Origin: an uncultured Rhodospirillales bacterium
Lineage (GTDB): Bacteria; Pseudomonadota; Alphaproteobacteria; Azospirillales; Azospirillaceae
Assembly: GCA_903856295.1 (NCBI GenBank)
Contig: CAIOBP010000118.1
Location: 1 to 47,727 of the forward strand
Direction of reading: 5' to 3'
DNA length: 47,727 bases
Shown: piece by piece, positions 1 through 47,727 of the stretch
How positions within the stretch are numbered: the stretch's first letter is position 1
How the letters are laid out: each line of letters starts with the position of its first letter
The notes under the pieces: model-generated
What the model was told of the DNA's origin: nothing
Database searches by the model: none
Seen by the model: the letters and a program-made list of their open reading frames with translations, nothing else
Program-made: the position numbers and the translations under genes

Positions 1-1634
1 GCGCGGCGCCATTGGAACAGGGCCTCGGTCTTGCGTCCGACCGCCCAGTAGGCGTCGCCCAGATGGTCGTTGATCGTGGGGTCCGCCGGCTTCAGTTCGA
101 TGGCCCGTTCCAGTTGCACGACGGCGTTCTTGACATCGCCCATGCGGTAGAGCGCCCAGCCCAGGCTGTCGACGATGTAGCCGTCTCTCGGCCGCAGTGA
201 AACCGCGCGCTCGATCATGGTTTTGGCGCGGGTCAGGTTCACGCCCTTGTCGATCCACGAATAGCCCAGGAAGTTGAGCACGATCGCCTGATTGCCGCTG
301 AGTTTCAGCGCCGCTTCCAGGTCCTTTTCGGATTTCTCCCACGGCCCTTCTTTTTCATAGGCGGCGGCCCGGCCGTAAAGGATCGGCCAGTGGCGTTCTT
401 CCAGATGGTCGATGCGCGCCAGCGCGCGGCTGTAGGCGTCGATGGCCTCGGCGTTTTTCTTGGAAACGCGCCGGAGATCGCCCAACCGGACCAGCGGCTC
501 CGAGCGGTCGGGATGTTCGGCGGCCAGGGCCTCGAGTTGGACGGCGGCCTCGTCGTCGCGCTCCAGCCGGATCAGGGATTCGATGGCGCGCAGCCGGGCG
601 TCCCAGCCGAGCGTCCGGTCGGTCGCGATCTCCTGGTAGGCGCCGAGCGCTTCCTCGAAATGATCGCGGGTGTAGAGAATGTCGCCGATCAGCAGTTGGG
701 TCAGCGGAAAGCGCGGGCGCAAGACCAGGGCCAGCCGGGCGTAGATCAGGCTCATTTCCTCGGAGCCGTCCTGGTGCAGCGCCGAGGCGAGGTCGAACAG
801 GGCCTCGGCCATGCCATCGGCAGCGGTGGCCACCGCCGGCACGGCGCCGATGTCCGCCTCCTCGAGCAGTGCCGAGGTGTCCGAGAGGAAGCCGCCGCCA
901 TTGTCCCGAACGAAAATCTTGTAAAGATCGCGGGCCTGATCGGCGTGACCGCCGCGCGCGAGAAAACTGCCGAGAATCTGGGCCATTCTCAAGGTCGAGG
1001 GGCCGCTCTTCAGCACCGTCTCGTACCATTTGGCGGCGGTTTCGCGGTCACCGCCAACCTCGGCGATCATGCCCCGGTGCAGGGCGTGGAGCACGCCCAA
1101 TCCCTGGACGGCGGTCAGCGGCGCCAGAGTGGCGTCGATCATGGCGGCGGGTTGGGCGCGGGCCTGCATCAGCCAGCCGGCGAGCAGGGGGGCGGCGTAG
1201 CGGGCGACGCCATCGGGACTGAGCGCGGCCAGATGCGCCGCGGCCTCGTCGGTCCGGCCCTTCACGAAATCGTCGGCGAAGAGCAGCAGTAGCGCGATGG
1301 GGGAGCCCGGTTCCACCGCCGTGAGCTTCTGGGCCAGAGGCAGCGCCTTGTCGATGTCGCCGGTGCTGAGATCGAGCAGGAAGGCCCGGCGCAGCAGGGT
1401 GATCTCTTCGGGATTGTGGGCGAGGGCATCGGCGACGAAGCCGGCCGCGGCTTTCCAGTCGTCGGCGCGCTGGGCGAAGCGCCCGGCGAGATAGCTGCCG
1501 GCCCGGAGGTCCGCTTCCGCCCCCACTGGCGCTTGCGCGGCCAGAGCCAGAGCCAGCGGCGCGGCGCCAAGTCCGAGCAGCACCGTTCCCAGTCCCAGCC
1601 ATCGCCGCTGCCGCGCGAAATCGAAAAGCTCCAT
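1..1634 (-). CDS. TPR-repeat protein, 3' end cut by window edge
   Basis: The reading frame is open from the ATG at 1634 to the window edge, so about 544 residues are visible and the C-terminus is missing. It starts MELFDFARQRRW. A hydrophobic segment at roughly residues 11-32 is probably an uncleaved anchor or signal peptide, so the bulk would lie in the periplasm. The rest is helical and repetitive. The last 150 residues contain clear TPR units with the usual W-LG-Y/A-P spacing, for example NFLGYSWIDKG, then VDSLGWALYRMGD, then NDHLGDAYWAVG. This matches the large TPR proteins of Rhodospirillales that act as scaffolds; no enzymatic motif is seen. The specific partner cannot be read from the sequence. 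It is followed upstream, 45 bp away on the same strand, by a methyltransferase gene, so the two may be co-transcribed. Confidence 0.88.
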   Translation of the reverse strand, partial: MELFDFARQRRWLGLGTVLLGLGAAPLALALAAQAPVGAEADLRAGSYLAGRFAQRADDWKAAAGFVADALAHNPEEITLLRRAFLLDLSTGDIDKALPLAQKLTAVEPGSPIALLLLFADDFVKGRTDEAAAHLAALSPDGVARYAAPLLAGWLMQARAQPAAMIDATLAPLTAVQGLGVLHALHRGMIAEVGGDRETAAKWYETVLKSGPSTLRMAQILGSFLARGGHADQARDLYKIFVRDNGGGFLSDTSALLEEADIGAVPAVATAADGMAEALFDLASALHQDGSEEMSLIYARLALVLRPRFPLTQLLIGDILYTRDHFEEALGAYQEIATDRTLGWDARLRAIESLIRLERDDEAAVQLEALAAEHPDRSEPLVRLGDLRRVSKKNAEAIDAYSRALARIDHLEERHWPILYGRAAAYEKEGPWEKSEKDLEAALKLSGNQAIVLNFLGYSWIDKGVNLTRAKTMIERAVSLRPRDGYIVDSLGWALYRMGDVKNAVVQLERAIELKPADPTINDHLGDAYWAVGRKTEALFQWRR

Positions 1635-1679
1635 CACACGCCCTCGCGCCCCCCGAACCGCACCATTTCCGGCCCGCGT

Positions 1680-2594
1680 TCAGTCATGACATGCCTGAAG
1701 GGGCGAGGGAACCCCCAAAGCTGAGCCACTCGGGATTTCTTGGGCTTCCGAAGGCCCGGGGGTGTCGGTCTCGGGGATGGCGTAGCAATGGAGCAAGGTC
1801 CGGCGCCGGTCGTCGACTTCGATCACCGAAGACGGCGTCACACCCGGAATGATGAAACTGTTGCTGACCAGCAGGGTTCCGGGAGCCATCTCGGTCCGGG
1901 CTTTTTGCCATAGGGCCGGCATCGGCTCGGGGGACAGGAAGGCATAAACCAGATCGAATTCTCCGAGATCGGTCGCCCACAGGCTGCCGAACCGCCAGTC
2001 GAGTTGCTCCGCGTTCCGCCGGGTGGCCAGCCAGCCGGCGAGCCAGGTCAGCGGCGCGTTCTCAACCCCGGTGATGCGCAGCTCCGGCCGGCTTTTCGCG
2101 AGTCGCCCGACGATGCTGCCGATTCCGGCTCCGAGGTCGACCAGGGAGCGGCAGCGTCGCGCTTCGGCCAGCTCCGACAGCCGGGCGGCGGTGTGGGCAT
2201 TGGACAGGTACAGCGGCACCCGCCCGACGATGGCGCCCCGGTAGACCAGCATCAGCGCGACGAAGCCCAGCAGGAACCAGCCGGGATCGAGTCCGGTGGA
2301 ACTGACCGCCCAGGCCAGCGGCGCGAACAGTGCATGGATGAAGCGCCACCACACCGGCTGCCCGGTCAGCCAGGCGAGCGTCCCGGCGCAAAAGCCGATG
2401 GACAGGGCCAGCGCTCCCCACGACCAGGGGCCGAATCCCCGCGAGCGCAGCAGCACGGCGCCGCCCAGGACGGCAAAGGCGCACAAGAGTTGCAGGATGA
2501 GTTGGCGGGCGCTGGTGGGCACAAAACCGGGTCCGGGGTTGGAAAAAGGCGCGAGGGGAGTGCTCGGCTTGTGGCGACCCGGCAACGATATCAT
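1680..2594 (-). CDS. Class I SAM-dependent methyltransferase with N-terminal membrane segments
   Basis: The protein has 304 residues and starts MISLPGRHKPS. I chose this ATG rather than the upstream extension to 2933, because the extension overlaps the divergent gene at 2670 and has no domain character. Hydrophobic segments lie at about residues 31-50, 57-78, 84-99 and 105-118. A Rossmann methyltransferase core follows: motif I is VDLGAGIG at 152-159, an acidic ribose-binding residue is in TGVENAP near 177, and motif IV-like DLVYAFLSP is near 207. The family is the small membrane-associated class I methyltransferases; the substrate is unknown. The 75-bp gap to the divergent FemAB-like gene must hold both promoters. 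Confidence 0.82.
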   Translation of the reverse strand: MISLPGRHKPSTPLAPFSNPGPGFVPTSARQLILQLLCAFAVLGGAVLLRSRGFGPWSWGALALSIGFCAGTLAWLTGQPVWWRFIHALFAPLAWAVSSTGLDPGWFLLGFVALMLVYRGAIVGRVPLYLSNAHTAARLSELAEARRCRSLVDLGAGIGSIVGRLAKSRPELRITGVENAPLTWLAGWLATRRNAEQLDWRFGSLWATDLGEFDLVYAFLSPEPMPALWQKARTEMAPGTLLVSNSFIIPGVTPSSVIEVDDRRRTLLHCYAIPETDTPGPSEAQEIPSGSALGVPSPLQACHD

Positions 2595-2669
2595 GAAGTT
2601 CCGGCGGCCGGAAAAGCGAAACCGGCAGTGGGCTGGATTCCACCGGTTGGCCGCGCTAGCATCCGGCCC

Positions 2670-3665
2670 ATGAAAACGCCAGCCGCTCCGAACGCCGACA
2701 GTCCGGCCGTCGATATCGTGTGGAATTCGGGTACGCTCGAGGACTGGGAGCGGCTGCTGGGCAAGGTTTCCCGGGTGCCCCTGACCCAGACCTTCGAATA
2801 CGGCGTGGCCATTTCCCGCTGCGAGCGCTTCCTGCCGCGACTCGGCATCATCAAGGTTGCCGGCAAGACACTGGGCGTGGTCCAGATTCTGGAGCGCCGC
2901 TTGCTCGGCTTTCTTTACATCGTCCGCATTCATCGCGGCCCGCTATGGCTGGGCGCGGAGCCCTCCGCCGCCGTGCAGCAGGCGGTTTTCGCCGCCTTGC
3001 GCCGCGAGTTTCCCGGCGGCCTGACCCGCTGGGTCACCCTGATGCCGGAACTGACCGCGAACGCCGGAAACGAGGAGATGCTGGCGCAGAGCGGCTTTCG
3101 CAAAACCGGCAAGGGCTACGAGACGATCTGGCTCGATCTTTCCCGTCCGGCGCCGGAGTTGCGTGCGCGTTTGGCGGGAAACTGGCGCAATCATCTTTCG
3201 GGAGCCGAGCGCGGGCCGCTGATCGTCGACGTCAGCACCGAGGGGCGGGAGCTGCCATGGCTGGCCCTGCGGTGTGCCGCCGATCAAAAGGCGCGGCGCT
3301 ATCGCGGGCCTTCGGCTCAGCTCGCGGTCCGGTTGCGTAACGTCTTTCACAAGCAGGGTGGAGTGCTGTTGCTGCGCGCCATACTGCCTCCGGAGGAGAA
3401 GGGCGACGAACCGGAGGTGGTGGCCGGGATTCTGGTGCTGCGGCACCACAAGACGGCAACCTGGCTGATCGGTTGGAGCGGCGCCGAAGGGCGGCGGCTC
3501 CACGCCCATACCCTGTTGCTTTGGCACGCGGTTCAGCGTTTACAGGCGCTGGGTACCCGTTGGTTCGATCTCGGCGGCATCAATCCCGAGCACGCTCCGG
3601 GCGTCACCAGCTTCAAGCGCGGTCTGGGCGGCGAGGAGGTTGCTCTGGTGGGCAGCTTCCTATAA
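2670..3665 (+). CDS. FemAB/GNAT-like acyl or aminoacyl transferase
   Basis: The protein has 331 residues and starts MKTPAAPNADSP; the in-frame extension back to 2004 is antisense to the methyltransferase and is rejected. The fold signature is the FemAB/FemX type: an N-terminal half with an EYGVAISRCE stretch, a central MPELTANAGNEEML region, and a C-terminal GNAT-like half with HAHTLLLWHAVQRLQ followed by FDLGGINPEHAPG and FKRGLGG. That last pair (FDLGG, then FK-G-GG) is diagnostic of FemAB-like acetyltransferases. Known members transfer amino acids to peptidoglycan or act in exopolysaccharide export loci. The substrate cannot be inferred here. It is the last gene before motA and has no obvious operon partner. 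Confidence 0.85.
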   Translation: MKTPAAPNADSPAVDIVWNSGTLEDWERLLGKVSRVPLTQTFEYGVAISRCERFLPRLGIIKVAGKTLGVVQILERRLLGFLYIVRIHRGPLWLGAEPSAAVQQAVFAALRREFPGGLTRWVTLMPELTANAGNEEMLAQSGFRKTGKGYETIWLDLSRPAPELRARLAGNWRNHLSGAERGPLIVDVSTEGRELPWLALRCAADQKARRYRGPSAQLAVRLRNVFHKQGGVLLLRAILPPEEKGDEPEVVAGILVLRHHKTATWLIGWSGAEGRRLHAHTLLLWHAVQRLQALGTRWFDLGGINPEHAPGVTSFKRGLGGEEVALVGSFL

Positions 3666-3803
3666 ATTCACGGGAATTTCGGACCGGCGGTGTTGGGGCG
3701 TTTTTCGAGGCGGATGCTTCGACGCCGCGGGCGACGGTGTGTCGATGGCAAATATTTCATGGGGATACGGGCTGTTGGACCGTAGTGCAGGAGTGACCGA
3801 GAA

Positions 3804-4664
3804 ATGTTGCTGATCGCCGGTTGTGGCATCGTTATTTTCAGCGTTTTCGGGGGCTATGTCCTCAATAACGGCCATCTTGGCGTTCTCTGGCAGCCCTTCG
3901 AGTTTCTCATCATTTTGGGCGCCGGAGTTGGAGGCGTCATAACAAGTAATACCAAAGTCGTCTTGGGTCAGATTGGCAAGGAGATTGGCCACCTTATGAG
4001 TGGGCCAAAGTATAGTAAGGAGCACTACCTCGAACTATTAACAATGCTTTATCAGATATTCAAGATTGCAAAGACGAAGGGGTTGCTTGCTCTGGAGCAA
4101 CATATCGAAAAACCAGAGGAAAGTCCTTTATTTCAGCAATTTCCAAAGTTTTATGGCGACCACCATGCCGTAGCGTTTCTGTGTGATTATTTAAGGTTGA
4201 TGTCCCTTGGTTCGGACGACCCCCATCAGATCGGTGACCTTCTTGATGAAGAACTAGAAGTCCATCATATCCATTACGGAAGAGTCGCGACGGCACTTCA
4301 GCAACTCGCCGACGGTATTCCGGCTCTGGGCATCGTGGCGGCGGTGCTCGGCGTTATTCACACCATGGGCTCGATCACCGAACCGCCAGAGGTTCTAGGC
4401 AAGCTGATCGGTGGCGCGCTCGTGGGAACGTTCTTCGGCGTGTTCGCCTCTTACGGGTTTATCGCCCCGATGGCCAACGGGCTCAACGGTATTTACAGCA
4501 GCGAGGGGGCCTACTTCAAAGCGATCAAGGCTGGAATCGTCGCGCACTTGAATGGGTATGCCCCGGCCATTTCCGTTGAATACGCCAGAAAAGGCCTGCC
4601 CGACGAATCGAAGCCATCGTTCTCGGAAGTGGAAGAGGCCACCGCCGCCCTGCCGCCGGCCTAG
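3804..4664 (+). CDS. motA: Flagellar motor stator protein MotA
   Basis: MotA forms the inner-membrane stator ring that, with MotB, conducts ions and drives flagellar rotation. The protein has 286 residues, the usual length. The N-terminal membrane pair is at about residues 1-20 and 33-53, the cytoplasmic domain at 60-165, and the C-terminal membrane pair at 172-190 and 200-222. Prolines P173 (GIPALG) and P222 (FIAPMA) match the channel prolines of E. coli MotA. E98 is present, and K90 replaces the interface arginine. A ribosome site AGGAG lies about 10 bases before the ATG. No motB follows: the next element is a palindromic repeat and then an opposite-strand gene. Base composition changes inside the gene: 4021-4080 is 37% GC by hand count and 4321-4380 is 67%. 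Confidence 0.97.
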   Translation: MLLIAGCGIVIFSVFGGYVLNNGHLGVLWQPFEFLIILGAGVGGVITSNTKVVLGQIGKEIGHLMSGPKYSKEHYLELLTMLYQIFKIAKTKGLLALEQHIEKPEESPLFQQFPKFYGDHHAVAFLCDYLRLMSLGSDDPHQIGDLLDEELEVHHIHYGRVATALQQLADGIPALGIVAAVLGVIHTMGSITEPPEVLGKLIGGALVGTFFGVFASYGFIAPMANGLNGIYSSEGAYFKAIKAGIVAHLNGYAPAISVEYARKGLPDESKPSFSEVEEATAALPPA

Positions 4665-4667
4665 CCG

Positions 4668-4832
4668 CTTAGGCGACGCTCAAAAATAACCGCGGCAGAT
4701 GGCGCCGGATTTTTGGTTCTCCGCAAGGCGCGGAAAGGGGCGCCTACCCAGCGTAGGCACCCCTTTCCGCAACGCAGCGGAGGGCCAAAAAGACAAGTCA
4801 AATGGCGCGGTTATTTCTGAGCGTCGCCTTAG
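4668..4832. mobile_element. 155-bp palindromic MITE-like element with 5-bp flanking direct repeat
   Basis: The element spans 4673-4827. Its ends are a perfect 9-bp inverted repeat (GCGACGCTC at 4673-4681 and its complement at 4819-4827), and near-complementarity continues inward: TCA-AAATAACCGCG near both ends and GCGGAAAGGGG-GCCTAC on either side of a loop near 4757. The same pentamer CTTAG lies directly outside each end (4668-4672 and 4828-4832) in direct orientation, as a target-site duplication would. It has no coding capacity. It sits 3 bp after the motA stop, so the RNA could also act as a terminator or 3' stabiliser. The parent transposase is not in the window. Confidence 0.7.
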
Positions 4833-4835
4833 AGG

Positions 4836-4878
4836 CCAGGGGCGTTGCCCCTGGACCCCACCTAAGGCCGCCGGCCTT
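4836..4878. repeat. Two adjacent GC-rich palindromes downstream of two convergent genes
   Basis: CCAGGGGC-GTT-GCCCCTGG occupies 4836-4854, and AAGGCCG-C-CGGCCTT occupies 4864-4878. They lie between the palindromic element after motA and the stop of the minus-strand DUF4139 gene at 4892. They could terminate the DUF4139 transcript, although no T-run follows. From memory, similar blocks are frequent downstream of genes in Rhodospirillaceae genomes; this is not checked. Confidence 0.55.
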
Positions 4879-4891
4879 TGGGAACCCGTTA

Positions 4892-6970
4892 CTAAAACTT
4901 CAGTTTGCCGACATAGTCCGCCAAGTCTTTCCGGGCGGAGTCGATGGCGTTGTGCGCGGTAACAAGGTCCTTGGCGACCTTTTCCAACCGGTCTTCATCT
5001 TGGTTGAGTTTGCTCAGGTAGCGGCGCCCGATGTCGCTGCCCTGGCCGACCGCTTGCAGATTGTCGCGCAGGCGCTGCTGGTCCTTCTCCAACTCCTCCT
5101 GCGCGGTTTCGAGGCGGCTGACCGTTTGCTCGCGTTCGGCTACGACGGCGCGCAGGGGGGCGAGTTTCGAGACCGCCTGACGAAGGTCGGTCGGCAAGTC
5201 GCGGGCGGCGGCGTAGAACTCGACCTGCTGGGCGGTTAGGCCGACCAGTTCGAAACGCTCATGGCGGGGGCGCTCGGTGGTGACCGCGATGGCGACGGTT
5301 TTGCCGGCCGGGACATCGACCGCGAGTCGGTAGGCCTCGGCGGTGGCCTCGACCGTTGGCGCGCCGGCCGCCGCGGGGACAAGCTCCCAGCCGGCATGGC
5401 GCGGATGTTCGATCACCACCCGGCGGGCATCGCGGGGCGCACCGGCGATGGTATAGGTGGTGACGGCGCGTTCGGTGATCATGATCTGCAGCAGACCATC
5501 GACGATGCGCCCCTTGGACAGGGTCTGGCTCTGCTCATCCTGCCTGTCGACGGTGACATTCTGATCGACGGCGAAGCTGAGCAACCGGTCCTGACCCGAT
5601 GGCAAAGCCGCCAACCGGGCGTCGCCGACATAGCTGACCACGCCGTCGGTGGCGCGCTCGTAGAGGGTCAGGATGCCCGGCGGCAGGCCCGAGGCGCCGT
5701 CATTGGACATCTTCACCGTCGCCAGCGGGTGGCGCGGCTGCGTCGATGGCTGATAAAGCGCGATCCGCTCCGCCGGGACGGCGCGGTTGACGATCGGCAG
5801 CAGCAGGGACTGGCCGTTGCCGACGCTCACCGGTCCGGGATGATGGAAGCTGACCTGGGTGGTCGCCTCGCTGCTTTCGGCGGCCGTGACCTCGGCGAAG
5901 CGGCCCGGGGGAGGGGCGAGCGGCGCCGGAGCGGGCGGTGGCGGCGGGCCGCCGGCCGACGTGCTCTCTACGTCGGCGAGCGAGAGCGCGCGGGCGGCGG
6001 CGGACTTGCGCAGCATCATCTCGGGCGCCATGGCCATCGGACGCCCCGGGGCTTGCGGAACGACGCCCTCATCAACCCTGGGTAGCACCCGCCCGAGCAC
6101 CTCGACCGGAATTTCCGGGCGCTTGACATAGTAGGCGTCGTAGAGCGCCTGCCGGAAGGTCACCGGGTTGCCCGAGACCACGGTCAGATCGACGCCGTTC
6201 CAGTCCTCTCCCGAAACATTTTCCAGCACCGCCCAGCCTTGGAGGCCGCTTTTGGCCACTCCGGAGTCCATGGTCAGCCGGTAGGCGGTCTTCCACAAGG
6301 GCGCCTCGATCACATAGGCGACTCGGACGGTGCGGTCGCCCTTGCCGGTGGTATGCAGGGTGAGGGTGCGCCGGTCGCGCTCGCCGCGCTGGGCGATACT
6401 CTTCAAGGCGGTGTCGAGTTGGGCTTGGAGTTTGGTGTCGGTGAGTCGCAGCGACTCGATATCCTCAAGCACCGCCTGATGAAGGCCATCGCCGGTCATC
6501 AGGCTGAGGCGGTGGCGGGTGATGGTGCCGGCGTTGGCGGCAAGCTGGGTCTGCTCCTCCGTCACCGCCACCAACCGGCCGGTAATCTCGCGGGGGCCGG
6601 CGATTCGCACCTCGACCCCGCGCAGGGCTGTCAGCAGGGCCTGGGGCGACTCCAAGGCCTCCGGTCCGACGGGCAATTCGCGAAAAAGCTCCTGAAGCGG
6701 TTCGCGGCCGGGGAGGTTGATGGTGCCGATGCCGCCATGATCGTCATAGACGACGATGCTTTTCATCACGTCGTCGATTCGGTCGCGCCGGATGGCCAGA
6801 GACAGGTCGGCATCGCCGGAAACCGTGGCCTCGTATTCGAAATAACCGACGCCGCCGGTGGAGAGCATGACGCGCTTGAGGGCCAATTCCGGTTCGGCGG
6901 CCAGGGCCGCTCCGGAAAAAGCGCTGAGCGCCAGGGTGGCGGCTAGAATACGGGGGTGGGGGATCGGCAT
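4892..6970 (-). CDS. DUF4139 domain-containing secreted protein
   Basis: The protein has 692 residues from the ATG at 6970, which has a GGAG ribosome site; an 18-residue upstream extension is rejected because MPIPHPRILAATLAL is a normal signal peptide ending ALAAEP. An N-terminal beta-rich region (about 25-190) is followed by a DUF4139 region (about 200-600) with VAYVIEAPLWKTAYRL and LQGWAVLENVSGEDW, hallmarks of the family. A proline/alanine-rich linker lies near residues 335-360. The C-terminal 90 residues are charged and heptad-like, probably a coiled coil. DUF4139 proteins are secreted, mucoidy-like proteins of unknown biochemical role. It is not in an obvious operon: its 3' neighbour is motA (convergent), and the yaiI-like gene starts 81 bp upstream. 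Confidence 0.88.
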   Translation of the reverse strand: MPIPHPRILAATLALSAFSGAALAAEPELALKRVMLSTGGVGYFEYEATVSGDADLSLAIRRDRIDDVMKSIVVYDDHGGIGTINLPGREPLQELFRELPVGPEALESPQALLTALRGVEVRIAGPREITGRLVAVTEEQTQLAANAGTITRHRLSLMTGDGLHQAVLEDIESLRLTDTKLQAQLDTALKSIAQRGERDRRTLTLHTTGKGDRTVRVAYVIEAPLWKTAYRLTMDSGVAKSGLQGWAVLENVSGEDWNGVDLTVVSGNPVTFRQALYDAYYVKRPEIPVEVLGRVLPRVDEGVVPQAPGRPMAMAPEMMLRKSAAARALSLADVESTSAGGPPPPPAPAPLAPPPGRFAEVTAAESSEATTQVSFHHPGPVSVGNGQSLLLPIVNRAVPAERIALYQPSTQPRHPLATVKMSNDGASGLPPGILTLYERATDGVVSYVGDARLAALPSGQDRLLSFAVDQNVTVDRQDEQSQTLSKGRIVDGLLQIMITERAVTTYTIAGAPRDARRVVIEHPRHAGWELVPAAAGAPTVEATAEAYRLAVDVPAGKTVAIAVTTERPRHERFELVGLTAQQVEFYAAARDLPTDLRQAVSKLAPLRAVVAEREQTVSRLETAQEELEKDQQRLRDNLQAVGQGSDIGRRYLSKLNQDEDRLEKVAKDLVTAHNAIDSARKDLADYVGKLKF

Positions 6971-7051
6971 GGTTGATGTCTCCTTCTCCAGACGGCGCCT
7001 CGACGGCGTCCGGTCGCTCATCATACCGGCAGAACCGCCCGGGCCGAAGTG

Positions 7052-7510
7052 TTATGCGCGGCGCTTGAGCAGTCTGGTCAACTCCCGGTCCAGGCTGTCG
7101 GAAAAGCGCTGACGATCCTTGGGGCTGAAGGGGGCAGGACCGCCGGTGATCATTCCGGCCTCGCGCAAGTCACTCATCAAATTACGGGTGGCGAGGCGAT
7201 CGCCGACCGTATTCGGAGTATGGACGACCCCGCGTGGGTCGATCACGGAAAGGCCCTTCCGGCATAATAAGGCGGCAAGTGGAATATCCTGAGTTACCGC
7301 CAAATCACCAATGGCACTGGCCTCGACGATATGCTTGTCGGCGGAATCCTGCCCCTGCTCGACGGCGACGTAGATCAGCAACTCGGATTTATCAAGATGC
7401 ACGTATTTATCGGAAACAAAAAGCGCCGTGATGCCAAGCCGAAGCGCGGAACGGACAACAACGTCCTTGATCGGCTTGGGGCAGGCATCGGCGTCAATCC
7501 ATATGCGCAT
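7052..7510 (-). CDS. YaiI/YqxD family (DUF188) protein
   Basis: The protein has 152 residues, typical for the family. It opens with MRIWIDADACPKPIKD, the conserved acidic start of the DUF188 (PIN-like) fold, and contains SADKHIVEASAIGDLAVTQD and DPRGVVHTPNTVGDRL. A GAGG ribosome site lies upstream of the ATG at 7510. The fold resembles metal-dependent nucleases, but no activity is established for this family. It lies 38 bp downstream of the LuxR-type gene on the same strand, so the two may share a transcript, though base composition rises sharply from one to the other. Confidence 0.93.
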   Translation of the reverse strand: MRIWIDADACPKPIKDVVVRSALRLGITALFVSDKYVHLDKSELLIYVAVEQGQDSADKHIVEASAIGDLAVTQDIPLAALLCRKGLSVIDPRGVVHTPNTVGDRLATRNLMSDLREAGMITGGPAPFSPKDRQRFSDSLDRELTRLLKRRA

Positions 7511-7548
7511 GAAACTGTGCCTCGTAAAATTCGATCCAGTAATATGAA

Positions 7549-8232
7549 TTACGCATCGCTGTTGTTTGCCAAGAATGGTGGCGTGACAGACAGGTCGATA
7601 TCCATCGTCGCTCTCACCAAATCACAAATAGAGTTAACGCGCATTTTTCTCATGGTATTTTTTCGGTACGACTCCACGGTCCGGCAGCTCAATCCCAATT
7701 GAGTTGCAATCTCTTTGTTGTGGTAGCCTTTAATAAGAAGCTGTACAAGTTCAAATTCACGAGGCGACAATCGCCACAGCCGCTTCAGGGCTTCAGCCCG
7801 CAAAATTCGCTGTTTGACATACTTTGACGAAATTTTGATTGCCTCGAATATCTTCGGGGCAAGCGCAGTTGGGGAGGGATCACCAACAATGATATCAAAA
7901 GCCCCGGCTTTCATGATGCGGACGGCCCCTGAAACATCGCACCGATTGGCAATGATGATCAGCGGCGTCACCTCCGCGAGAGACTTGATGAGACGGGGCA
8001 TCACATCATCGTCATGGTCGGGGGATTCCATATAAATAATGGCACAGGAAAATAAATCATTCAGCAATCCCAAAGCGAGATCAGCCAAACTTGAATAGGT
8101 GGACAGCAGGTGATGGTGGGGAGCCAGGGCCGTTTTAAGGGAAATCAGGCGGGGTTCCGTGCAGTTGACGGCGGCAACGGATATCGTGCGCAGGTAGATG
8201 TCGGACCTGGGAGGGGCACTTGTCGACGTCAC
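7549..8232 (-). CDS. LuxR-family regulator with degenerate receiver domain
   Basis: The protein has 227 residues. Residues about 15-135 have the order of a FixJ-like receiver (IIIANRCDVSGAVRIMKAGAFDIIV resembles the beta4-alpha4-beta5 face), but the phospho-acceptor aspartate position is tyrosine (CAIIYMES, Y67) and the conserved lysine is lost (GDPS). It is thus probably phosphorylation-independent. Residues about 152-212 are a LuxR/GerE helix-turn-helix: LSPREFELVQLLIKGYHNKE followed by CRTVESYRKN. The start is a GTG with a weak ribosome site, so the N-terminus could be shorter. Codon use is AT-richer than in the flanking housekeeping genes. Targets are unknown; the adjacent CBS gene and the nuoL-nuoM pair are candidates. 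Confidence 0.88.
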   Translation of the reverse strand: MTSTSAPPRSDIYLRTISVAAVNCTEPRLISLKTALAPHHHLLSTYSSLADLALGLLNDLFSCAIIYMESPDHDDDVMPRLIKSLAEVTPLIIIANRCDVSGAVRIMKAGAFDIIVGDPSPTALAPKIFEAIKISSKYVKQRILRAEALKRLWRLSPREFELVQLLIKGYHNKEIATQLGLSCRTVESYRKNTMRKMRVNSICDLVRATMDIDLSVTPPFLANNSDA

Positions 8233-8389
8233 GAGCGAGCACTCTCAAAATCGCACAAAAAACCACAATGATAAATATAGGCTGCGCACACAAGAGAGGC
8301 GCGATAATCCCCTGACGTCATCGGGAAAATAAAGAGAGAGGCGCGTTCTAATGCCAAACCTGAACCCGACTCTTTATGGGGAGGGCGTT

Positions 8390-8875
8390 CTAGTAGCGTG
8401 CTCCAGATCTGAAAACAAACTCAGTCATATGCTTGAGTTCAAGGGCGGCCTCGTCATACAGCCCCTCAAGCGCGTCTTTTCTTGTTACAAGGCCATGAAG
8501 AACACCGTCCTCAACAACCGGCATGTGCCGAATTTCCAATTTGGCCATCCGCTGCAATACGCAAATAATATCCTCACCCAAGGTTGCGGCATGTATATTT
8601 GTCGTCATGACATCGGAGACCGTCATCTTGAAAAGCTTCTCCCGGTGTCGGTACAAACCAAATACAATGTCTCCGAGCGACAAAACACCGACCACGCGAT
8701 CATTTTCATCAACGGCAACGGCAAGCGAGTAGCGTCTGCCGTGATCGGATTCAAGAAAACGGGAGGAGGCCTCGGTAATGGCAAGCGTCGTGGGAACCTT
8801 AAGAGCCGAGTGGCCATACCTGTCGAGAAACTTTTGAACGCTCAGCGTCTTTCCAGTTGTCGAGCAGTAATCCAT
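8390..8875 (-). CDS. Tandem CBS-domain protein
   Basis: The protein has 161 residues from the ATG at 8875, preceded by GGGGGG five bases upstream. An alternative ATG at 8902 would add nine residues; there it overlaps the stop of a doubtful 84-codon frame as ATGA. Two CBS units fill the protein: residues about 10-75 (with AVDENDRVVGVLSLGDIV) and 83-145 (with VSDVMTTNIHAATLGED and HMPVVEDGVLHGLVTRKDAL). Stand-alone CBS pairs bind adenine nucleotides and act as energy sensors or regulate transporters and channels. It is divergent from nuoL, which fits a role in gating or regulating that pair, but this is inference. Composition is AT-richer than the core genes. Confidence 0.9.
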   Translation of the reverse strand: MDYCSTTGKTLSVQKFLDRYGHSALKVPTTLAITEASSRFLESDHGRRYSLAVAVDENDRVVGVLSLGDIVFGLYRHREKLFKMTVSDVMTTNIHAATLGEDIICVLQRMAKLEIRHMPVVEDGVLHGLVTRKDALEGLYDEAALELKHMTEFVFRSGARY

Positions 8876-8902
8876 AGTTTCCCCCCAGCGATACGGTGTC
8901 AT

Positions 8903-9298
8903 TTTCCTGACAGAAGTCTGAGTTCGCGCGTCAAACTGAAAACAACGGCCACTCTCAGGCTTGCACTCTCAGGCTCGTCTCTCAGTGTGGGTGTCATGCG
9001 ATGGCCAAATGTTTTCGGCACCACTGGCAGGCCACCGGGATCGGAGGTGTCGGGCTCCACCCATTTTCCAGGAGAGTTCATCGAAACCATCAGAATGTCA
9101 ACCGTTTTCAGCGGGATCGCGGCAATACCGTAAATGTACTGACCATATATCACTTAGGGATAGCAGGTCTGGCATTTTCACGTATCGACGCCTCTCGCTG
9201 TAATTGCTATTAACTTACAAAAGCTGTATCGGCTCTAAACCGGCGCTGAGGCTTTGGCTGACATCAGCGTCGGCTTTGAAACTGAGGGGGCTGGCACC
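8903..9298. other. Intergenic region between CBS gene and nuoL
   Basis: This 396-bp spacer separates divergent genes and must contain both promoters. It holds a 12-bp perfect direct repeat CACTCTCAGGCT at 8950-8961 and 8964-8975 (period 14). A minus-strand frame of 84 codons (8899-9153) is open but has no recognisable domain or clear ribosome site. The nuoL end has a GAGGGGG ribosome site just before 9299. No convincing sigma-70 box was identified by eye. Confidence 0.5.
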
Positions 9299-11227
9299 AT
9301 GTGGTTTATCGCCGTATTTCCACCGCTGCTCGGGGCTGTGATTGCCGGGCTGGCAGGGCGGATGATCGGGGATCGAGGGTCACAGTTGGTGACGTGCTCG
9401 GGAGTGATCGCATCCGCGATTGCTTCTGTTTGGCTTTTCTTTAATATTGGTATTCATCATAGTGAAAGCCATGTGATTGAGTTGTTCACTTGGTTTTCCA
9501 GTGGCACTTTTAAAGCGTCTTGGGCGCTTCGTTTCGATACGCTGACGGCAGTAATGCTTGTCGTGGTTAATTTCGTGTCGGCCTGTGTCCATGTCTATTC
9601 GGTTGGGTACATGTCTCATGACCATCATAAACCTCGGTTTATGGCCTATTTGAGCCTTTTTACCTTTTGCATGCTGATGCTGGTGACTGCCAACAATCTC
9701 ATGCAGATGTTTTTCGGTTGGGAAGGCGTTGGGCTGTGCTCATACCTGCTGATAAATTTCTGGTATGAGAAACCCAGTGCGAATGCCGCGGCGATCAAAG
9801 CATTCGTTGTCAATCGCGCCGGAGACTTCGGATTTGCCTTGGGAATTATGACCCTATACGTTCTAACAGGTGTTTTGGATTTTGATGCCATATTTGCCGC
9901 GGTGCCGTCGGTGGCCGGGCAAACCTCCGCGTTTTTGGGATATTCCGTCAATGTTCTGACCGTCGCCTGTTTGCTTCTGTTCATGGGCGCGATGGGAAAA
10001 TCGGCGCAGTTGGGACTGCACACATGGCTCCCGGATGCCATGGAGGGTCCGACCCCGGTGTCGGCCTTGATCCACGCAGCAACCATGGTGACGGCTGGAG
10101 TATTCATGCTGGCGCGCCTCTCGCCTGTGTTCGAATATGCGCCGACCGCACTCGCCGTGGTCGCAATTGTCGGGGCGCTGACGGCCTTTGTCGCGGCGAC
10201 CATTGGACTGACCCAGTTTGACATCAAGCGGGTGATCGCCTACTCGACGATGAGCCAGCTTGGATACATGTTTTTTGCGATTGGTGTATCGGCCTATTCG
10301 GCCGCAATGTTTCACCTTATGACCCACGCCTTTTTCAAGGCCTTGCTTTTCCTGGGCGCGGGCTCTGTTATTCATGCCATGTCCGGCGAGCAGGACATGC
10401 GCAAGATGGGAGGCATCGCAAGGCGCATTCCGGTAACCTACGGTCTGATGTGGATTGGCAGCCTCGCGCTGGCAGGCGTTCCCTTTTTCGCCGGTTACTA
10501 CTCCAAGGACATGATTTTGGAGGCGTCTTTCGCGGCAGGCACGGGGATCGGCCAATTTACGTATTGGATTGGCATTTGTGCGGCCGTTATGACGGCTTTC
10601 TACTCATGGCGCCTGATTTTCATGACCTTTCATGGAAAACCGCGAGCTGATCATCATGTCATGGACCACGTTCATGAAGCGCCACTTGTCATGCTGGCTC
10701 CCTTGTTGGCGCTGGCGATAGGTTCGATTTGTGCCGGCTTCATTGGGTATGAGTATTTTGTTGGTCATGGCCGGGTTGAATTCTGGGGGCGGTCGCTCTT
10801 TGTTCTGTCGAACCAGGATTCGGTCTCGGTTGCTCATCACGCTCTTCCGGTTTGGGTTGGTCAACTTCCTACGGTCGTTGGGGGTATCGGTATACTCTTG
10901 GCCCTGGTTGCCTACGTTCTGATACCGACGTTGCCGTCCCTGATTGTGGAGAGAATTCGTCCGGTTTATGCTTTTGTGCTCGCGAAATGGCGTTTCGACG
11001 AACTTTATGATTTTCTCTTTGTTAAGACAGCGCTCAGGATCGGACTCGCGTTCTGGAAAACCGGTGATGCGAAGGTCATTGAGGGACTTGGACCTAATGC
11101 GGCCTCAGCTCTTGTGCGAGTTTCGGCTTGGAAAGTCAGCATGGCTCAGACGGGCTACATCTTTCACTACGCGTTTGTCATGGTCATTGGACTGGTCATC
11201 CTGATCGCTTGGTTCATGATCAAGTAG
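9299..11227 (+). CDS. nuoL: NADH-quinone oxidoreductase subunit L (orphan copy)
   Basis: NuoL is the distal antiporter-like proton-pumping subunit of complex I. The protein has 642 residues from the ATG at 9299 (MWFIAVFPPLLG), which follows a GAGGGGG ribosome site; the 15-residue upstream extension is rejected. The key membrane residues are present: E142 in GWEGVGLCSYLL, K234 in MGKSAQLGLHTWLPDA, and K403 in GYYSKD. The C-terminal lateral helix and last helix are intact (RFDELYDFLFVKTALR and QTGYIFHYAFVM). It is followed 25 bp later by nuoM, the normal nuoLM order, but nuoK and the rest of nuo are absent upstream. GC is uneven: 33% at 9421-9480 and 68% at 10021-10080 by hand count. The pair may be a second copy, a relocated part of the only operon, or a stand-alone ion translocator. 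Confidence 0.96.
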   Translation: MWFIAVFPPLLGAVIAGLAGRMIGDRGSQLVTCSGVIASAIASVWLFFNIGIHHSESHVIELFTWFSSGTFKASWALRFDTLTAVMLVVVNFVSACVHVYSVGYMSHDHHKPRFMAYLSLFTFCMLMLVTANNLMQMFFGWEGVGLCSYLLINFWYEKPSANAAAIKAFVVNRAGDFGFALGIMTLYVLTGVLDFDAIFAAVPSVAGQTSAFLGYSVNVLTVACLLLFMGAMGKSAQLGLHTWLPDAMEGPTPVSALIHAATMVTAGVFMLARLSPVFEYAPTALAVVAIVGALTAFVAATIGLTQFDIKRVIAYSTMSQLGYMFFAIGVSAYSAAMFHLMTHAFFKALLFLGAGSVIHAMSGEQDMRKMGGIARRIPVTYGLMWIGSLALAGVPFFAGYYSKDMILEASFAAGTGIGQFTYWIGICAAVMTAFYSWRLIFMTFHGKPRADHHVMDHVHEAPLVMLAPLLALAIGSICAGFIGYEYFVGHGRVEFWGRSLFVLSNQDSVSVAHHALPVWVGQLPTVVGGIGILLALVAYVLIPTLPSLIVERIRPVYAFVLAKWRFDELYDFLFVKTALRIGLAFWKTGDAKVIEGLGPNAASALVRVSAWKVSMAQTGYIFHYAFVMVIGLVILIAWFMIK

Positions 11228-11252
11228 GTTTCTATCTCACGAGGGCAAGGAC

Positions 11253-12866
11253 ATGGGTGGGTTTCCAATTTTATCCGTAACGACCTTTTTGCCTTTGAGC
11301 GGCGTGCTCTTGATCTTTTTATTTCATAAAAGGAGCGCGGATAATGTTGATGTTGCGCGCCATATAGCTTTGTGGACGTCCCTGGCGACATTTGTTGCAT
11401 CGCTGGTCATGCTTCGTGGTTTTGATTCCGGGTCGTCATCTTTTCAGATGGTCGAGCTTGTTCCATGGATGCCGTCGCTTGGCATCGCCTACCATGTTGG
11501 CGTGGATGGCATCTCGGTTTTGTTCATTGTGCTCTCCGCATTTCTGACGCCATTGTGCATTATTTCCAGTTGGGCATCTGTCAAGTCAAGGGTCAACGAG
11601 TATATGGTTTCCTTTCTCATTCTGGAAACATTTATGATTGGCACCTTTTGCGCTCTTGACTTGCTGCAATTCTATATTTTCTTTGAGGGCGTTTTGCTGC
11701 CGATGTATCTGATTATTGGTGTTTGGGGCGGGAGTAATCGGGTTTACGCCGCGTATAAATTCTTTATTTATACTCTGTTCGGCTCCGTGTTTATGCTGAT
11801 TGCATTTCTTGCGATTCACTTTTTGGCGGGAACGACTGACATCGTCGAGTTGTTTGAGAAGAAGCAAGAGTTCTCTTTTTCGGTGCAGGCGATCCTTTGG
11901 TTGGCGTTCTTCTCTTCTTTTGCTGTGAAAGTGCCGATGTGGCCCGTTCACACATGGTTGCCTGACGCCCATGTCGAGGCGCCGACCGCTGGCTCTGTTA
12001 TTCTGGCTGGCGTATTGCTCAAGATGGGTGGCTATGGTTTTCTTCGGCTTTCGATTCCCCTTTTACCGGATGCGACAAGTTATTTTGCGCCCCTGGTTTT
12101 TTCGCTCAGCATTGTTGCCTTGGTTTATGCGTCTTATATTGCCCTGGTCCAGGAGGATATGAAGAAGCTGATTGCGTATTCATCCGTCGCGCACATGGGA
12201 TATGTCACGATCGGCATATTCACTCTAAATGTCCAAGGAGTTGAGGGGGCAATTTTTCAAATGTTGTCCCATGGGATTGTTTCAAGCGCGCTGTTTTTGT
12301 GTGTTGGCACTGTTTACGACAGGCTCCACACGCGTGAAATTTCCCGCTACGGCGGTCTGGCAACAAACATGCCCCGGTATGCCTTGATTTTCATGGTGAT
12401 GATGCTGGCTTCGGTTGGGCTGCCGGGAACCAGTGGTTTCGTTGGAGAGTTCTTGATTTTGGTCGGCGCCTTCCAGGCCAACGTTTTGGTTGCGGCTTTG
12501 ACCGCTACTGGCCTTGTGCTCGGCTGTATGTATATGCTTTGGCTATATCGGAGAGTGATCTTCGGGAAGCTGTACAAGACTGACTGTCAGACGATGAGCG
12601 ATCTTGGATTGCGTGAGGTCTTTGTTTTCGCTCCGCTGGTTCTTCTGGTCTTCTGGATGGGCATCTATCCAGTCAGTTTTTCAAAGGTCTCGTCCGCATC
12701 GGTTTTGCATCTGATCAATAATTATGAACTTGCGCTTTCTTCCCCTTCTGAAAGTTCGGATCAGGCCGGTTTGCCAATCCGAACCGACGATCGGCAAGTG
12801 GTGGCCCAGGCGCTATGGCGTCCGGTGGATCGCGAACGGGCTGAAGGCTTGGGTGGTGCCCATTAA
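11253..12866 (+). CDS. nuoM: NADH-quinone oxidoreductase subunit M (orphan copy, extended C-terminus)
   Basis: NuoM is the second antiporter-like subunit. The protein has 537 residues; about 500 is usual. Functional residues are present: E145 in FFEGVLLPMYLIIGVWGG, K226 in FAVKVPMWPVHTWLPDAH, K257 in GVLLKMGGYGFLR, and E399 in TSGFVGEFLILVG. The normal C-terminal end is reached near residue 497 (HLINNYELALSS). The last 40 residues are hydrophilic, do not resemble NuoM, and the final 54 bases run antisense into the 3' end of the SDR gene. A TGA in another frame at 12749-12751 suggests the native stop may have been lost by a frameshift. No nuoN follows. GC is 38% at 11761-11820 by hand count, well below neighbouring genes. 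Confidence 0.95.
   Translation: MGGFPILSVTTFLPLSGVLLIFLFHKRSADNVDVARHIALWTSLATFVASLVMLRGFDSGSSSFQMVELVPWMPSLGIAYHVGVDGISVLFIVLSAFLTPLCIISSWASVKSRVNEYMVSFLILETFMIGTFCALDLLQFYIFFEGVLLPMYLIIGVWGGSNRVYAAYKFFIYTLFGSVFMLIAFLAIHFLAGTTDIVELFEKKQEFSFSVQAILWLAFFSSFAVKVPMWPVHTWLPDAHVEAPTAGSVILAGVLLKMGGYGFLRLSIPLLPDATSYFAPLVFSLSIVALVYASYIALVQEDMKKLIAYSSVAHMGYVTIGIFTLNVQGVEGAIFQMLSHGIVSSALFLCVGTVYDRLHTREISRYGGLATNMPRYALIFMVMMLASVGLPGTSGFVGEFLILVGAFQANVLVAALTATGLVLGCMYMLWLYRRVIFGKLYKTDCQTMSDLGLREVFVFAPLVLLVFWMGIYPVSFSKVSSASVLHLINNYELALSSPSESSDQAGLPIRTDDRQVVAQALWRPVDRERAEGLGGAH
12754..12784. terminator. Hairpin at the nuoM/SDR junction
   Basis: GTTCGGAT at 12754-12761 is perfectly complementary to ATCCGAAC at 12777-12784, giving an 8-bp stem with a 15-base loop. 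It sits after the expected natural end of nuoM and 29 bp beyond the SDR stop, between two convergent genes. No T-run follows on either strand, so it would be a weak or Rho-assisted terminator. Confidence 0.4.
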
Positions 12867-13571
12867 CTCGATGCTGTTGATGTTGACGCGCTCGGGCAGG
12901 CCGGCGCACCAGAGCACGCTTTCCGCGACGTCTTCAGGGATCAGCGGCGTGGTGTTGGCGTAGACCTTGGCGGCCTTTTCGGCATCGCCCTGGTAGCGCA
13001 CCAGCGAGAAATCGGTGCCGGCGACCATTCCCGGCTCGATGTTGGTGACGCGCACGCCGGTGCCCAGGACATCGGCGCGCAGGGCCAGGGAAAACTGCCT
13101 CACGAAGGCCTTGGTGGCGCAATAGACATGGCCGCCGGGGTAGGGCCAGTTGCCGGCGACCGAACCGATATTGATGATATGGCCCCGGCCGCGCGCGATC
13201 ATGCCCGGCAGCAGCAACCGGGTCATCACCACCAACCCCTTGGTGTTGGTGTCGATCATTTGCTCCCAGTCGTCGAGGGATGCCTGCTGGGCGGGGCCGG
13301 CGCCGAGCGCCAGTCCGGCATTGTTGACCAGTACGTCGACCCCGGCGAACTCCGGCGGCAGCGCCGACACCGCCGTTTCGATGGCGCCGCGGTCGCGGAT
13401 GTCGAAAGCGGCGAGGTGCACCGGTACCGGGGGCAGGGACGTCGCCAGCGCTTCCAGCCGTTCGGGCGTCCGTCCGGCCAGGATCAACCGGTCGCCGAGC
13501 CTGGCGAAACGTCCGGCGATCGCCCGGCCGAAGCCGCCGCTGGCACCGGTGATGAGCACGGTTCTGGTCAT
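12813..13571 (-). CDS. SDR family oxidoreductase (YdfG-like)
   Basis: The protein has 252 residues. The NAD(P)-binding motif is TGASGGFG at about residues 8-15, NNAG follows in VDVLVNNAGLALGAG, the catalytic serine is in NIGSVAGNWPYPG, and the YxxxK pair is in YCATKAFVRQ. The arginines in LAGRTPERL suggest a preference for NADPH. The ending, VNINSIELMGTTQAFSP, closely resembles YdfG/serine dehydrogenase-type enzymes that oxidise 3-hydroxy acids or reduce malonic semialdehyde; the substrate is inferred. The ATG overlaps the mazG stop as ATGA, so it is probably translationally coupled to mazG. Its 3' end is overlapped by the extended nuoM frame. Confidence 0.92.
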   Translation of the reverse strand: MTRTVLITGASGGFGRAIAGRFARLGDRLILAGRTPERLEALATSLPPVPVHLAAFDIRDRGAIETAVSALPPEFAGVDVLVNNAGLALGAGPAQQASLDDWEQMIDTNTKGLVVMTRLLLPGMIARGRGHIINIGSVAGNWPYPGGHVYCATKAFVRQFSLALRADVLGTGVRVTNIEPGMVAGTDFSLVRYQGDAEKAAKVYANTTPLIPEDVAESVLWCAGLPERVNINSIELMGTTQAFSPFAIHRTP

Positions 13572-14422
13572 GATGCGGTGGACTCCCGTTCCTCGCGCTT
13601 GGCCTGTTGCCACAGCGCTTCCATTTCTTCGAGACTGGCATCGGTGGGGGCGCGGTTCTGGAGGGCCAGCAGCGCCTCGATGCGGTGAAAGCGGCGTTCG
13701 AACTTGGCGTTGGCGCCCCGGATCGCGCCTTCCGGATCGACCTCCAAACGGCGGGCGAGGTTGACCAGCACGAACAGCAGATCGCCAAGCTCGTCGGCCA
13801 CCCGGTCATGGGCGGGGCCGCGAGCGGTGCTGCCGGCGGCGGCGCGCAACTCGACCCTTAGTTCGCCGATTTCCTCCTCGATCTTGTCGAGGATATCGAT
13901 GGTTTCCACCCAATCGAACCCGACCCGCGCCGCACGCTTTTGCAGCTTCAGCGCCCGGGTCAGGCCGGGCAGACCGCGAATCACGCCATCGAGGGCACTG
14001 GCGGCCCGGCCCTCGGCGGCGGCCTCGGCGGCGCGCTCGGCCGCCTTGTGCTCCTCCCAGCGCACGGTCTGGGCGGCGGCGTCGGCCACCCGGGCCTCAC
14101 CGAAGACATGGGGATGGCGCCGGATCATCTTGTCGGAAATCGCCGCCGCCACCGCCTCGAAATCGAAGGCGCCGCGCTCGCGGGCGATCTGGGCGTGAAA
14201 CACCACCTGGAACAGCAGATCGCCCAACTCGTCGCGCAGGGCCGGCAGATCGTCGCGCTCGATGGCGTCGGCGACCTCGTAGGCCTCCTCGATGGTATGG
14301 GGCGCCACGGTGCGGAAGCTCTGCTCGATGTCCCACGGGCAGCCGTTCACCGGATCGCGCAGCCGCGCCATGATCGTGAGCAGGCGGTCGATCGGGCGTT
14401 CGGAGGAGGGGTCGGAAGCCAT
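13568..14422 (-). CDS. mazG: Nucleoside triphosphate pyrophosphohydrolase MazG
   Basis: MazG hydrolyses (d)NTPs to NMP and pyrophosphate, removing aberrant nucleotides. The protein has 284 residues, normal for the two-domain form. The first MazG domain carries PWDIEQSFRTVAPHTIEEAY and the metal-binding run DELGDLLFQVVFHAQ; the second carries EEIGELRVEL and DELGDLLFVLVNLARRL. VGFDWVETIDILDKIEEE is typical of the linker. It lies upstream of, and overlaps, the SDR gene, and is preceded by the HNH gene whose stop is 10 bp away, so the three may be one transcript. Confidence 0.97.
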   Translation of the reverse strand: MASDPSSERPIDRLLTIMARLRDPVNGCPWDIEQSFRTVAPHTIEEAYEVADAIERDDLPALRDELGDLLFQVVFHAQIARERGAFDFEAVAAAISDKMIRRHPHVFGEARVADAAAQTVRWEEHKAAERAAEAAAEGRAASALDGVIRGLPGLTRALKLQKRAARVGFDWVETIDILDKIEEEIGELRVELRAAAGSTARGPAHDRVADELGDLLFVLVNLARRLEVDPEGAIRGANAKFERRFHRIEALLALQNRAPTDASLEEMEALWQQAKREERESTAS

Positions 14423-14432
14423 GGTCTGGATG

Positions 14433-14798
14433 TCACCGGAAGGGGCTGAAGAACGACCACCATCCTAGCAAACGCCGGTCCCGGTGGGCGACCGCCTCGT
14501 GACAGTCGCCGCATAAAGTCGTCAGTGCGTCGGTGGTCTCGGTGCCGAGCACCTCGGGATAATAGCGGTGATGAACCTGAAGCCCTCCAGAGGCGTTGCA
14601 CAGCCGGCAGCGCCGCCCGTCGCGCTCCAGCGCCTCGCGGCGCAACCGCTTCCAGGTGTCGGACTGCATATACTCGCGATAGGCCCGCTGCCGGGCGCTG
14701 AGCCGGTGCCAGCCGATCAGTCCGACCAGCAGCCGCAACACCAGCGCGACCACCAGCAACCCGCCCAGCAAAAGGTATGGCTCGGCGGTATCAGGCAT
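14433..14798 (-). CDS. Membrane-anchored HNH endonuclease-like protein
   Basis: The protein has 121 residues. A hydrophobic helix at about residues 8-30 (LLLGGLLVVALVLRLLVGLI) is followed by a basic linker and an HNH domain. The zinc-type cysteines are in CRLCNASGG and LCGDCHEAVAH, and the histidine pair is in LQVHHRYYPEVLG. HNH proteins cut DNA or RNA; the membrane anchor is unusual and the target unknown. It reads in the same direction as mazG with a 10-bp gap. It could also be a nuclease domain repurposed for phage defence or DNA uptake; nothing in the neighbourhood decides this. Confidence 0.83.
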   Translation of the reverse strand: MPDTAEPYLLLGGLLVVALVLRLLVGLIGWHRLSARQRAYREYMQSDTWKRLRREALERDGRRCRLCNASGGLQVHHRYYPEVLGTETTDALTTLCGDCHEAVAHRDRRLLGWWSFFSPFR

Positions 14799-14962
14799 CA
14801 GCCCGGCTCACGTGGTGACAGCCAGGTGCGGGACGATCGCACCGCCGATTCCGCCGTGAGCGCTCTTCGTCCAAGCACACTGTCGTTCCGCCGGGTTCGT
14901 GGCCACTGGAGGGCGTTGGCAAGGGCATAGACGCTCATGCCCAGCGGATCAAGGACGTCCTT

Positions 14963-14992
14963 GTTTCAAAACGCGGCGTTTCAAAACGCGGC
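14963..14992. repeat. Perfect 15-bp tandem duplication
   Basis: GTTTCAAAACGCGGC occurs at 14963-14977 and again directly at 14978-14992. It is intergenic, about 260 bp upstream of the hybrid kinase gene. Confidence 0.9.
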
Positions 14993-15210
14993 CAGGATGC
15001 GCGGTCGCGCAGCGCTGGTTTTCGACGCCGATACCACCGCCTATCAGCTCAGTGTTCTCCTTGCTGAAGGCCGGTTCCGGCCCGGTTCCGCCGTGTTGCT
15101 GTGTCGCCTGACAATGGACGCAACCGGTTAGCGCCAAACTTGCATACTGACTACGGATAATGCGGTATGAATTGGGCGGAAAGTTATTTACAGTGAGCGG
15201 ATATGCTGTC

Positions 15211-15239
15211 CGTGTGATTTCGGGCCGTGTGATTTCGGG
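15211..15239. repeat. 15-bp-period tandem duplication upstream of kinase start
   Basis: CGTGTGATTTCGGG occurs at 15211-15224 and 15226-15239, 15 bases apart. The second copy ends 11 bp before the kinase ATG at 15251, so the duplication alters the spacing of the leader and ribosome-binding region. Confidence 0.88.
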
Positions 15240-15250
15240 GGAACAGCGCC

Positions 15251-17167
15251 ATGGCGACCTTCCTGCTCCGCTGCCTGACTTGCGGTCCTGTCCGCATCGG
15301 TTTTGCGCTGGCGCTCCCCTTCGTGACCGCAGCCGTGCAGTGGGAGCTGTGGGACTACATCAAGCCATTGGTCTGGTTTCTTTTTTACCCGACCGTGTTC
15401 TTCGCGCCCTTGATTGGCGGGGTATGGTGCGGCATCTGGGCGACGACGGCATCGGCGGTACTGGTGTGGTATCTCTTCATGCCCCCGCAGTTCTCGTTCG
15501 CTATTGATAAGCCAAGCGCCGCAGTTTCCATCGTCGCGTTTACGATCATGGGGATTGTCTTCAGCATCTTCCATGAGAAGCTCCGCTTTCTTACTCGAAA
15601 AGCAGCGGCCTATGAAGGTGAGGCCCGGTTCCGTCATTTGTTTGATGTCGCGCCCGTGGCGATGGCTTTCATGACGAAGGACGGGGTCATCGCGGATCGC
15701 AATGCGCGCTTCCTGCAAACCTTCGGCTATTCGCGCGAAGATGTCCCGACCATCGCCGAGTGGTGGCTGCGGGCTTACCCCGACCCTGATTATCGGCGTC
15801 GGGTGATCGAGATTTGGGCTGCTGCCGTGCGGCGCGCGGAAGCAGCCGGGGAGGACGTCGAGCCGACGGAATATCAGGTCACCTGCAAGAACGGCGAAGT
15901 GCGGGCGATGATGATTTCCGGCACGGCGTTCGACGACAGCCAACTGGCGACCTTCGTCGACGTCAGCGAAATCCGCAGGGCAATGACTGAGCTTGAAGAT
16001 GCCAAGGAGCGGGCGGAGGCCGCCACCCGAGCCAAGAGCGCCTTTCTCGCCAACATGAGCCATGAACTGCGGACCCCGCTCAACGCCATCATCGGCTTCA
16101 GCGAGTTGCTCATCGTCGAAGAGGCGGACATGGAGCGGAGAGAGCAACAGCATATCGTGTCCAGGGCGGGGCGGGAGTTGCTGAGGCTGGTCCAAGACAT
16201 CCTCGACTTTTCGAAGCTCGAGGCGGGAAAGATGAAGTCGGAGGCCATCAACTTCAATCTGGCCGATGAATTGAATGACATCGCCACCTTGTTTCGCACG
16301 CAGGTCGGCAGAGCGCATCTGACGCTCAGGGTGTCGATTGCTCCGGAGGTTCCATGTGAGGTGCGTGGCGATGCCGCTTCGCTCCGTTTGGTGATGATGA
16401 ACCTGATCGGCAACGCCTTGAAGTTCACGCCCAAGGGGACCATCGAAATTTCCGCCGATGTTGCCGCGGAAGCCGATGGCGACGGCCGGGTCACGGTCGT
16501 ATTCCAGGTCACGGACTCCGGCATCGGCATCAAGCCGGAGAACCAAGGACGCATCTTCGCGTTGTTTGAACAGGAAGACATCTCGATGACCCGCCGGTTC
16601 GGGGGCACCGGGCTGGGATTGGCCATCTCGAAGCAACTCGTCACCCTGATGGGCGGCGATATCTGGCTTGAATCCGTTCCAGGAGTCGGCTCGCGGTTCT
16701 CTTTCACCGTCGTATTTCGAGGCGCGGAGCCGGATGTGGCCGAGAGTGCCGAGACGGTGGCGCCGTTCCAGACCATGTCCGGAGCGAGCTTGCTGGTCGT
16801 GGAGGACGATGCCTTCAGCAGGAAGTTGCTCCTTAGCCTGCTGGAACCCCGGGGTTACCGGGTGCGGTGCGCCGAAGACGGAGCCAAGGCGCTGGAGACG
16901 CTGGAGGGCGACCGCTTCGACGCCATTCTGATGGACCTGCAACTCCCGGAAATCAGTGGGATCGAGGTAACCCGTCGCGTCCGTTCCGGTGCCATCAGGG
17001 GCTGCGATCCCGTAATTCCCGTCATCGCCGTCAGCGCCTATGCCGCGCAGGCCGATCACGGGCAACTTGCCGATGCCGGGATCACGGATTACGTCAGCAA
17101 GCCGATCGACGCGGTGAAACTGATGGGGACGCTCGACCGTGTCCTGAAGGCGGCGTCCGCGCCATGA
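15251..17167 (+). CDS. Hybrid sensor histidine kinase with DUF4118, PAS and receiver domains
   Basis: The protein has 638 residues. Four hydrophobic segments at about residues 14-105 form a DUF4118 (KdpD-like) membrane module. A PAS domain follows at about 122-240. The HisKA dimerisation helix carries the phospho-histidine H271 in MSHELRTPLNAIIGFSELL. The ATPase has an N-box (MMNLIGNALKFTP, about 382-394), DSGIGI at 422-427 and GGTGLGL at 451-457. A C-terminal receiver starts near residue 512 (SLLVVEDD), with D562 in MDLQLPEISG and the conserved lysine in YVSKPID. It therefore passes phosphate His to Asp internally and needs a separate phosphotransfer protein or output regulator, which is not adjacent. 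The signal is unknown. Confidence 0.95.
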   Translation: MATFLLRCLTCGPVRIGFALALPFVTAAVQWELWDYIKPLVWFLFYPTVFFAPLIGGVWCGIWATTASAVLVWYLFMPPQFSFAIDKPSAAVSIVAFTIMGIVFSIFHEKLRFLTRKAAAYEGEARFRHLFDVAPVAMAFMTKDGVIADRNARFLQTFGYSREDVPTIAEWWLRAYPDPDYRRRVIEIWAAAVRRAEAAGEDVEPTEYQVTCKNGEVRAMMISGTAFDDSQLATFVDVSEIRRAMTELEDAKERAEAATRAKSAFLANMSHELRTPLNAIIGFSELLIVEEADMERREQQHIVSRAGRELLRLVQDILDFSKLEAGKMKSEAINFNLADELNDIATLFRTQVGRAHLTLRVSIAPEVPCEVRGDAASLRLVMMNLIGNALKFTPKGTIEISADVAAEADGDGRVTVVFQVTDSGIGIKPENQGRIFALFEQEDISMTRRFGGTGLGLAISKQLVTLMGGDIWLESVPGVGSRFSFTVVFRGAEPDVAESAETVAPFQTMSGASLLVVEDDAFSRKLLLSLLEPRGYRVRCAEDGAKALETLEGDRFDAILMDLQLPEISGIEVTRRVRSGAIRGCDPVIPVIAVSAYAAQADHGQLADAGITDYVSKPIDAVKLMGTLDRVLKAASAP

Positions 17168-17235
17168 CCGTTGGCGTGGTCGAATCGGGATGATCCCGAC
17201 TTCACACTGGATCCCGCTCTGGGACCAATCGACTG

Positions 17236-17571
17236 TCAGCCGACTCCGGCTTTCACGGTGCTGGTCGAATCGCCACGATTTTCCAACTGCTTGAAAGCCC
17301 AGTCCGCCGCTGCTTCCAGGACATCGCCGTGGCAGGGCTTCGGCTTGCAGACACACACCAGCTGGCGCCCGTGAAGAGCGGCCAACTCCTCCAGGGACAC
17401 CTCGCCGCTCTTGATCCGGCCCCAGAGCCAAGCCCGGTAACGGGCGATGACGGTATCGCGGTCACCGTCCTTGCCAAGAAGATATGGGTTGCCCCATTTG
17501 CTCGGCCGCGTGATGGTGACCGCATCCTCGTCGAGGTATTCCCGGTCGGTGTGCCCGTTCATCACGGGCAT
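17236..17571 (-). CDS. DUF4326 domain-containing protein
   Basis: The predicted protein has 111 residues from the ATG at 17571 (MPVMNGHTDREYLD). A second ATG at 17562 and a GTG at 17622 are also possible; the last would overlap the ankyrin gene by 23 bp, and none has a strong ribosome site. The core is typical of DUF4326: RPSKWGNPYLLGKDGDRDT, then IARYRAWLWGRI, then HGRQLVCVCKPKPCHGDVL, with three cysteines and a histidine. The family is common in bacteria and phages and has no known biochemical role. It follows two ankyrin genes on the same strand and is likely part of their transcript. Confidence 0.85.
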   Translation of the reverse strand: MPVMNGHTDREYLDEDAVTITRPSKWGNPYLLGKDGDRDTVIARYRAWLWGRIKSGEVSLEELAALHGRQLVCVCKPKPCHGDVLEAAADWAFKQLENRGDSTSTVKAGVG

Positions 17572-17599
17572 GCCGGACTCATTCGGCTGCCTGCCATCG

Positions 17600-18127
17600 T
17601 CACCCTGCCGCGAAAGCATCACCGACCGACGGCTGGCCGGCCGCCATCAGTTTGGTGAGCATACCCGAAACCGCCTCGTGCCCGTAGCGGATGGCAAGGT
17701 CGATGGGGGTTTCGGTCCGGTCATTCCGTGTCAGCACCGAAGCCCCCCGGTCAATCAGGACAAGAGCCGTCGCGACGTTGCCGGCGTAGGCGGCCGTATG
17801 GAGAGGGGTGTCGCCGCGACGATCAACGGCATTGACGTCGGCGCCGGCCGCGATCAGCGCCGCGACGGTCGCCGTGTGCCCCCGCAAGGCGGCATCGAAC
17901 AGCGGGGTGTCGCCGAAGCGGGTTCTGGCGTCGACGGCAGCGCCGGCAGAGAGTAGGTAGCTCACGATATCCGTCCGGCCTTCCATGGCGGCCATGTGAA
18001 GAGCGGTCAGGCCATTTCGGTCAGCCGCTCCGAAGTCGGCACCGCGTCCCGACAGGCTTTGCAGCGCCGTCAAATCTCCAGACCACGCCGCGTCCAAAGT
18101 TTCGGCAATCCGACACCCGGCTTCCAT
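17600..18127 (-). CDS. Ankyrin-repeat protein
   Basis: The protein has 175 residues from the ATG at 18127, chosen because GGAGG lies seven bases upstream. At least four ankyrin units are visible with the NGLTALHMAAMEG, GDTPLFDAALRG and GDTPLHTAAYAG signatures and the VNAVD/VDART turns. There is no signal peptide, membrane segment or catalytic domain, so it is a cytoplasmic binding protein. The gene lies between a second ankyrin gene (126 bp upstream) and the DUF4326 gene. Its partner is unknown. Confidence 0.9.
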   Translation of the reverse strand: MEAGCRIAETLDAAWSGDLTALQSLSGRGADFGAADRNGLTALHMAAMEGRTDIVSYLLSAGAAVDARTRFGDTPLFDAALRGHTATVAALIAAGADVNAVDRRGDTPLHTAAYAGNVATALVLIDRGASVLTRNDRTETPIDLAIRYGHEAVSGMLTKLMAAGQPSVGDAFAAG

Positions 18128-18253
18128 GTCTTCCTCCATGCAAACCACGCGGAGTTCCTCGTGGCCCTATGTCAGAATGAACAGGCGGACCCCCGACTTC
18201 ATTCCATCGTCGCGCTTTCCCAAAACGGGGCGCCAGGGTATGGGGCGCAACTT

Positions 18254-18868
18254 TCAGCATGTTGACCTCTCCTGGCCCGGCGTTCGGACGGCGGCCTCTG
18301 CCTGGGCCGCCTCGGCCAGCATCAGCGCCGTGTTGCCTTCGTTGTCGCGGGCTTCGAAGTCTGCGCCGCTTTCGAGCAGCAGGTCGACGATCTCGAGATT
18401 AAGCGTGGCCGCAGCGAGATGGAGCGCTGTTCTGCCGCGGGCGTCGACGATACCGGCGTCGGCTCCGGCATGCAGCAACTCTTGCGCGCATGGTGAGGAA
18501 CCGCGGGCGCAACTGAGATGCAACGCGGTCATGCCCAAGGAATTCCGTGCATCCAAGTCAGCGCCGGCATCGATCAGGGCCGAGATGAGTGCCGAATGTC
18601 CGGAGAGCGCGGCGGCCTGGATCGGCGTGCCGCCATCGGCGTTTTCGGCTCCCGGGTGAGCGCCGAATTCCAGCAGGATGGCAACGGTGGCCGGTTGGCC
18701 GCCCAGGCATGCGTAGTGAAGCGGGGTATTGCCCAAGGCATCCTGAACATCGGGGTTGGCACCCTCGTCGAGCAGGTCTCGGAGGAGTACCGAGTCACCC
18801 CTGGCGGCAGCCTTGTGCGCTGCTGCCGAATGCGCCGGGGAGCCATTGCTTTCGTCTTCGGTTTGCAT
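18254..18868 (-). CDS. Ankyrin-repeat protein
   Basis: The protein has 204 residues. It contains five ankyrin units, with GNTPLHYACLGG, GGTPIQAAALSG, GMTALHLSCARG, GRTALHLAAATL and GNTALMLAEAAQ at the repeat starts. It lacks a signal peptide and any extra domain. The start at 18868 has no strong ribosome site; a later start is possible. It is similar in architecture to the following ankyrin gene and was probably formed by duplication, although the sequences have diverged widely. Confidence 0.9.
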   Translation of the reverse strand: MQTEDESNGSPAHSAAAHKAAARGDSVLLRDLLDEGANPDVQDALGNTPLHYACLGGQPATVAILLEFGAHPGAENADGGTPIQAAALSGHSALISALIDAGADLDARNSLGMTALHLSCARGSSPCAQELLHAGADAGIVDARGRTALHLAAATLNLEIVDLLLESGADFEARDNEGNTALMLAEAAQAEAAVRTPGQERSTC

Positions 18869-18995
18869 GTTCGAACATTGGCCCCTTTAATTTGGTCTGA
18901 AAGCCGATCGCGACCTCATTCCAGACGGCGTGCGGGCCAGAGCACGTCAGAGGTGTGTCGGCACCAGCATGTCACCGAATGTCCTCAGGTCGGGG

Positions 18996-19325
18996 TTAGC
19001 TGCCGAGCCGCAACTTGCCGGACCGATGGAGCCATGCTCCGACAGCGGCGGCGTAGGCGATCGCCGTCAGTCTGAAGCCGGCCAGGAATAACACCGCGGC
19101 GAAACCGATGTGGACGGGACCGTGGCCGGCGGTCCATTCGGCATGGAGTCGAACCAGGGCGTGCCGCTGCGGTTCCGGAACCATCAGGCAGTGGACGGCC
19201 AGGGCGGTGGCGATCCAGGCGTAGATCAGGCCACCGAAAAGCGCGGCTTTGACGAACTGGGCCAGCAGTGCGAATGCCACCAGACCGAGAATGGCGACGA
19301 GAACCGGTTTACCGGTGATCTTCAT
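18996..19325 (-). CDS. Small membrane protein of unknown function
   Basis: The protein has 109 residues. Three hydrophobic stretches (about 7-30, 33-47 and 72-95) indicate an inner-membrane protein; the middle loop contains EPQRHALVRLHAEW. I do not recognise the family. Its start overlaps the end of the DUF3572 gene by 17 bp, so the two are probably co-translated. The closing residues RSGKLRLGS are basic, placing the C-terminus in the cytoplasm. Confidence 0.75.
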   Translation of the reverse strand: MKITGKPVLVAILGLVAFALLAQFVKAALFGGLIYAWIATALAVHCLMVPEPQRHALVRLHAEWTAGHGPVHIGFAAVLFLAGFRLTAIAYAAAVGAWLHRSGKLRLGS

Positions 19326-19644
19326 GAGCCGACGCTCCCATGAGCCATTCCCTGGCGTGAAGCGGCGTCTCGGGTGCGACGTCGATGTGCCTCGCGAAGG
19401 CGATCACGACGCTGTCGTCGGACAGGAGATAGTCCAGGGCGCCGACCAGGAATCCGCGGTCTTTCAGTCGTCCTTTAAGCTCCTCGGGAGCGCAGCCGGA
19501 CGCGGCAAGAAACCCGGTCATCAGTGCCTCGTCGGCCATGAGATAGGCGATCGCCTGTAGCGCCATGGCTTCGGCGACATCGTCGGTCATCCGTGGCGGC
19601 GCCTTTGCGGCGGACTTCGGTTGGTAGGGCTTGAACGGGTCCAT
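19309..19644 (-). CDS. DUF3572 family protein
   Basis: The protein has 111 residues. It has the compact helical pattern of DUF3572, a family mainly of alphaproteobacteria: AMALQAIAYLMADEALMTGF, then ASGCAPEELKG, then GALDYLLSDDSVVIAFA. An AAGG ribosome site precedes the ATG. No function is known for the family. It overlaps the downstream membrane-protein gene by 17 bp. Confidence 0.88.
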   Translation of the reverse strand: MDPFKPYQPKSAAKAPPRMTDDVAEAMALQAIAYLMADEALMTGFLAASGCAPEELKGRLKDRGFLVGALDYLLSDDSVVIAFARHIDVAPETPLHAREWLMGASAHEDHR

Positions 19645-19791
19645 CGTTTGGCTCGCCTTGGTGACTACACTGACCCCACAACCATTGATGTCCGGCGCCG
19701 AGCGTCACGGCGGCCAACTCGATAGCCTCTAAACGCAAAACAAGGCGCGTGGAGAGCGTTCCGGTGATTCACGCCCTAAAATCAAATAGCG

Positions 19792-19842
19792 AGAGCAAGA
19801 TTTACGCCGCGAGGTGACGCCACCTCTTCGCGATCTTGCTCT
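19792..19842. terminator. Nested palindrome at the 3' end of the 67-residue gene
   Basis: AGAGCAAGAT at 19792-19801 pairs with ATCTTGCTCT at 19833-19842, and inside it GAGGTG at 19811-19816 pairs with CACCTC at 19821-19826. The outer arm overlaps the stop codon of the small gene at 19841. It may terminate that minus-strand transcript or be a dispersed palindromic repeat of this lineage. Confidence 0.55.
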
Positions 19843-20044
19843 AGCGGCGCGTGGAGGCGGCGGACGCGCCCAGTTCCTTCTCGAGATCGGCGATCCGCTT
19901 GACGATCGACTCCCGCATCGAGGCCGCGACGGTCGGCTTCATCGTGGCCAGCTGTTCCCGAAGCTGGACCAGTTGGGCCTGCTTCTGGGGCTGTGTCCGC
20001 TTGATTGCAACCGCGTCAGAGTGCTGACCCGCAAAGGCACGCAT
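19841..20044 (-). CDS. Small helical protein of unknown function
   Basis: The predicted protein has 67 residues and a GGAG ribosome site eight bases upstream of its ATG. The sequence is charged and helical (QPQKQAQLVQLREQLATMK and ESIVKRIADLEKELGAS), consistent with a short coiled coil. It follows nrdJ by 57 bp on the same strand and could be at the end of that transcript. No family is recognised. Confidence 0.65.
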   Translation of the reverse strand: MRAFAGQHSDAVAIKRTQPQKQAQLVQLREQLATMKPTVAASMRESIVKRIADLEKELGASAASTRR

Positions 20045-20101
20045 GACAACTCCGTTGGATATCTCAGCTTTTTCGGTTCACACGCATACTCTTCCCGGCC
20101 C

Positions 20102-23100
20102 TCACGAACAGCCGGTGGTCGAGCCGCAGGTTTCGCATTTGAGGCAGGTGCCGTTGCGGACCAGGGTCATGTTGCCGCATTCGCCGCAGGAATCGCCGAC
20201 ATAGCCCTTGGCGCGGGCTTCGAGGATCTGGTCGCGTTTGGTGTCGACACCATAGCCCGAGCCGGATGAGGCGCCGACCAGGGCCAGCGATTCGGTGCGG
20301 AGGTGGGCGTGTCCATGGGCCTGGGCGGAGCGGGCGTCGGTGCCGGTGCTGGCCATGGCGAAGCCAGAGACCACGCGGCCGGCATTGCCGCCGGGTAGAA
20401 CCCGCAGGTTGGAGCGGACATAGCCCTTGCTGGCCACCCGCTTGACGGTTTCCTCGAAATGATCCTGCTGGCCGGGCAACTCGCTCTGGCGCTCGCCGCC
20501 GCCGACGGTGCAGGGGGTGAGATCGTCCGGCGTGGCGTGGGCGAGGTCGGTGCGGCCGAGGTAGGAGATGGCCAGCTCGCGGAAGATGTAATCGATCACC
20601 GAGGTGGCCATCTTGATGGCATCGTTGCCCTGGACCATGCCCGAGGGCTCGAAACGGGTGAAGGTGAAGGCCTCGACATACTCTTCCAGCGGCACGCCAT
20701 ATTGCAGGCCGATGGAAATGGCGATGGCGAAATTGTTCATCAGCGAGCGGAAGGCCGCGCCTTCCTTGTGCATATCGATGAAGACCTCGCCGAGCCGGCC
20801 GTCTTCATACTCGCCGGTGCGCAGATAGAGCTTGTGACCGCCGATCACCGCCTTCTGGGTGTAACCCTTGCGGCGCTGGGGCAGTTTGGTCCGGCCCTGG
20901 GCGTTGGAGCGCTCGACCACCCGTTCGACGATCCGTTCGACGATGCGCTCGGCGACCATCGGGGCGCGGGCGCCGTTGGGGGCGTCGATGATCTCGTTGA
21001 CGATGTCGTCGCTCTCCTCATCCACCCCTTCGAGGACGCTGGAGGATAGCGGCTGGCTGAGCTTCGAGCCGTCGCGATAGAGGGCGTTGGCCTTCAGTCC
21101 CAGGCGCCAGGACAGCAGATAGGCCTCCTTGCAATCGGAGACGGTGGCGCTGTTCAGCATGTTGATGGTCTTGGAAATCGCCCCGGTGATGAAGGGCTGG
21201 GCCGCCGCCATCATGCGGATGTGCGACTCGGCGGAGAGCGAACGGGTGCCGATGCGGCCGCACGGGCTGGCGCAATCGAACACCGGCAGATCGCGCTGGC
21301 GCAGGAAGGGCGCGCCTTCCAGGGTCATGGCGCCGCAGCACCAGGTGTTGGCGGCCTCGATCTCGGCCCTGGAGAAGCCGAGCCAACCCAGCAGGTCGAA
21401 GCCCGGCCGGTCGAGTTCGGCATCCGGCACCTTAAGAGTGTGGGTGCAGAATTCGTGACCGAGGGTCCAGCGATTGGTGGCGAAGCGGATGTCGAAGGCG
21501 TTGCCGAGGGCGTTCTCAAGGGCGGCCAGGGCGGCGTCGGTGAAGCCCGCCGCGCGCAGCCGGAGGTGATTGACGCCGGGGGCGTCCTTCAGCGTGCCGT
21601 GACCGACCGCGTATTTCTCGATCGTCTCGGCCTCGGCCGGCGTGTAGCCGAGCTTGCGCAGGGCCTCGGGAACGACGCGGTTGATGATCTTGAAATAGCC
21701 GCCCCCCGCCAGCTTCTTGAACTTGACCAGCGCGAAGTCGGGCTCGATGCCGGTGGTGTCGCAATCCATTACCAGACCGATGGTGCCGGTCGGCGCGACC
21801 ACGGTGACCTGGGCGTTGCGGAAGCCGTGCTTCTCGCCGAGATCCAGCGCGGTGTCCCAGGCTCGGCGGGCGGCGTCGACCAGCGATTTCTGCGGGCAGT
21901 CGGCGGCGATCAGGGGCACCGGCGGGATCGACAACCCCTCGTAGCCGCCAGCGGTGGCGCCGTTCATGCCGTGGGCGGCGCGGCGATGATTGCGGATCAC
22001 CCGCAGCATCGGCTCGCGATTGGCGGCGTAACCGGGGAAGGCGCCCAGTTCTTCGGCCATCTCGGCCGAGGTGGCGTAGGCGACGCCGGTCATGATCGCG
22101 GAAAGCGCGGCGGTGAGCGCCCGGCCCTGGTCGCTGTCGTAGGGCAGGCCGGAAGCCATCAAGAGACCGCCGAGATTGGCGTAACCCAGGCCGAGGGTGC
22201 GGTATTCGTAGGAGAGCTGGGCGATTTCCCGCGACGGGTACTGGGCCATCAGCACCGAGATTTCGAGAACCACGGTCCAGAGCCGGCAAGCATGCTCATA
22301 GGCCGCGACGTCGATCTCACCCTTGGCGTCGCGGAACTGCATCAGGTTCAGCGAGGCGAGGTTGCAGGCGGTGTCGTCGAGGAACATGTATTCCGAGCAC
22401 GGATTCGAGGCGTTGATCCGGCCGGAGGTGGGGCAGGTGTGCCATTCATTGATGGTGGTGTCGAACTGCACCCCCGGATCCGCGCAGGCCCAGGCGGCGT
22501 GGCCGACCTTGTCCCAGAGTTCGCGGGCGTGGACGCGCTTGGCCACCTTGCCGTCGGTGCGCCGGATCAGCGCCCATTCGCCATCCTCCTGCACCGCCTC
22601 GAGGAAGCGGTTGGTGATGCGCACCGAGTTGTTGGAATTCTGCCCGGCGACGGTGAGATAGGCGTCGGAGTCCCAGTCGGTGTCGTAGGTGCGGAACTCC
22701 ATCTCGGTGAAGCCCTGGCTGGCGAACTGCATCACCCGCTGGACGAAGGATTCCGGAATCGCCGCCTTGCGCGCGGCGATGATCGCTTTCTTCAGCGCTT
22801 TGTTGGCCTTGGGGTCGATGGCGTCGCCATCGTCGAGACCGTTCTCCTGACCATCGGCGATCGCGGCCATGATGGCGTTGAGGTGTTTCTTGGTGGTGAT
22901 CGAGCCCGCGACCAGCGCCGCGACCTTCTGCTCCTCGACCACCTTCCACTCGATGAACGACTCGATGTCCGGATGATCGATATCGACCGTGCACATCTTG
23001 GCCGCCCGGCGGGTGGTGCCGCCCGACTTGATGGCGCCGGCCGCGCGGTCGCCGATCTTGAGGAAACTCATCAGGCCCGAGGAGCGGCCGCCGCCCGACA

Positions 23101-23833
23101 GCTTCTCGTTCTCGCCGCGCAGGCGGGAATAGTTGGTGCCGGTGCCCGAGCCGTATTTGAACAGCCGGGCCTCGCGCACCCACAAATCCATGATCCCGCC
23201 TTCATTGACCAGATCGTCCTGAACCGACTGGATGAAGCAGGCGTGGGGCTGCGGGTGTTCATAGGCCGACTGGGAGGCGGTGAGCTCGCCCGAGCGGAAA
23301 TCGACGAAATGGTGGCCCTGGGCCGGGCCGTCGATGCCGTAGGCCCAATGCAGGCCAGTGTTGAACCACTGCGGGCTGTTGGGTGCGGCCATCTGACGGC
23401 ACAACATGTAGCGGTTCTCGTCATAGAAGGCGCGGGCGTCGGCCTCCGAGTCGAAGTAGCCGGCCTGCCAGCCCCACCAAGTCCAGGTGCCGGCCAGACG
23501 GTCGAAGACCTGACGGACGTCGTTTTCGCCGACGGCGCGGCGCTCCTTGGGCATCGTCTCCAGGGTCGCCTCGTCGGGCACCCGGCGCCACAGCCAGGAC
23601 GGGGTGTTGGGGTCCTCGACCGCCTTGAGCGCGGCGGGCACGCCGGCCTTGCGGAAGTACTTCTGGGCCAGGATGTCGGCCGCGACCTGACTCATGCCCG
23701 AGGGAACGCGGATGTCCGACTGCTGGAACACCACGGAGCCGTCGGGATTGCGGATTTCGCTGGTGGTCGTCCGGAATTCGAAGGATTCGTAGGCGTCGCC
23801 GCCATCCCTGGTAAACCGCCGCTCGATACGCAT
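20102..23833 (-). CDS. nrdJ: Vitamin B12-dependent (class II) ribonucleotide reductase
   Basis: NrdJ reduces ribonucleotides to deoxyribonucleotides with adenosylcobalamin and works with or without oxygen. The protein has 1243 residues, the long form usual in alphaproteobacteria, from the ATG at 23833; the 32-residue extension overlapping the regulatory boxes is rejected. Recognisable parts are [16 protein letters not shown] and [16 protein letters not shown] near residues 150-205, [13 protein letters not shown], the active-site region with [11 protein letters not shown], and the [19 protein letters not shown] stretch. The C-terminus carries a probable zinc ribbon with paired cysteines (CGECGNMT, then [13 protein letters not shown]), also thought to serve in electron transfer. 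Two NrdR boxes lie upstream. No cobalamin riboswitch was recognised. Confidence 0.98.
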
Positions 23834-23892
23834 GACACACCACCCCCGACTGACTCTGACCCGGTACGCTGGCCACCCCGCCGCCAGTTGCG

Positions 23893-23939
23893 GCGCGATA
23901 TAAGGTGACTGGGGAGGGTGATGCCACAATATGTAGTGG
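23893..23939 (-). promoter_or_regulatory. Paired NrdR boxes upstream of nrdJ
   Basis: The distal box CCACAATATGTAGTGG at 23924-23939 is a near-consensus NrdR palindrome. The proximal box GCGCGATATAAGGTGA at 23893-23908 matches 10 of 16 positions. Their starts are exactly 31 bp apart, three helical turns, the spacing typical of NrdR box pairs. They lie 60-106 bp upstream of the nrdJ start, so NrdR would repress nrdJ when dATP or ATP is abundant. The nrdR gene is not in this window. Confidence 0.8.
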
Positions 23940-24305
23940 CAGGCAAGCTAAAATGTCGGGTGAGCCAGGGCTGAAGGAGGCGGGCGGAATGCCTGAAATC
24001 TTTATAAAGTAGCAAAGCTGCCTAAGTATAAATAACGGGGTTAAAATTTCTATTAAGAAATGATTGCGTTAAACTCCGTATAGGTTAATGACTAGTATCT
24101 TTTCCATATATGCATTCACGAATGCGCGGGGTTTCGTAAGATGTTGCCCCGGCTTGATGGGAGAACGGCAAAACGGTTAGATTATAGAGACTTCATGGTG
24201 TCGGGTGATTTTGGCAACGAAGATCACCAGCCGCATGAGATGAATTAATCAATTCAAATCATGCTCCCCATCGTTTCGGGGAATGTAAACGAAAGGACTG
24301 CCAAA
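23940..24305. other. AT-rich intergenic region with structured leader
   Basis: The spacer is clearly AT-richer than its surroundings, especially 23996-24120. It contains a perfect palindrome GCATTC-AC-GAATGC at 24112-24125 and two hairpins close to the orphan c-subunit gene. Stem one is 24204-24212 with 24220-24228 (nine pairs, one G-U). Stem two is TCCCC at 24265-24269 with GGGGA at 24278-24282, ten bases before the AAAGGA ribosome site. The latter two could form a regulated mRNA leader. Confidence 0.5.
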
Positions 24306-24533
24306 ATGGAAATCGTCCTGGCCACAAAATACGTTGCGGGCGCCCTGGCCATCTTGCCTATGTTCGGTGTCGGAGTGGCGCTCGGGAGCATCTTCAGCTC
24401 CATGATCAATGTTGTCGGCTGCAATCCCGGCGCCCGGAACGCCGTCTTTCCCCTTGGTTTGCTGGCGTTCGCGCTGACCGAAGCCATCGCGTTGTTCGCA
24501 TTGCTGATTTCGTTTCTGATCCTGTTTGTTTGA
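24306..24533 (+). CDS. Orphan ATP synthase subunit c-like protein
   Basis: The protein has 75 residues from the ATG at 24306 with an AAAGGA ribosome site; an upstream ATG at 24261 lies inside the leader and is rejected. It has two hydrophobic helices joined by a polar loop. Helix 2 carries FALTEAIALFALLISFLILF, almost identical in pattern to alphaproteobacterial AtpE, and E59 is the ion-binding carboxylate. Two features are unlike AtpE: the loop reads CNP (39-41) where the conserved arginine-N/Q-P is expected, and the glycine ladder of helix 1 is incomplete (FGVGVALGSIF). No other ATP synthase gene is nearby. It could be a paralogue that joins the c-ring or an unrelated use of the fold. Confidence 0.82.
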   Translation: MEIVLATKYVAGALAILPMFGVGVALGSIFSSMINVVGCNPGARNAVFPLGLLAFALTEAIALFALLISFLILFV

Positions 24534-24745
24534 ACGGCCCGGGGCGCGGGCCGCGCACGAGCCCGCATCCCCATCGACTTCCGGCCCATCGACTTTCGGC
24601 CCATCGACTTTCGGAATGGCGCCGCTCCGGCGGGTCTTGTCCGCATTTCCGGGCGATCCACGCGGCGACCGCTTTCATGTGCCGGAGGAGCGCCCTATGA
24701 TGGCCCGCCGGGTCGACCGGCGCGTGTGACCGGACGGGGGCGGCG
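24534..24745. other. Spacer with a three-copy 15-bp tandem repeat
   Basis: Between the c-subunit-like gene and the lipoprotein gene there is no gene. The main content is three copies of CCCATCGACTTTCGG at 24570-24584 (one T-to-C difference), 24585-24599 and 24600-24614. Confidence 0.7.
24570..24614. repeat. Three tandem copies of a 15-bp unit
   Basis: Copies two and three are identical and copy one differs at one base. The array is intergenic and 45 bp long. It is too short, and lacks spacers, to be a CRISPR array. Confidence 0.93.
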
Positions 24746-25048
24746 ATGACGGGAAAATGGCTCGTGGCGGTTCTGACGGCGCTGCTGCTGTCCGGGTGTT
24801 CCGGATCCGGCGCGGCGCGGCATATGACCTGTCCCCAGACCTGCGAGCGGAACTATGATTCCTGTGCCGACAGTGTCGGCGCCAACCGCTCCGGGCCGTC
24901 CTTTTTCGGTGCCGGGGCGACGTGTCAGCGCGAGCTTTCGTCCTGCCACAGGCGCTGTGACCTCAACGCCGTTCAGACCAAGCCGGCCGCCGCGAACAAG
25001 CCGAAATCCACGACGGGAGAGACGGCCGAGCCGCGGAAGACTCCGTGA
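24746..25048 (+). CDS. Cysteine-rich lipoprotein
   Basis: The protein has 100 residues and begins with a lipoprotein signal peptide ending LLLSGC, so lipidation is expected at C18. The mature part has six cysteines at 29, 33, 40, 60, 67 and 71: CX3CX6C and then the mirror image CX6CX3C. This suggests a disulfide-braced helical hairpin. The tail is lysine/proline rich. No family is recognised. Its stop overlaps the rarA GTG start (GTGA), so translation is probably coupled. Confidence 0.8.
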   Translation: MTGKWLVAVLTALLLSGCSGSGAARHMTCPQTCERNYDSCADSVGANRSGPSFFGAGATCQRELSSCHRRCDLNAVQTKPAAANKPKSTTGETAEPRKTP

Positions 25049-26343
25049 GCCTGTTCGAGTCCCAGGCCCCGCGCCCGCTGGCTGACCGCTTGCGGCCGCA
25101 GCGGCTTGGGGAGGTCGTCGGTCAGGCCCATCTGCTGGCGCTCGAGGCGCCGCTCGGCCGGATGGTCGCGGCGGGGCGTCTTGCCTCGATGGTGCTGTGG
25201 GGGCCGCCGGGCTGCGGTAAAACCACCATCGCGCGCCTGCTGGCCGAGGCGGTGGAGATGGAATTCGCGCCGCTCTCGGCGGTGTTTTCCGGCGTCGCCG
25301 ATTTGCGCAAGGTGTTCGAGGCGGCACGGGCGCGCCGGGCCGGTGGGCGCGGCACCCTGCTGTTCATCGATGAAATCCACCGCTTCAACCGCAGCCAGCA
25401 GGACGGCTTTCTGCCCTATGTCGAAGACGGCACGGTGACGCTGATCGGCGCCACCACCGAGAATCCGTCTTTCGAGCTGAACGCGGCGCTGCTGTCGCGG
25501 GCACAGGTGTTCGTGCTGAATCGACTCGACGAGGCGGCGCTGGAAAACCTGCTGACCCGGGCCGAAGCCGACTCCGGGCGGGGATTGCCCCTCGATACCG
25601 ATGCAAGGTTGGCGGTCAAGGCGATGGCCGATGGCGACGGCCGCTTCCTGCTCAATCTATGCGAGGAATTGTTCGCGCTGCCTCCCGGCGATATCCTCGA
25701 CACCACCCGCCTTGCCGCAACCATTCAGCGCCGGGCGCCGCTCTACGACAAGGCCCAGGAGGGGCATTACAATCTAATCAGTGCTCTGCATAAGAGTTTA
25801 CGCTCCTCGGACACCGACGCCGCGCTGTACTGGCTGGCGCGCATGCTGGCCGCGGGCGAGGATCCGCGCTACATCGCGCGCCGTTTGGTCCGGTTCGCCA
25901 GCGAGGATGTCGGGTTGGCCGATCCCGACGCTTTGGTGCAGGCGCTGACCGCCTGGGAGGTCTATGAGCGCCTGGGCAGTCCGGAAGGCGAACTGGCGCT
26001 GGTCCAGTGCGTGATTTATCTGGGCACGGCTCCCAAGTCCAACGCCGCTTACGTCGCCTACAAAGAGGCGATGAAGGCAGCGCGCTCCAGCGGTTCCGTG
26101 ATGCCACCCAAGCATATTCTCAATGCGCCGACACGGCTGATGAAGGATATTGGCTACGGTTCCGGGTACACCTATGACCACGATACCCAGGATGGGTTCT
26201 CTGGCCAGAGTTGTTTTCCGGACGACTTGCCTCGCACGTCGTTTTATCGTCCGGTGGAGCGCGGATTCGAGCGTGAAATCAAGAAGCGGCTGGAGTATTG
26301 GGATAAACTTAGAAGGCGAATTATGGGCGGCGCCGATCAATAG
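25045..26343 (+). CDS. rarA: Replication-associated recombination protein RarA (MgsA)
   Basis: RarA is an AAA+ ATPase related to clamp loaders and RuvB; it acts at stalled forks and gaps. The protein has 432 residues, the normal length. Walker A is GPPGCGKT at 53-60, Walker B is LLFIDEIHRF near 105-114, the sensor is in LIGATTENPSFELN, and the arginine-finger region is NAALLSRAQVF. The C-terminal helical and MgsA domains include LVRFASEDVGLADP, GTAPKSNAAYVAY and GYTYDHD. It starts with GTG and overlaps the lipoprotein stop. Confidence 0.98.
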   Translation: MSLFESQAPRPLADRLRPQRLGEVVGQAHLLALEAPLGRMVAAGRLASMVLWGPPGCGKTTIARLLAEAVEMEFAPLSAVFSGVADLRKVFEAARARRAGGRGTLLFIDEIHRFNRSQQDGFLPYVEDGTVTLIGATTENPSFELNAALLSRAQVFVLNRLDEAALENLLTRAEADSGRGLPLDTDARLAVKAMADGDGRFLLNLCEELFALPPGDILDTTRLAATIQRRAPLYDKAQEGHYNLISALHKSLRSSDTDAALYWLARMLAAGEDPRYIARRLVRFASEDVGLADPDALVQALTAWEVYERLGSPEGELALVQCVIYLGTAPKSNAAYVAYKEAMKAARSSGSVMPPKHILNAPTRLMKDIGYGSGYTYDHDTQDGFSGQSCFPDDLPRTSFYRPVERGFEREIKKRLEYWDKLRRRIMGGADQ

Positions 26344-26466
26344 TGGCCAATGAGTTTTTTTGCGCTTTCCAGGCGACCAGACACTGGCGTAATCGACACG
26401 ATATGGTAATGTAACGGCAATCTTCTCGAGTGGCTTTTCGGGATGGATCACTGCGGAGGGCGCGTC

Positions 26467-27132
26467 ATGCGATTACTGCTGGTTGAGGACGTTGGTGAAC
26501 TGGCTGGGCAGGTCAGAACCAGGCTTGCGGGCGAGGGCTTCGCCGTCGACGTCGCCGGTTCGTCCGAAGAGGCGCGGTCGGCCCTGCGCTCCTCCAGCTA
26601 CGACGCCGTGGTGCTGGATTTGCATCTGCCCGACGGGGACGGGCTTGAGGTTCTGCGCGATTTGCGCGAGTCCCGCAATCCGACGCCGGTGATCGTGGTC
26701 ACGGCGCGGGATTCGGGGCAGGCCAAGGACGGGGCCGGCGACCCCATGGTCAAGCCGTTCGCCCTGGAAGAGGTGGTGGCGCGCATCGGTGCCGTGCTGC
26801 GGCAGCCAAGCGCGGCGCTGGGGATGCGTCTCGAGATCGCCAATCTGGCGTTCGACGTTTCCACCCGCGAGGTGGCGGTGGGCGGCCAACCGCTGGTGGT
26901 GCCGCGGCGCGAACTGGCGGCTCTCGAACTGCTGATGCAGCGCGCAGGTCGGGTGGTGACCAAGGACGCGCTGGAAAGCGCCATTTACACCAACGGCGAG
27001 GAAACCGAGTCCAACGCCATCGAATCCCACCTGTCACGCTTGCGCAAGCGTCTGCGCGAGGCCGGGGCCGGCGTGGCGATCCTCGGGGTGCGCGGCGTCG
27101 GCTACATGTTCCGGGTCGCGGAGTCCTATTAG
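26467..27132 (+). CDS. OmpR/PhoB-family response regulator with shortened receiver
   Basis: The protein has 221 residues from the ATG at 26467, preceded by GGAGGG. The receiver has E7/D8, phospho-acceptor D51 (VVLDLHLPDGDG), T79 and K96. The loop between T79 and K96 is about five residues shorter than in typical OmpR members, on the face that mediates dimerisation. The winged-helix output domain follows (about 125-220), with PRRELAALELLMQRAGRVV, then ESNAIESHLSRLRKRL, then VRGVGYMFR. No kinase is adjacent. A strong terminator follows at 27228-27271. Confidence 0.94.
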   Translation: MRLLLVEDVGELAGQVRTRLAGEGFAVDVAGSSEEARSALRSSSYDAVVLDLHLPDGDGLEVLRDLRESRNPTPVIVVTARDSGQAKDGAGDPMVKPFALEEVVARIGAVLRQPSAALGMRLEIANLAFDVSTREVAVGGQPLVVPRRELAALELLMQRAGRVVTKDALESAIYTNGEETESNAIESHLSRLRKRLREAGAGVAILGVRGVGYMFRVAESY

Positions 27133-27133
27133 G

Positions 27134-27219
27134 GCGGGGCGCGAAGTTAGAGCGGGGCGCGAAGGGGCGGGGCTCGCTCAGAAGCGTGACGCCGCTCTGA
27201 AACGACACGTTCTGAAACG
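27134..27219. repeat. Two short direct-repeat pairs after the response regulator
   Basis: GCGGGGCGCGAAG occurs at 27134-27146 and 27152-27164 (period 18). TCTGAAACG occurs at 27196-27204 and 27211-27219 (period 15). Both are in the 3' untranslated region before the terminator. Confidence 0.75.
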
Positions 27220-27227
27220 GCAAGTAT

Positions 27228-27271
27228 AGAGCATGATGCGGTTTGCATAGCCGCGTCATACTCTGTTTTTT
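27228..27271 (+). terminator. Rho-independent terminator of the response regulator gene
   Basis: AGAGCATGATGCGG (27228-27241) pairs with CCGCGTCATACTCT (27251-27264), three mismatches in 14, with a 9-base loop, and is followed by a run of six T at 27266-27271. Confidence 0.85.
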
Positions 27272-27330
27272 GCCTGGATTGCCCGCCGGTTCGGACTCCC
27301 GCAGTCCCCAGGGAGCCCGCAGTTCAGAGT

Positions 27331-27540
27331 TCAGACCAGAATATTGAGCTTGCCGATGCGGGCGGCTGCGCTTGGGGGGGCCACCGAGGTCGGTTTCGCT
27401 GCCTTGGCGACGGAAACCGCCTTGGCCTCCGCGCTCTGCACGGCGACCCGCGAGTCCCGATGCCGGAGGCTGGGCGCGTGGTCGGAGTGCATTCTTTGCA
27501 GAATCTGAGAGTGGGCGAATTGCCCTGAAACCGGTTTCAT
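27331..27540 (-). CDS. Possible small protein, unknown function
   Basis: A 69-codon frame of basic, alanine-rich sequence ending RIGKLNILV. No strong ribosome site precedes the ATG and no family is recognised. The GC-rich third positions in the second half support coding, but weakly. It lies between the terminator and the CYTH-CHAD gene. Confidence 0.4.
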   Translation of the reverse strand: MKPVSGQFAHSQILQRMHSDHAPSLRHRDSRVAVQSAEAKAVSVAKAAKPTSVAPPSAAARIGKLNILV

Positions 27541-27608
27541 CCGGGTAGCGCCACGCTGTTGCTGACGTTTGCGTCCGCTGGACTCATCCCAGTGCGACCG
27601 TTGGGCTT

Positions 27609-29285
27609 CTAACGAACCCGGTGCGCGCCGTCAACCCCGACGGCAAGTGTCGATTGGTCGCGCCCGGGACGGGACCAGAACAGCTTGGCGGTGCGGAACT
27701 CCTGCCATTCCGCGACCAGGCGCGGTTCGAGGGCGGCGAGACCGCGGCTGTGCCAGCCGATCACCATCCCGACCGCGCGCGCGGCGGCGCCATCGGGAAG
27801 GCTGTCCAGTTGATGCGCCAGACGGGCGGCGGTGGCCACGTCGTTGAGTTGTCCGAGGGCATCCTGGAAGGTCGACAGCCGCAGGAGATAGCGGCCGACC
27901 GGCTTTTCATCGTACAGCGAGCGGAAGAAATCGGTGGCGTAGCGCAGCTTCTTCATGGCGATGCGCAACTGGTGACGGTCGTCATAGCCAAGTTCGGTGA
28001 AGCCGCCGCCGGTTTTGCGCGCCTTGCGGTGCCGCCGGTCGAGCAGGGTGTCGGCGGTTTCGCGCAGCGGCCGGAACAGCAGCGCCGAGGAGCGCGTCAC
28101 CGGCTGGGCGCGCCAGCCCCGGCTTTCCAGCCATTCGCCGAAACGCAGCCGGAAGCGGGTCTGTCCGGGCGACTCGAACAGCGCGCGCACGTCGTCATAG
28201 GCTTGGCGGCGCCTGGCGAGCGCAGCCGTTTCCAGGGCGGCAAGGTCGGCGTAAAGCTCGGGATGAACCGCGAAAGCGGCCTTGACCGGTGCCAACAGCT
28301 CAGTGAGAAAGACATCCCAGTCGCGGGCCGGGCCGAGAATTCCGGCCAGAGCCTTGGTCTCTTCGGCCAGCCACTGGCGGTCGGCGGCCGGCAGCAGATC
28401 GCGGAACAGGCTGAGGGCCGACCGCAAGCGGCGCAGCGCCACCCGCGCCTGATGCACGCCCTCGGGATCGTCCCCAGCCAGCACGCAAGGCTCGTTGAGG
28501 CTGAACTGATGAAAGCAGCCGCCGAGAATCGCGGCCAGCGCCGAGTCGACGGTGGTGGTGGCATCGAACACCAGCCGCTGGGACTTGAAGGGGCGGGGCG
28601 GCTCGCCGTCGGCGAGGGCGAAGCCGCGCGCGGCCTTGGAGCGGGTTTCGAGCCGCAGCGGCACCGTCTCGGACAGGGCCTGGGCGAGGCGGTAGAGGCT
28701 GGCCGGTTCGCCCGATTTCAGTTCCAGCTCGATCTCGGAGATCGGCTCGCGCTTGCCGTCGGGGCCGATGATTTCGCCGGCATCGATGGCCAGTTCGATC
28801 GCCCCCTGGTCGAGCGAGTGGGCACTGCGTTCGAATCGGGTCCGGATGGTCGGCACGAGCGCGGCGGCGTCCAGCCCGGCGATCGTCGCCAGCGCCTCCG
28901 GTTCGGTGATCAGCGCAAGGTCGAATCCGGGACCGGCGACCGGCCACTCCCATTCGTGACGGGTCAGCCCGTCGCCGCGCTTGAGGGTCTGGACGTAGCC
29001 GTCGGGGGTCAGGCGAACCCGCAACACCGCGCGCCGGGCCGACAGCGCCCGCTCCGTGGTGTCGAAATAGGTTGAGTCGAGAAGCGCCGCGACCGGCTCA
29101 CCACTTCGCCGCGCAACGACAACCGCCGAATCGGCAATGGCTGCCAGATATTCGGGGGCGACCGCGAGCTTCAGCTCGGTCTCGGTATGGCGCGACAGGA
29201 CAGCCTCGGCGGGCGGTTGCAATATCCCGGAGAACTGGCATAACCGGGCAGGCTCGTCAAGATCGAGTTGCTGTGTAATGAACAT
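27609..29285 (-). CDS. CYTH and CHAD domain protein (inorganic triphosphatase-like)
   Basis: The protein has about 558 residues from the ATG at 29285; a GTG at 29321 would add 12, and neither has a strong ribosome site. The N-terminal CYTH domain has the diagnostic ExExK (ETELK, residues 35-39), DSTYFDTTERALS, and SEIELELKSG, the metal- and phosphate-binding strands of triphosphate tunnel enzymes. The C-terminal CHAD domain (about 265-555) has conserved histidine/arginine helices: GVHQARVALRRLRSALSLF, then DDRHQLRIAMKKLRYATDFF. CHAD domains bind polyphosphate. The pair probably cleaves or senses inorganic triphosphate/polyphosphate. It is divergent from a PAS kinase gene, with a pair of direct repeats in between. 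Confidence 0.93.
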   Translation of the reverse strand: MFITQQLDLDEPARLCQFSGILQPPAEAVLSRHTETELKLAVAPEYLAAIADSAVVVARRSGEPVAALLDSTYFDTTERALSARRAVLRVRLTPDGYVQTLKRGDGLTRHEWEWPVAGPGFDLALITEPEALATIAGLDAAALVPTIRTRFERSAHSLDQGAIELAIDAGEIIGPDGKREPISEIELELKSGEPASLYRLAQALSETVPLRLETRSKAARGFALADGEPPRPFKSQRLVFDATTTVDSALAAILGGCFHQFSLNEPCVLAGDDPEGVHQARVALRRLRSALSLFRDLLPAADRQWLAEETKALAGILGPARDWDVFLTELLAPVKAAFAVHPELYADLAALETAALARRRQAYDDVRALFESPGQTRFRLRFGEWLESRGWRAQPVTRSSALLFRPLRETADTLLDRRHRKARKTGGGFTELGYDDRHQLRIAMKKLRYATDFFRSLYDEKPVGRYLLRLSTFQDALGQLNDVATAARLAHQLDSLPDGAAARAVGMVIGWHSRGLAALEPRLVAEWQEFRTAKLFWSRPGRDQSTLAVGVDGAHRVR

Positions 29286-29332
29286 GTAACAAATGTCATG
29301 ATTATGCAATAATTCTGTCACGATCTTGCGTC

Positions 29333-29378
29333 AGATATTTTCATTCGCTATAAGCTGGGATTGAGATATTTTCATCCG
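29333..29378. promoter_or_regulatory. Direct-repeat pair in the divergent promoter region
   Basis: AGATATTTTCATTCG at 29333-29347 and AGATATTTTCATCCG at 29364-29378 differ at one base and start 31 bp apart, three helical turns. The region lies between the divergent CYTH-CHAD and PAS-kinase genes, so the pair could be a two-site operator. The bound factor is unknown. Confidence 0.55.
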
Positions 29379-29410
29379 TTGGGTAAGCCGCAAACCAATA
29401 GGCAGCCGAT

Positions 29411-31891
29411 ATGCACACTGAGTTCCCCGATAATCTTGCCCGGGAGTGGTGGCTGTTGGTGTGGCGAGCCTGTGTCCTGGTCTCGACGGTCGGTTTGCTT
29501 GTTTTCCATCTTGCGCTCTGGCGCGAACTGGACTGGCATGAGGGGCTTGAGACCTTCGGCATCATCGTTCTGCTCGCGGGGCTTTGGCGGATCGATGGTG
29601 GGCAGTGCCGGTCGGCCCTGCGCAAGCTGGAAGAGCGGAGCGAGGACCGCGCCCGGGAGTTGAACCGGGTCAATGCCCGGTTGCTGGATGCCGAGCGGAT
29701 CTCGCATCTCGGGCACTGGGAACGCGATCTGGTGACCGGCGCCGGCTTTTGGTCCGAAGAGAATTTCCGCATCTATGGGTTGCCGATCGGGCCATCCTCG
29801 CCGTCGCAGGAGAGTTTTCTCACCTCGATCTATCCGAGTGACCGGCCGGCCCTGTTGCGCATGCGGGCGGCGGTGATCCTGGGCCGATCCCCCTACAAAA
29901 TCCGCTTCCGGGCGGTCCGTCCGGACGGTGAGGTCCGCCACCTCCATTCCGAGGCCGAAGTGATTCGCGATCAGGCCGGCCGGCCGCTTCGCCTGATCGG
30001 CACCACCCTCGACATCACGGCGCTGGTCGAGGCCGAGGAGCGCCTGACCGAGGCCGAGCGCATCGCTCACCTCGGTCACTGGCAGTGGCGAGCCTCGACC
30101 GACAGCCATTTCTGGTCGGACGAGTTGTACCGGATTCTCGGGGTCAAGCGCTTCGACGTGCAACCGGGATGGGCGGCGCTGCTGATTCGGGTTCATGAGG
30201 ACGACCGTGCATCCTTGTCGGACCTTCCCTTCGTTCCTAACCGGTCTTTCGAGAATGGCGGCGTCGTGGTCAGGGTCGTGCGCCCGGACGGCTCGATCCG
30301 CTGGGTTCAGATCACGCTGCGCTATTCCCTCGATTCCCACGGCGGGGTGATGGGCATGTTCGGCACCGTCCTCGATGTTTCCGACCGTCACGTCGCCCAG
30401 CAGGCGCTGTCGGAAAGCCATGCCACGCTGCTGTCGATCATCAATGCCGCCGATCACGACATGGTTGGTTTGCTTGACGCCGAGGGTATCATCCGGGTGG
30501 CCAATGAGTGCACGGCCCGGGTCCTGGGGCGTCCGCTCGACCAAATCATCGGCCGCAGCTTGTTTGATCTTGTTCCCGCCGACGGCCGGGATACCAGAGC
30601 GGCCGTGCTCGCCCAGGTCTTGAGCAGCGGCGACAGGGTGAGTTTCGAGTCGAACTGGGGCGATCTGGTCTTCGACGCCCATTATGCGCCGGCCCTGGGG
30701 GCCGACGGCAACCCCATCGGCATCGCGATGTTTTCGCGCGACATCACCGCCCGCAAGCAGATCGAAACCAGTCTGCGCAAGTTGACCCGCGCCATCGAGC
30801 AGGCGCCGCTGTCGGTGGTGATCACCGATACCGAGGGCCTTATCGAGTATGTCAATCCCCACTTCACCAAGGTCTCGGGCTATCGGGCCGACGAGGTGAT
30901 CGGGCGCACCTCGCGCATTCTCAAATCCGGCTACACCTCTTCCGAGAATTACGAGGCGATGTGGCGGACCATCGTCGGCGGCGAGGTTTGGCACGGCGAG
31001 TTTCATAACAAACGCCGGGATGGCCAGCTGATCTGGGAACGCGCCTCGATCGCCCCGGTCCGCGACTCGGATGGCACGGTCACCCACTATGTCGCGGTCA
31101 AGGAGGACGTCACCGAGCGCAAGCGCGCCGAGGTCGAGTTGCTGGCCGCCAAGGAACGCGCCGAGGCCGCGAGCATCGCCAAATCACAATTCATCGCCGC
31201 GGTCAGCCACGAGTTGCGCACACCGCTCAACGCGGTGATCGGCTTTTCCGAGGTGATGCGCGATCGGGCGTTCGGGCCGCTGGGCGATCCGCGCTATGAA
31301 AAATTCGCCATCAGCATCAATGAGGCCGGCAACAACCTGTTGAGACAGATCAACGACATCATCGATCTGGCCAACGCCGGTTCGGGGCATCTCGAGATGG
31401 AGGAAACCATCTTCGATCCCCAGAGCGTGATACAGACGGCGCTCGATGCCATCCGGCCGGCCGCCGATGCTGCGGGGCTGGAACTGACGGCCGATTTTCC
31501 GGTGTCGCTGACGCTGTTGCTCGCGGATGAGCGCGCGGTCGGCCGGATCGTCAGGCATCTGCTGAGCAATGCCGTCAAGTTTACGCCCTCCGGCGGCAAA
31601 GTCTCGGTGCGGACGGCGTTGGAGGAGGGCGGGCTGTTCGCGATCACCGTGTCCGACACCGGCGCCGGCATTCCGCCGGAAAAAATCCAGACGGTGTTTC
31701 AGCCCTTCGGACAACTCGACGGCGCGTTCTCACGCGCCCACGACGGCACCGGCCTGGGACTGCCGCTCAGCCGCACCATGGCCGAGTTGCATGGCGGGCA
31801 CCTGGAAATCGAACGGGGACCCTGTGGCGGAACCACCGTCACACTACGCCTGCCGCGCGACCGGGTGGTGTCGCGCGGAGCATCGGTCTGA
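29411..31891 (+). CDS. Sensor histidine kinase with four PAS domains
   Basis: The protein has 826 residues. Two hydrophobic helices (about 12-35 and 47-60) anchor a cytoplasmic array. PAS1 and PAS2 (about 97-205 and 218-325) are clearly duplicated: RISHLGHWERDL and RIAHLGHWQWRA open each. PAS3 (about 338-447) and PAS4 (about 458-570, with LIEYVNPHFTKVSGYRADEV) follow. The phospho-histidine is H600 in VSHELRTPLNAVIGFSEV; the ATPase has HLLSNAVKFTPSGG, SDTGAGIPPE at 748-757 and DGTGLGLPLSR. There is no receiver, so an external regulator is needed; none is adjacent. The stop codon touches a 19-bp tandem duplication. Confidence 0.95.
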   Translation: MHTEFPDNLAREWWLLVWRACVLVSTVGLLVFHLALWRELDWHEGLETFGIIVLLAGLWRIDGGQCRSALRKLEERSEDRARELNRVNARLLDAERISHLGHWERDLVTGAGFWSEENFRIYGLPIGPSSPSQESFLTSIYPSDRPALLRMRAAVILGRSPYKIRFRAVRPDGEVRHLHSEAEVIRDQAGRPLRLIGTTLDITALVEAEERLTEAERIAHLGHWQWRASTDSHFWSDELYRILGVKRFDVQPGWAALLIRVHEDDRASLSDLPFVPNRSFENGGVVVRVVRPDGSIRWVQITLRYSLDSHGGVMGMFGTVLDVSDRHVAQQALSESHATLLSIINAADHDMVGLLDAEGIIRVANECTARVLGRPLDQIIGRSLFDLVPADGRDTRAAVLAQVLSSGDRVSFESNWGDLVFDAHYAPALGADGNPIGIAMFSRDITARKQIETSLRKLTRAIEQAPLSVVITDTEGLIEYVNPHFTKVSGYRADEVIGRTSRILKSGYTSSENYEAMWRTIVGGEVWHGEFHNKRRDGQLIWERASIAPVRDSDGTVTHYVAVKEDVTERKRAEVELLAAKERAEAASIAKSQFIAAVSHELRTPLNAVIGFSEVMRDRAFGPLGDPRYEKFAISINEAGNNLLRQINDIIDLANAGSGHLEMEETIFDPQSVIQTALDAIRPAADAAGLELTADFPVSLTLLLADERAVGRIVRHLLSNAVKFTPSGGKVSVRTALEEGGLFAITVSDTGAGIPPEKIQTVFQPFGQLDGAFSRAHDGTGLGLPLSRTMAELHGGHLEIERGPCGGTTVTLRLPRDRVVSRGASV

Positions 31892-31928
31892 CCAGACCTT
31901 TTGCAGATCACCAGACCTTTTGCAGATC
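31891..31928. repeat. Perfect 19-bp tandem duplication spanning a gene end
   Basis: ACCAGACCTTTTGCAGATC occurs at 31891-31909 and directly again at 31910-31928. It begins at the last base of the kinase stop codon and ends inside the stop codon of the convergent small gene (31927-31929), so both gene ends border it. Confidence 0.93.
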
Positions 31929-32166
31929 AATCGTCCTCGTCGGCGTCTTCTTCGACCTGATTGGCCAGATCGCGCAGCATGTCGACCACGTCTTCATGGC
32001 TGGTTTCGTCGACGGCGGAATTCACGGCGGCTTCGATCATCGCCACGGCGACATAGGGTCCGAGCACGCCACCCTCTTCGATGGCCCGCTTGAGGTGCTT
32101 CTCGGCGATGTCGAGAGCCTTGTCAAACATGGCGTCGGCCGAAAGGTCTGTGCTTGGTTCGGTCAT
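31927..32166 (-). CDS. Small acidic protein of unknown function
   Basis: The protein has 79 residues and is strongly acidic. It is helical (AMFDKALDIAEKHLKRAIEE and VVDMLRDLANQVEED) and ends EDADEDD. A short hydrophobic helix, GPYVAVAMIEAAVNSAV, lies in the middle. It looks like a conserved alphaproteobacterial hypothetical protein; no function is known. It converges on the PAS kinase gene and is divergent from rlmD. Confidence 0.8.
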   Translation of the reverse strand: MTEPSTDLSADAMFDKALDIAEKHLKRAIEEGGVLGPYVAVAMIEAAVNSAVDETSHEDVVDMLRDLANQVEEDADEDD

Positions 32167-32286
32167 GGCGTAGTCCGCTTCGTGGGTGGGCCGGTGGCAC
32201 CGGGCTGGTTCGTGCTATAACACTTCCGGCATGGCCGCATGAAGGAAAATGCTCGCCTGCTGTCTTGGCAAGCTGGAGATCGCGTC

Positions 32287-33585
32287 ATGGGCCGTCGGCG
32301 CCCGCCATCACGGGATACCGGACCGGAGATCGCGTTGACCATCGGCGCCATCGGTGCCCGCGGCGATGGCATTGCCGACACGGCGGACGGGCGGGTGTTC
32401 GTGCCCCTGACCGTTCCCGGCGATCGCGTGCGGGCGCGGCTGGGGCCGCCGACCGGCGAGGGACGGCGGGGCGAGGTGCTGGAATGGCTGGAGCGGGGCG
32501 GGGGACGGGGCGAACCGGCCTGCCGGCATTTCGGCCGATGCGGCGGCTGCGCGCTTCAGCACGTCGCTGCCACCGATTATCTGGCCTGGAAGCGCGAACA
32601 GGTCTCCGGGGCGCTGGCCCGGGCCGGATTCGGTCGCGACTGGTCGCCCGAGGTGAAAACGACGCCTCCGGGCGGACGGCGACGGGCGAGCTTCAACATC
32701 ATCCGGCGCGGCGGGGTGGTGCTGGCCGGGTTCAGCGAAAGACTGAGCCACCGGTTGGTCGACGTCCTGGACTGCCCGGTGCTGGCCCCCGAACTGGTGG
32801 CGCTGCTGCCCGCCCTGCGTCGCCATCTCGCCGCCGTTCTGCCCGATGGCGGTAGCGCCGAAGCGGTGGTGACCCGGCTTGAGGGCGGCGTCGACCTGCT
32901 GCTGATCGGCCCGCCCCGGCTCGATTTGCCGGCCCGGCTGGCCCTGGCGGACTTGGCCGGGGCCGCCGATCTCGGCCGACTGTCCTGGCAACCCGATGCC
33001 AGGACGCCGCCGGAGCCGGTGGCGGCGCGCCGGCCGCTGGGTATCCGGTTCGGCGGCGTCGCAGTCGCGCCGCCACCCGGCGGTTTTCTTCAGGCCAGCG
33101 CCGAAGGTGAGGCGGCGCTGGTCGGCGCGGTGCTCGGCGGGCTCCGAGTCGCTCCCGGGGCGGTGGCCGATCTTTTCGCCGGCTGCGGCACCTTTTCCCT
33201 GCCGCTGGCGCAGACGGGGTGGCGGGTTCATGCGGTGGAGGGCAATGGACCGGCGCTGGCGGCGTTGGCGCGGGTGGCGCCGGGTGTGCCGGGCCTGAGC
33301 ACCGAGTTGCGCGATCTCGCCCGACAGCCTCTCGAGACTTCCGAACTGGCGCGGTTTTCGGCGGTGGTTCTCGATCCGCCCCGGGCCGGAGCGGTGGCCC
33401 AGGCGGCGGCGCTGGCATCGTCGTCGGTGCCGCTGGTGGTGATGGTGTCCTGCAATCCCGCGACCTTCGCCCGGGACGCCCGGCTGCTCGCCGGGGGCGG
33501 CTACCGGCTCGAGGCGGCGCTGGCGGTGGATCAGTTTCTATGGTCGGGCCACGTCGAACTGGTTGCGGCGTTCAGGCGGGGGTGA
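32287..33585 (+). CDS. RNA m5U methyltransferase of the TrmA/RlmD (RumA) family
   Basis: The protein has 432 residues from the ATG at 32287, which has GGAG eight bases upstream; the ATG at 32239 has none. A TRAM-like RNA-binding domain (about 12-75) is followed by an iron-sulfur cysteine cluster (C79, C85 and C88 in CRHFGRCGGCALQH, with another cysteine in VLDCPVLAPEL). The Rossmann core has VADLFAGCGTFSLPLA, then DPPRAGA, and the catalytic cysteine in VSCNPATFARD. The fold suggests 23S rRNA uracil-5 methylation (RlmD-type), but which base is modified cannot be told. Confidence 0.93.
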   Translation: MGRRRPPSRDTGPEIALTIGAIGARGDGIADTADGRVFVPLTVPGDRVRARLGPPTGEGRRGEVLEWLERGGGRGEPACRHFGRCGGCALQHVAATDYLAWKREQVSGALARAGFGRDWSPEVKTTPPGGRRRASFNIIRRGGVVLAGFSERLSHRLVDVLDCPVLAPELVALLPALRRHLAAVLPDGGSAEAVVTRLEGGVDLLLIGPPRLDLPARLALADLAGAADLGRLSWQPDARTPPEPVAARRPLGIRFGGVAVAPPPGGFLQASAEGEAALVGAVLGGLRVAPGAVADLFAGCGTFSLPLAQTGWRVHAVEGNGPALAALARVAPGVPGLSTELRDLARQPLETSELARFSAVVLDPPRAGAVAQAAALASSSVPLVVMVSCNPATFARDARLLAGGGYRLEAALAVDQFLWSGHVELVAAFRRG

Positions 33586-33620
33586 TGTGACGGCTCTCCC
33601 TTTGATCACGGGCTGGTTGG

Positions 33621-34271
33621 TCACAGGCTGGCGTAGCTGTCCAGGCCGCCGATCTGCCGGATGTTGGTGAGCATCCGTTCGGCCAGCTTGGTCGAGCTGT
33701 CGGGGAAGATGTAGATCGGGCACCTGGCGTCGAGCAGGCGGCGCGCGGACTGGTTGATCCATTCCCGGTCGATCGGGCGCAACTCCATGGCGTTCATGGT
33801 GTTCAGGCACGGGGTGGATTTGGGCAGCAGGTGGACCGGCAAGTGCAGATTCGGCGCGAAGTCATGCCCCACGAAGCGCGCCCGACGCAGTTTGACGTCG
33901 AGAACCAGCATCTGGGTATTCCAGAGCGCCACTTCCTCGGAGCAGAACTGGTTGGGCGGGACCGGTGCCGGTTCCCTCAGGCTCCAGGCCAGGGCCGCGA
34001 GCTTGCCGGCCCCTTCCTCGACCAGCAAGCGGTGCGGTGCCGTCGACCGGACGTAATGGGGGCCGATGCGGCCGCGCCAAGGGCGCGTGGTGTTCGTGGC
34101 GACATCCAGCAGCACGAAGGGACCGACCGGCCACTCGTTGAAGATGTTGTCCCACAAGGCTTCAATCTGGGCGGCGCCCCAAGGCGGAATGGAATGTCCG
34201 GCGGCGATACAACCGCGTTGCGCCTCTTCCACCAGGGTCATCAGGCGCCAAGGTTCTGATTTGACGTGCAT
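33621..34271 (-). CDS. Compact DUF262-like (GmrSD/ParB-type N-domain) protein
   Basis: The protein has 216 residues from the ATG at 34271, with an AGGAG site nine bases upstream; an extension to 34412 lacks this. Residues 20-58 follow the DUF262 pattern: SIPPWGAAQIEALWDNIFN, then WPVGPFVLL. In DUF262 proteins this motif is usually IPxFQRxxVW; here the Q-R pair is absent. The middle part keeps EEVALWNTQMLVLD, and the end is helical. DUF262 proteins are parts of type IV restriction (GmrSD) or Dnd-like systems and usually much longer. This is a single-domain variant of unknown activity. No partner nuclease is adjacent. Confidence 0.6.
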   Translation of the reverse strand: MHVKSEPWRLMTLVEEAQRGCIAAGHSIPPWGAAQIEALWDNIFNEWPVGPFVLLDVATNTTRPWRGRIGPHYVRSTAPHRLLVEEGAGKLAALAWSLREPAPVPPNQFCSEEVALWNTQMLVLDVKLRRARFVGHDFAPNLHLPVHLLPKSTPCLNTMNAMELRPIDREWINQSARRLLDARCPIYIFPDSSTKLAERMLTNIRQIGGLDSYASL

Positions 34272-34427
34272 GACTGTGTGCTCCTGGTTGCGTTGACCGC
34301 GACGGGACAGGCCGGCGTTCTGCCTGAATGCCTGGACCGAGCCATCTACACTGTAGGCGTAAATGTCCATTAACGCTGTGATGGCCAGCACAGTCGACTC
34401 GAGTCCCGTCAAATTTCACACAGCGAA

Positions 34428-34480
34428 AACGGCCCGGCCCGTTTCCAATCCGGGGAGGATCGGAAACGGGCCGGGCCGTT
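34428..34480 (-). terminator. Strong terminator after ptsN
   Basis: A perfect 19-bp stem: 34428-34446 (AACGGCCCGGCCCGTTTCC) pairs with 34462-34480, with a 15-base loop. On the minus strand the stem is followed by TTTTCG, so it terminates the hpf-ptsN transcript. Confidence 0.9.
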
Positions 34481-34506
34481 AAGCTGAAGATGAGGAGAGG
34501 GCCGCT

Positions 34507-34965
34507 CTACGCGGCGTGACTGGCGTCGGTCTGGGTCAGCAGAGCGTAGATCGCGTCGGCGCTGGTCGAGCCGCGCAACTTCTCGCAGACCGAGTTGTCC
34601 CGCAGCAAACGGGAAACCCGGGCCAGCGCCTTGAGATGATCGGCTCCGGCCTGCTCGGGAGCCAGCAGCAGGAACATCAGGTCCACCGGTTGCTCGTCGA
34701 TGGCATCGAAATCGATCGCCCGTTCCAGGCGGGCGAAAATGCCATAGACCCGGCCAAGATTCGTCAGCTTTCCGTGGGGAATGGCGATCCCCTGGCCGAC
34801 TCCGGTCGTGCCGAGACGTTCGCGCTCGAGCAGCACGTCGAAGATCATTCGCTCGTGCTGACCGGTCAACTCTGCGGCCTTGCGAGCCAACTCCTGAAGC
34901 GCCTGCTTCTTATTGCCGGCGCGAAGGTTGGCGATGATGCTGGCTGGCGTGATCAATTCAATCAT
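34507..34965 (-). CDS. ptsN: Nitrogen PTS component EIIA-Ntr
   Basis: PtsN is the last phosphoacceptor of the nitrogen phosphotransferase relay, which regulates potassium and nitrogen processes. The protein has 152 residues. The active-site histidine is H64 in GIAIPHGK, followed by the conserved VDLMFLLLAPEQAGADHLKA. It begins 36 bp after the hpf stop on the same strand and ends before a strong hairpin. No kinase (ptsP) or NPr is nearby. Confidence 0.98.
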   Translation of the reverse strand: MIELITPASIIANLRAGNKKQALQELARKAAELTGQHERMIFDVLLERERLGTTGVGQGIAIPHGKLTNLGRVYGIFARLERAIDFDAIDEQPVDLMFLLLAPEQAGADHLKALARVSRLLRDNSVCEKLRGSTSADAIYALLTQTDASHAA

Positions 34966-35001
34966 GATTTGCCGACGTGGTTGACCGGTCCGGCACAGGC
35001 G

Positions 35002-35604
35002 TTACTCGCCTTTGCCGCCGCTGCCTTTGGGGTCTACCCAGCCGACATTGCCATCGGCGCGGCGGTAGACCATGTTGAGACCGCCATGGGCGCTGTTGCG
35101 GAACATCAGCGCCGGCAGATCGGCCAACTCCATGCGCATCACCGCTTCGCCGGTGGTGAGGGTCGCGATGGGGGTGGTCATCTCGGCGATGACCATCGGC
35201 TGATGGACACCGGTCGCGACGGCGGCATGGCCGTCGTGATGATCCTCGGGCTCGGCCTGAAGAATGTACTTCTTGGCGTGGACCGGCTCGGGAGCGTCCT
35301 CGGCGCTGGAGTGGTGGCTCTTGAGCCGCTCCTTGTAGCGACGCAGGCGCTTGGCGATCTTGTCGCACGCCATGTCGAAGGCCGGGTGGGCCTGATCGGC
35401 CTCGCCGATGGTCTGAACCATGATCCCGCGGCCGACATGAACCGAGATGTCGGCCTTGAAGAGGTGGGCTTCACGTGAGAAGACGACGTTCGCCTCGATC
35501 GGCCGGCCGAAATACTTCCCAACGACGGCGTTGAGGTTATCGGCAACGTGGCTGCGCAAGGCATCTCCGACGTCAAGCTGCTTGCCTTTGACGGATAGGT
35601 GCAT
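35002..35604 (-). CDS. hpf: Ribosome hibernation promoting factor, long form
   Basis: Long HPF binds 30S subunits and dimerises 70S ribosomes into inactive 100S particles in stationary phase. The protein has 200 residues: an N-terminal HPF/YfiA domain (about 1-100) with KQLDVGDALRSHV and ANVVFSREAHLFKADISVHV, and a C-terminal dimerisation domain with LPALMFRNSAHGGLNMVYR and GNVGWVDPK. It precedes ptsN by 36 bp. A sigma-70 promoter is visible at 35676-35705. Confidence 0.97.
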   Translation of the reverse strand: MHLSVKGKQLDVGDALRSHVADNLNAVVGKYFGRPIEANVVFSREAHLFKADISVHVGRGIMVQTIGEADQAHPAFDMACDKIAKRLRRYKERLKSHHSSAEDAPEPVHAKKYILQAEPEDHHDGHAAVATGVHQPMVIAEMTTPIATLTTGEAVMRMELADLPALMFRNSAHGGLNMVYRRADGNVGWVDPKGSGGKGE

Positions 35605-35675
35605 GTCTGACTTTGTCCGGACTAATGGGTCTGCCGAGAGAGTGGGTCATGAACCTGCTCTCGGGACGGACCGGA

Positions 35676-35705
35676 AAAATAGTAGCGCTCATCGCGTGTT
35701 GTCAA
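35676..35705 (-). promoter_or_regulatory. Sigma-70-type promoter for hpf-ptsN
   Basis: Reading the minus strand, a perfect TTGACA (35705-35700) is separated by 18 bp from TATTTT (35681-35676). It lies about 72 bp upstream of the hpf start, which lets hpf-ptsN be transcribed separately from rpoN. Confidence 0.65.
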
Positions 35706-35789
35706 GGAATGCTAAAGTCGCGCCATCGGCACGCCCAAAACATCGCCCGGCGAACCCCGGCCTGTCCGTCGCTGGGTGAGTCTTTTCGG

Positions 35790-37325
35790 TTAGAAACGAA
35801 GAGATTTCTCACGGCGCCGCTGCACGGAAGACGGGATGCGCATGGCTTCCCGATATTTGGCTACCGTTCGCCTCGCAATGTCAATGCCGTCGTCGCGGAG
35901 CAGCTCAACAATCCGGTCGTCGGACAGCACGGACTCGGCGGATTCCTCGTCGATCATCGCCTTGATTCGGAAGCGCACCGCCTCGGCGGAGTGGCTGGCG
36001 CCGCCATCGGCGCCCTGAATCGAGGTGGTGAAGAAATATTTCAGTTCGAAGACGCCTCTCGGAGTCACCATGAATTTGTTGCTGGTGACTCGGCTGACCG
36101 TCGACTCGTGCATGCCGATCACCTCGGCGATGTCCCGGAGAATCAGCGGTTTGAGGTGCTGGACGCCGTTGACGAAAAAGGCGTCCTGGCGGCGCACGAT
36201 TTCGGACGCCACCTTGAGAATCGTGGTCGCCCGCTGGTGCAGCGACTTCAACAGCCAGTTGGCGGAATTCAGGCGTTCCGAGAGGTATTCCCGCTCGGCC
36301 TTCGAGCGCAACTCACTGTTCACCTTGGTGAAATAGCGCTGATTGACCAGCAGGCGGGGCAGGGTGTCGGGGTTCAGCTCGACGATCCAGCCGCCGCCGG
36401 CCTGGGCGCGCATCAGAATATCGGGGGTGACCGGCTGCGCCGGAGCATGGTCGAAGGCCAGGGCGGGCTTGGGGTTGAGCTTGCGGATTTCCGCCAGCAT
36501 GTCGGTGATGTCCTCGGCGTCGACGCCGCAGGCCTTGATCAGGGCCGCCATGTTGCGCGCCGCCAGCAACTCGAGATTATCGAGCAGGGCGGCCATCGCC
36601 GGGTCGAGTCGGTCCAGTTCCCGCAACTGGATGGCCAGGCATTCCTTGAGGGAGCGGGCGAAAATTCCCGGCGGATCGAAGCGCTGCACCTGCTCCAGCA
36701 CCCGCTCGATGTCGTTCAAGGTGCAGCCGAGCTGGCTGGCGAGGTCGGCGAGGTCGGCGGTGAGGTAACCGGTTTCGTCGAGCAAATCGATCAGGGCGGT
36801 GCCGATCAGCCGGTCGGCCGGAGTGGCGATATCGACATTGAGCTGGCTCAGCAGGTGATCGCGCAGGGTGATGTCGCCCGAGAGCGTCTGCTCAAGGTTG
36901 GGATCGCTCTCGTCGAATCCGGAGCCGCCGCCGCCGCTGTTGCTCCACTGGCCCAGGGTTTCGCCGTCGCCCATGGTGTTGTCGGCGGAACTGCCATTGG
37001 TCCAGACATTCTCGAAGTCGGTGTCCAGCGGGCTGTCGCCGGCGCCGGGCATGGTCTCCGAGGTGGTGAAGTCGAGGGTGTCGCGCTGGGCGGGCTCTGA
37101 GTCGGGGGGCGGGGGTGGTTCGGCGCCGGCGGGCTCGAAACCATCGTTACTCTCGGGACCGGGGCCGTCGTCGCGCTCGAGCAGCGGGTTCTGCTCGATC
37201 TCGCGGTCGATGAAGTCGGAAAGCTCCATGTTCGACAGTTGCAGCAGCTTGATCGCCTGCTGCAGCTGCGGCGTCATCACCAGGGTCTGGGACTGTCTGA
37301 GGTCTAGTCGCTGTGAAAGCGCCAT
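35790..37325 (-). CDS. rpoN: RNA polymerase sigma-54 factor
   Basis: RpoN directs transcription from -24/-12 promoters with enhancer-binding activators. The protein has 511 residues. Region I is QTLVMTPQLQQAIKLLQLSN with the glutamine-rich start; the acidic, proline-rich region II follows (about 50-130). The core-binding domain and the C-terminal helix-turn-helix (LRDIAEVIGMHESTVSRVTS) are present, and the RpoN box is ARRTVAKYREAMRIPSS near the end. It lies between lptB and hpf, the standard arrangement. Three 15-bp tandem repeats lie just upstream of its start. Confidence 0.98.
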   Translation of the reverse strand: MALSQRLDLRQSQTLVMTPQLQQAIKLLQLSNMELSDFIDREIEQNPLLERDDGPGPESNDGFEPAGAEPPPPPDSEPAQRDTLDFTTSETMPGAGDSPLDTDFENVWTNGSSADNTMGDGETLGQWSNSGGGGSGFDESDPNLEQTLSGDITLRDHLLSQLNVDIATPADRLIGTALIDLLDETGYLTADLADLASQLGCTLNDIERVLEQVQRFDPPGIFARSLKECLAIQLRELDRLDPAMAALLDNLELLAARNMAALIKACGVDAEDITDMLAEIRKLNPKPALAFDHAPAQPVTPDILMRAQAGGGWIVELNPDTLPRLLVNQRYFTKVNSELRSKAEREYLSERLNSANWLLKSLHQRATTILKVASEIVRRQDAFFVNGVQHLKPLILRDIAEVIGMHESTVSRVTSNKFMVTPRGVFELKYFFTTSIQGADGGASHSAEAVRFRIKAMIDEESAESVLSDDRIVELLRDDGIDIARRTVAKYREAMRIPSSVQRRREKSLRF

Positions 37326-37345
37326 GGTCCGACTACGCGTTCCGT

Positions 37346-37390
37346 ATGATGCCGTCCGGGATGATGCCGTCCGGGATGATGCCGTCCGGG
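37346..37390. repeat. Three perfect 15-bp tandem copies upstream of rpoN
   Basis: ATGATGCCGTCCGGG occurs at 37346-37360, 37361-37375 and 37376-37390, without differences. The array ends 20 bp from the rpoN start and fills much of the 113-bp gap after the lptB stop, so copy number could alter rpoN expression. Confidence 0.95.
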
Positions 37391-37438
37391 CGGGCCGCCA
37401 GGAGCCCTGATTCGCGCCCGCCCCGGCGGGGAGGCCGC

Positions 37439-38209
37439 CTAGAGGCTGAATCTCTCGCCCAGGTAAACCCTCCGCACATCCTCATGGGCGACGATGTCGG
37501 CTGGCGTGCCCTCCATGAGTATCACACCTTCATGCACAATGTATGCCCGATCTACGATGTCCAGGGTCTCACGGACGTTGTGGTCGGTGATGAGGATGCC
37601 GATCCCCCGGTCGCGCAGGTGGCGGATGAGTTCGCGTATCTCATTGACGGCAATGGGATCGATGCCGGCCAAGGGCTCGTCGAGCAGGATGAAATGGGGC
37701 TGGGTGGCCAGTGCCCGCGCTATTTCGACGCGCCTGCGTTCCCCGCCCGAAAGCGCCAGCGCCGGCGCCCTGCGAATGTGGGTGATCGAGAATTCGGCCA
37801 GCAGTTCGTCGAGCATCGCCTCACGGGCGTCGTGGTCCTTTTCCACCACCTCGAGCACGGCGCGGATGTTGTTCTCGACGGTCAGGCCCCGGAAAATCGA
37901 CGCTTCCTGAGGCAGGTAGCCGATCCCGAGTCGCGCCCGCCGGTACATCGGCAGGCTGGTGATGTCGGTGCCGTCGAGGGTGATCGTCCCGTAATCGGCG
38001 GCGATCAGACCGGTGATCATGTAGAAGCAGGTGGTCTTGCCGGCACCGTTGGGGCCGAGAATGCCGACGGCCTCGCCCCGCTGCACCGACACGCTGACGC
38101 CGCGCAACACCGGCCGCTGCTTGTAGCTCTTGCCGAGATTATGGGCGACCAGCCCGCTGGTGGGGGCGGAGACGGGGGCGTGACGGGCGGGGGAAGGGGC
38201 GTGGTCCAT
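37439..38209 (-). CDS. lptB: LPS export ABC transporter ATP-binding protein LptB
   Basis: LptB is the ATPase that drives LPS extraction from the inner membrane with LptF and LptG. The protein has 256 residues. Walker A is GPNGAGKTT, the Q-loop is [13 protein letters not shown], the signature is [15 protein letters not shown], Walker B is [13 protein letters not shown], and the switch histidine is in [11 protein letters not shown]. It carries an extra low-complexity N-terminal tail of about 20 residues. It follows lptA by 43 bp. Confidence 0.98.
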
Positions 38210-38252
38210 GCGCGGGACGGGACTCCAGGGGAGAGCGTTCAGGAAAATCGGC

Positions 38253-39203
38253 TCAGTTGCGGGGCTTGTCCTGACCGGGGTGTGTCCTGGTGGGATCGTT
38301 TTTCGGAATCAGCAGCCCTTCGACGCGTTTTCCGGAGCCGAGCACGCGGTTGACGTGGGTTTTCATGTTCATCTCGGCGGCGTCGCCGTTGATCTGGTCG
38401 GTGCCGCGGGTGATCCGGACATTGTCTTTCAGCACCGCGATTTCGGTGGCCGCCGAATAGAGCACCCGGTCGCAGCGCGCGACGTCCTGGGCGGTGGTGA
38501 TCACGACGTTGCCGACACCGTCGAGCCGGTCCAGGCTGGAGTTGGCGGTCGTCTCCTCACCCGGCTTCGCCGTTCCGGCCGGTTTTTTCACGGGGGCCGG
38601 GGCGGCGCCAGCCGCGGGCGGCGGGCTTTCGGCGAAATGGGCAATCAGCACGTCGGCGCGCAGGCGGTCGTCCTTGCGCACCGCGATGGCGTCGCCGCGT
38701 GCCACGGCCAGCTTGGTGGTTTCGTAATATTCCAGGCTGTCGCGGGCGGTGACGACGTCGGTCTTGGACAGCAGCCGCAAGCCCCGGCCGGTGATGATGC
38801 CGGCCTGCTTGTCGACGTCGTAGACGCCGCGATCCCCGAATATCTCCTGGGACGGCGTGACGATGTGGACGCTGCCTTCGGCGGTGATGCGGAACACCTC
38901 GGCGCCCTTGTCCTTGCTCTCCCGGTAGAAGGCGGTCAGGACGTCGGCGTGGATGGTGCTGGTGCCGCGAACGGCGCTGGCGTGGCCGCGCGCGACATAG
39001 GCCTTCTGGTCCTGATGCCATTCGATGGCGTTGTCGGCCTGGATGTCCAGCGGCTGCTTGCCGGCGCTGCCACTCGGCAGCGTGGTGGATTCGGCGGCGC
39101 CGGCCGGAGCCGCTCCGAGCAGCAGCGCTCCGAGCAACAACGCTCTGGGCAGCAGCGCGGAAATCATCCGGAAACCGTCAGGGTGGGCGGGGGTTGCGAT
39201 CAT
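38253..39203 (-). CDS. lptA: LPS transport periplasmic protein LptA
   Basis: LptA forms the periplasmic bridge that carries LPS to the outer membrane. The protein has 316 residues, longer than E. coli LptA (185). The signal peptide is rich in leucine ([18 protein letters not shown]). The OstA/LptA beta-jellyroll follows: [20 protein letters not shown], then [19 protein letters not shown] proline-alanine linker (about 195-220) splits the domain, which explains the length. The ATG overlaps the lptC stop as ATGA; an ATG at 39167 is an alternative. Confidence 0.93.
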
Positions 39204-39937
39204 TGGGGAGGCACGCCGGCGGTTGGGCTCTGCTGGGGAGAGGTGCCGGAAAGCACCCGGGCGCTGGACGAGGGGGTGAAGGAGATGATTTTGCCATAAT
39301 CGGTAGCCACGAAACCATCGGCGTGGATTTCGCCGTTCGGGCCATGACCGGTAACCGTGTGGTTGCCCCAGGCGTTGCCGGTCTTGGTGTCGACCTCGGC
39401 CTCGTCGGTGACGAACTCGAACCCGTCGTCGCGCAAGAGGTGGACATTCTCCAGCATCAACAGCCGGCCGTCATCCTGATTGTAACGTCCGCGATCGGAA
39501 GTCACGGTCACCCAACTGCCGTTGGTCTGAGTCACCTCGCCCTCAAGCCGGACCAGATCGACCAGATTGGGCGCGCCCGGCACCAGGGTGGCGCTCTTCG
39601 CATTGAGCGAGAACGGACGGTTCTGCTTGTCCCGGCTGAGGTAGCGGGCGTTGACCATGGTGGTCTGGCTTTTGTCGATCTTGCTGGACTCGCCCTGGCT
39701 GGCGCTGATGTAGGGCCAGGATGCGACCAAAGCGACCAGGGTCAGGGCCAGCAGCGGCAGGCCGATCTTGAGCTGGCGCACCAACTGGGAATGCCGCTCG
39801 TTGAGAATGCGCGGCTCGCCGTGGCCGCGCCCCTGGCGCATCCAGTTGGGCAGGCCGCCGGGCTGGCGCTCCGTCTTCGCCATCGGTTCTCTGGTCGAAG
39901 CCGCCGGACTTGGGCGAAGAATACCGGGAGCGCTCAT
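39200..39937 (-). CDS. lptC: LPS export protein LptC
   Basis: LptC is the inner-membrane-anchored link between LptBFG and LptA. The protein has 245 residues: a cytoplasmic N-terminal tail, a single membrane helix at about 57-74 (LKIGLPLLALTLVALVASW), and a periplasmic OstA-like domain with LVRLEGEVTQTNGSWVTVT and DTKTGNAWGNHTVTGHGPNG. The start overlaps the kdsD stop (ATGA). The order kdsD-lptC-lptA-lptB is conserved, but kdsC, found between them in enterobacteria, is absent. Confidence 0.94.
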   Translation of the reverse strand: MSAPGILRPSPAASTREPMAKTERQPGGLPNWMRQGRGHGEPRILNERHSQLVRQLKIGLPLLALTLVALVASWPYISASQGESSKIDKSQTTMVNARYLSRDKQNRPFSLNAKSATLVPGAPNLVDLVRLEGEVTQTNGSWVTVTSDRGRYNQDDGRLLMLENVHLLRDDGFEFVTDEAEVDTKTGNAWGNHTVTGHGPNGEIHADGFVATDYGKIISFTPSSSARVLSGTSPQQSPTAGVPPQ

Positions 39938-40923
39938 GCCACCCCCGTTCTGAGGCAGTCGTGAATGTGAATGATGCCGATCGGCTGGTCGTCCTCGGTG
40001 ACGAACAGGCTGGTGATGCAGAGGGTGTTCATCTGGCCGATCGCCTCGGCGACCAGCGCGCCCGGCCGGATGGTCTTCGGCTTGCGGGTCATCACGGTTT
40101 CGGCGGCGGCGGCGAGCAGCTCGGGGTTCATGTGGCGGCGCAGATCGCCGTCGGTGATGATGCCGGCCAGCAGCCCCTGATCATCGACGATGCCGACGCA
40201 GCCGAATCGGCCCCGGGTCATGGTCAGGATCACGTTGGCCATCGGCGTGAGCAGGGGCGCCACCGGCAACTCGCCGCCCTTGTGCATGACGTCGCAGACC
40301 CGCAGCAACTGCCGGCCGAGCTGACCGCCGGGGTGGAACACGTAGAAATCGGTCGCCGAGAAGCCGCGCCGCTCGTAAAGCGCCACCGCGAGGGCGTCGC
40401 CGAGGGCCAGCATCATGGTGGTCGAGGTGGTGGGAGCCAGCCCGAGCGGGCAGGCCTCGGGCGCGGACGGCAGTTGCAACAGGATGTCCGCCTGTTCGGC
40501 CAGGGTGGAGGCGGCGTTGCGGGTGACCGCGATCAGCGGAATGCCGAAACGGCGGGTGTAAGCGATGAGGTCGGCCAGTTCGCTGGTTTCACCGGAATTG
40601 GACAGCGCGAGCACGACGTCGTTGCGGGCGATCATGCCCAGATCGCCGTGGCTGGCCTCGCCGGGATGGACGAACTGGGACGGCGTGCCGGTGGAGGCGA
40701 AGGTCGCGGTGATCTTCTTGGCGATGTGGCCGCTCTTGCCCATGCCGGTGACCACCACCCGTCCCTGGACGGCGGCGAGGCAGGTCAGCGCCTTCTCGAA
40801 GGTGTCGCCGAGGGTGTCGGCGAGGCGCAGCAACGCGTCGGCTTCGAGACGGAGAACACGGGCGGCGCTGGTGCGGCCGGATTCGGTCGAGGTGGGGGCG
40901 CTTGAGGTCATGCTTCGCTTCAT
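39934..40923 (-). CDS. kdsD: Arabinose-5-phosphate isomerase KdsD/KpsF
   Basis: The enzyme converts ribulose-5-phosphate to arabinose-5-phosphate, the first step to Kdo for LPS. The protein has 329 residues from the ATG at 40923; an ATG at 40911 is equally possible. The SIS isomerase domain (about 35-180) has VVVTGMGKSGHIAKK and NSGETSELADLIAYTRR, with VHPGEASHGDLGMI. Two CBS domains complete the C-terminus (DVMHKGGELPVAPLLTPM and VMTRKPKTIRPGALVAEAIG). It follows rnd and couples to lptC. Confidence 0.96.
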   Translation of the reverse strand: MKRSMTSSAPTSTESGRTSAARVLRLEADALLRLADTLGDTFEKALTCLAAVQGRVVVTGMGKSGHIAKKITATFASTGTPSQFVHPGEASHGDLGMIARNDVVLALSNSGETSELADLIAYTRRFGIPLIAVTRNAASTLAEQADILLQLPSAPEACPLGLAPTTSTTMMLALGDALAVALYERRGFSATDFYVFHPGGQLGRQLLRVCDVMHKGGELPVAPLLTPMANVILTMTRGRFGCVGIVDDQGLLAGIITDGDLRRHMNPELLAAAAETVMTRKPKTIRPGALVAEAIGQMNTLCITSLFVTEDDQPIGIIHIHDCLRTGVA

Positions 40924-40995
40924 TGCTTCAACGCGATGACAGCACATTAGCGCTAAGAACCGGCTTTCGTCACCCCCGGCGTGAGCGTTGGCCCC

Positions 40996-41607
40996 TCAGT
41001 GGGAAAGAATATCGGGATCGTCCCAGCCGCCGAGGTCCAGCAGCGCCCGCGTCGGCAGGAAGCGGAAGCAGCCTTCGGCCAGATGGCGGCGGCCTTCCCG
41101 CTCCAGCAACTCGTCGAGGCGGCTGCGCAGGGCATGGAGGTGGAGCACGTCGGAGGCGGCGTACTTCAATTGCTCGGATGAAAGCTCGGCGGCGCCCCAG
41201 TCCGAGGTTTGCTGCTGCTTGGAAAGCTCGACCCCCAGCAGCTCCTTGCACAAATCCTTGAGACCGTGCCGGTCGGTGAAGGTGCGCACCAGCCGGGCCG
41301 CGACCTTGGTGCAATAGACCGGCTCCACCACGATGCCCATGTAGCGGTACACGGTGGCGATGTCGAAGCGGGCGAAATGGAACAGCTTGGTCACCGAGGC
41401 GTCGGTCAGCAGCCGCCGGAGGTTGGGCGCGCGGAAGTCGCCATTGCGGAACTGGACGATGTGGGCGGTGCCGTCGCCGGCCGAAAGCTGGACCAGACAC
41501 AGCCGGTCGCGATGGGGGTTGAGGCCCATGGTCTCGGTATCGATCGCGACGCTGCCGTTCCAGACCAACCCCTCGGGAAGGTCGCCGTCGTGAAGATCGA
41601 TGGGCAT
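40996..41607 (-). CDS. rnd: Ribonuclease D, short form
   Basis: RNase D is a 3'-5' exonuclease of the DEDD family that trims tRNA 3' ends. The protein has 203 residues, the short form without C-terminal HRDC domains. The start at 41607 has a GGAG site nine bases upstream; the longer frame to 41871 runs through a tRNA and is rejected. The catalytic acids are in SVAIDTETMGLNP (D, E), HFARFDIATVYR (D) and YAASDVLHLHALR (D with the downstream Y region). Context: a tRNA-Leu gene lies upstream on the same strand with its own terminator, and kdsD downstream. Confidence 0.95.
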   Translation of the reverse strand: MPIDLHDGDLPEGLVWNGSVAIDTETMGLNPHRDRLCLVQLSAGDGTAHIVQFRNGDFRAPNLRRLLTDASVTKLFHFARFDIATVYRYMGIVVEPVYCTKVAARLVRTFTDRHGLKDLCKELLGVELSKQQQTSDWGAAELSSEQLKYAASDVLHLHALRSRLDELLEREGRRHLAEGCFRFLPTRALLDLGGWDDPDILSH

Positions 41608-41677
41608 GGGCGTTGTCTCCGCTGCGGGGCCGGCGTCGCCGGCCGAAATCGACGTCGCCCGGCCCGGCCGGCTGGGC

Positions 41678-41710
41678 AAAAAAACAACCCCGGCCGCAAT
41701 CGGCTCGGGG
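41678..41710 (-). terminator. Rho-independent terminator of tRNA-Leu
   Basis: On the minus strand, CCCCGAGCCG pairs with CGGCCGGGG (41710-41688) across a short ATTG loop, followed by TTG and a run of seven T ending at 41678. It lies between the tRNA and rnd. Confidence 0.88.
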
Positions 41711-41729
41711 TCCTCACAACGTCCAGATA

Positions 41730-41816
41730 TGGTGCCCAGGAGAAGACTCGAACTTCCACGACATTTCTGCCACAGGTACCTGAAACCTGCGCGTCTACCA
41801 ATTCCGCCACCTGGGC
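41730..41816 (-). tRNA. tRNA-Leu (anticodon CAG)
   Basis: The gene spans 87 bases including an encoded CCA. The acceptor stem GCCCAGG (41816-41810) pairs with CCTGGGC (41740-41734). The D-loop contains GGTAGACGC and the T-arm GTTCGAGTC. The anticodon stem CAGGT/ACCTG encloses the loop TTCAGGT, with anticodon CAG. A variable arm TGTCGTGGAA is consistent with a class II leucine tRNA. Confidence 0.96.
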
Positions 41817-41985
41817 TCATGTGGGGTCTTGTGTGCGGCGATTTCCTATAGCCCTGGCACGGGTCTGTCAACGGCTTTTCGCGACCGGCTCAAGTTCTTT
41901 GTCATTTCAGGAGGGGTGGCCGCCGGCCGTCGAGAACTATGTTAGTTTCGATCGCATGGGATTGAGGCATTCACAGGGGGAAGCG

Positions 41986-42924
41986 ATGGTCGGTCGCAAC
42001 AGGCTGATAACGGTGTTCGGGGGCAGCGGCTTCATCGGGCGTCATCTGGTGCGCAGGCTGGCCAGGCTTGACGATGCCACCATCTGCGTCGTCAGCCGCC
42101 ATCCCCGCAGTGCCGCGTTTCTCAAAACAGCGGGCGGTGTCGGTCAGGTGATTCCGGTCGGCGTCGACATTTTCAGCGATGAGCAGGTGGCGGCCGTGGT
42201 GGCCGGTGCCGATATCGTGATCAATCTGGTCGGTATTCTTTACGAGCAGGGGCGCTGGACGTTTCAGGCGGTCCACGCCGATGCCGCCGGCCGGATCGCG
42301 CGCGCGGCCAAGGCGGCGGGAGCCCGGCGCCTGATACAGGTGTCGGCGATCGGCGCCGACCAGGGCTCGGCCTCGGCCTATGCCCGGAGCAAGGCCAACG
42401 GCGAGGCGGCGGTGCTCGCGGCCTTTCCCGAGGCGACGATTCTCCGTCCCAGCATCGTGTTCGGTCCCGAGGACGGCTTTTTCAACCGCTTCGCCTCCAT
42501 GGCGCGGGTGTCGCCGTTTCTGCCCCTGATCGGCGGTGGCCACAGCCGGTTCCAGCCGGTTTATGTCGGCGACGTCGCCGACGCGGTGATGGCGGTGCTC
42601 GGCGATCCGGTCTCCCGTGGCCGCACCTACGAACTGGGCGGTCCGAAGGCTTACAGCTTCCGGGACTTGATGGTCCGGTTGCTGGAGGTGATTCAGCGGC
42701 CGCGCTGGCTGCTGACGATTCCCTGGGCGCTGGCGCGGCTTCAGGCCTGGTTTTTCGAGCGCCTGCCCACCCCGATGCTGACCCGCGATCAGGTCGAACT
42801 GCTCAAGAGGGACAACGTCGTCGGCGGCGGCTGTCCCGGATTCGCCGAATTGGGCATCGTGCCAACCGCTCTCGAGGTGATTCTGCCGACCTATCTGTCC
42901 CGCTACCGGCCGGGCGGTCGTTAG
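41986..42924 (+). CDS. NAD-dependent epimerase, complex I NDUFA9-subunit family
   Basis: The protein has 312 residues from the ATG at 41986, with a GGGGG site upstream; an ATG at 41956 is possible. The Rossmann motif is FGGSGFIGRHLVRRL near residues 10-24, and VNLVGILYEQ and RLIQVSAIGAD are typical of the atypical SDR family that includes the eukaryotic complex I accessory subunit NDUFA9. The typical catalytic Y-xxx-K is YARSKANGE. Bacterial members are widespread and of uncertain role, possibly quinone related. A bidirectional terminator follows. Confidence 0.92.
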   Translation: MVGRNRLITVFGGSGFIGRHLVRRLARLDDATICVVSRHPRSAAFLKTAGGVGQVIPVGVDIFSDEQVAAVVAGADIVINLVGILYEQGRWTFQAVHADAAGRIARAAKAAGARRLIQVSAIGADQGSASAYARSKANGEAAVLAAFPEATILRPSIVFGPEDGFFNRFASMARVSPFLPLIGGGHSRFQPVYVGDVADAVMAVLGDPVSRGRTYELGGPKAYSFRDLMVRLLEVIQRPRWLLTIPWALARLQAWFFERLPTPMLTRDQVELLKRDNVVGGGCPGFAELGIVPTALEVILPTYLSRYRPGGR

Positions 42925-42954
42925 GGCGGGACGGGGCGGGTTCGCGCGCCCAAG

Positions 42955-42982
42955 AAAAAGGCCCCGGAGACGGGGCCTTTTT
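42955..42982. terminator. Bidirectional Rho-independent terminator
   Basis: Stem GGCCCCG-GAGA-CGGGGCC with five A on the left and five T on the right lies between convergent genes ending at 42924 and 43008. It can stop transcription in both directions. Confidence 0.93.
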
Positions 42983-43007
42983 CACCGTAAACATGGCACC
43001 GGAGCGC

Positions 43008-43856
43008 TCAGGCCGTTCCCTCGCGCTCCCGCAGCGGGGCAGCGGAGTCGGTCGGTTCGGCCAAGCCCGGCGGCGGTAATTCGCCCTGACGGCCGCGCGG
43101 CGCCAGCGGCTGAACCACCCGGGACTCGCGACGGATCGCGGCTGGCTGGGATTGCTGCGCCGGTTGGTTGGGGATGACCCGGCGCGGCGTCCGGCTGCGC
43201 CGGATCATCAGCCAGATGTTGCCGACGACCGTCAGCACGACCACGATCACCGAATACTCGATCAGGGTGAAGACCATGGCCGGCTGGGACGAGATCGACA
43301 GGCACAGGGCGATGGCGCCCACGATCGCCGCGATACCGATGGCGATGCCGATCAGCACCTTGAGTGCGTCGATCAGACGCCGCACCAGCCAGGGCATGAA
43401 GACCAGAAAGGCGAAGACCACCAACAGCAGGCCCAGCAACACCGGCGCGAAATAGCTCGAGAGCAGCCACGAGGCGATGTCGGGCGCGACCAGCGGCACG
43501 AAATCGGCCATGGTCTTGCCCTGATCCTCAAGCCGGCTGCTGAGAACCATCAAATGGCCCAGCCCTTCCTGAAGCTTATTGTTCGTCCAGGCCGCCTTGG
43601 TCTTGCCCAGCAGGTCCTGGTCCTCGGCATTGAACCATTCGGGTGGCTGGGTGTGCGGGGGACCCGCGAGACGGGTCAGGCCGTCGGCCAGCGCGTGGGC
43701 GCTCGGTCCGGGCGCCTTGACCGGCGCCCAGGCCTCAATGGACGGGATGTCGAGCTTGGCGGGCTTGCCTGCCCAAAACACGAATCCCCCCGCCGGCAGG
43801 GCGATGGCAAGCAGGAGGATCAGGAATCGCAGCACAAACAGCTTCGCAGGGCTCAT
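43008..43856 (-). CDS. Membrane protein of unknown function
   Basis: The protein has 282 residues. A first hydrophobic segment (about 7-28) is followed by a periplasmic region of about 95 residues. Three membrane helices follow (about 135-158, 163-186 and 196-217), and a basic, proline-rich cytoplasmic tail runs from about 220. Motifs: DQDLLGKTKAAWTNNKLQ and LRRLIDALKVLIGIAIGI. No family is recognised. It is divergent from nothing nearby: the acuI gene upstream reads in the same direction. Confidence 0.8.
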   Translation of the reverse strand: MSPAKLFVLRFLILLLAIALPAGGFVFWAGKPAKLDIPSIEAWAPVKAPGPSAHALADGLTRLAGPPHTQPPEWFNAEDQDLLGKTKAAWTNNKLQEGLGHLMVLSSRLEDQGKTMADFVPLVAPDIASWLLSSYFAPVLLGLLLVVFAFLVFMPWLVRRLIDALKVLIGIAIGIAAIVGAIALCLSISSQPAMVFTLIEYSVIVVVLTVVGNIWLMIRRSRTPRRVIPNQPAQQSQPAAIRRESRVVQPLAPRGRQGELPPPGLAEPTDSAAPLREREGTA

Positions 43857-43936
43857 GGTTCGTCCGCCGTGTTCGGTGAAAACGTGCCCGGAAAGTGAAC
43901 CAACCAGCGTCCGGGCGCAAGAGAAACGACGCCCGG

Positions 43937-44953
43937 CTATTTTCTGACGTCGATCACCGTGCGTCCCCGGACCTGCCCTCTGACGATAGCCTCGGCCAAT
44001 TCGAAGACTTTCGACAGCGGCTCGATGGTGGTCATGGCGTCGAGTCTGGTCTTATCCAGGTCGAGGGCGAGACGGCGCCACGCCTCCTCGCGCTGGCTCC
44101 TGGTCGCCTGCACCGAGTCGACGCCGACCAGCGCGACGCCGCGCAGGATGAAGGGAAACACCGAGGCCGGCAAGTCGGAGCCGCCGGCCAGTCCGCACAC
44201 CGCGATGGCGCCATGCCGCGCGGTCTGGGCGATGACGTTGGCCAGGGTCTGGCCGCCCACGGAGTCGACGGCGCCGGCCCAGTGCTCCCGTTGCAGCGGC
44301 AGGCCCTTCTCGGTGAGGGCGCCGCGCTCGATGATCGTGTGCGCGCCGAGGCTCTTGAGATAGTCGTGGGTTTCCGGACGGCCGGTGGAGGCGGTGACCC
44401 GGTAGCCCAGCTTGGCCAGCACCGACACCGCGATCGAACCGACGCCGCCGGCGGCGCCGGTCACCAGCACCTCGCGGCCATCGGGGCGGCCATCGGGGCG
44501 GCCATCGGGCTTGAGCCCGGCATGTTCCAGCGCCAGCACCGCCAGCATCGCGGTGTATCCCGCCGTGCCGATGGCCATGGACTCGGCCAGGGTGAAGGCC
44601 TCGGGCACCCGCACCAGCCATTCGGGCTTGACCCGCTGCTGCTGGATGTAGCCGCCCCACTCGGTTTCCGAGAGGTTCCAGCCATTGACCACCACCCGGT
44701 CGCCGGGTTTCCAGTCCGGGGAGCGCGACTCCAGCACCGTGCCCGCGAGATCGACGCCGCACACCATCGGCAGCTTGCGCGCGATCTTGCCCTTGCCGGT
44801 CAGCGCCAACCCATCCTTGTAATTGACGGTGGAGTAGGCAACCTCGACCAGCACCTCGTGATCCGGCAGGTCGGCTGTGCTCAGGGTTTTGAATGCGGCC
44901 TTGGGTTTGCCGTCGACCTCTTCGAGCATCACGGCGTTGAGGGATGCGGTCAT
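43937..44953 (-). CDS. acuI: Acrylyl-CoA reductase (AcuI, MDR family)
   Basis: AcuI reduces acrylyl-CoA to propionyl-CoA with NADPH, detoxifying acrylyl-CoA formed from 3-hydroxypropionate or DMSP. The protein has 338 residues from the ATG at 44953. The GroES-like N-domain has STVNYKDGLALTGKGK and CGVDLAGTVLES; VNGWNLSETEWGGYIQ is diagnostic of AcuI/YhdH. The nucleotide motif is VLVTGAAGGVGSIAVSVLAK. Just before it lies an inserted run of GRPD repeats encoded by three perfect 12-bp units (44474-44509). It lies in the same direction as pccB and the DNA methyltransferase. Confidence 0.94.
   Translation of the reverse strand: MTASLNAVMLEEVDGKPKAAFKTLSTADLPDHEVLVEVAYSTVNYKDGLALTGKGKIARKLPMVCGVDLAGTVLESRSPDWKPGDRVVVNGWNLSETEWGGYIQQQRVKPEWLVRVPEAFTLAESMAIGTAGYTAMLAVLALEHAGLKPDGRPDGRPDGREVLVTGAAGGVGSIAVSVLAKLGYRVTASTGRPETHDYLKSLGAHTIIERGALTEKGLPLQREHWAGAVDSVGGQTLANVIAQTARHGAIAVCGLAGGSDLPASVFPFILRGVALVGVDSVQATRSQREEAWRRLALDLDKTRLDAMTTIEPLSKVFELAEAIVRGQVRGRTVIDVRK
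44474..44509. repeat. Three perfect 12-bp tandem copies inside acuI
   Basis: GCGGCCATCGGG repeats at 44474-44485, 44486-44497 and 44498-44509. It encodes a repeated GRPD on the minus strand in the loop just before the NADPH-binding motif, so the reading frame is kept. Confidence 0.93.
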
Positions 44954-45026
44954 GGGCGGATACCTCGCGGGAGACTGTCGGGACAGGAGAGTGCCGGCCG
45001 ACTCTAATACGGTTTTTGAAAGAGAT

Positions 45027-46520
45027 TCAGAACATTTTGGCCAGGGGCAGGCCGGCCAGTTCGCGCGGCTCCAACTTGTGCAAGCCGCCGCCATAGACCC
45101 GGCCGGCCGCGATCAGGGCGGCGGTGCCCGTATCGTTGAGGCTGCGCCATAGCCGCTCGATCATCTCGGGATCGGCTGCCGGCCCCGGCTTCGGATAGAG
45201 CAGCAGGTAGACGTTGGGCGCCGTCGCCCGCGAGCGGTTGAGCAGAAACCGGAACGGCGTCTCGCCCCGTCCCATGTAGGTGCAGAGCAGGGGCGGTGGC
45301 GGCCGGTGGTCCTGGGCGTACCAGGGCGTGCGGTGGCGGCACAGGTAGCGGCCGGAAACCTCCGGCACGCCGCTTTGCAGATAGCGCCAGAGCGCGGGAT
45401 GCTTTTCGGCGATCTCGGATTCGGGAAGCCGGCACTCGAGCAGGTAGTGGCGCTTGGCCAGCCGGGGCCGGCCCTCGGAGTCGGCCTCGATGACCGTCAC
45501 TCCGGCGCCGAGTCCGCGCGGTCCGGGCAGAATCGGTTGAAAGCACTCGAGGGGCAGGCCGCGCGTCTCGATTTCAGCCTCGCTGAGAATGAAGAAGCGG
45601 TTGTCCCCGGTGGCGACTCCGCGCCTGATGGTGAAAAGGTCGCCCAGGGTTCCGGCCGTTTCCTCCCCGTCACCGTCGCCGCCATCGGCGAAGACGCCGG
45701 CCCATTTGGAGGCGCTCCGGAGTCGCTCGACGCCGACCGTCTCGGAGCGCCGTGGGGTGGCGATGCTGCCGCCCGAGGTGAACAGCGCTTCATGTCCGGG
45801 CGGCGGCGGCCGGTGGCGCCACCACAGCACCGCCGAGGTCACCAACGCGTCGCCGAACTGAACGTCGCCGGCATCGAAGCGGTGCAGGCGCAGCAGCGTC
45901 ACCTTCTCGGCGAGATAGCGGCGCAGGCCGGCGCCATAGTTGACGTCGAGGAATTCGGCGGGAACCAGCCAGGCCGCAACCGCCCCCTCGGCCGCCCAGG
46001 ACTGGGCGAGCAGCATGAAATGGGCGTAAAGACCGGCCAGTCCCGATAATCTTATCCCCGTCGCCCGTTCGCCCAGCGCCTGCAACCGCAACTTATCGGC
46101 GGGCTCGAGATGGTGATGGCGGACATAGGGCGGATTGCAGACGATCAGAGTGGCCTTCGGCTCCCGGGGCTCGGCGCGGGTGAAATCGCCGAGGCTGAGA
46201 TCGAGCCCGCTCTCCCGCCACAACTCCCGCGCGGGCTCTCCATAATGGCCGTCGATCTCGAAACCCGCCGACCTCGACAAGCGCCCGGCCGGCGCCTCGT
46301 CGAGCAGCGCCGAGAAGAAGGAGCCGGTACCGAAGGCGGGATCGAGAAAGCGCACCGCGTCCCCGGCCGGCAGCAGCGCCAGCGCTTCGCGCACGACCTC
46401 GCGCGCCAAAAAAGGCGGCGTCGCGAACTGGCCAAGCCGGTTGCGCGACGCCGCCGTTTTTTGGGCATCAAGCTCAGCCTGAAGGGCGAGACGGCGGGCT
46501 TCCCGGGAGTCGGCCGTCAT
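45027..46520 (-). CDS. N6-adenine DNA methyltransferase, Eco57I-like
   Basis: The protein has 497 residues. Motif X-like GQFATPP is at 30-36, the SAM motif is DPAFGTGSFF at 60-69, motif IV is NPPYVRHHH at 129-137, and GLYAHFMLLAQSW and WLVPAEFLDVNYG follow, as in the type II gamma-class adenine methyltransferases. The C-terminal half resembles the target-recognition part (TIRRGVATGDNRFFILSEAE). No endonuclease gene is adjacent, so it is either a solitary methylase or a bifunctional enzyme without a recognised nuclease domain; the usual N-terminal nuclease of Eco57I is absent. The start is 15 bp after the pccB stop, so it is likely co-transcribed with it. Confidence 0.9.
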   Translation of the reverse strand: MTADSREARRLALQAELDAQKTAASRNRLGQFATPPFLAREVVREALALLPAGDAVRFLDPAFGTGSFFSALLDEAPAGRLSRSAGFEIDGHYGEPARELWRESGLDLSLGDFTRAEPREPKATLIVCNPPYVRHHHLEPADKLRLQALGERATGIRLSGLAGLYAHFMLLAQSWAAEGAVAAWLVPAEFLDVNYGAGLRRYLAEKVTLLRLHRFDAGDVQFGDALVTSAVLWWRHRPPPPGHEALFTSGGSIATPRRSETVGVERLRSASKWAGVFADGGDGDGEETAGTLGDLFTIRRGVATGDNRFFILSEAEIETRGLPLECFQPILPGPRGLGAGVTVIEADSEGRPRLAKRHYLLECRLPESEIAEKHPALWRYLQSGVPEVSGRYLCRHRTPWYAQDHRPPPPLLCTYMGRGETPFRFLLNRSRATAPNVYLLLYPKPGPAADPEMIERLWRSLNDTGTAALIAAGRVYGGGLHKLEPRELAGLPLAKMF

Positions 46521-46535
46521 CTCGCCCCTGGCGGA

Positions 46536-47727
<1,192 letters not shown>

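Follow-up and report, generated by a model that had tools for sequence, protein, structure and literature searches.

The window, the whole 47,727-nucleotide stretch of an uncultured Rhodospirillales bacterium analyzed here (contig CAIOBP010000118.1 of assembly GCA_903856295.1), carries genes for two antiporter-like subunits of respiratory complex I, NuoL and NuoM. As the preliminary description had reported, no other complex I gene stands alongside: the neighbors named by Pfam are DUF188, LuxR (GerE), tandem CBS, SDR and MazG. With no operon around them, what do these two subunits serve? The comparisons below favor the view that the pair is probably one of two modules that would supply the distal arm of complex I in trans.

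An Orphan nuoL-nuoM Pair

Both genes lie on the forward strand as open frames with profile matches, nuoL at 9299..11227 (642 aa, ATG at 9299) and nuoM at 11253..12866 (537 aa). In NCBIfam profile searches NuoL scored 832 bits against TIGR01974 (cut-off 407.5), covering the full length of the profile (positions 4-630 of 630), and NuoM scored 769 bits against PRK05846.1-3 (cut-off 585). NuoL can be aligned with residues 6-611 of the 613 in the Escherichia coli structure (3rko_L) and retains the C-terminal part, which in complex I bears the lateral helix. Alignment to the E. coli K-12 proteins bears out the earlier claim of an intact pair with its key residues in place: E142, K234 and K403 in NuoL, and E145, K226, K257 and E399 in NuoM. 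Every proton-path position checked is kept, and otherwise invariant columns are altered at 4/182 and 7/149 sites; judging from its sequence, the pair is under purifying constraint. Homology of NuoM to its relatives stops after about INNYELAL, and its final ~40 residues are non-homologous. Two other identities were tried and rejected, namely Mrp antiporter subunit A (294 bits, where the best-matching Mrp A model requires 1104) and cyanobacterial NdhF3 (223 and 216 bits against the 588.7 of TIGR01960).

The Native nuo Operon and a Second Pair

A search of the genome for a full nuo operon was answered in part. Contig C128 carries nuoA-K, a 188-bp spacer and the start of nuoN; nuoA-H and nuoK were identified by curated models, and nuoI and nuoJ are 94% and 79% identical to those of genome G050. 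Both nuoL and nuoM are missing from this operon, and a C-terminal NuoM stub is left, the spacer retaining about 20 codons of the deleted nuoM. The stub matches G050 best (score 53, shuffle maximum 38). Under plain base shuffles, 500 per species, none was as good in six of nine species, and the match was not significant against G001, G026 and G056. The K-L-M-N order is intact in G047, G048 and G049, as is L-M in G050. C128 breaks off 42 codons into nuoN, and the rest of the gene did not turn up in the draft; this 42-residue start scores 101-123 against six NuoN proteins (shuffles at most 51), and against the NCBIfam model it lies far under the cut-off (14.9 bits, E 0.0093).

A second nuoL-nuoM pair is present on contig C108, where a CBS gene, nuoL and nuoM are co-stranded with 56 bp from CBS to nuoL. 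The genome encodes six PF00361 proteins, two each in the window, on C108 and in a hydrogenase-4-like cluster. Among 82 genomes of the order this is the only one with two full-length NuoL proteins; the NuoL of G055 (50%) is placed among other nuo-like genes. Both C108 frames are open and full-length. NuoL scores 655 bits (cut-off 556) and NuoM 490 bits against TIGR01972 (cut-off 263.8), with NuoM under the PRK05846.1-3 cut-off (499 of 585). The key charged residues of both subunits are kept. Deviations include NuoM H348 to Gln and NuoL D400 to Glu (E. coli numbering), otherwise invariant columns are altered at 31/182 and 50/149 sites, and the terminal branches are very long (3.9 and 2.7); the pair may have no function in complex I. 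The preliminary description had raised the idea of a second, exchangeable membrane arm. An exchangeable arm is still the best reading, but there is no intact first arm for it to be second to, the operon's own nuoL-nuoM being gone.

Descent of the Two Pairs

In the core-subunit tree, built from 15 of the same 20 regions used for NuoM and with just 88 residues of NuoH from G050, the present genome groups with G050 at a support of 100/100. Placing the window NuoL and NuoM as sisters of the G050 proteins was rejected by AU tests (p 4.9e-51 and 1.6e-51), both on quick trees of 16 and 20 rows. Because the core subunits join G050 and the window proteins are rejected there, the window pair is, on its tree position, a foreign or an old paralogous pair. 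Simple fragmentation of the native operon, expected to leave a lone pair clustering with the species' own complex I, is thereby out: the operon does lack nuoL and nuoM, but a further pair is present on C108, and that of the window is not sister to the pair of G050. The NuoL tree held rows for 13 of 29 family loci and 27 of 29 class loci, and the NuoM tree for 19 of 20 fetched regions, G055 being excluded. C108 may itself be the displaced native pair. For its NuoM, grouping with G050 alone was rejected (p 0.0012), but neither the window pair (p 0.567) nor the genus as a whole (62/87) was rejected as its partner. Shared derived residues of C108 are few, four in NuoM and four in NuoL.

The window pair sits in a stretch from ~7,500 to ~12,750 across which GC drops from about 0.66 to about 0.50, and GC3 is 56-61% in four genes of this island vs. 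82-87% in nuoG, H, J and K of the same genome. Composition alone is weak evidence for acquisition, since a MotA-like gene at 3804-4664 of the window is likewise GC-poor (GC 53%, GC3 62%). The probable right edge is at 12755..12812, where GC rises (~12,750); NuoM homology stops on one side of it, and on the other is the native 3' end of the SDR gene, whose product resembles relatives' SDR proteins at its C-terminus. Nothing convincing emerged as edge repeats around the island. As for an empty site, the G050 stretch has no SDR gene, and the window's left-flank proteins are absent from the four stretches compared. Among 385 class genomes, with three candidates scored per genome, the best listed NuoM identity was 68%; NuoL matched 41 plasmid records, every one below 60% identity, and the CBS protein matched no plasmid. 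Composition and the tree conflict make recent acquisition, as earlier proposed, plausible, though these searches turned up no donor and no empty site.

Adjacent CBS and FixJ-Like Genes

Upstream on the reverse strand are a tandem CBS protein (8390..8875, 161 aa; PF00571 in two stretches by Pfam) and a FixJ-like LuxR regulator (7549..8232) whose receiver is degenerate. Together with the GC profile, the Pfam matches and FixJ alignment confirm the AT-richer island with these two genes that had been described. Since its homologues in C74 and G050 begin at MDY, 8390-8875 is the preferred reading of the CBS gene. All four family members compared carry a G-x-x-S/T-x-x-D motif in each CBS domain, and the window and C108 proteins are 48% identical and have the C-terminus FVFRSGARY in common. 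A link between the CBS gene and nuoL-nuoM had been suggested from the window; it gains strength from the homologous CBS genes next to each of the two pairs. If one cassette was duplicated, this association would count as one event, not two. The relatives in C74 and G050 adjoin alpha-carbonic anhydrase genes, and in the stretches read around the homologues of G228 and G405 (43%) no nuoL or nuoM was recognized. A scan of named genomes with two CBS proteins, run on poor patterns and of little weight, returned five distant CBS proteins at 26-33% identity.

The regulator has a LuxR-type helix-turn-helix (PF00196, E 1.4e-18), and no Pfam receiver model matched it at E 0.001. Alignment with FixJ (5xso) places Tyr, Ala and Gly at the Asp, Thr and Lys positions, which we take to be those that matter in the FixJ receiver; by these residues the domain would not be phosphorylatable. 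Between the CBS gene and nuoL lies a putative control region (8876..9298) with CTCTCAG at 8952, 8966 and 8979. No FNR/FixK-like box was found in the cassette stretches scanned, and C128 had a single loose match.

Possibly Exchangeable Arms and Competing Explanations

How might these parts fit together? The native core would be completed by NuoL and NuoM from one of the two modules, the window pair resembling a canonical pump and the C108 pair a divergent alternative. Separate promoters would decide which arm is made, and each CBS protein, possibly in response to an adenine nucleotide, would tune the adjacent arm, as may the LuxR protein found at the window pair only; control by either gene is what we infer. 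A core without its own fixed L-M and alternative L-M pairs are both found here, subject to the gap at nuoN. Two differing pairs, each by a related sensor-like gene, suggest, short of proof, an enzyme whose pump modules can be exchanged. A bolder and unlikely extension is that the core, A-K plus N, can run as a short pump to which the canonical or the divergent (NuoM H348Q) arm is fitted under paired CBS sensors, the protons moved per NADH thus being set by the energy or inorganic-carbon state.

Might the window pair instead be a plain replacement, supplying NuoL and NuoM by itself, with C108 a relic or in another role and the CBS and LuxR proteins not acting on complex I? The canonical look of the window pair and the altered invariant columns and long branches of C108 speak for it, but the open C108 frames with their charged residues, and the related CBS genes by both pairs, speak against it, and we regard it as possible but rather doubtful. 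The chief reservation is the draft assembly, in which nuoN is cut off where a contig stops. Further nuoL-M could lie in a gap, because the draft is in 255 contigs and C128 stops within nuoN; that a native nuoL-nuoM was lost or collapsed in this way is nevertheless improbable, given a spacer that joins nuoK to nuoN without a break and closes with a NuoM-like C-terminus where a deletion predicts one, and a completeness of 98.97% (contamination 0.6).

Least probable is that the pairs act on their own as ion or CO2 transporters of the Mrp or Dab kind, unrelated to a complex I that runs in a short form of A-K plus N. Their loci hold no other nuo genes, two CBS relatives adjoin the carbonic anhydrase genes, and forms without NuoL, or without ND4 and ND5, reported at ~1 H+/e- offer a precedent for a short enzyme (PMC9271201). 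Against this, scores are far under the Mrp A and NdhF3 cut-offs and far over those for NuoL and NuoM, Pfam names no partner gene beside the window pair, and the C-terminal region of NuoL is retained.

Relation to Known Systems and Significance

The favored arrangement, in-trans distal-arm modules, has its closest likeness in the cyanobacterial NDH-1 complexes, in which one core (NDH-1M) is reported to receive alternative NuoM-/NuoL-like NdhD-NdhF pairs to form NDH-1L, NDH-1MS and NDH-1MS' (PMC9283085, PMC6981117), with a further NdhD4/NdhF4 variant (PMC5853218). In those accounts exchange is shown biochemically and involves Cup proteins, whereas here it is deduced and CBS genes lie alongside; unlike the cyanobacterial variants, the window proteins score as NuoL and NuoM rather than NdhF3. 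Distal antiporter-like subunits also vary in the 2M and green complex I of Nitrospira, Chloroflexi, rhizobia and Manganitrophaceae, but as described there subunits are added or replaced within the gene set (PMC9040806, PMC7117926), while here L and M lie outside the operon in two pairs. Nitrospira alkalitolerans likewise has nuoL/M-like genes away from its nuo operons, which its authors read as possible antiporter subunits, but is reported to have all 14 nuo genes in addition (PMC7784846). Rhodobacter sphaeroides is another alphaproteobacterium with alternative complex I parts, in its case two whole operons and not exchange of a distal pair (PMC4859585).

The proton count of complex I, and the subunits that carry it, are still disputed: E. 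coli complex I without NuoL, and a Yarrowia form without ND4 and ND5, are each reported to move ~1 H+ per electron vs. ~2 (PMC9271201). Distal pumps split from their core and kept in two versions would let module exchange and stoichiometry be studied in a natural experiment beyond the cyanobacteria. They would also show that a pair from another line of descent can take the place of the distal arm as a unit.

The NuoL-NuoM Pair and Its Surroundings

The nuoL (9299-11227) and nuoM (11253-12866) genes of the window, which encode distal antiporter-like subunits of complex I, are complete and score far above the cut-offs of the curated complex I models. Alignment with NuoL and NuoM of E. coli K-12 and relatives confirms that all residues named in the preliminary description are kept, and of the columns invariant among the non-genus relatives compared only 4 of 182 (NuoL) and 7 of 149 (NuoM) are altered. 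Upstream of nuoL, and divergent from it, lie one gene for a tandem-CBS protein (8390-8875) and one for a LuxR regulator of FixJ-like type (7549-8232), again as described. The receiver of the regulator is indeed degenerate, with Tyr, Ala and Gly aligned to the Asp, Thr and Lys of FixJ, which we take to be the positions that matter for a receiver. Between the CBS gene and nuoL, CTCTCAG occurs three times (8952-8985) at a spacing of 13-14 bp; this repeat was not found in the scanned stretches of C108 and C74, two further contigs of the genome. A tRNA-Thr predicted by ARAGORN (14682-14775) lies within an HNH-like reading frame (14433-14798) and is probably a false call.

GC content falls from ~0.66 to ~0.50 between ~7,500 and ~12,750, and GC3 is 56-61% in the genes of this island vs. 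82-87% in nuoG, H, J, and K of the same genome. Composition alone is weak evidence of acquisition, because a MotA-like gene in GC-rich surroundings (3804-4664; GC 53%, GC3 62%) is nearly as GC-poor.

Loss of nuoL-nuoM From the Core Operon

Six PF00361 proteins are encoded in the genome: the window pair, a second nuoL-nuoM pair on C108 and two from a hydrogenase-4-like cluster on contig C254 (L009, 1764-9096). This cluster resembles the Azorhizobium Hyq endo-hydrogenase; its large-subunit frame lacks the CxxC motif, a trait also reported for HyqG. No full nuo operon with its own nuoL and nuoM was found in this genome. The core operon, on C128, lacks both; its nuoA-H and nuoK were identified by curated models, while comparison with the locus of G050, the closest species of the genus, identified nuoI (94% identity) and nuoJ (79%).

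On C128, nuoK is followed by 188 bp and then a 42-residue frame reaching the contig end. Comparison with six NuoN proteins identifies this frame as the start of NuoN (scores 101-123; shuffles ≤51, 500 shuffles each); its NCBIfam NuoN match is weak (E 0.0093). The 3′ end of the spacer encodes a 20-residue stretch aligning with the NuoM C-terminus, most strongly with that of G050 (score 53, against at most 38 for shuffled sequences); with 500 shuffles each, none scored as high for six of the nine species tested, and the match was not significant for the other three (G001, G026, and G056). The order nuoK-L-M-N is retained in three species of the genus (G047, G048, and G049), while the operon of G050 includes nuoL-nuoM on a contig that stops just past nuoM. 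Outside the genus, nuoL and nuoM are adjacent in 19 of 20 fetched regions, 14 of which have a recognized nuoN after them; in the region from G055, nuoL alone of the pair was recognized. The only NuoL match of G055, a member of the family (L113, 6960-8876), 50% identical to that of the window and amid other nuo-like genes, perhaps belongs to another complex I type. From the NuoM-like end of the spacer and the gene order of relatives it follows that nuoL and nuoM were deleted from the operon.

The second, exchangeable membrane arm suggested by the preliminary description is therefore better read not as an extra arm beside an intact operon but as a relocated, apparently replaced distal arm for which an alternative exists. 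What most limits this interpretation is that the genome is a draft.

The alternative pair on C108 is arranged CBS, nuoL, nuoM on one strand, with 56 bp between CBS and nuoL, and is 48% (CBS), 47% (NuoL), and 42% (NuoM) identical to the window proteins. Key charged residues are retained, but NuoM H348 is replaced by Gln and NuoL D400 by Glu (E. coli numbering), and 31/182 (NuoL) and 50/149 (NuoM) otherwise invariant columns are altered. Among 289 genomes of the class, with four candidates scored per genome, no match to this NuoL exceeded 55% identity. A 1304-residue protein with 17 ALTTAQ-repeat stretches (L007, 9701-13615) adjoins the pair.

Distribution and Descent

NuoL was matched in 81 of the 82 genomes searched for the order (also the family set), and two full-length copies were seen only in the genome studied here. 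G062 has one full NuoL and, close to the start of a contig, a fragment of 250 residues that might be a second copy; the two pieces in G072 together make one gene.

A joined NuoH+I+J+K tree places the genome as sister to G050 (100/100) within the genus (100/100). For the window proteins, a sister position to those of G050 was rejected in quick trees for both NuoL (p 4.9e-51, 16 rows) and NuoM (p 1.6e-51, 20 rows). The window NuoL groups with the genus clade (83/81 in one tree, 89/88 in another, unstarred); for NuoM, a grouping with that clade is neither supported nor rejected (p 0.466). The window pair is therefore either an old paralogue or of foreign origin. Its NuoM is 65-68% identical to those of four species from other genera in or near the family and 51-53% identical to the genus's own. 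The operon NuoM of the genus (L042-L045, from G050, G049, G048, and G047) is also unusually divergent: all four species carry Tyr at the position of E. coli H348, and 36/149 (G050) and 38/149 (G049) otherwise invariant columns are altered. Among the matches listed from 385 class genomes, no NuoM donor exceeded 68% identity.

By our count the genome has 13 CBS-containing frames. Three, including that of the window, form one family, two of them adjoining the nuoL-nuoM pairs and the third lying on C74. The C74 gene (L027, 6868-9121) and its G050 homolog (L028, 7547-9535) are each near an alpha-carbonic anhydrase gene (PF00194), a hint, no more, of a link to inorganic carbon or pH. Relatives occur in 2 of 82 family genomes (E 1e-15) and in at least 3 of 385 class genomes, this one included (E 1e-18, up to nine candidates scored per genome). 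CBS orientation relative to nuoL-nuoM differs between the window and C108. If one cassette was duplicated, the two pairs represent one association, not two. By its position, the CBS protein could be a sensor for the adjacent arm.

An Exchangeable Distal Arm?

How, then, might complex I be built? The native core would take NuoL-NuoM from either the window or the C108 pair, a proposal based on the loss from the operon, the two open-frame pairs elsewhere, their key residues and the CBS gene beside each. Assembly of E. coli complex I reportedly does not require nuo gene order, to go by the title of one study. In cyanobacteria, a shared core does take alternative NdhD/NdhF variants (PMC9283085, PMC6981117). 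Loss of NuoL, or of both ND4 and ND5, reportedly still permits assembly and leaves a complex that pumps about 1 H+/e- (PMC9271201). In the open-licence literature consulted there was no report, outside cyanobacteria, of a nuo operon stripped of nuoL-nuoM with alternative pairs elsewhere, nor of a CBS gene adjoining nuoL-nuoM. The nearest cases there are 2M and green complex I, a Nitrospira with nuoL/M-like genes away from its nuo operons, and Rhodobacter with two whole complex I isozymes. A large survey lists incomplete complex I in 2,171 species, some of which might conceal similar layouts. On a bold reading of these sequences, cells may shift gear by picking or omitting the distal arm.
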